A stretch of 33,070 nt of DNA from Candidatus Daviesbacteria bacterium (GTDB lineage: Bacteria; Patescibacteriota; Microgenomatia; Daviesbacterales; UBA10151): contig JACPEY010000058.1 in assembly GCA_016183245.1 (NCBI GenBank), positions 1 through 33,070 of the forward strand. The letters are read 5' to 3'. Position 1 is the first letter of the stretch. Each line of letters begins with the position of its first letter. Below are positions 1-33,070 of this stretch, piece by piece. The notes beneath the pieces are model-generated. The model saw only the letters and a program-made list of their open reading frames with translations, was not told where the DNA came from and did not search any database. A program made the position numbers and the translations under genes.

Positions 1-154
1 AAATAGGACCGTGCTGTTCAGTCCGGTAAAAGTTTCTGGGATGCAAGATTTCAGAAATCCGCACAATTGCATCCTTATCAATAAGCAAAGACCCCAAAAG
101 GGATTGCTCTGCTTCTATATTTTGCGGAGGAAGTTTAACGGTTGACTGTGCCAT
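1..154 (-). CDS. dnaB: Replicative DNA helicase DnaB, N-terminus (partial, runs off window start)
   Basis: Reverse strand from CAT at 152-154 reads MAQSTVKLPPQNIEAEQSLLGSLLIDKDAIVRISEILHPRNFYRTEQHGPI, the typical DnaB N-terminal domain. Confidence 0.9.
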   Translation of the reverse strand, partial: MAQSTVKLPPQNIEAEQSLLGSLLIDKDAIVRISEILHPRNFYRTEQHGPI

Positions 155-185
155 ATTACTCGATATTTGACCAAACCTGACTTGG

Positions 186-274
186 TCATCCTGAGGGAGC
201 AAAGCGACCGAAGGATCTTAATAATGATCCAGAACTCTACATTCCGAGGGGATCCTTCGCTTCGCTCAGGATGA
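186..274. repeat. Dispersed palindromic repeat (TCATCCTGAG...CTCAGGATGA)
   Basis: Inverted arms TCATCCTGAGggagcaaagcgaccGAAGGATC / GATCCTTCgcttcgCTCAGGATGA. Confidence 0.8.
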
Positions 275-925
275 TTTTGCAAGCAAAATCACTTGTGGTT
301 CTTCCGGAAGTTTCTCTTTGGTAATGGACAGCTTTTGTTGAGGTACCACATTTTCTGCTCCCATTTCTTTCAGGAAATTTTCCACTCCTTCAAGCTCAAA
401 CTTTAATCCGTCTATTTTATAATGCATTGGGATAATGATTTTCGGTTCCAGTTGCGAAACAATATCAGAGGCTGCTTTTGCATCTATTGTATAAATTGAC
501 CCCACGGGAATAAGCAAAATATCAGTCTGGCCGATTTCTGCCACCTGTTCCTCAGTCAGTTTTGTTTGTCCTAAATCCCCCAAGTGAACAATATCCAAAT
601 TATCCAAAAGCAAGTGAAAAATTGTATTTGCACCTCTTTCGCTACCTTGCGAATTATCATGAAAGGAATTTATTGCTGTTATTACGGCCCCTGAAACTTC
701 ATACTCTCCGGGTTTATCAAAAACCATTGGGATGCTGCCATCTGGCTTACTTACAACAGAAACAAAGTTATGGTCTTTATGGCCGTGTGTCGAGACCACT
801 ACATCCGCCTGCAGATCTTTGATAGCTTTAAGCCCGGTAAATTCAGGGTCATATGGATCTATTACAACAGAAGCGTTCTTGCCTTTTAATTTAAAACACG
901 CCTGTCCATACCAGTAGATATCCAT
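266..925 (-). CDS. MBL-fold metal-dependent hydrolase
   Basis: MDIYWYGQACFKLKG...VVVSTHGHKDHNFV (HxHxDH). Start placed at the internal Met matching the family N-terminus. TGA stop lies inside the palindromic repeat. Confidence 0.85.
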   Translation of the reverse strand: MDIYWYGQACFKLKGKNASVVIDPYDPEFTGLKAIKDLQADVVVSTHGHKDHNFVSVVSKPDGSIPMVFDKPGEYEVSGAVITAINSFHDNSQGSERGANTIFHLLLDNLDIVHLGDLGQTKLTEEQVAEIGQTDILLIPVGSIYTIDAKAASDIVSQLEPKIIIPMHYKIDGLKFELEGVENFLKEMGAENVVPQQKLSITKEKLPEEPQVILLAKSS

Positions 926-1000
926 CGCCCAAAATATTAACAAAAACTTAACTGCCAAACAATCCCTCAATTCCAAAAATAAGTATGTTAAAATATTTTA

Positions 1001-1438
1001 GTGATGAACTTAGGAAAAAAACTTTCCCTCAAACAATTCATTTTATCCCTCACTTTAATATTTATAACAGGTCTTGGATTTATTGCCGGACTCTATTATC
1101 TTCTAAATCTAGAGTACCAAAAACAGCAGGATCCTTTTTCAAAAGGACCTGTGACTACTTTGCCAAAAAGCTTAAGGTTAGATTTAGACCAACCTGCTGA
1201 CGACACCCTTACTTTTCAGCCTTCTGTTGTTGTGTCCGGTCAGACCTCTCCGGAAATATATGTTCTGATTTCAACTGATACCAGCGATACAGTTATCCAG
1301 TCAAAAAGCAATGGTTCTTTTTCCACTGTTTTAAATCTGGAAGAAGGCGTCAATAGAATCAAAACTGTAGTTTTTGATCCAACAGGCGACTCCCGCTTTA
1401 TTGAACGGACAGTGTATTATTCAAAGGAGAAGCTATAA
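1001..1438 (+). CDS. Membrane-anchored protein with Ig-like/beta-sandwich extracellular domain
   Basis: N-terminal TM segment (FILSLTLIFITGLGFIAGLYYLL) followed by a beta-rich domain with V-x-G-x-T/S motifs. Confidence 0.6.
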   Translation: MMNLGKKLSLKQFILSLTLIFITGLGFIAGLYYLLNLEYQKQQDPFSKGPVTTLPKSLRLDLDQPADDTLTFQPSVVVSGQTSPEIYVLISTDTSDTVIQSKSNGSFSTVLNLEEGVNRIKTVVFDPTGDSRFIERTVYYSKEKL

Positions 1439-1550
1439 TGCAAATTCAAAATGCAAAATTCAAAATGCAAAATTATGGTAGTCTGTCATGGCGGACTTTT
1501 AACTTTTTACTTGTATTTTTGACTTTTAACTTTTTACTTTTAACTTCTCC
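1438..1550 (+). repeat. A/T-rich short tandem repeat tract (CAAAATGCAAAATT-type, then TTTTAACTTTTTACTT-type)
   Basis: Read directly: caaattcaaaatgcaaaattcaaaatgcaaaatt, and acttttaactttttacttgtatttttgacttttaactttttacttttaacttc. Confidence 0.7.
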
Positions 1551-2262
1551 AGCGATTGCTGCAGATTCCACTCCTTCAGCGGATATCCGAATCAAACTTG
1601 AGGAGTTAAAAAAACAAATAGCTTCAAAAGCTGCCAAGTTAAAACAGGAAATAAACCGCAAGCTCAAGGACAAAGCTTATATTGGAAAGGTCAAATCCAA
1701 ATCAGACACCTCGCTTACACTGGCTGCAAAATCAGGGCCTAAGATAGTCAGCATTAACCAGGACACTGTTTTTGAAAGTAGCTTCAAATCCAAACAGAAG
1801 TTTTCGCAAAAAACTATATCTTCCGAAGATTACATTGTAGCTTTAGGAGATACTGATGAAACAGGAGTTTTAACTGCAAAAAAAATTATCATGATACCAA
1901 CAGCAGACAACGAACAACCCAAATCATATCTCTGGGGTCAAATCATCTCCATTTCAGACCAGTTAGTCACCATAAAAAATAACGAATTTAAGAATGTGGC
2001 CGCTGCTTTATCCCCGGAAACAAAAGTAAAACTAAATGACTTTGTCATCTTAACAGGAATTAAAGGAAAAAATAATATCTTCGATACAGGATTTACCTAT
2101 ATAATTTCAGGTATCAGTCCAAAACCAAAAAAAGCAGCATCCCCTGAGCCCGCTCAGGAAGCTACCTCTTCAGCCAAAACTGCTACCCCCTCTGCTAAAA
2201 AAGCTTCCCCCACACCAAAGGCTTCTACCGTCAAACCCTCTCCTAAGCCAACCCCTCGTTAA
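1438..2262 (+). CDS. Secreted hypothetical protein, low-complexity Pro/Ser/Lys C-terminus
   Basis: TAATG overlap with the upstream CDS and AAGGAG upstream. Signal-peptide-like FNFLLVFLTFNFLLLTSPAIAA, tail SPTPKASTVKPSPKPTPR. Confidence 0.6.
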   Translation: MQIQNAKFKMQNYGSLSWRTFNFLLVFLTFNFLLLTSPAIAADSTPSADIRIKLEELKKQIASKAAKLKQEINRKLKDKAYIGKVKSKSDTSLTLAAKSGPKIVSINQDTVFESSFKSKQKFSQKTISSEDYIVALGDTDETGVLTAKKIIMIPTADNEQPKSYLWGQIISISDQLVTIKNNEFKNVAAALSPETKVKLNDFVILTGIKGKNNIFDTGFTYIISGISPKPKKAASPEPAQEATSSAKTATPSAKKASPTPKASTVKPSPKPTPR

Positions 2263-3343
2263 CAGTGCCTTTTAAACTTTCCACATATTTTTTAATCTTG
2301 GGAACAGCAGTTTTCGGACAAACAAGTAATACATCACCTGTGTTTATAACCAGCATTCCTTCAAGGTCAATCCCCACAGCCATCTGGCCGTTATAGTTAA
2401 ATACCAAACTATCCTTTGAATCTAAAAGCTCCACTTTGCCTTTGGTAACATTTTCATCCTCAGATTTTGCCAAAGCTTCTTTTAAAGCCTCCCAGGCCCC
2501 GATGTCGCTCCATCCGATATCAACTGATAAGACCATTCCGTTTTTAGGATCAAGTTTTTCCAAAATTGCATTGTCAAAAGAAATCTTTTCTATTGTCGGA
2601 TATACTTCATTTAATACTCTTTCATATTCAGAAGATTCAACTGATGCTGAAATCTGTTCCAGTTTTTCATATAAGTCAGGTGTAAATTTTTCAAACAACT
2701 GCCATAAAAATTTTGGAGTTGTCACAAAATAACCTAAATTCCAGGCATGTTTACCATCTTCCAAAAAGCTTTTGGCCAGACTTTCTTCCGGCCTGTATTT
2801 AAAACCTTTAAATTCATAAATTGGTGTATCCCCTTCTTTGTTTATTTCACTGCCGAATTCTATATAGCCTAAATTCACACTGGCAAAGCGCGGTTTTTGT
2901 CCGATAAAAATTATCTTCTCCGGACTATCCTCACTTAATTTCTCGGCAACTTTCAAAGCTTTTCTAAAATCTTCATCCTTTTTAATTAAGTGATCTCCCC
3001 ACAAAATTGCTATCTGTTCATCAGGAAATTTTTTGATAAAGTTGGCAACCATGAGTCCTACTGCAGGACCAACATCACGCAAAGCAGGTTCAAAAATCAG
3101 ATTTTCTTCTGGAATTTGGGGGAACTGCTTTTTTAAAATATCTTCATACTGCTTATTGGTGGAAATATAAATATCACCCCAATCAAAATCGGGAAAAACT
3201 TTGGAAACAGCAATCTGCAGCATGGATTTATCATCTATTACTTTTTCAAACTGTTTGGGGGTATTTTTCCGGGAAAGCGGCCACAGCCTGCTTCCCACTC
3301 CTCCTGCAAAAACTACTATTTTCACAACAATAATATACCACAA
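2243..3343 (-). CDS. Mannose-1-phosphate guanylyltransferase (GDP-mannose pyrophosphorylase family)
   Basis: VKIVVFAGGVGSRLWPLSRKNTPKQF nucleotidyltransferase signature, plus WGDHLI and NLGYFV motifs. True start may be the internal GTG (VKIVVFAGG). Confidence 0.88.
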   Translation of the reverse strand: MWYIIVVKIVVFAGGVGSRLWPLSRKNTPKQFEKVIDDKSMLQIAVSKVFPDFDWGDIYISTNKQYEDILKKQFPQIPEENLIFEPALRDVGPAVGLMVANFIKKFPDEQIAILWGDHLIKKDEDFRKALKVAEKLSEDSPEKIIFIGQKPRFASVNLGYIEFGSEINKEGDTPIYEFKGFKYRPEESLAKSFLEDGKHAWNLGYFVTTPKFLWQLFEKFTPDLYEKLEQISASVESSEYERVLNEVYPTIEKISFDNAILEKLDPKNGMVLSVDIGWSDIGAWEALKEALAKSEDENVTKGKVELLDSKDSLVFNYNGQMAVGIDLEGMLVINTGDVLLVCPKTAVPKIKKYVESLKGTVNEGLA

Positions 3344-3379
3344 ATTGTAAATTGGATTTTATAGTACTAAAATCCGTTT

Positions 3380-3922
3380 ATGGATCAAAAAGATTTAATG
3401 AGTTCTTCAAGCAAAAATATTACCCCAGTTTCAAATACAATTTCAGGAGTCAGGGCCAAATCATTCAAAGTCAGTACCACCTCATTAAATTTTGAACAAT
3501 ATGCCAAAACAATAAGAGCATATGCTTTGGCCGGAATGTCTTTTGCTCACATTGCCAATGCCGGAGATTTTTTGGGAGATTTGGTGGAAAGAGGTGAAGT
3601 TGACGGCCCTTTACAGGAAGGCTGGCAGAAAAAGGCTGGAGAAGTAGTAGAGGATGAAAGTAAAATTCTGGCCTGGCAGAACAGAGGTGAAAAAGCTTCC
3701 CTTGCTCCCCAACTGTCTGCAGGTACAATGACCGGTAATGAAATGGTCGTTATCTCCAGAGATTTAACTGCTAACTCTAGTCAGACAACCATTGATGTGC
3801 TGGAGGGTATAAAAGTAATTACTGAAGAAAATCAAAAACTGCCAGAGCCTTCATTAAATAGTGATTTGGAAAATAACCCCTATCTTAAACCCCCACCTCA
3901 AGAACTCAAGAAACCAGCATAA
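3380..3922 (+). CDS. Hypothetical protein
   Basis: 180-aa ORF in an otherwise uncovered interval; no recognised family. Confidence 0.5.
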   Translation: MDQKDLMSSSSKNITPVSNTISGVRAKSFKVSTTSLNFEQYAKTIRAYALAGMSFAHIANAGDFLGDLVERGEVDGPLQEGWQKKAGEVVEDESKILAWQNRGEKASLAPQLSAGTMTGNEMVVISRDLTANSSQTTIDVLEGIKVITEENQKLPEPSLNSDLENNPYLKPPPQELKKPA

Positions 3923-3959
3923 ATATCACACCTCGGGGGCGTAACAACCGATAGTAAAT

Positions 3960-3987
3960 TTGACAAGCTAAATTTTTGTGATATACT
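3960..3987 (+). promoter_or_regulatory. Promoter for the his operon: TTGACA-N16-TATACT with TGN extended -10
   Basis: TTGACA at 3960-3965, TATACT at 3982-3987, TGA immediately before the -10. Confidence 0.8.
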
Positions 3988-3993
3988 GTTATT

Positions 3994-4181
3994 ATAATTA
4001 AATAACCAAAAGCGTTACCAGTGAAGTCACGATTCACGAGCTGTCCCGCAAAAACGGGACCAGAAGTTGAACTGTAAAATCCAACAGACGATGTCACGAT
4101 TACCGTAGAGTCGCCACTAAGAGCCACGTACCAGCAATGGTACATGGAACAAAGGATGGGACCGCGGGAGCGGTCTTTTTT
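3994..4181 (+). ncRNA. T-box-like leader RNA upstream of the histidine operon
   Basis: AGGATGGGACCGCG at 4153-4166 matches the T-box core AGGGUGGNACCGCG. It is preceded by hairpins GTCCCG-CAAAAA-CGGGAC (4043-4060) and GTACCA-GCAA-TGGTAC (4128-4143), and overlaps a terminator. UGGG bulge fits the C73 discriminator of tRNA-His. Start is the approximate TSS. Confidence 0.75.
4160..4181 (+). terminator. Intrinsic terminator of the T-box leader (GACCGC GGGA GCGGTC TTTTTT)
   Basis: 6-bp GC-rich stem with 4-nt loop and six T residues. Its 5' arm overlaps the T-box core, as expected for mutually exclusive antiterminator/terminator folds. Confidence 0.85.
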
Positions 4182-4226
4182 AATGGACTGATCGCTGGTA
4201 GTAACGGAGGTTTCTAAAACAAAAAT

Positions 4227-5105
4227 ATGGCAAATTTAAATGAAAAAAATATTAAATTAGCGATACAAAAAGAAGGGCGTTTAACTGAAGAGACGCTTGA
4301 GTTTTTGCGAAAAAGTGGTTTTGAATTTGAAAGCTACAAACAAAGGTTGTTTTCTTTATGCAGAAATTTCCCTATGGAGATCCTATATGTCAGAGATGAC
4401 GATATCCCTGATTATGTCGCTTCCGGCATAGTAGACCTAGGTATTTTAGGCCAGAATATATTGAATGAAGAAAGACCAAATGTTAAAAAACTACTTAACT
4501 TAAGGTATGGCTTTTGTTCTTTAATTGTAGCTGTCCCCAAGGAATCCGGCATTAAAGATATTCAAGACTTAAAAGGTAAAACTATTGCCACATCTTATCC
4601 TCAATCTGCAAAGAAGTTTTTCAAGGAAAACAATATTACGATTGATATAGTCGAAATTAGCGGGTCAGTTGAGATTACTCCAGCACTGGGAGTAGCTCAA
4701 GCTATAGTCGATTTGGTTTCCACAGGCAGCACCTTGGCTTTAAATGATTTAAGAATTCTTACAAAAATTTATGATTCAGAAGCTGTATTCGTAGCAAATA
4801 AAAAAACCATAGCAAGTAACGAAAAGCAAATACTTCTACAAAAGCTGGTAATGCGATTTAAGGGTGTTCTATCTGCAAAAGATTATAAATATGTCATGAT
4901 GAACGCGCCTGAAAAGATTTTGCCGAAACTGAAAAAGATTGTGCCAGGTTTAAAGTCTCCCACCATCTCACCCTTGGCAAAATCCGGTTGGATTTCCATT
5001 CAAACAGTCATTAAAGAAGAAGTATTCTGGGAAACCATAGAAAGACTTAAACAAGCTGGAGCACAAGGAATAATAATTTTACCAATCGAAAAAATAATTA
5101 TATAA
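4227..5105 (+). CDS. hisG: ATP phosphoribosyltransferase (long form with C-terminal regulatory domain)
   Basis: IKLAIQKEGRLTEETLEFL, PDYVASGIVDLGILGQN, IVDLVSTGSTLALNDL; about 292 aa. Confidence 0.95.
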   Translation: MANLNEKNIKLAIQKEGRLTEETLEFLRKSGFEFESYKQRLFSLCRNFPMEILYVRDDDIPDYVASGIVDLGILGQNILNEERPNVKKLLNLRYGFCSLIVAVPKESGIKDIQDLKGKTIATSYPQSAKKFFKENNITIDIVEISGSVEITPALGVAQAIVDLVSTGSTLALNDLRILTKIYDSEAVFVANKKTIASNEKQILLQKLVMRFKGVLSAKDYKYVMMNAPEKILPKLKKIVPGLKSPTISPLAKSGWISIQTVIKEEVFWETIERLKQAGAQGIIILPIEKIII

Positions 5106-5114
5106 GGAGGATTT

Positions 5115-6401
5115 ATGCAGATAATAAAATTAAAAGATTTATCAAAGAGAGATTATCAAAGAATTACTAACCGTGCAACCGGGAATTACCAGAACATTCT
5201 TCCTATTGTCAGAAACATTATGGAAGATGTTAAACAAAACAGAGACAAAGCTCTGGTTAAATACTATAAAAAGTTCAATGGTGATTTCTCTGATTATACG
5301 ATAACGGCGTCTGAAAAAGAAATTAAGGAAGCCTATGCACAAGTAGATCAGCAGTTTATTAAAGCTATAAAACAAATGATTAAAAATATTACTATAGTTC
5401 AAAAAGCTCAGCTTAAAAATAAAAATGGAACTGTTGTAAATTCTGAAAAAGGAGTCTCAGTTTGGAGAAAATGGAGACCAATAGAACGGGTAGGAATTTA
5501 TATTCCGGGAGGAAAGGCAGTATATCCTTCTTCGGTTTTAATGTCAGTGATTCCAGCCCAGATTGCCGGCTGTCAGGAAATTATAATGTGTTCCCCTGCC
5601 AAATCAGATGGAAGAATTCCGGCTCCTACTTTAGTTACGGCAGACATAATCGGAGTGAAAAAGATATTTAAGGTCGGTGGAGCTGAAGCTATTGCCGCAA
5701 TGGTTTATGGCACTGAAACAATCCCAAATGTTTATAAAATCTTCGGGGCGGGAAATGCTTATGTCACTGCTGCCAAAATGCTGGCTTTGCAAACTATCAG
5801 TATTGATATGCCGGCCGGACCTTCTGAGGTATTGATTATTGCAGACGACACAGCCTACCCCAAATTTATTGCGGCCGATCTGCTAGCAGATAGTGAACAC
5901 GGACCAGATTCTGCCTGCATTCTTTTAACAACATCTAAAGAAATTGCCAGAGAAACAATTGCAGAAATCAAGAAACAATTACCTCAACTTAACACCCAAG
6001 AAAGGGCTAAAGCCTCTCTGGAAAAATATGGCTTATTTGCCATTGTTAATTCGCTGGAGGAAGCAATTGAATTTACCAATGAATATGCCCCCGAGCACTT
6101 ACAACTCATGACCAAAAACCCGGAAAAGTTAGTGGACAAAATTACTAATGCCGGCTCCATTTTCTTAGGCAACTATACATCCAAATCTAGCGGTGATTAT
6201 GCCACCGGAGCCAATCATGTTCTGCCTACCGGTGGGGCTGCCAAAATGTACCCTCCTTTGGGGGTGGATGCTTTTGGCAAATGGATGCAAGTCCAAAAGT
6301 GTACAAAAGAAGGATTGTCTAAAATAAAACAAACAATTGAAACTGTGGCAGAAATAGAGCAATTACCGGCTCACAAAAATTCTGTCTCAGCGAGATTCTA
6401 A
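5115..6401 (+). CDS. hisD: Histidinol dehydrogenase
   Basis: RVGIYIPGGKAVYPSSVLMSVIPA, DMPAGPSEVLIIAD, DLLADSEHGPDSACIL; AAGGAGG Shine-Dalgarno. Confidence 0.97.
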   Translation: MQIIKLKDLSKRDYQRITNRATGNYQNILPIVRNIMEDVKQNRDKALVKYYKKFNGDFSDYTITASEKEIKEAYAQVDQQFIKAIKQMIKNITIVQKAQLKNKNGTVVNSEKGVSVWRKWRPIERVGIYIPGGKAVYPSSVLMSVIPAQIAGCQEIIMCSPAKSDGRIPAPTLVTADIIGVKKIFKVGGAEAIAAMVYGTETIPNVYKIFGAGNAYVTAAKMLALQTISIDMPAGPSEVLIIADDTAYPKFIAADLLADSEHGPDSACILLTTSKEIARETIAEIKKQLPQLNTQERAKASLEKYGLFAIVNSLEEAIEFTNEYAPEHLQLMTKNPEKLVDKITNAGSIFLGNYTSKSSGDYATGANHVLPTGGAAKMYPPLGVDAFGKWMQVQKCTKEGLSKIKQTIETVAEIEQLPAHKNSVSARF

Positions 6402-6402
6402 T

Positions 6403-7962
6403 ATGACAAACTCAGCATTAAAAAGAATACAAAACATGAAACCATACAATCCACCTCTATCAGGACGGAGGGCATTTGGTGGTATGCTTTTGGATTTTAA
6501 TGAACGTACAATGCCGCCGTCATCAAAAGTACTAAAGGCTATTGCCGATTTTTTGAAATCAAATGAGTTACAGCTTTATCCTGAGTATGGTAAGCTGGAA
6601 AAGAAGTTGGCCCAATATGCAGGTGTAACTGAGGACCAGATTATGATAACAAACGGATCTGATCAGGCAATTGATCTTATTTTCCGTGCATTTACTGAAA
6701 CCAACGATACTGTTATAATTCCTTCCCCCAGCTTTGCAATGTTTTATCAATCCGCTCAAATAATCGGGAATAAAATACTGCGCCCTTTGTACAAAAAAGG
6801 GAGTTTATTATTTCCTTTAGAAGAATTATTAAAAATGATCAATAAATCAGTAAAACTTATTGTGATTTGTAATCCTAACAATCCTACGGGTACATTAGCG
6901 CCAATTGAAGATGTCAGAAAAATTGCACAAAAAGCCCGTAATGCCATTATCCTGGTAGATGAAGCATATTTTGAATTTTCGAAAGTTACAGTAATTTCAC
7001 TTATAAAAAAATATCCAAATATTATTATTACCCGTACTCTGTCAAAAGCTTTTGGTCTGCCGTCACTTCGACTAGGATACATTGTGGCTTCAAAAATCTA
7101 CATCAATGAACTTTTGAAAATGCGCGGCCCTTATGATGTAAATATGGTGGCTTTTACTGCTGCACTTGCCGCGCTTGATGATCGTAAAGAAATGCGCAAG
7201 TATGCAAGTGAAGTTATGAATCAGGCAAAACCCATGATTGAAGAGTTTTTTACCAAAAATGGCATAACCTTCTATCAATCTGCCGGCAACTTTCTGCTGT
7301 ATAAACCACTTCTAAAACAAGAAGAAAAAATATTAAGAGACAATGGTATTTTAGTACGGCCTCAAAATAAGACAAACATAGAAAAAACACTCCGCATCAG
7401 CATTGGAACAGTTAACCAGATGAAACAGTTTATCAAAGTTTACAAAAACGTAATATTAAGCAAAACTCAACCAAAAAAATACGCATTTATAGACAGGGAC
7501 GGAACCTTAATTTTTGAGCCGCAGGATACATTCCAAATTGACAGTATCAAGAAATTAAAGATTTTAGATGGGGTGATTACAGGCCTTAAAACACTAGTTG
7601 AGAAAAGATATGAACTTATCATGGTGACTAACCAGAACGGCTTGGGTACTGCCTCATTTCCCTGGCCTAATTTCCAGGCACCGCAGAACAAAATGCTCAG
7701 TATCTTTGAGAAAAACGGTATTAAGTTTAAAAAAATTTATATCTGCCCGCACCTACCAGTCAAAAACTGCAGTTGCAGAAAACCCAAAGTCGGCCTAGTT
7801 AAAAAATTCCTGAAGGAAAATCTGATTGATCAAGAACAGTCTTTTTTCTGCGGTGACAAAACAACTGATAGGCTTTTCGCTGAAAATATCGGCATTAAAT
7901 ATATTCCCATGCAAACTAATGGTGATTTTTACCAGATACTGACAGAAGGAGGAATCTTATGA
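6403..7962 (+). CDS. Fusion: histidinol-phosphate aminotransferase (HisC) + histidinol-phosphatase (HisB N-type HAD domain)
   Basis: N-terminus HisC (LDFNERTMPPS, NPNNPTGTLAP, TRTLSKAFGLPSLRLGY). C-terminus KKYAFIDRDGTLIFEP...VTNQNGLGTASFP...CPHLPVKNCSCRKPK, resembling E. coli HisB-N. Confidence 0.93.
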   Translation: MTNSALKRIQNMKPYNPPLSGRRAFGGMLLDFNERTMPPSSKVLKAIADFLKSNELQLYPEYGKLEKKLAQYAGVTEDQIMITNGSDQAIDLIFRAFTETNDTVIIPSPSFAMFYQSAQIIGNKILRPLYKKGSLLFPLEELLKMINKSVKLIVICNPNNPTGTLAPIEDVRKIAQKARNAIILVDEAYFEFSKVTVISLIKKYPNIIITRTLSKAFGLPSLRLGYIVASKIYINELLKMRGPYDVNMVAFTAALAALDDRKEMRKYASEVMNQAKPMIEEFFTKNGITFYQSAGNFLLYKPLLKQEEKILRDNGILVRPQNKTNIEKTLRISIGTVNQMKQFIKVYKNVILSKTQPKKYAFIDRDGTLIFEPQDTFQIDSIKKLKILDGVITGLKTLVEKRYELIMVTNQNGLGTASFPWPNFQAPQNKMLSIFEKNGIKFKKIYICPHLPVKNCSCRKPKVGLVKKFLKENLIDQEQSFFCGDKTTDRLFAENIGIKYIPMQTNGDFYQILTEGGIL

Positions 7963-8549
7963 AGCGCAAAGCAACAATAGAACGAAAAACAAACGAAACT
8001 AATGTGAAGATTTCATTAAATATTGACGGTACCGGAAAAAGAGAAATCAATACTCCGGTAGGCTTCCTAAATCACATGCTGGACCTGTTCGCCAAAGGCG
8101 GCTTGTTTGATTTAACAGTTAAAGCCAAAGGCGATACCTGGATCGATGAACATCACACAATTGAAGATATTGGAATTGTTTTAGGTGAAGCTTTTGCTAA
8201 AGCCTTAGGAGATAAGAGAGGCATAAATCGTTATGGCTTTTTCATTTTGCCTATGGATGAAGCTTTGGCAACTACGGCGATAGATTTTGCCGGCAGGTAC
8301 TCTTTTAGATTTGAGTGTAACTTTAAGAGAGAAAAGGTGGGAGATTTACCTACCGAATTGGTAAAACACTTTTGGGATACATTTGCCCAAAATGCCAAGG
8401 TTAATTTATTTATTAAAGTGGAATATGGAGAAAATGAACACCACAAGATTGAAGCAATTTTCAAAACAGTTGCCAGGGCTACCCGTATGGCAGTAACCAT
8501 AGATAAAAGGACCGGAAATCGTATCCCCTCAACTAAGGAAGTTCTATGA
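7959..8549 (+). CDS. hisB: Imidazoleglycerol-phosphate dehydratase (stand-alone)
   Basis: TPVGFLNHMLDLFAKGG, DEHHTIEDIGIVLGEA, GDKRGINRYG; ATGA overlap with the upstream fusion gene. Confidence 0.96.
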   Translation: MKRKATIERKTNETNVKISLNIDGTGKREINTPVGFLNHMLDLFAKGGLFDLTVKAKGDTWIDEHHTIEDIGIVLGEAFAKALGDKRGINRYGFFILPMDEALATTAIDFAGRYSFRFECNFKREKVGDLPTELVKHFWDTFAQNAKVNLFIKVEYGENEHHKIEAIFKTVARATRMAVTIDKRTGNRIPSTKEVL

Positions 8550-9148
8550 TTGTAATTATCGATTACGGCCTTGGAAATCTCGCAAGTATAACAAATGCAC
8601 TGAATAAGCTTGGAATCAAAAGCAGAATTTCGGACAGCCCTGACATGATCAAAAAAGCAAAAGCCTTAATCTTACCCGGAGTCGGGGCAGCCGGAGAAGG
8701 AATGAGAAATCTAAAAAAGAAAGGTTTGGATAAAATCATCCTGCGAGAAATAAAGGAAGAAAAACCCCTTTTAGGCATTTGCCTCGGCATGCAGCTTTTG
8801 TTTGAAAAAAGCGAAGAAGGCGAAGTAGACTGTTTGGGAATATTCAAAGGTATGGTAAGGAAATTTAAAAAGGAGCGGAAAATACCACAAATTGGATGGA
8901 ATAATGTTATGCTTACCGACAAACAAAAACTATTCCAAGGCGTTCCGAACACAACTTTCTTTTATTTTGTAAACAGTTACTATTGCCAACCCAGTGATAA
9001 ATCAATTGTAGTAGGCGTAACTGAGTACGGAGAAAGGTTCGCCAGCGTGATTAGAAAGGGAAATATCGTCGGAATGCAATTTCACCCTGAAAAAAGCGGG
9101 GATCTTGGGCTTCAATTGTTAAAAAATTTTAATGAGGCAATATGTTAA
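8546..9148 (+). CDS. hisH: Imidazole glycerol phosphate synthase subunit HisH
   Basis: IDYGLGNLASITNAL, LLGICLGMQLLFEKSEEG, GMQFHPEKSG. Confidence 0.96.
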   Translation: MIVIIDYGLGNLASITNALNKLGIKSRISDSPDMIKKAKALILPGVGAAGEGMRNLKKKGLDKIILREIKEEKPLLGICLGMQLLFEKSEEGEVDCLGIFKGMVRKFKKERKIPQIGWNNVMLTDKQKLFQGVPNTTFFYFVNSYYCQPSDKSIVVGVTEYGERFASVIRKGNIVGMQFHPEKSGDLGLQLLKNFNEAIC

Positions 9149-9852
9149 TCATTCCGGCAATAGATATTAAAAATGGCAAATGCGTCAGACTGACTCAGGG
9201 AATTTTTCAGAGCGAGAAAGTTTACTGCGACAATCCTGTCGACATGGCAAAAAAATGGGAGCAGATGGGTGCGAAAACGCTGCATATTGTTGATTTAGAC
9301 GGAGCCAAAAAGGGTGTTATGGCTAACTTAAACGCAATAAATAAAATTATTAAAGCAATCAGTATACCTATTCAGGTAGGAGGCGGCATCAGAGATGAAG
9401 CAACGGCAAAAATCTTGTTGGGCAGTGGTGTTCCCGTAATTGTTTTAGGAACTATTGCCTTAGAAAACAAAATCCTACTGCTCAAATTGTTAAAAAAATA
9501 TGGTCACAGAATCATTGTTGCGCTAGATACTAAAAATGGAAATTTAGTCACGAAAGGATGGCTGGGAAAAACAGGCAAAAATTGCATAGAAACTGCAAAG
9601 GAATTTGAAAAACAGGGTGTTGAAAAATTTATGTATACCGATGTAATCAGAGATGGAACTTTAACTGAGCCGAATTATAAGGAGATTATCGAATTAGCAA
9701 AAACCATTTCCTCGCCTATACTAGTTGGCGGAGGCATTTCCAGTATTGATGATATCCAGAAATTAAAATCCATCGGCATTGAAGGAGTAATCATTGGTAA
9801 AGCCCTTTATGAAAACCGCATAATTTTAAAGGAGGCAATAAATGCTGGCTAA
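9142..9852 (+). CDS. hisA: Phosphoribosylformimino-5-aminoimidazole carboxamide ribotide isomerase
   Basis: [34 protein letters not shown]. Confidence 0.96.
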
Positions 9853-10597
9853 ACGCATTATCCCCTGCTTAGATGTAGATAACGGCAGAGTTGTAAAAGG
9901 CATTAATTTTGTAAACATCAAAGACGCTGGTAACCCTGTAGAATTAGCGAAATTTTATAATAGCGAAGGAGCAGATGAATTAGTACTTTTGGATATAACT
10001 GCTTCATTTGAAAATAGAAGTATCATGCTTGATATCGTCCATGAAGTTGCAAAACAAATATTCATACCATTTACTGTTGGAGGAGGTATTAAATCGATTA
10101 ATGATATCAAAAATATTCTTTTAGCAGGAGCGGATAAAGTCTCTATTAATACTCAGGCAGTTAATAATCCAAAACTTATCACGGAAGCAGCCAAAACATT
10201 CGGAAGTCAATGTATAGTATTGGCAATTGATGCAAAAAAGATAGATAATAGCTGGGAGGTTTTTGTAAACGGAGGAAGGACATCAACAAATTTAGATGCA
10301 TTGGATTGGGCGGAAAAAGCCGCCAAAGCCGGTGCAGGAGAAATTCTATTAACAAGTATGGACAGAGACGGCACGCAAAATGGATACGACAACGAGCTGG
10401 TAGAAAAAATTTCAAGCGTCGTCAATATTCCCGTCATAGCTTCGGGAGGAGCCGGAACAATGAAGGATTTTTTAGAAGTCTTCACTGAAGGAAAAGCTGA
10501 TGCTGCATTGGCAGCTTCTTTATTTCACTCCAGAAAATTAGAAATCCGAAACTTAAAGAAATACTTAAGATCGAAAAAAATTGCTATAAGGAACTAG
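9842..10597 (+). CDS. hisF: Imidazole glycerol phosphate synthase subunit HisF
   Basis: [43 protein letters not shown]. Confidence 0.97.
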
Positions 10598-10598
10598 T

Positions 10599-10934
10599 AT
10601 GAGATTTACCGACATTGATTTTGAAAAAGGACAGGGGTTAGTGCCTGTTGTTATCCAGGATTATAAAACTGGAGATGTCTTGATGCTTGGCTATATGAAT
10701 GATGAAGCCCTGCAAAAAACACTCGATACCGGATTAGTCTATTTTTGGAGCAGAACAAGAAAAAAACTTTGGTTGAAAGGTGAGGAATCAGGAAATAAAT
10801 TACATGTCAAAGAAATCTTTAAAGATTGCGATAATGACACTATCCTTATAAAAATAGCGTTGATTGGAAAAAATGTCTGTCATACAGGCAGAAAAAGTTG
10901 TTTTTTTCAACAAATTAAAAAGGAGGATCTATGA
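10599..10934 (+). CDS. hisI: Phosphoribosyl-AMP cyclohydrolase
   Basis: DVLMLGYMNDEALQKTLDTGLVYFWSRTRKKLWLKGEESGN, CHTGRKSCF. Confidence 0.95.
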   Translation: MRFTDIDFEKGQGLVPVVIQDYKTGDVLMLGYMNDEALQKTLDTGLVYFWSRTRKKLWLKGEESGNKLHVKEIFKDCDNDTILIKIALIGKNVCHTGRKSCFFQQIKKEDL

Positions 10935-11227
10935 ATTTGGAAGAACTCTATGAAATTATTGAAGACCGCAGGCAAAAGATGCCTGATAATTCCTACGTGG
11001 CTTCGTTATTCAGAGAAGGAAAAGACCGGATTATCCAAAAAGTGGGTGAAGAATCGATTGAGGTCGTAATCGCTGCCAAAAATGAGAGTAGAAATAGGCT
11101 AATCTCTGAAGTTGCGGATTTAATATTTCACATTCTGGTATTACTCTCAGGATATAAAATCACGCTTGAGGATGTCGAGAAAGAGCTGGCCCGGCGGAGA
11201 TCGTCCTCATTAAAGCAGAAAGGATAA
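10931..11227 (+). CDS. hisE: Phosphoribosyl-ATP pyrophosphatase
   Basis: KDRIIQKVGEESIEVVIAAKN, EVADLIFHILVLL; overlaps hisI by ATGA, GGAGG Shine-Dalgarno. Confidence 0.94.
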   Translation: MNLEELYEIIEDRRQKMPDNSYVASLFREGKDRIIQKVGEESIEVVIAAKNESRNRLISEVADLIFHILVLLSGYKITLEDVEKELARRRSSSLKQKG

Positions 11228-11233
11228 ACAAGT

Positions 11234-11261
11234 TTGTTGCTAACGCAATAATCTGTATAAT
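11234..11261 (+). promoter_or_regulatory. Candidate promoter upstream of hisS (TTGTTG-N16-TATAAT)
   Basis: Perfect TATAAT at 11256-11261 with a weak -35 at 11234-11239. Confidence 0.5.
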
Positions 11262-11338
11262 TAAAGAAAGGAAAATATGGCACAAATTAAAGCACAAACA
11301 TTATCCTTCGACTTTGCTCAGGATAAAGTTTTTTAAAG

Positions 11339-12592
11339 ATGATTATGAAAAATATAGAACCAAAAACTTTAAAAGGATTTCGAGACTTCCTGCCTGCAGA
11401 AGCCAGGAAGCGGCAGTATGTAATAAATAAACTAAAAGGCGTTTTTGAGTCTTTTGGTTTTGAGCCTTTGGAAACTCCTGCTTTGGAGTACGAAGAAGTA
11501 CTTTTGGGCAAATACGGCGAAGAAGGCGATAAATTAATGTACCGTTTTACTGACAACGGCGGCCGCAAAGTGGCTTTAAGATACGACCAGACTGTCCCCC
11601 TAGCCCGCGTGGCGGCTCAGTACCAGAATCAGTTACCCGTTCCATTTAAAAGATATCAAATTCAACCTGTGTGGCGGGCTGAAAATACCCAAAAGGGGCG
11701 GTTTAGGGAATTTCTGCAGTGTGATATTGATACTGTTGGTTTATCCTCTCCCTTGTCTGATGCAGAAGTCATTGCTACTGTAGCCAAATCTTTAGAACAA
11801 CTGGGCTTTATAAATTACAAAATTATAATTAATGACCGGGAGATTTTTTCCAATATGATCAAACAGGGTGTTTTTAGTGACGGGAGTATGCAGACAATTT
11901 TACGGGCCATGGATAAACTTAAAAAAGTAGGCCGGGAAGCAGTTTTGGACGAGATGATCAAAAAAGGCCTATCTTCTGAAAAAGCTACCTATGCTTTACA
12001 AACCATTGAAGGTTTGCAGCCCACTCAAAGAATTCAGGAAATTTTTGAGCTTTTGTCCAATATAGGTATTCCTGAAGGCCAATATGAATTTTCCCCCAGT
12101 TTAGCCAGGGGCTTGGATTATTACACTGGCTTAATCTTTGAAGTTGAAGTTGAAGAATATAGTGCCGGATCCGTTGCCGGTGGCGGCCGTTACGATAAAC
12201 TAATCGGCATGTTTGCCGGGAAAGATATCCCGGCAGTAGGTGTGGCTTTTGGATTTGACAGGATTATGGAAGCCATGGACCAATTAAAGCTATTTCCCGC
12301 TAATTTAACTACCACCAAAGTCCTGGTAACAGTATTTTCAAAAGAATTAGAATCAGAATCTATTAAGGCAACTTCCCTCTTGCGCTCGAACAATATAAAT
12401 TGCGAACTCTGGCTGGATCCTGAAGCTAAACTGGATAAACAATTAAAGTACGCTGACCAAAAAGGCATCCCATACGCTGTTATCATAGGTCCTGATGAAG
12501 CTTCCAAAGGAACCACTACTTTAAAAGACCTGGAAAGTAAAACCCAGGAAACCTTTCCTCTTGACGAACTTGCATCTAAACTGACATCATAA
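11339..12592 (+). CDS. hisS: Histidyl-tRNA synthetase
   Basis: GFRDFLPAEARKRQYV, RYDQTVPLARVAA, GLDYYTGLIFEVE, GGGRYDKLI. Confidence 0.96.
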   Translation: MIMKNIEPKTLKGFRDFLPAEARKRQYVINKLKGVFESFGFEPLETPALEYEEVLLGKYGEEGDKLMYRFTDNGGRKVALRYDQTVPLARVAAQYQNQLPVPFKRYQIQPVWRAENTQKGRFREFLQCDIDTVGLSSPLSDAEVIATVAKSLEQLGFINYKIIINDREIFSNMIKQGVFSDGSMQTILRAMDKLKKVGREAVLDEMIKKGLSSEKATYALQTIEGLQPTQRIQEIFELLSNIGIPEGQYEFSPSLARGLDYYTGLIFEVEVEEYSAGSVAGGGRYDKLIGMFAGKDIPAVGVAFGFDRIMEAMDQLKLFPANLTTTKVLVTVFSKELESESIKATSLLRSNNINCELWLDPEAKLDKQLKYADQKGIPYAVIIGPDEASKGTTTLKDLESKTQETFPLDELASKLTS

Positions 12593-12597
12593 TAATA

Positions 12598-12692
12598 TGT
12601 CATTCCGAACGAAGTAAGGTCTTCCAACTCAAGAAGCTGATTGAGGCGGAAGATTGCCGCGTCACTCGCTACGCTCGTTCCTCGCAATGACA
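12598..12692. repeat. Dispersed palindromic repeat, TGTCATTCCGAACGAAG...CTCGCAATGACA
   Basis: Starts TGTCAT and ends ATGACA; lies between hisS and the EamA gene. Confidence 0.8.
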
Positions 12693-12698
12693 AAAAGT

Positions 12699-13637
12699 AT
12701 GTCATCTCAAATTTTCAAAAAACCCATACCATATTTAGCCTTAATACTTGCCCATCTTTTCTGGGGCTCAAATTTTGTTGTTGCAAAAATTACTTTGCAG
12801 GAATTTCCGCCTATGACCCTGGCGCTGCTCCGTTTCGCTTTAGCCTCTTTACTTCTGGCTCCTTTTTTCATTGCTGAAACAAAAAAAGTCAAAATCGAAA
12901 AAAAAGACTTCCCAAAACTCATTGCCATTGGAGTCCTGATTATTGTTTTAAATATCACTTTTTTCTTTGAAGGAATTAAAAGAACAACTGCTATTGATGC
13001 TTCATTTTTAACTTTACTAATCCCATCTTTATCTGTACTTTTAGGCTGGTGGTTTTTAAAAGAAAAAGTTTTCCTTTATAACCTCTTAGGGGTAGCCTTA
13101 GGATTTATAGGGGCATTAGTTATAGTAGGCCTTCCTCAAATTATTACCGGCACGGTTTCCCCCGAAATACTGACAGGCAATATTTTAATAGTTTTAGCCT
13201 CAATTTCCTGGGTTTTAGGTGCCACTATTTCCAAAAAGATATTAAACAAGTATTCATCCCTGGTTATAACAGCAATTGCATTTTTAGTAGGGACTGTTGC
13301 TTTTTTTATCCCGGCTAGCCTGGAGTATATTCAGAACCCAGGCTGGATGAACCAGGTAACAATTCTGGGTATCCTAGGACTGATATTTATGACGCTTCTT
13401 TCATCAATTTCAGCTTATTTTCTTTTTGAATGGGGATTATCCAAAACATCAATCATCGTTGCCGATCTTTTCCAGTACATTGAACCATTTATAGCTACTA
13501 CCCTGGCTGTGACGCTTTTGGGTGAAAAAATATCAAACCAGTTTTTGATAGGGGGCATTCTGATTGCAGCAGGAGCATATTTAGGAACACTGGCCAAAGA
13601 GGCTCATCATAGACATCACAAGGCACATAGAGTGTAA
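12699..13637 (+). CDS. EamA/DMT-family transporter
   Basis: Ten hydrophobic segments, LILAHLFWGSNFVVAK...; the longer ORF start (12654) lies in the repeat, so start set at MSSQIF. Confidence 0.85.
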   Translation: MSSQIFKKPIPYLALILAHLFWGSNFVVAKITLQEFPPMTLALLRFALASLLLAPFFIAETKKVKIEKKDFPKLIAIGVLIIVLNITFFFEGIKRTTAIDASFLTLLIPSLSVLLGWWFLKEKVFLYNLLGVALGFIGALVIVGLPQIITGTVSPEILTGNILIVLASISWVLGATISKKILNKYSSLVITAIAFLVGTVAFFIPASLEYIQNPGWMNQVTILGILGLIFMTLLSSISAYFLFEWGLSKTSIIVADLFQYIEPFIATTLAVTLLGEKISNQFLIGGILIAAGAYLGTLAKEAHHRHHKAHRV

Positions 13638-13641
13638 TTTT

Positions 13642-16600
13642 CTAGTGAATTATTCTAGCTGTGTAAATCTTGTTAGTAATATTGTAACCATTAAAATCAA
13701 AGTCTGGGCTTACCGGCTCTGGTTCTTTATCATGCACATAATTATTAATAACATAGCTGGTAATAGAAGAATAATTGGAAATGGTTCCGGCTGTTCCCGC
13801 CACCAACACTTTCTTTTTTCCTCTTATTTCCGCTACATCAGCAAATTTATCCAATAAGCTTTCTGTAAATTTACTAATATCAATTTCTCCCTCCTTCGGA
13901 ATATCCAAAGCTCTCACCAATAAAGCTTCTTCTCCTTTGGCGGTTTGCACCTCAAAAATCAATACTGAACCTACGAATCTGGAATCACCACTTTCTAAAC
14001 CGGTAATAAACTTGTACGGTATAACCAATGGATGTCGGGATTCTGATCCCGAATATGTTTGCAGCAAATTAGGCACTCGGGTATAACAAACATCAGCCAA
14101 ATAACCTGCCATTTCACCCACCAGCCCACGGTCCGGAATAATCTTAACTTCAGCAACCTGCCCTGTCTGGGTTTTGATAAAACGGGCTTGTTCCTGCCTT
14201 AATTTCTCTGCGTGCGGATTAAACCGCTCTGTAATTCTACGAAAATTTTTTCTTAAGCCGTCATTTTTGATGATTGTCTCCACAATTTCCGGCCGCCAAT
14301 ATTTTTCCTGACCACTTTGATCCAAACTTAAAACGTGGTTTTTAATCATTTCATCAACTGTTAAAACAATTTCATTGATTCCTTCAGCAGTAACACCTTC
14401 TTGGGATAATTTGATTCTGACATTTTCCAAAAACTCGGGAGACCTGTTGTCTCGTTGATACAGCTTGGATAAAATGATTCTTCTCATTACCGAATCTATT
14501 CCAGCAAAACCTTCTCCTCCGCTGCGGTCTTCATTACTGAAATTCATGTTCAGCAGGGCCAAAGTTAACGAGTCTAGATCAGAAACTTTATCAAGGTGCT
14601 CTAAATAAGAATGAAGGTCGGTCATTTGTCTCGACATAGCAGCTACGGCTTTCTCGTTATTCATTCGGCCAAGAGCTTTACGGATAATATCGGCTCGCCT
14701 ATCAATAACTGCTTTTACAGACGTCTTTAGTTGATCTACCGAATGAGGTTGATCAATACACTCCAGAATTTCTCTTCTTAACACATTGTAGTCACCCTGA
14801 ACCGCTTCTGCGTTAAACTCTATCATTACACTAGATGCCGTGACGGTTTCGGTTCCGTATCCCCTAGGAAGAGAAGGAATTGTTCCTCTTTCTAACCCAA
14901 CAGCAAATTCGCTAATTTTGCTTGTTAGACTTTCTGTGGTTCCAGATCCAAAACGAGCAGTATCAAATCCGGTCACATTGGCTAACATTTGTATTTGAAA
15001 AGGGGTTAGATTACGCAATTGCTCTGGGCTTGTTAATTGTTCTTCTCCGAAAACCATTTTTTTTATCTCAGATAGCCTTTGCACCATCTCCGCAGTAGAA
15101 GTAAGTCTCAAATTCTTCATCTCTTCCGGTAAATCCGCAATTTTCTGATGCTCAAAAAGGTATAACCAGCGATAATATCGGTAGATAGTTTCATTTCTAG
15201 CTAAACCAAAGTTATGAATATAATCCGTGGCTATTGCAAATTCGAGTGGATCTAAACGAAATTGATCTTTTGGTAAATAACTTTTTAGATAAGTGATAAA
15301 TTTGGAAGTTCTATCAAAATCATTTCCACTAAAAGCATTACGCGCTTCGTCAGTAGATTTTGGTAAAACTGCTAAAAATCTATCAAATACTTCCTTACCT
15401 AATCCCATCCGCCAGAAATTTTGGTATTGTCTAGGTGTTAAATCAGGTCTTCTCTTAGGTAAATCAAGCATTGCATATGGTACTTCCTGCATTAATTTTT
15501 GATAAAAAAGTGGTGTTTCCTGATTATCTACTACCATCTCTATAAACTGATCCCTATTTCTCAATAAAAATTCAGCTACAGAAGCATTTTGTGAATTTTG
15601 TGAATAATAGCGCCAAAAAGTTTGATCTGCTGCAGGTATTTCTACCCAATCAATTTGCGCTAAAATTTGGCCAATTAATACTTGTTTGTTTGCATTATCT
15701 TTACTATTATTACCTAACATTGCTGCTTCATTTAAAAAAGCCAAAGTTGGCCGATCATTTTCAATAAATTCGGCGAAACGGTTCTTATCTACAAGTAATG
15801 CATCCCGAATAGCATAAGTTCTTTCACGATCAACTTTAAGAAAAAATTCCCAAAAAGCTCTTTCTTGCACTGGCAATTTATCCATATCAATCAGAGCAAG
15901 CACCTCACGAATCATCGGCAAAGATGATTCATTTTGTCGAGTAGCATACCCTAAGAAAACTTCTGTAGGTTTTCCGTCAACTACAAACCTTAATTTATTA
16001 AAATTATCTAAGCTGAGCGGTGAAGACAAAATACAATCCAAAAGATTCTTTCGTATCGCCGAACTGGAAGGAATACTTTTGAAAAACTCCCAAACTAGCC
16101 GCTCGTCAGCAGAATAACCGTTTAAATCTGTAACTGACAATAATTTATCAATTTCCCCCTGATTGCCATTTTTTGCTACCATCAGCAACAGATCCGAAGT
16201 TGGTACGCCCTCAGCAAAATAATTTTTATACTCTGCTATATTCTTGTGTCTCATCAGTCCCGTTACTTCCAAAGGTAGACTTAAACACGCCTTGCAAAAC
16301 TGCTGCTGTTCGGGAGTAAAGGCGGCAATTACCTCATTAGTAAAAAGAGATCTTGCTTGGGAGAAAAAACCAATATGTAAAGCATTTTCAAAAAAAGCAA
16401 CAGTCGGTCGGCCATTATTGATAAAAGAGGCGATCTCGAAAAGACCCAAAGCAGCCATTTGTTGTTGCAAATTTTCTGGCAGGGTTCTGAAAAAAGCTAA
16501 TTTGGATTGATCCTCCTTTGAAAGCGTAGCTAAAAACTCTCCTGGTAAATTAACCAAGGCAGCCACTCTAATATCTTGCTTCAGTTGGTGAAAATAGGTA

Positions 16601-18414
16601 AGCTTCAAATAAGGATCCAACTTATCCTGATTATGACATTTCGAAACAAATTCCTGCATCAACCAATCTCCCACCGGTACTCCCTCACTAATAAGTTTAT
16701 TAAGCATCATAGCATTCGGCGCGAGACCGCCGACATCATCGAACATTTCATCAGCAATTTCATCTCTATGAGTAGCTAAATATGAATAGAATTGTAATCG
16801 GTCAGGCAATATGCTAGACGCATGTTTCGCAGGCTCTAAATGATCTATTAAATTCAAAACAAATCCGGTTGCAAATTGAAGAGGAACAGCAGGTATTTCT
16901 CCTCTGTTTACTTTTGACCTTAAATCCTGCACATAATTGATTATTTTTCCCTTGCTCAATCCTACCTCACCGTTTTCCCATATTAAAAAATCTCCTGGTT
17001 TGAAGCCCTCAGTTTTAGGCAGTGAATTTAAAATTATTGCAATATCAGCCAAAGTTTCTTTATTTTTGTATAATTCTTCATAAAAAGGCACTGCTGCGGC
17101 ATGTAAAATCTTAGTTCCGTAATAATATTCTTCAAAAGCCTTGGCCCAGGCAACTCTTTCCGGATCAGCCTGAAAGGAAAGAATTTGACTAAATGTTTTC
17201 TCTATTTCTCCATACAGCTTAGTAATATCTTCAAAATGATAACCCATCCCCTCAAACGCCTTGTAGATACCGCGACAATCCCAACCAGCATTAATTAAAG
17301 CATTAAGCTGAGGTAGCTTACCACTGGAATCAAGGTATCGTATACCTGTGGTAAAATCCCTACCACCGCAAGCTAATTTTTCTCCATATAAAGGCGACTT
17401 ACCTGCAGCTTGCGCTTTCCTTTCTGGCAGGACATTAGTAGCAGCCCAATCAACTAGATAGGGATAATATTTTTCCAGTTGTTGACCAATTGCAGGATTA
17501 AGCAAATCATTGTATTCTAACCAATATTCATAATTACCACCATGATCGTAACTACCCTTTGGACGCTCTTTTCTAAAGGGCAAAACCTCTGCAAACATTT
17601 GCCAAATAACAGCTTTGTTGAAGGCTTCCTGCTGATTGAGAGTTAAGCCTCCTTGTTTCATTATCTGCAGCAAACCATTCTGTTCAGATTTGCCAATTCC
17701 ACTACAGAAAGAGTCATTACCATATAGAACCTGCGTCCTCCCGTCAAATTGGTGGTAAATTTTTTTAAAAGTTTCTTCCTGCATATTACCTAAAACTGCA
17801 ATCATTTCAGCAAGTTCATCAGGATAATCTCGGAACTCATAGCTTCTTGGTACAATATAAAGTTGGTGTCCCCGCTGAATGGCCAATTTAAATTTTTTTA
17901 TAGCCTCAGACTCATTCTGATCTAGGGATTTCACTAAACGGGATAAAACTTCTGGTTTAAAATCCCTTCTCTTATATATCAGAATATTCGCCTCAATTAC
18001 CTGTAACAGCTCCCCGCTTTGCTTAACCCCTGCCCAGCTAAGGCGTTTTTTCATATACTCGCGCCAAAGTCTCGTTGGCAACCTCTGATCAGCTAGTTGT
18101 CTCTGTATTTCTTCATTCTTATAATCCAACGTTACCTTTCCGCTATGAAACTGATCGCGAGCAATATTTGCTGTTTGTCCAATTACATAATCCCTGAGCT
18201 GTTTTTCTTTCCTTTGAAAATCTGCTTGAGAAGATATAGAAGTTTCTTCCGACATTCCAAGCTTTTGTCGAAATTCCAAAGGAGTTTTATGGCGGTCAAA
18301 TCCCCTAATCTGCGGTGGTTCTAATTTAAAAGGAGCTTCTACTTTTTCAAGGGGCCTTACAGCTTCTCTTTTTTCAGCACCCACATGTTCCAAAACCGCA
18401 GCTTCATTACCCAT
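13642..18414 (-). CDS. Giant uncharacterised cytoplasmic protein (about 1590 aa) with internal alpha-helical repeats
   Basis: Single ORF of 1599 codons, no signal peptide or obvious TM. Start at MGNEAAVLEHV chosen because GGAAA precedes it (the longer ORF starts at 18441). Confidence 0.75.
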   Translation of the reverse strand: MGNEAAVLEHVGAEKREAVRPLEKVEAPFKLEPPQIRGFDRHKTPLEFRQKLGMSEETSISSQADFQRKEKQLRDYVIGQTANIARDQFHSGKVTLDYKNEEIQRQLADQRLPTRLWREYMKKRLSWAGVKQSGELLQVIEANILIYKRRDFKPEVLSRLVKSLDQNESEAIKKFKLAIQRGHQLYIVPRSYEFRDYPDELAEMIAVLGNMQEETFKKIYHQFDGRTQVLYGNDSFCSGIGKSEQNGLLQIMKQGGLTLNQQEAFNKAVIWQMFAEVLPFRKERPKGSYDHGGNYEYWLEYNDLLNPAIGQQLEKYYPYLVDWAATNVLPERKAQAAGKSPLYGEKLACGGRDFTTGIRYLDSSGKLPQLNALINAGWDCRGIYKAFEGMGYHFEDITKLYGEIEKTFSQILSFQADPERVAWAKAFEEYYYGTKILHAAAVPFYEELYKNKETLADIAIILNSLPKTEGFKPGDFLIWENGEVGLSKGKIINYVQDLRSKVNRGEIPAVPLQFATGFVLNLIDHLEPAKHASSILPDRLQFYSYLATHRDEIADEMFDDVGGLAPNAMMLNKLISEGVPVGDWLMQEFVSKCHNQDKLDPYLKLTYFHQLKQDIRVAALVNLPGEFLATLSKEDQSKLAFFRTLPENLQQQMAALGLFEIASFINNGRPTVAFFENALHIGFFSQARSLFTNEVIAAFTPEQQQFCKACLSLPLEVTGLMRHKNIAEYKNYFAEGVPTSDLLLMVAKNGNQGEIDKLLSVTDLNGYSADERLVWEFFKSIPSSSAIRKNLLDCILSSPLSLDNFNKLRFVVDGKPTEVFLGYATRQNESSLPMIREVLALIDMDKLPVQERAFWEFFLKVDRERTYAIRDALLVDKNRFAEFIENDRPTLAFLNEAAMLGNNSKDNANKQVLIGQILAQIDWVEIPAADQTFWRYYSQNSQNASVAEFLLRNRDQFIEMVVDNQETPLFYQKLMQEVPYAMLDLPKRRPDLTPRQYQNFWRMGLGKEVFDRFLAVLPKSTDEARNAFSGNDFDRTSKFITYLKSYLPKDQFRLDPLEFAIATDYIHNFGLARNETIYRYYRWLYLFEHQKIADLPEEMKNLRLTSTAEMVQRLSEIKKMVFGEEQLTSPEQLRNLTPFQIQMLANVTGFDTARFGSGTTESLTSKISEFAVGLERGTIPSLPRGYGTETVTASSVMIEFNAEAVQGDYNVLRREILECIDQPHSVDQLKTSVKAVIDRRADIIRKALGRMNNEKAVAAMSRQMTDLHSYLEHLDKVSDLDSLTLALLNMNFSNEDRSGGEGFAGIDSVMRRIILSKLYQRDNRSPEFLENVRIKLSQEGVTAEGINEIVLTVDEMIKNHVLSLDQSGQEKYWRPEIVETIIKNDGLRKNFRRITERFNPHAEKLRQEQARFIKTQTGQVAEVKIIPDRGLVGEMAGYLADVCYTRVPNLLQTYSGSESRHPLVIPYKFITGLESGDSRFVGSVLIFEVQTAKGEEALLVRALDIPKEGEIDISKFTESLLDKFADVAEIRGKKKVLVAGTAGTISNYSSITSYVINNYVHDKEPEPVSPDFDFNGYNITNKIYTARIIH

Positions 18415-18447
18415 ATTATTTCCAGAATAACATAAATTCAAACCACT

Positions 18448-18475
18448 TTGAATTTTGAACTCATTCTGCTATACT
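18448..18475 (+). promoter_or_regulatory. Promoter for rpmE: TTGAAT-N16-TATACT, extended -10 TGC
   Basis: TTGAAT 18448-18453, TATACT 18470-18475, ATG at 18486. Confidence 0.7.
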
Positions 18476-18485
18476 ATGCACTGAT

Positions 18486-18812
18486 ATGAAAGCAAATATT
18501 CATCCGCAATGGTTTACGGAGGCAAAAGTCAGCTGCGCTTGCGGTAACACTTTTACGACAGGTTCTACCCTGCCTTCAATCCGCGTGGACATTTGCAGTG
18601 CCTGTCATCCTCTTTTTACAGGCCAGCAAAAATTTGTTGATACTTTAGGTCAAGTGGACAGATTTATAAAGAAAACTGAATCTTCCAAAACTAAACAGGA
18701 AGAAAGAAAAAGAATTTTGGAAGCCAGAAAAGCAAAAGTTGAAGACAAAAAGAAAGAACGGCCTTCCCTCAAGGATCTACTCATGCAGGCCCGCAAACAA
18801 ATCCCTTCCTAG
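18486..18812 (+). CDS. rpmE: 50S ribosomal protein L31 with extended charged C-terminus
   Basis: [60 protein letters not shown]. Confidence 0.92.
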
Positions 18813-18816
18813 ATAA

Positions 18817-18883
18817 GGTACTTCTCCACTCGCTACGCTCGGTCGAAGAATAATTTTTGTTCGAGCGAAGTCGAGAACATACC
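18817..18883. repeat. Imperfect inverted repeat (GGTAcTTCTC...GAGAACATACC)
   Basis: Arms ggtacttctccactcgctacgctcggtcgaa / gttcgagcgaagtcgagaacatacc; intergenic between rpmE and prfA. Confidence 0.65.
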
Positions 18884-18900
18884 GTTATAATAATTAAACT

Positions 18901-19893
18901 ATGAACAATGATTACCTAAAACAACAAATAGATGAATTGAGCCGGCAGATAGAAGATATCAAGCCTTTACTCGAGGATCCGGAAATGGCCCAGCTGGCAA
19001 AAGATGAGATTAAGGATCTGGAAGAACAAAAACACGCCTTAGAGTCTTCAGCTTCCGGTGCCCGGACACAAAACGACTCCGGTGAAACAGATCCGGAATC
19101 AGGGCTAAACCCGAATGTGGCGATTTTAGAAATCCGCTCTGCTGCCGGAGGTGACGAGGCCGGGCTTTTTGCCGGCGATTTACTTAGAATGTATACCAGA
19201 TTTACCCAAAACAAAAGCTGGAAGATAGAAGAGTTGGACAGGTCAGAAGGCAAACTCGGGCAAGTCAAAGAGATTGTGCTCAAAATTACCGGAAAAGACT
19301 CATACAATCATCTAAAGTTTGAATCGGGAGTACACAGAGTACAAAGAGTACCCACAACAGAATCCGGAGGCCGGATCCATACTTCCACAGCCACCGTAGC
19401 AGTGCTTCCGCAAGTCAGTCATACACAAGTTGTTATTAATCCTTCTGATATAGAATTTGAAGCTTTCAGAAGCGGCGGAGCAGGAGGGCAAAATGTTAAT
19501 AAAGTATCAACAGCTGTCAGATTGAAACACATCCCCACCGGCATTACAGTTACTGCCCAGACAGAAAGATCCCAGTTACAAAACAGGGAAAATGCCATGA
19601 GTTTACTCCGCTCAAAGCTTTGGACAATGGAGCAGGAAGAAAAGGCCGGGAATCTAGATGAACAAAGAGCTACCCAGGTAGGAACTGGTGAAAGAGCGGA
19701 AAAAATCAGGACTTATAATTTCCCCCAAAACAGGGTCACAGACCACCGAATTAACAAATCCTGGCATAATTTGGAAAGGATACTGGAAGGAAATTTAGAT
19801 GACATCATTAAGGCTTTACAGCAACACTCCTCTGTCATCCTGACCCGCCTCTCAGCCGGAGGCAGTGAGGGCGGGGAAGGATCTCAAGATTAA
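18901..19893 (+). CDS. prfA: Peptide chain release factor 1
   Basis: GGQ motif in [36 protein letters not shown]. Last about 20 residues are encoded by the palindromic repeat. Confidence 0.95.
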
Positions 19894-19932
19894 TTATGAG
19901 ATTGCCACGTCGCTTCGCTCCTCGCAATGACA
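19833..19932. repeat. Dispersed palindromic repeat (TGTCATCC...GCAATGACA) spanning the prfA/prmC junction
   Basis: Begins TGTCATCC at 19833, ends ATGACA at 19932. Internal part is shared in inverted orientation with 26383-26512. Confidence 0.85.
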
Positions 19933-20651
19933 GCAACCAACCAAAACAATATATTAAAGGTTATGTTGAATTCTACAAACTAAGGTTTAAAGTTACCCCT
20001 GATACGCTGATCCCCCGTCCGGAAACTGAACTTCTGGTTGATGAGGTACTAAATAGCATCAAAAGCATTAATAAAAAAGATATATTAGTCGTCGATGTAG
20101 GAACCGGAGCAGGAAATATAGCCATAAGCATTGCTAAAAACACTTCTCAGGTAAAAATTATTGCAGTTGATATATCGGAAAAAGCACTTAAAGTAGCTAA
20201 GCAAAATGCCAAACTTCACAGTGTAGAAAACCGGATAAAATTTATCCAAAGCGACCTGCTTTCTGCTGTTGACTGTAACCTGAAACCCGTAACCTGTAAC
20301 CTAATTGTTGTCACCAATTTACCCTACATCCCTTCTGCCCGGATTCCTTATCTTGATTCATCAGTCAAGGATTTTGAACCGCACATAGCTTTGGATGGCG
20401 GCGAAGACGGCTTCAAACTATACCGCAAGCTCTTCCAGCAAATCAAACAGCTTTCCACACCCGGTGTGGATTCGAAGCTACACACCGGGTGTGGAGATTC
20501 AAAACTTAAACTAATTGTTTGTGAAATAGATTATACTCACGGAGAACTGGCAGCAATAGAAGCTTTAAAATATTTCCCGGATGCAAGAATTAAAGTTAAC
20601 AAGGATCTTGCTCATTTACAGAGAATCCTATTAATCTTCTGCAGCCACTGA
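19896..20651 (+). CDS. prmC: Release factor glutamine methyltransferase-like protein, N-terminal domain missing
   Basis: QYIKGYVEFYKLRFKVTPDTLIPRPETELLVDEV, VVDVGTGAGNIAISIA, TNLPYIPS. Start codon and first about 12 aa lie in the repeat. Confidence 0.85.
   Translation: MRLPRRFAPRNDSNQPKQYIKGYVEFYKLRFKVTPDTLIPRPETELLVDEVLNSIKSINKKDILVVDVGTGAGNIAISIAKNTSQVKIIAVDISEKALKVAKQNAKLHSVENRIKFIQSDLLSAVDCNLKPVTCNLIVVTNLPYIPSARIPYLDSSVKDFEPHIALDGGEDGFKLYRKLFQQIKQLSTPGVDSKLHTGCGDSKLKLIVCEIDYTHGELAAIEALKYFPDARIKVNKDLAHLQRILLIFCSH
20455..20500. repeat. Inverted repeat inside prmC (CCACACCCGGTGTGGATTC...ACACACCGGGTGTGGAGATTC)
   Basis: Two near-palindromic 15-mers in inverted relation, in frame within the CDS. 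Confidence 0.75.
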
Positions 20652-20855
20652 TAGATTTCGCTCAAACGGCTCCACCTCATAGGGACACTGCTCAGCCATC
20701 TCATCTGCAGTAAATTCTAACTTACCTCTAACTTTCATTAATCTAATAGAACATTCTACTCCTATATGCGCTGCTTTACCCCAATCCATCTTACGCTCTA
20801 AAGCATGCATGAATGGTTCAAAGAACTTTTCAAAATCATCTCTTTCCCTATTCAT
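20631..20855 (-). CDS. Small hypothetical protein
   Basis: 74-aa ORF directly after htrA on the same strand; no recognised domain. Confidence 0.45.
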   Translation of the reverse strand: MNRERDDFEKFFEPFMHALERKMDWGKAAHIGVECSIRLMKVRGKLEFTADEMAEQCPYEVEPFERNLSVAAED

Positions 20856-20861
20856 AAAATT

Positions 20862-21986
20862 TTACTGATTAGGTAATTCCTGTAAAGTAGCTGTAACCTG
20901 CCTTTCTTTACCATCATTCCAGATAGTTAAATTAAGATTATCACCAATTTTTTTACCGGCAATAGCCTGAGAGATTTTTGATTCCGAATCCACGCTCTCT
21001 CCATCAATTTTTGTAATAATATCTCCCTGCTCTATACCGGCTTTATCTGCTGAAGAATCTGCTACCACCTCCTGAATATAAGCTCCCTGGGGAACCTCAT
21101 TCATAATAGCAACATCCTTGGAGATAAACCTGTAACTAATACCCAGAAAAGGCCTGGAAACAGAACCTTTTTCAATAAATTCATCTACTATTTTTTTAAC
21201 AGAATTTATCGGTACTGCAAAACCGATATTTTGGGCTCCTTCCGTAGTAGCCACATTTACCCCTATTACCTGCCCAGCAGAATTTAAAAGCGGCCCCCCT
21301 GAGTTTCCGGGATTTATAGCTGCATCTGTTTGAATTAAATCATCCAAAGACTCTGCAGAACCGGAAAAAGGATCGCCCGCCACCACTTTCCTGCCAAGGC
21401 CGGAAACTACTCCGGTAGTTACAGTATTGGTAAACCTTCCCAAAGCATTTCCGATTGCAATCACCGTCTGTCCAACCTTGATTTTAGAAGAATCCCCAAA
21501 CTCCAAAGCCTGCAATTTTTCACCCTCTACCTGCACAACAGCCAAATCAATTATCGGGTCACGGTAAATTTTCTTAATTTCAAACTTTTTGCCATCCCGG
21601 GTCACAACCGAGTAGCGGATATTTGTATCTAAAACAACATGTTTGTTAGTAACAATAATCCCTTTATCTGAAACCACAAATCCTGTCCCAATAGTACTAT
21701 CCTGATTTCTCGGAACGGAAAAAGGATCAAAAGGGTTAAAAACCCGCTGCGCAGCACCAATTGCAACAACAGAAGGCGATACTTTTTCTACCACAGAGAT
21801 CACCGCATTCTCTTCTGAAACAACAGTTCTGGTTTCGGTTTTTTCAAGCTTTGGAAGCTGCAAACTCAACCCCGGAACCAAACCCTTAGCTTGAGCCTGA
21901 TAGAATAAAAAGGCTCCTGCCAAACCCAGCACTATTGCTATAACTACTGCGCTTAAATTTAATTTAGGCGGTTTCGGATAATCCAT
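20862..21986 (-). CDS. HtrA/DegP-family serine protease with PDZ domain
   Basis: TM anchor; VTNKHVV, DLAVVQV, NPGNSGGPLLN triad motifs; C-terminal PDZ. Confidence 0.93.
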   Translation of the reverse strand: MDYPKPPKLNLSAVVIAIVLGLAGAFLFYQAQAKGLVPGLSLQLPKLEKTETRTVVSEENAVISVVEKVSPSVVAIGAAQRVFNPFDPFSVPRNQDSTIGTGFVVSDKGIIVTNKHVVLDTNIRYSVVTRDGKKFEIKKIYRDPIIDLAVVQVEGEKLQALEFGDSSKIKVGQTVIAIGNALGRFTNTVTTGVVSGLGRKVVAGDPFSGSAESLDDLIQTDAAINPGNSGGPLLNSAGQVIGVNVATTEGAQNIGFAVPINSVKKIVDEFIEKGSVSRPFLGISYRFISKDVAIMNEVPQGAYIQEVVADSSADKAGIEQGDIITKIDGESVDSESKISQAIAGKKIGDNLNLTIWNDGKERQVTATLQELPNQ

Positions 21987-23206
21987 TAATCTAATAATTC
22001 AATTGCTTTATCCAGTTGCGGGTCTTTTGTTGAATCTTCTTCATCCATATCAATTTTAACATCCGGATCAAGCCCTTGGGAATCATTAACCCACCTGCCG
22101 TCCGGAGTCAACCACTTGGCCACAGTAATATGGATGCCTGTCCCTCTTTCTAAATCCTGAGCCTCCTGAATAGTCCCCTTGCCAAATGATTTTTCTCCCA
22201 CTAATTTACCCCTTTTCCGATCCTGTATTGCTCCTGCCACAATTTCTGAAGCTGATGCCGATCCTTTATTAATTAAAACATCCATGGGAATCTGAGTCAG
22301 TTGTCCTGACCTTGTAACTTTAAAGGCAGTTTTCTCCCCTTCACTATTTTCCTGCAAAACCACGTCCCCGCCTTCCAAAAACTCCGAAGCTATGTAGACT
22401 GCCCTGTCTAAAAACCCGCCCGGATTGTTTCTAAGATCTAAAATTAAACCTGATGGATTTTTAGCCAAAATCTCAGATACTGCTTCAGCCCATTCCTCTT
22501 TAGTCCTTTCTCCAAACCTGGATAGCTTAATAACCGCAACTGTTTTCTCTGAATTTGTATCTTTAAAAGAAACTTCAACGCTTCTGACTATAATTTCATC
22601 CCGAGTCAAAGCCAAAGACCGGGTTTCCGGCTCCCCTTCTCGAAAAATACTCAGGGTTATTTGTGTGCCTTTCGGGCCTCTTATTAAATTTACTGCTTCA
22701 GGCAGCGTCATATTTGTAGTTTCTTTATCATCAATTTTAATAATCATATCCTGGGGTTTTATTCCTGCTCTTTTGGCCGGCGTACCTTCCAAAGGCGCAA
22801 CAACAACCAACCTTTTGTCTTTATTAAAGCCTAACTGAATACCAACTCCTTCAAAAGAACCATTTAACTCTTCCTTGGAGAATTTTTGCTGTTCCGGCGG
22901 AAGAAAAACAGTGTAAGGGTCACCAACTGCAGCTACCATGCCGGAAATAGCCCCGTAAAACAACTTATTCGGGTCAATGTTTTTTTTATCAAGATATGAA
23001 CGCGATAAAAGATCCCAGGTATCCCAAAATAACTTAAAATCTACATTAATGTTTTTAGGCAGCTCTTTGCTGATTATAGAAATTGAGGGCCTGTAACCTG
23101 AAAGCTTGATTTGTAAATCACGGTGACCTAACTGCCAACCTATTAAAAAGGAGAGTATCGCAATTAATAATATCCTGGCACTAATATGCTTGAAGAGGTC
23201 TTTCAT
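21986..23206 (-). CDS. S41-family C-terminal processing peptidase with PDZ domain
   Basis: GLILDLRNNPGG, NKGSASASEIVAGAIQDRKRGKLVGEKSFGKG. Confidence 0.93.
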   Translation of the reverse strand: MKDLFKHISARILLIAILSFLIGWQLGHRDLQIKLSGYRPSISIISKELPKNINVDFKLFWDTWDLLSRSYLDKKNIDPNKLFYGAISGMVAAVGDPYTVFLPPEQQKFSKEELNGSFEGVGIQLGFNKDKRLVVVAPLEGTPAKRAGIKPQDMIIKIDDKETTNMTLPEAVNLIRGPKGTQITLSIFREGEPETRSLALTRDEIIVRSVEVSFKDTNSEKTVAVIKLSRFGERTKEEWAEAVSEILAKNPSGLILDLRNNPGGFLDRAVYIASEFLEGGDVVLQENSEGEKTAFKVTRSGQLTQIPMDVLINKGSASASEIVAGAIQDRKRGKLVGEKSFGKGTIQEAQDLERGTGIHITVAKWLTPDGRWVNDSQGLDPDVKIDMDEEDSTKDPQLDKAIELLD

Positions 23207-23231
23207 ATTACCCTTTCGGATGTAGTAGACT

Positions 23232-24380
23232 TTACAATATTATTTGAAGATTCGCAACCGGTACCTGGATTTTCCTTCTTTTGGTTTCAACTGTTACCAG
23301 GCAGGCTTTAATTTTGGAAGGCAACAGTGTTTGAGTGTTATCGATTGCCACAAGCTTTCCTTGTTCTCCCAGATAAGAACTTCCCACTATCCTAACCTTC
23401 ATGCCAATTTCTAACTCCGCAAGCCTTTCTGTATATTTTGTTTCTTCCGGCAATTCATTATTCTGCAGTTCGGGCAGCCTCGTACTCCTCACCCGAATTA
23501 TGCTGGATGAAGAATATGAAGGAAGGTTAATTAAAGCTTTGTTACCATCAATAAAAACAAACTTTCCTTCATATTCAGACAAAAGTTCAAAAATATCACC
23601 GCCTATAGGGACTAAACCAAAACCTTCGCAAACCACAATTGAAATGCCTATATCATTCTCTAATTTTCTGGGGAAAACCAAAGGCCCGCTCATCCCCCTG
23701 TAATCAGAAGCATTAATCCCTCCTGTAATAATGCCGCTTGCCCCTGCTGAAATTGCAACAGATATGGCATCTTTATAAATTAGACTGCCTCCGACCAAAA
23801 CTTGTCCCTCATAGCCTCCCTTAAGAAAAGTCCTGGAAATTAAATCATCTTTTTTACCTAAAATATGCAGGAACCCGTCACGGGACCTGCCGGATCCAAA
23901 CATACCGTGCACACGACTTACCTCGGTCCTGATAACCACCTGTCCCCGTTCCTGATCAACGACTTCCACTACCCCGAAAACACCGGCTGGCAAATCAGCT
24001 TTTTTCGGCAAAAAAGAGATCCTGAGCTCCCCTGTCTGGTTATCCAAAGAATCCAGCACACCGTCAGTCGGAGCTGTTATCACCTTTTTTCCTGCAAAAA
24101 ACCACTCCTTTTTAAAAGCCAGCAGCTCGCCTTTATAAATCCTTTGGCCGATTTCTCTTTTAAGATATTTTCCTGCGTCTTTCGGAGAGACAGAAAGCAG
24201 AGAAGACAAATTTAATATCCTGAAACCTGAAGAAATTTCTGCATTACCTATAATGTCAGCCGGCCCGACTTCCTGGCCTGCTTTTACATTAAACCTGCCC
24301 TTTCCTCCCCGCAGGATCCTTTTGACCCGGGTTATAACATTTTTTTCTACCCTCGGCTTTACCTCAGTTATATATTTCAT
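23232..24380 (-). CDS. Conserved-looking hypothetical protein with barrel-sandwich-like and KOW-like C-terminal segments
   Basis: C-terminus LEIGMKVRIVGSSYLGEQGKLVAID...VPVANLQIIL is KOW-like. The rest is unrecognised. Confidence 0.55.
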   Translation of the reverse strand: MKYITEVKPRVEKNVITRVKRILRGGKGRFNVKAGQEVGPADIIGNAEISSGFRILNLSSLLSVSPKDAGKYLKREIGQRIYKGELLAFKKEWFFAGKKVITAPTDGVLDSLDNQTGELRISFLPKKADLPAGVFGVVEVVDQERGQVVIRTEVSRVHGMFGSGRSRDGFLHILGKKDDLISRTFLKGGYEGQVLVGGSLIYKDAISVAISAGASGIITGGINASDYRGMSGPLVFPRKLENDIGISIVVCEGFGLVPIGGDIFELLSEYEGKFVFIDGNKALINLPSYSSSSIIRVRSTRLPELQNNELPEETKYTERLAELEIGMKVRIVGSSYLGEQGKLVAIDNTQTLLPSKIKACLVTVETKRRKIQVPVANLQIIL

Positions 24381-25003
24381 ACTCCTCTCCCGTCTATAAC
24401 CAGACCCAGCTTCCCGCCGTGAACTTCAACCGCATTTTCGTCTTTATTTAAAACCTTGCCTCCCTGAAGCTTATATGATATTTCACATCTGGCTTTGGGA
24501 CAGGGGATTACTGACAAATTGCCCTTTTTTATCTCGTAATTTTTATCCATTAATTTCAGTTTCATACTGCCGCCGTCCTCAAATTGCGGAAGTATAATCG
24601 AGCCAACCAGCTCATCTACATCATCTGTTACAACTATCGTCCAAAGGTCATCAAACCAGTCTTTTTTATGCCGGCCCAGGAAAAGCGCATCAATAAAAGC
24701 CCAGGTTAAACTTGCAAGATCCGGAACAAAGTTGAGGAATTTCACCGGAATCAGCAATTTTCTAAGGGCAGGATTTAAAAAAGGGCTTTCTCCGCTCTTT
24801 GGACTATTGAGCTTTACAGCCTCCCGGAGTATTGCTAAATCCAGCTGCATATCACGTTCGGTCTGCGGAATTGTCTGAGGGTATAAGATTCTGTTTACCA
24901 GATAGTTATCTATAAAATCAAGGGAAGGCACAGGTTTTAGCCACGAAGCTATAGCTTCGGCAGAAATTTTATCCAGATTATCGAAACTTTCAAATAATCC
25001 CAC
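24377..25003 (-). CDS. Hypothetical protein, overlapping partner of the 382-aa gene
   Basis: 208-aa ORF whose end overlaps the start of the downstream gene by 4 nt. Confidence 0.55.
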   Translation of the reverse strand: MGLFESFDNLDKISAEAIASWLKPVPSLDFIDNYLVNRILYPQTIPQTERDMQLDLAILREAVKLNSPKSGESPFLNPALRKLLIPVKFLNFVPDLASLTWAFIDALFLGRHKKDWFDDLWTIVVTDDVDELVGSIILPQFEDGGSMKLKLMDKNYEIKKGNLSVIPCPKARCEISYKLQGGKVLNKDENAVEVHGGKLGLVIDGRGV

Positions 25004-25015
25004 TCTTTTATAGTA

Positions 25016-25330
25016 CTAAACCCTGGGGGTAAAAGGAAGAAGAGCCAAGTGCCTGGCATACTTTATTTGCCTGCCGGCTCCTCTTTGATGCTTACTGCAA
25101 AGACTATTTTTTGCGCGCGAGACAATCTTTGCCCGATCTGAGAGAAAACGGCGCAAAACTGCAACGTCTGTGTAAGAAGGGTCTGTTTTGCTTTGGCAAA
25201 AAAAGCAAGCCTTTTTGGGCTTACCTTCTTCAGTTGTTTTTTGTAAATCAGCCGGTTGTTCGGTTTCTTCTGTTTTCTTTACAGCAACACCTTTTGAAAT
25301 TACTTTTCTGGTTATCTTTTTCTCAGCCAT
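25016..25330 (-). CDS. rpsR: 30S ribosomal protein S18
   Basis: CFFCQSKTDPSYTDVAVLRRFLSDRAKIVSRAKNSLCSKHQRGAGRQIKYARHLALLPF. Confidence 0.92.
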   Translation of the reverse strand: MAEKKITRKVISKGVAVKKTEETEQPADLQKTTEEGKPKKACFFCQSKTDPSYTDVAVLRRFLSDRAKIVSRAKNSLCSKHQRGAGRQIKYARHLALLPFTPRV

Positions 25331-25357
25331 ATTTTGAGGATTATACCTTAAATTTTA

Positions 25358-25885
25358 TCAGAATGGAAGATCGTCTTTGACTTCTTCCTGAGGAGCTTTT
25401 CCTTCCGGTTCTTCTTTTTCTTTATGTTCATCCTTTTCTTCTTTTTTTATTTCTTCCACCTTTACTACTTCTTCATTTTCCTCTTTTGCCTTTGGCTCTT
25501 CTGCTTTAACATGCTCCATATCTTCAGGTACAGCCCCATAACCTCCATTGCCCCTTGGAGTAAGAATTATCATATCCTCTATCACAATTTCTGTTGTTTG
25601 CCTTTGAACACCATCCTGTCCTTCCCATGATCTAGTTTGTAGTCTTCCGGAAATAAACACCTTCATACCCTTTTTCAAAAGCTGGTTACAAAGTTCTGCC
25701 AGTTTATTCCAGGCAACCAGCCTGTGAAAGTCTACTTCTTCTTTTTTTTCGCCTTCTGAAACATAAGTGCGGTTGGTGGCCAAACCAAAGGTACAAACAG
25801 CTGCACCACTCGGGGTATATCGAAGTTCGGGGTCGCGCGTTAAATTACCTATCAGTTCAACTCTATTCCAGGATCTAGATGCCAT
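25358..25885 (-). CDS. ssb: Single-stranded DNA-binding protein
   Basis: SWNRVELIGNLTRDPELRYTPSGAAVCTFGLATNR; acidic tail ending DDLPF. Confidence 0.95.
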   Translation of the reverse strand: MASRSWNRVELIGNLTRDPELRYTPSGAAVCTFGLATNRTYVSEGEKKEEVDFHRLVAWNKLAELCNQLLKKGMKVFISGRLQTRSWEGQDGVQRQTTEIVIEDMIILTPRGNGGYGAVPEDMEHVKAEEPKAKEENEEVVKVEEIKKEEKDEHKEKEEPEGKAPQEEVKDDLPF

Positions 25886-25895
25886 ATTCCTCTAT

Positions 25896-25985
25896 TGTCA
25901 TTCTGAGCGATTAGCGAAGAATCTCCCACGGATGTGTGACTCAAACTAGTTGAGAGATCCTTCGGGCTTCGCCCTCAGGATGACA
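25896..25985. repeat. Dispersed palindromic repeat (TGTCATTCTGAGCG...CAGGATGACA)
   Basis: 90-bp element with TGTCAT/ATGACA ends, between rpsF and ssb. Confidence 0.85.
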
Positions 25986-26017
25986 ATTTGAGTTTTAAGA
26001 TTTCACTCAAATTGTCA
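25981..26017. repeat. Perfect 13-bp inverted repeat TGACAATTTGAGT-N11-ACTCAAATTGTCA
   Basis: Arms 25981-25993 and 26005-26017; abuts the palindromic repeat. Confidence 0.85.
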
Positions 26018-26024
26018 ATTTCCG

Positions 26025-26306
26025 TTATCTTTTAATTAACAGATAACGGAGAACATCTTCTTCCAAATCCAGACTTTTGTCAAGACCTTTTGCATTCTTT
26101 GTCTCAGCCTGAATTTGAAAATGGGCAAAAAAACCGGCTGTTTGTCTTTTGATAGGGTAAGCCAAAGGCCGTTTTCCCCAAAGGTCTTCTTTCTCAACCT
26201 TGCCTTCTTCCCCCACTAATTTTTTGGTAACTAAATCCAAAAGATCTTTTCTCTCTTTTTCTCCCATCTCAGGTTTTAAAACTAAAGTCAAATAATATGA
26301 ATTCAT
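26025..26306 (-). CDS. rpsF: 30S ribosomal protein S6
   Basis: NSYYLTLVLKPEMGEKERKDLLDLV...WGKRPLAYPIKRQTAGFFAHFQIQAE. Confidence 0.9.
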   Translation of the reverse strand: MNSYYLTLVLKPEMGEKERKDLLDLVTKKLVGEEGKVEKEDLWGKRPLAYPIKRQTAGFFAHFQIQAETKNAKGLDKSLDLEEDVLRYLLIKR

Positions 26307-26382
26307 ATTTGTGTAATTGTACTAGGAAGATGTGAATAATTCAATAGAAGGAAATGTAACTATTCAGAGTTTCCCAGTAAAT

Positions 26383-26512
26383 TGTCATTCCGAACCTGCC
26401 TGCCGCCTGCCGGCAGGGCAGGACAGGCAGGCGTAGTGAGGAATCTCAAGATTAATCTAGGGATCTTTCCCCGCCCTCACTGCCTCCGGCTGGGAGGCGG
26501 GTCAAGATGACA
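26383..26512. repeat. Dispersed palindromic repeat, composite (130 bp, TGTCATTCCG...AAGATGACA)
   Basis: Contains the nested palindrome CCTGCCTGCCGCCTGCCGGCAGGGCAGG and a segment shared (inverted) with 19833-19932. Confidence 0.85.
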
Positions 26513-26750
26513 AAATCTCTGGGAGAAACTAATGTCTTACAAGGAAATTGACTTGTTTTGATATAATTTCTATCTTATGAAAATAGATAGAAAAGAGCTT
26601 ACTGGAAGAGAACCGATGTGGTATAAAAACATCCACGCTGACAGCGCTACCCTTCCAAACATATGAATACGATTATCAGGATATCTTTCCCTTAAAATAG
26701 GCTTTCTTTTCCCGTTTATCTCTGCGGGCAAATAATCTTGTTTTGCTTCT

Positions 26751-28730
26751 TTATCTATCTGCATAAATCCCTCTCTCGTCTTCAGGAAGTCTTGCTGCTA
26801 TGGTGCTCAAAACTATACCCGATAATCCTCTGTCGTTTCTCTTTCTAAAAGACATTCCAGCTCCCAATTCTTTTATACCAGCATTTGTAAAAGGATTACA
26901 AAACTCTATAGCTACATCCCCACGCCTAAGGCTTAAAAACCCCTTGCCCCGAGGCCAAATTTTCTCCGTCCCTCTAATGGCAGCAGGTACGAACAAATCA
27001 AATCTAGAATCTGCTAACCATGCTGAGCTGCCAGCTGCTGGTTCTTGCATTTGCACTTTGCCCTCCTGATTAAATATTTTACTCCTGCTCCCTTCCAAAT
27101 AGACAATAAATATACAAGGATTCTCTAAAAGATTATCGGTTATTCTGGCAGATCTTCTATTAATAATTTGTGCTTTCCATCTCTCTTCCTCGCTAGTTCT
27201 TTCATTTAGCGTCTGAACTATGACGCGAGGATACGATCGACTTAGAAAACCTGATAATCCTTCACTATCAAACTTTGTATTAGCCACAATATAAACTGGA
27301 AATCTCTGTCCTGTTTCTGAGAAAAATCTTCCTATTGCTTCCATTACTATTCCGTGGTCAGAATGACTCCGATGTTCGGGATCGACTTGAGCGCTCTTAC
27401 CTCTTTTTAAAGTTTCCTCAATCAACTTTAAGTTAGCTGTACCCTTCGCGGTAAAATTTGTAACAAGAGCACGAAACATAACTTTAGTTAACCACTTTAA
27501 AGGAGCAAAATCATTGATAAATACCTCTTTTGTTTCTAACTCATAAATTTCTGAAAAAACTTTTTTTCTTTCGTCTGACTGTAACTCATTTAACTTGAAA
27601 TTATTGTTTGCTCTTTGGTGCCTGGTAATTATTTCCCAAATCGTCTCATCTACCGGACTTTCTATTCCACACTCTCTGCCTAAATCAATAATTGGTTTAT
27701 GATAATAATTAGTAGCCTCTTCCGCCTTTTCTCCCCGCTTGACTTGTCTGGCTGCTGAAGGCAATTGATCATTCCTTTCGCTAGCTATTTTCCTAGCTAT
27801 TAGATCTTTAGCCGCTCTAAGAAGTGATACCGGCAACTTAGCTGCCATTTCCAGCGCTCTCACGTTCCAAAGCCTACTATCCACCTCAATCCCGGCAGCT
27901 TTAAATATTTTTAATCGATCCCTTAACCCGCGAAGCTCCCAAAAAATAACTTCTGGATCGGAAAAAGCTTTACTTGGCGCTAAACCAGTCACGGTAGAAG
28001 TTGAACCAAGCAAGTTAACTAACAATTTAGTATATTCCATTGAGTGAAAATCATCACAAATTATTACCTCATACCCCGCCTGCTCAAACATATCCCGAAC
28101 TTTTAATAGATTTACCTTATCTTCACGGCTAATTTCCTCTCTTTCAACTTTAATTTCTTCACTGATTTTCTTTTTCCTGTCCTTACTTTCTCCATTTTTA
28201 TCACTTTTAGTTCTGTCTTCTTCAGTAACCTTTCTCCGACCAACCGCAGCCAAAGCAATTCTTTTTTTCTCTGCGTTATAAATTACATTACCTACCTGAT
28301 CGCGGCCGACATTGGTAAATAAACTGGCACGAATTAGGGTAAGTGGCGCAGCTGCTGTACCCTCTAATATTTTTTCTGCCGCTTCAACTACTCCCACTCC
28401 ATTTTGTGACAAGATTAAAGTGGTTGGTTTTTTTACACCCTCAACAATCTCCTTGAATGGTTTTTCAATTGGATTTGTGGTAGCAAGGATGACCATTTCC
28501 GGGTCTTCTCCCATCATCTGACTAATACTGTCATGAAATCTGACTGTTGGATAGTCAGCTTCTTTTTTCCACCTATGCTCCCTGACTACTGCTTCAATCG
28601 CAAGTACAACCGGAAAAAGCGTTTTGGTAAAAAATTCTCCAGTTTGCCCGGCCGCTCCTATCACAGCAATTGATTTAAAAACAGGTAAGACACCATTTGT
28701 TTGATCTACTCTAGCTCCAAGCTCAACCAT
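26751..28730 (-). CDS. Fusion: 2-dehydropantoate 2-reductase-like NAD(P) dehydrogenase + PlsC-like (LPLAT) acyltransferase
   Basis: GAAGQTG Rossmann motif, SQNGVGVVEAAEKIL, YTKLLVNLLGSTSTVTG (KPR-like). C-terminus HRSHSDHG (HX4D) and VYLEGSRSK (EGxRS). Confidence 0.75.
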   Translation of the reverse strand: MVELGARVDQTNGVLPVFKSIAVIGAAGQTGEFFTKTLFPVVLAIEAVVREHRWKKEADYPTVRFHDSISQMMGEDPEMVILATTNPIEKPFKEIVEGVKKPTTLILSQNGVGVVEAAEKILEGTAAAPLTLIRASLFTNVGRDQVGNVIYNAEKKRIALAAVGRRKVTEEDRTKSDKNGESKDRKKKISEEIKVEREEISREDKVNLLKVRDMFEQAGYEVIICDDFHSMEYTKLLVNLLGSTSTVTGLAPSKAFSDPEVIFWELRGLRDRLKIFKAAGIEVDSRLWNVRALEMAAKLPVSLLRAAKDLIARKIASERNDQLPSAARQVKRGEKAEEATNYYHKPIIDLGRECGIESPVDETIWEIITRHQRANNNFKLNELQSDERKKVFSEIYELETKEVFINDFAPLKWLTKVMFRALVTNFTAKGTANLKLIEETLKRGKSAQVDPEHRSHSDHGIVMEAIGRFFSETGQRFPVYIVANTKFDSEGLSGFLSRSYPRVIVQTLNERTSEEERWKAQIINRRSARITDNLLENPCIFIVYLEGSRSKIFNQEGKVQMQEPAAGSSAWLADSRFDLFVPAAIRGTEKIWPRGKGFLSLRRGDVAIEFCNPFTNAGIKELGAGMSFRKRNDRGLSGIVLSTIAARLPEDERGIYADR

Positions 28731-28794
28731 GGCTCATGATTATAGCACACCCCATAGCAAAGAGATCCAACCAGCTAGTCTAACTTAATTTTCC

Positions 28795-28844
28795 GGCAAT
28801 ATCTGGTAACATCTGGCAATATTAGGAAATATTTGGTAATATGA
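28795..28844. repeat. Five tandem degenerate 10-bp units (consensus GGYAAYATYT)
   Basis: GGCAATATCT GGTAACATCT GGCAATATTA GGAAATATTT GGTAATATGA. Confidence 0.85.
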
Positions 28845-28850
28845 CTTTAT

Positions 28851-28898
28851 TATCCTGAGCGAACTTGTACTGAGCGCAGTCGAAGTAGTCGAAGGATT
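28851..28898. repeat. Palindromic repeat fragment (ATCCTGAGCGA...GTCGAAGGAT)
   Basis: tatcctgagcgaacttgtactgagcgcagtcgaagtagtcgaaggat, same family core as the other repeats but without TGTCAT ends. Confidence 0.65.
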
Positions 28899-28907
28899 AG
28901 GAAAATT

Positions 28908-29891
28908 ATGCTTATTCCTGCTAAGTACATCTTAACTCCTAAGATTTCCCAACTTTTGCAATCAATTGAAGCTTCAAAAGAGGTAATCAGTTCAGTCAAT
29001 ATCCCGCCTGAGGTGGAGATGAACATCAGAAGGCAGTCAACCTTAAAAAGCTCTCTTTTTTCTGCCAGAATAGAGGGAAACCCTTTGACTTTGGAAGAGG
29101 TATTAAAAAATCCCTCCAGGGATCAAAGAAAAGCTGAGGTATACAATATCCTAAAAGCCTTAAACTGGATCCATCAAAGAAAATTTAAAGATTTAACCCT
29201 TAAAGATATCTTAGAACTGCACAGAATGGTTCTTTTGGGAATTACAGAAAAACAGGATTTGGGTAAATTCAGAACCAATATGGAAGCAATTTTTAACTCA
29301 GCAGGGATTGCCATTTATCTCCCTCCGAGACCCGGCCAAATTATTCCTTTGGTAGAAAGGCTCAGTAAATTTATCAACTCTGCTAAAGAACCATTTGTTC
29401 CTATCAGAGCATGTTTAGCCCACTATATTTTTGAAAAAATCCATCCTTTTTTGGACGGAAACGGCCGGGTGGGCAGGCTGTTACTGCAGGCAGTTTTAGT
29501 CAAAGGTAACTATGGCATGAAAGGGCTGGTTCCTTTAGAGGAATATCTGGACAGTCACAGAAGTGAATATTATCAGGCTCTAAACGAACCGGAAAAGGAT
29601 GTCACAGATTACCTGGAATTTATGCTTGAGGCGATTGCAGAAACTGCGGAAGAAACTAAAAAGCTGGTCCTGGAAAAACAAAAATTAGATATTGAAGATC
29701 TTTTGCTTCCCAGAAGGGCTGAAATTTTTAACATCATCAAAGACCATAATTTAATTAATTTTGGTACTTTAAGAAGAAGGTTTTTGGCAGTAAACGAACG
29801 TACTTTAAGGTATGACCTTAAAAAGCTGCAAGATCAGGGTTTAATTAGAAAAAGGGGTACTACTAAAGGAGTCTATTATGAAATTATTTGA
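28908..29891 (+). CDS. Fic-family protein with N-terminal inhibitory motif and C-terminal winged HTH
   Basis: HPFLDGNGRVGRLLLQ (Fic motif), SARIEGN inhibitory-helix-like motif; C-terminus RRAEIFNIIKDHNLINFGTLRRRF...LRYDLKKLQDQGLIRKRG. Confidence 0.92.
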   Translation: MLIPAKYILTPKISQLLQSIEASKEVISSVNIPPEVEMNIRRQSTLKSSLFSARIEGNPLTLEEVLKNPSRDQRKAEVYNILKALNWIHQRKFKDLTLKDILELHRMVLLGITEKQDLGKFRTNMEAIFNSAGIAIYLPPRPGQIIPLVERLSKFINSAKEPFVPIRACLAHYIFEKIHPFLDGNGRVGRLLLQAVLVKGNYGMKGLVPLEEYLDSHRSEYYQALNEPEKDVTDYLEFMLEAIAETAEETKKLVLEKQKLDIEDLLLPRRAEIFNIIKDHNLINFGTLRRRFLAVNERTLRYDLKKLQDQGLIRKRGTTKGVYYEII

Positions 29892-29926
29892 CACCAGGGT
29901 GCCTTTTTACTATTATTCTCCCATAT

Positions 29927-30202
29927 ATGAGAACAGAGAATTCCAAAGAGATGCTCAGGATAAGTAGTGAAGTTGGTGCTGATCTAGTAAAAATTAGTAA
30001 ATATATGTTTCCTATCTTATTTGGAGGGTTATTTCTTTATGCTGACGTTAGAACTTCAGAAGCTCTACAACAAGGAAATATTGTTCAGGCCGTTGAGGCA
30101 ACCAGAGGAATGGTTTGGGAAGCTTTGGGAACAGGACTTTCTTATCCCAGTTTAAATTTTATTGAGAGACAATTAAGAAAATTTACCCAATCTTTAAAGT
30201 GA
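29927..30202 (+). CDS. Small hypothetical protein with one hydrophobic segment
   Basis: MRTENSKEMLRISSEVGADLVKISKYMFPILFGGLFLYADV...; weak support. Confidence 0.4.
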   Translation: MRTENSKEMLRISSEVGADLVKISKYMFPILFGGLFLYADVRTSEALQQGNIVQAVEATRGMVWEALGTGLSYPSLNFIERQLRKFTQSLK

Positions 30203-30465
30203 TTTAGAAATTAGGTTAACTAGAAATCAGGAATTCTACCACATCCCCATCGGAAACTTCATAATCCTTCCCTTCAGTCCTGATCCAGCCTTTATCTTTT
30301 GCAGCCTTATATGAACCAGCTTCTATTAATTTTTCATATTCAATAACTTGCGCCCTGATAAAACCTTTCATAAAATCCGTATGGATCACGCCGCTTGCCC
30401 TGAGGGCAGTTTCACCTGCCCGAAGGGTCCAGGCCCTTACTTCCTTTTTCCCGGCTGTCGACTGC

Positions 30466-30556
30466 CTTGTCATCCTGGCTTGTCCAGGATCTTTCTTTAT
30501 TAGATTCTGGATGCGCTTCGCCCGCCTTTGGCGTGGCTTCGCTTACCAGAATGACA
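30466..30556. mobile_element. 91-bp palindromic (MITE-like) element inside ychF, flanked by GACTGC direct repeats
   Basis: Inner ends TGTCATCCTGG/CCAGAATGACA; GACTGC at 30460-30465 and 30557-30562. Confidence 0.7.
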
Positions 30557-30730
30557 GACTGCTTAACCCGCTGAGCATAATTTTCTTCTGAAACATTGTA
30601 CACATATAAGATAGGCTTTAAAGTCAACAAGGATAACTCTTTAACAGTTTTTTTCTCATCATCTGTCAAAACTACAGAACTTGCCCTCTGTCCTGCGTTT
30701 AAAACAGCCATAATTTTTTCTATTGCTGAA

Positions 30731-30785
30731 ATTTTGAATTTTGAATTCTCATTTTGAATTTTGAACTTTGAATTTTGAATTTTTT
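30731..30785. repeat. Heptamer-type tandem repeat (TTTTGAA) inside ychF
   Basis: attttgaattttgaattctcattttgaattttgaactttgaattttgaatttttt; encodes KIQNSKFKIQNENSKFK. Confidence 0.75.
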
Positions 30786-31351
30786 CTAAAGTCTGCAAAT
30801 CAGCCAGACCTAATTCTGTTTCAATAGTTAATTTATCTTCATCAGGGCTAATACTGCCTTCCCTAATTACATTTGGATCGGCAAAATCCCGCAAAACATG
30901 GACAATCGCATCCACTTCCCGGATATGGGACAAAAATTGGTTACCCAACCCTGCCCCGGTTGAAGCACCTTTCACCAACCCTGCAATATCTACAAACTCT
31001 ACAACTGCCGGTACAATTGGTGGTTTGTCATTCATTAACTCTTCCCTTTGCACGAGTTCACTTAGCACTTCCAGACGTAAGTCCGGAACAGCCACCACCC
31101 CCACATTTGGCTCAATGGTTGCAAAAGGATAATTGGCACTCAAAGCCACCCTCTTTTTTAAAAGGGCATTAAAGAGGGTACTCTTCCCCACATTTGGTAA
31201 TCCAACTATTCCTACTTTCAGAACAAAACCCAACCTTTCTTCGTATTCATGGATATTGAATTTTATCTCCTTTTATGCTATGCTACATCTATCACTAGGG
31301 AGAAACGAACATATGACTGCGTGTTATATGCAACGCCTCCCATTTTGATAC

Positions 31352-31870
31352 TCATCTTTCTAATTTCTTCTTTTCAAATTCAATGAATGTCTTATATTGA
31401 TGAAATCGTTTCAGAAGGGAGGATTCTGACTTTGAGTTAGGAATGATGATTCTAAGCAGTTTATGATTCTTCTCCAAATACTCATGTAGACAATAAAAAT
31501 CGCCATCACCAGATACAATAACTGCTTTATCGTATTGAGGAAATTCTATTGCGGCTGCATGCAGGACTAATTCCGCATCAACGTTTCCTTTTGATTTACC
31601 TTGATGGTCTTTTACAGTAGGTTTAAAAATCAGTTTATACCCGTCTGCTCTGAGTTTTTTATATAAACTTTCATTTTGTTTGATATATCCTATACATAAA
31701 AATGCTTCATCCACATGAAATTTATCAGTTAAATATATCCTGAATTTTTTAAAATCCAGTTTCCAGCCTTTATAAATAAGCTTCTTCCCATGAAAAATAT
31801 CTTTACTTGTCCCTAAATTTAAATTCTGGCTATCTATAAAAGCATAAATTTTGGAGTTCTCTTTTTTCAT
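31352..31870 (-). CDS. NYN-domain (LabA/DUF88-like, PIN-fold) putative RNase
   Basis: YAFIDSQNLNLG, KGNVDAELVLHAA, AVIVSGDGDFYCLHEYL acidic motifs. Confidence 0.8.
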   Translation of the reverse strand: MKKENSKIYAFIDSQNLNLGTSKDIFHGKKLIYKGWKLDFKKFRIYLTDKFHVDEAFLCIGYIKQNESLYKKLRADGYKLIFKPTVKDHQGKSKGNVDAELVLHAAAIEFPQYDKAVIVSGDGDFYCLHEYLEKNHKLLRIIIPNSKSESSLLKRFHQYKTFIEFEKKKLER

Positions 31871-32754
31871 CTAATATTCTCCCATTTATCAAGATATTTA
31901 TGATTTAGTTCTCTATCTTTAAGTTTATAGTCGTCACCAACCTTTTTAATAAATATAAGATAATCATTATCTTTTTCTTCCGCTAAACCATCCCTAATCC
32001 AGTCATTAACTATATGAAAAGGAATGATTAAGAATTCCCTTTTGATATCAGATAATAGTACAAAGATAAAATAAACATCCCCACCACCACTTTTATCAAA
32101 TGAGCTTTTTGTAAGCTTTATTGGTGCACTACCACTTAAATCCTTATGTTTTACCTGAAAGTAAAAGGTTTTGTTATTTTTAAAAGCAAGAATATCCAAT
32201 CCTACATCAATTGGTATGTTTGTGGCTTGAAATCCACGATATATTAATTCAGCTGTTACATGTAGCTCTGCTGCTTTTCCAAAATATCTATTTTTATGTT
32301 CAAAGGATCCTGTATCATCTTTTTCAGCTTGTTTAGTTACATTTGTTGTGTCATTTTTGATATCTTTTACACCCACAAGTTCCATCTGCTCTATAGCTTT
32401 CCTTAAACCGTTAAATCTTGATTTAAATATAGACCAGCTGAATTTATTCTCCGAGTATTTTTTATATATTTCCTTATCATCTATGATGTCATAAACAGTT
32501 GGATTGTGCTTTAGCTCATCTTTTAGATCCCTTAGGTAAATTAAAAGGTCTTCACTTTTGATGCTCATGCTTGACGCTAGCTTTGAAGATGGCAGATGAG
32601 CCGCCCGTAATGCATTCCCCATTCCTCTAAAGTGAAAGTGAATATAATAATCAAGTTTAGGTACTGATCGAACATCTTTTAAGGTTATATATTCCTTATT
32701 TCCAAGTTTGGAGGCAATTCTTCTTAAATGATTAATTACTTCTTGTTTTTCCAT
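31867..32754 (-). CDS. PD-(D/E)XK-type nuclease with N-terminal homing-endonuclease-associated (HNH_repeat-like) repeats
   Basis: GKAAELHVTAELIYRGFQATNIPIDVGLDILAFKNNKTFYFQVKHKD (E...GxD...QxK). N-terminal repeats ...FRGMGNALRAAHL and LKDELKHNPTVYDI...FNGLRKAIEQMEL. Start at MEKQEV. Confidence 0.65.
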   Translation of the reverse strand: MEKQEVINHLRRIASKLGNKEYITLKDVRSVPKLDYYIHFHFRGMGNALRAAHLPSSKLASSMSIKSEDLLIYLRDLKDELKHNPTVYDIIDDKEIYKKYSENKFSWSIFKSRFNGLRKAIEQMELVGVKDIKNDTTNVTKQAEKDDTGSFEHKNRYFGKAAELHVTAELIYRGFQATNIPIDVGLDILAFKNNKTFYFQVKHKDLSGSAPIKLTKSSFDKSGGGDVYFIFVLLSDIKREFLIIPFHIVNDWIRDGLAEEKDNDYLIFIKKVGDDYKLKDRELNHKYLDKWENIR

Positions 32755-32772
32755 AAAAAGAAAATAGCATTT

Positions 32773-32796
32773 TTGTATATTGTTGTCAATATACAA
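32773..32796. promoter_or_regulatory. Perfect 10-bp inverted repeat (TTGTATATTG-TTGT-CAATATACAA) overlapping a minus-strand promoter -35
   Basis: Minus strand: TTGACA-ACAATATACAAAAATGC(17)-TATTTT, then ATG 6 nt later at 32754. Confidence 0.7.
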
Positions 32797-33070
32797 TTCT
32801 TTATTAACGATAACCCTATGCATGACGACGTTGTTGATGATCTTAATTAACTGTAAGCTCAGAAGGAATTAAAGAAGACTTAGTTGTGACTGGAAATATA
32901 AAATGTTGATTCTGGACTTGTCCATTCCTACTTTCAAAGAAGACATGGAGGTACTGTATTAAAAACTGGATCAGTCATTAAGAAAATCTCATATCTTGCT
33001 TTTACTAAAATTTGATCAGATAATTATTAAGTAATGAATCAGAGGGGTTTTGTTCCTATAATTATTTTAA

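Follow-up and report, generated by a model that had tools for sequence, protein, structure and literature searches.

T-box riboswitches are usually described as regulators of Gram-positive bacteria. According to a review, T-boxes acting on transcription generally need a long Stem I with an IDTM, and the short-stem T-boxes known from Actinobacteria control translation (PMC7583486). The class III T-box of Nocardia farcinica ileS combines a short Stem I with a specifier in the apical loop (PMC10482949). T-boxes specific for tRNA-His that have his genes as targets have been described in Firmicutes and Actinobacteria (PMC9413887). A search of the open-access literature revealed no paper linking T-box riboswitches with Patescibacteria, CPR or Saccharibacteria nor, among the papers listed, with Parcubacteria or Microgenomates. 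The leader analyzed here precedes the histidine biosynthesis operon of a Candidatus Daviesbacteria genome and lies on a stretch of 33,070 nucleotides, the whole of which is called the window. Judged from its sequence, it is very probably a transcriptional tRNA-His T-box riboswitch with an ultrashort Stem I.

The leader is preceded by a sigma-70-type promoter with 11 of 12 consensus matches, consisting of TTGACA (3960-3965), a 16-nt spacer and a TG-extended TATACT (3982-3987). A promoter of the same type precedes the sibling argF leader. Stem I through T-box core extends from position 4007 to 4167. Stem I itself is a 32-nt hairpin (4011-4042), too small for a double T-loop/IDTM, and is composed of a 3-bp base helix (AGC/GCU, 4011-4013/4040-4042), a K-turn-like internal loop and the helix GUGA/UCAC (4021-4024/4034-4037). 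Its apical loop AGUCACGAU contains the His codon CAC (4028-4030) as specifier; at the equivalent loop position, the argF and proS leaders of the same genome carry CGC and CCC. In many relatives, the base helix and the conserved A14/A33 columns are compatible with a basal K-turn in Stem I, while the G-A pairs of the window are off consensus (CA instead of GA). Stem II (4044-4059) is a short, perfect hairpin of 5 bp (UCCCG-CAAAAA-CGGGA) with a conserved A-rich loop, in which no S-turn sequence was seen by eye. It is followed by the Stem IIA/B pseudoknot (4061-4085), made up of CAG/CUG (4061-4063/4072-4074) and GUUG/CAAC (4066-4069/4082-4085) with the F-box-like string CUGUAAAA, and by an extra helix (4089-4113; CGAU/GUCG plus conserved U-G and G-A mismatches) in the interval to Stem III, which was identified by covariation and conserved columns. 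The purine string AAGAG (4119-4123) leads into the Stem III hairpin (4124-4147), containing the second perfect hairpin of the leader (GUACCA/UGGUAC, 4128-4143). The T-box core AAAGGAUGGGACCGCG occupies positions 4151 to 4166, and the terminator T1 (GACCGC-GGGA-GCGGUC-UUUUUU, 4160-4181) begins inside the T-box bulge, the bases G4160 to C4165 being common to both elements. Comparison with relatives suggests that AACGGAGGUUU (4203-4213) is probably a leftover of the 3' arm of a second terminator, T2, whose 5' arm (CCUCUCGUUCCUU in relatives) is missing in the window.

On the plus strand, hisG (4227-5105) opens a complete his operon in which NCBIfam models identified hisG, hisD, a hisC-hisB(N) fusion, hisB, hisH, hisA, hisF, hisI and hisE, followed by hisS (11339-12592). 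In the fusion gene (6403-7962), the histidinol-phosphate aminotransferase (hisC) is joined to the histidinol-phosphatase domain of hisB. Farther downstream, the minus strand contains a very long ORF of 1599 aa (13642-18441) without an assigned function. The promoter, the two hairpins, the core and the terminator sharing bases with it, from which the original prediction had concluded that a T-box leader is present, were all located, and hisG is indeed the next gene. That prediction did not include the CAC specifier and its apical location, the IIA/B pseudoknot or the sibling T-boxes in the genome.

Relatives were sought with a gapped His-leader pattern in 257 Gb of GTDB species genomes, and 36 loci were obtained. 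The resulting 37 leaders, including that of the window, were aligned by plain MAFFT. The letters of the specifier loop, of the F-box-like string (CYGUWMAA) and of the T-box core were set by the search pattern and their invariance is not evidence, but the opposite strands of the helices were free to vary. In this alignment, 87.9% of the cells of the proposed structure were paired, compared to 67.4% in shuffles, and two-sided changes occurred at 27 of 34 pairs. The covariation score of 0.574 (shuffled: 0.194) was reached by none of 500 shuffles, and slid partners gave at most 0.196. The specifier hairpin was paired in all 37 leaders with two-sided changes at 4/4 pairs, and the Stem I base helix was 87% paired. 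Stem II (92% paired) showed such changes at 5/5 pairs, Stem III (77%) at 6/6 pairs; IIA and IIB were paired to 97% and 88%, the latter with compensatory two-sided changes. The structure was taken from this covariation, the lone minimum-energy fold of the window mispairing the IIA/B region. A pairing of CCGU with GCGG of the T-box core proposed by RNAalifold was dropped, since both strands are near invariant and do not covary.

Only one tRNA-His was detected in the genome. It has the anticodon GUG, G-1, C73 and an encoded CCA, and UGGG of the window (4157-4160) is complementary to its CCCA end, which bears out the original prediction of C73 from the bulge. The same rule connecting UGGN with N73 holds for the two siblings: the argF leader, with CGC in the apical loop, has a UGGC bulge and the tRNA-Arg(GCG) of the genome G73; the proS leader, with CCC in the loop, has UGGU and tRNA-Pro(GGG) A73. 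For tRNA-Arg(GCG) of other genomes, the combinations UGGC/G73 (G020) and UGGU/A73 (G644) as well as one G-U wobble (G721) were found. The anatomy, the covarying helices and the agreement of codon, gene and N73 can thus be read from the sequences, and the histidine specificity originally proposed for this CPR leader is borne out by the CAC specifier, UGGG/C73, the his operon, the pseudoknot and covariation. Between the Arg T-box and argF, the first gene of the sibling locus (L002:1761-1979) encodes a 73-aa protein without an NCBIfam match.

The nearest known type is the class III T-box of N. farcinica ileS (PMC10482949). With it, the leader shares a short Stem I that lacks the IDTM for binding the tRNA elbow, the apical specifier, and also the order of elements: Stem II follows directly, then the IIA/B pseudoknot, Stem III and the UGGN bulge. 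By contrast, the described class III T-box is an actinobacterial, translational ileS leader, while the patescibacterial leaders cover at least eight amino acids and are mostly transcriptional. Its loop comprises 5-6 nt (7-9 nt in the patescibacterial leaders) and its Stem II has an S-turn, whereas Stem II of the patescibacterial leaders is short, carries an A-rich loop and shows no clear S-turn. Moreover, they possess the extra helix ahead of Stem III. A translational output does not match the intrinsic terminator of the window, though a few relatives look translational. Class I T-boxes like B. subtilis tyrS (RF00230) resemble the leader in the logic of specifier/anticodon and UGGN/NCCA pairing, in the F-box pseudoknot, in the purines at Stem III and, as seen in relatives, in the competition of an antiterminator with a terminator (T2). 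They differ by the long Stem I and the IDTM, and RF00230 gives the window no score. In addition, T1 of the His leaders includes the bulge itself. With the T-boxes for histidine known from Firmicutes and Actinobacteria (PMC9413887), the leaders have in common the tRNA-His specificity and the his genes as targets, but phylum and Stem I are different and the targets in Patescibacteria additionally comprise tRNA-His and histidine racemase-like genes.

The arrangement of terminators was compared among the 36 leaders with enough downstream sequence, the window included. T1 is present in 32 of them, and 34 have CCUCUCGUUCCUU or a similar sequence as 5' arm of T2; this arm is missing in the window and L161. 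A stronger T1 (GACCGC-GGGA-GCGGUC-U6; GAGCGGUC-U6) is shared by the window and L161, which is without T2, and it recurs in L223 and in L148, where T2 is present. The L151 antiterminator, in which A1 is combined with A2 and a G-U pair stands at the A2 base, has a computed energy of -15.4 kcal/mol and leaves the bulge free. In the window, the computed values are -11 to -13 kcal/mol for T1 versus approximately 0 kcal/mol for a classical A1/A2 antiterminator. The 3' strand of the classical antiterminator is missing there, and T1 is the sole remaining terminator.

Tentative conclusions on tRNA binding, discrimination of charging and read-through can be drawn from these features. CAC in the apical loop would pair with the GUG anticodon of tRNA-His, the tRNA being held by Stem II and the IIA/B pseudoknot, and the CCCA end of uncharged tRNA-His would pair with UGGG. 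In most relatives, this pairing is expected to allow formation of the antiterminator (A1 AAGGA/UCCUU, A2 GCGGGAGG/CCUCUCGU), which would defeat both T2 and T1, the latter being built from the bulge itself. As neither T2 nor the 3' strand of the antiterminator has been retained in the window, tRNA binding presumably opposes T1 directly, without a classical antiterminator. With charged tRNA-His, T1 would fold and transcription stop; with uncharged tRNA-His, the bulge would be occupied and RNA polymerase could proceed into the his operon.

The losses in the window may also be explained by a T-box in decay, to which tRNA-His may still bind but whose T1 terminates regardless of charging, so that the his operon receives a constant low read-through. 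The missing T2 5' arm, the instability of the A1/A2 conformer and the weak K-turn pairs fit this explanation, but the sensing parts are intact, UGGG and all helices included, the strengthened T1 recurs in L161, L148 and L223, which suggests selection, and the his operon is complete. Decay is therefore rather unlikely and a simplified switch is favored over one that is losing its ON state, since sensing parts and operon have been kept. An even smaller probability is given to a translational T-box, in which the hairpin at 4160-4175 is no terminator and tRNA binding frees the ribosome-binding site of hisG. No clear terminator is seen in the relatives L063 and L153, the latter from a Saccharibacteria genome; judged by eye, the 3' strand of their antiterminator can pair with the Shine-Dalgarno region, which suggests that these are translational T-boxes. 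The window, however, has a 6-bp GC-rich hairpin followed by six U, and GGAGG (4206-4210) has no such pairing partner. A leader-peptide attenuator in the style of enterobacterial his operons would suit the location ahead of hisG and the terminator, but it was rejected as very improbable, since no leader ORF has consecutive His codons or encodes more than a single His and the conserved signal is RNA structure. Finally, a chance likeness to the T-box core, which by itself is just mildly unlikely within 1 Mb (one exact copy of the 13-base core in 1.08 Mb, which makes it weak evidence when taken alone), can be regarded as already refuted by the whole-leader match described below, the covariation and the agreement of codon, gene and N73.

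This match was obtained with the covariance model R3, built from 30 leaders of other genomes with the window left out. It detected positions 4007-4167 at 128.1 bits and E=6e-38, the E-value being rough due to a shortened calibration that does not affect bit scores; the next match in the window scored 3.8 bits. Since the training leader L151 (genome G020) stems from an orthologous his operon, the window sequence itself did not enter the test, but its family did. The Rfam T-box model RF00230, named in the original prediction as a check, gave a divided result: the window was not matched at the gathering cut-off nor at E<=10, but the genome's two sibling leaders, ahead of proS and argF, were, with 37.6 and 22.5 bits (cut-off 93). 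Other places in this genome matched RF00230 weakly (L003-L006, with E-values between 0.97 and 8.4), and L004, read directly, contained no leader. Weak matches of model R1, such as L072-L081, were also rejected; they lack UGGN and resemble coding sequence.

Of 380 genomes sampled from the phylum, 133 had an RF00230 match at E<=0.01, but only 13 had one above its cut-off. The same search was positive for five of 14 named control genomes (Bacillus, Lactococcus, Corynebacterium, Thermus, Deinobacterium), whose phyla are already known for T-boxes (PMC2494555). With R3 and a threshold of E<=0.001, 124 of the 374 genomes searched in the class gave a match. T-boxes are thus common in Patescibacteria, where the original prediction had called finding one notable. 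They occur in about one third of the genomes sampled from this uncultured phylum, about whose gene regulation very little is known. The window leader, which exhibits most of the T-box features tested, appears to work like a T-box of a short form that is common in the phylum and scores below the Rfam cut-off. Although transcriptional T-boxes have been held generally to need a long Stem I gripping the tRNA elbow, this much smaller form still seems to terminate transcription. Being small and natural, it lends itself to structural and kinetic studies of the way in which RNAs with a short Stem I bind tRNA in time.

All named loci among the 36 belong to Patescibacteria, namely to Microgenomates lineages (Gottesman-, Davies-, Ames-, Levy- and Blackburnbacteria), Saccharibacteria and Paceibacterota. 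In 25 of the 36, genes for histidine biosynthesis or hisS lie within 2.5 kb downstream, counting any blastp match to the His proteins of the window. In 11 loci (L149, L154, L156, L158, L159, L163, L165, L168, L172, L174 and L183), ARAGORN detected a tRNA-His(GUG) gene 74-187 nt downstream in the same direction, always with G-1 and C73; at some loci, the two groups overlap. The position upstream of tRNA-His genes suggests that the switch may control its own ligand, which would be an unusual feedback loop. At another locus, the first ~20 bases of tRNA-His are duplicated just 5' of an intact tRNA-His gene (L040:40-60 and 100-120). Among the remaining His loci are genes for histidine ammonia-lyase, for M20 and VanX-like peptidases, and for proteins that resemble histidine racemase but score below the NCBIfam cut-off. 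DapF-fold proteins encoded after His T-boxes gave sub-cut-off matches to the NCBIfam models for histidine racemase (L148:2029-2838; L163:5386-6204, minus strand) or were recognized by motif alone (L181). Since they follow His T-boxes, the specifier supports histidine as their substrate, and specifier codons may more generally predict substrates of unassigned CPR genes such as these racemase-like and peptidase genes. The hutH gene after a His T-box (L176:845-2359; histidine ammonia-lyase, above the NCBIfam cut-off) is puzzling, being a degradation enzyme under a starvation switch. In the His leaders L096 and L099, the codon (CAC or CAU) lies within an internal loop, which resembles the arrangement in forms with a longer Stem I.

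Models R2 and R3 also detected leaders of other specificities, whose specifier codons were taken from the hairpin loops by eye. Arg-type leaders with CGC precede argH, argG, argF and an N-acetyltransferase gene, Pro-type leaders with CCC precede proB-proA, ornithine cyclodeaminase and proS, and AUC and GUC were found ahead of ileS and valS, respectively. Specifier and bulge are UGG and UGGC ahead of trpS, ACC and UGGA ahead of thrS, and UGC and UGGA ahead of a cysteine synthase/CBS-type gene. In general, tRNA-Cys has U73 as discriminator. The tRNA-Thr of the window's genome has U73, in agreement with UGGA of the Thr leader. Another set of leaders (L106, L228, L231, L233, L235, L241, L244, L249 and L251) has the His 5' domain (Stem I, II, IIA/B) and a terminator ahead of hisS or tRNA-His-like genes but no UGGN core; these leaders appear to be T-box-like, without an acceptor-end sensor. 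The chances are about even that Patescibacteria have a T-box class of their own, characterized by an ultrashort Stem I, an apical specifier, an A-rich Stem II loop replacing the S-turn, and one additional helix ahead of Stem III; this class would serve at least eight amino acids and act mainly on transcription. Its His branch would have the bulge-containing T1 in addition and would often control the gene for its own ligand, tRNA-His. A further branch ahead of hisS or tRNA-His would have lost UGGN altogether. In the leader of the window, the 3' end of the tRNA would be in competition with the terminator, no classical antiterminator being involved. After Pro T-boxes (L046:1676-2029, minus strand, and L250), a gene was found for a small tRNA-binding-domain-like protein which by eye resembles the MetG C-terminal domain or CsaA; in the window's genome it is located ahead of proS.
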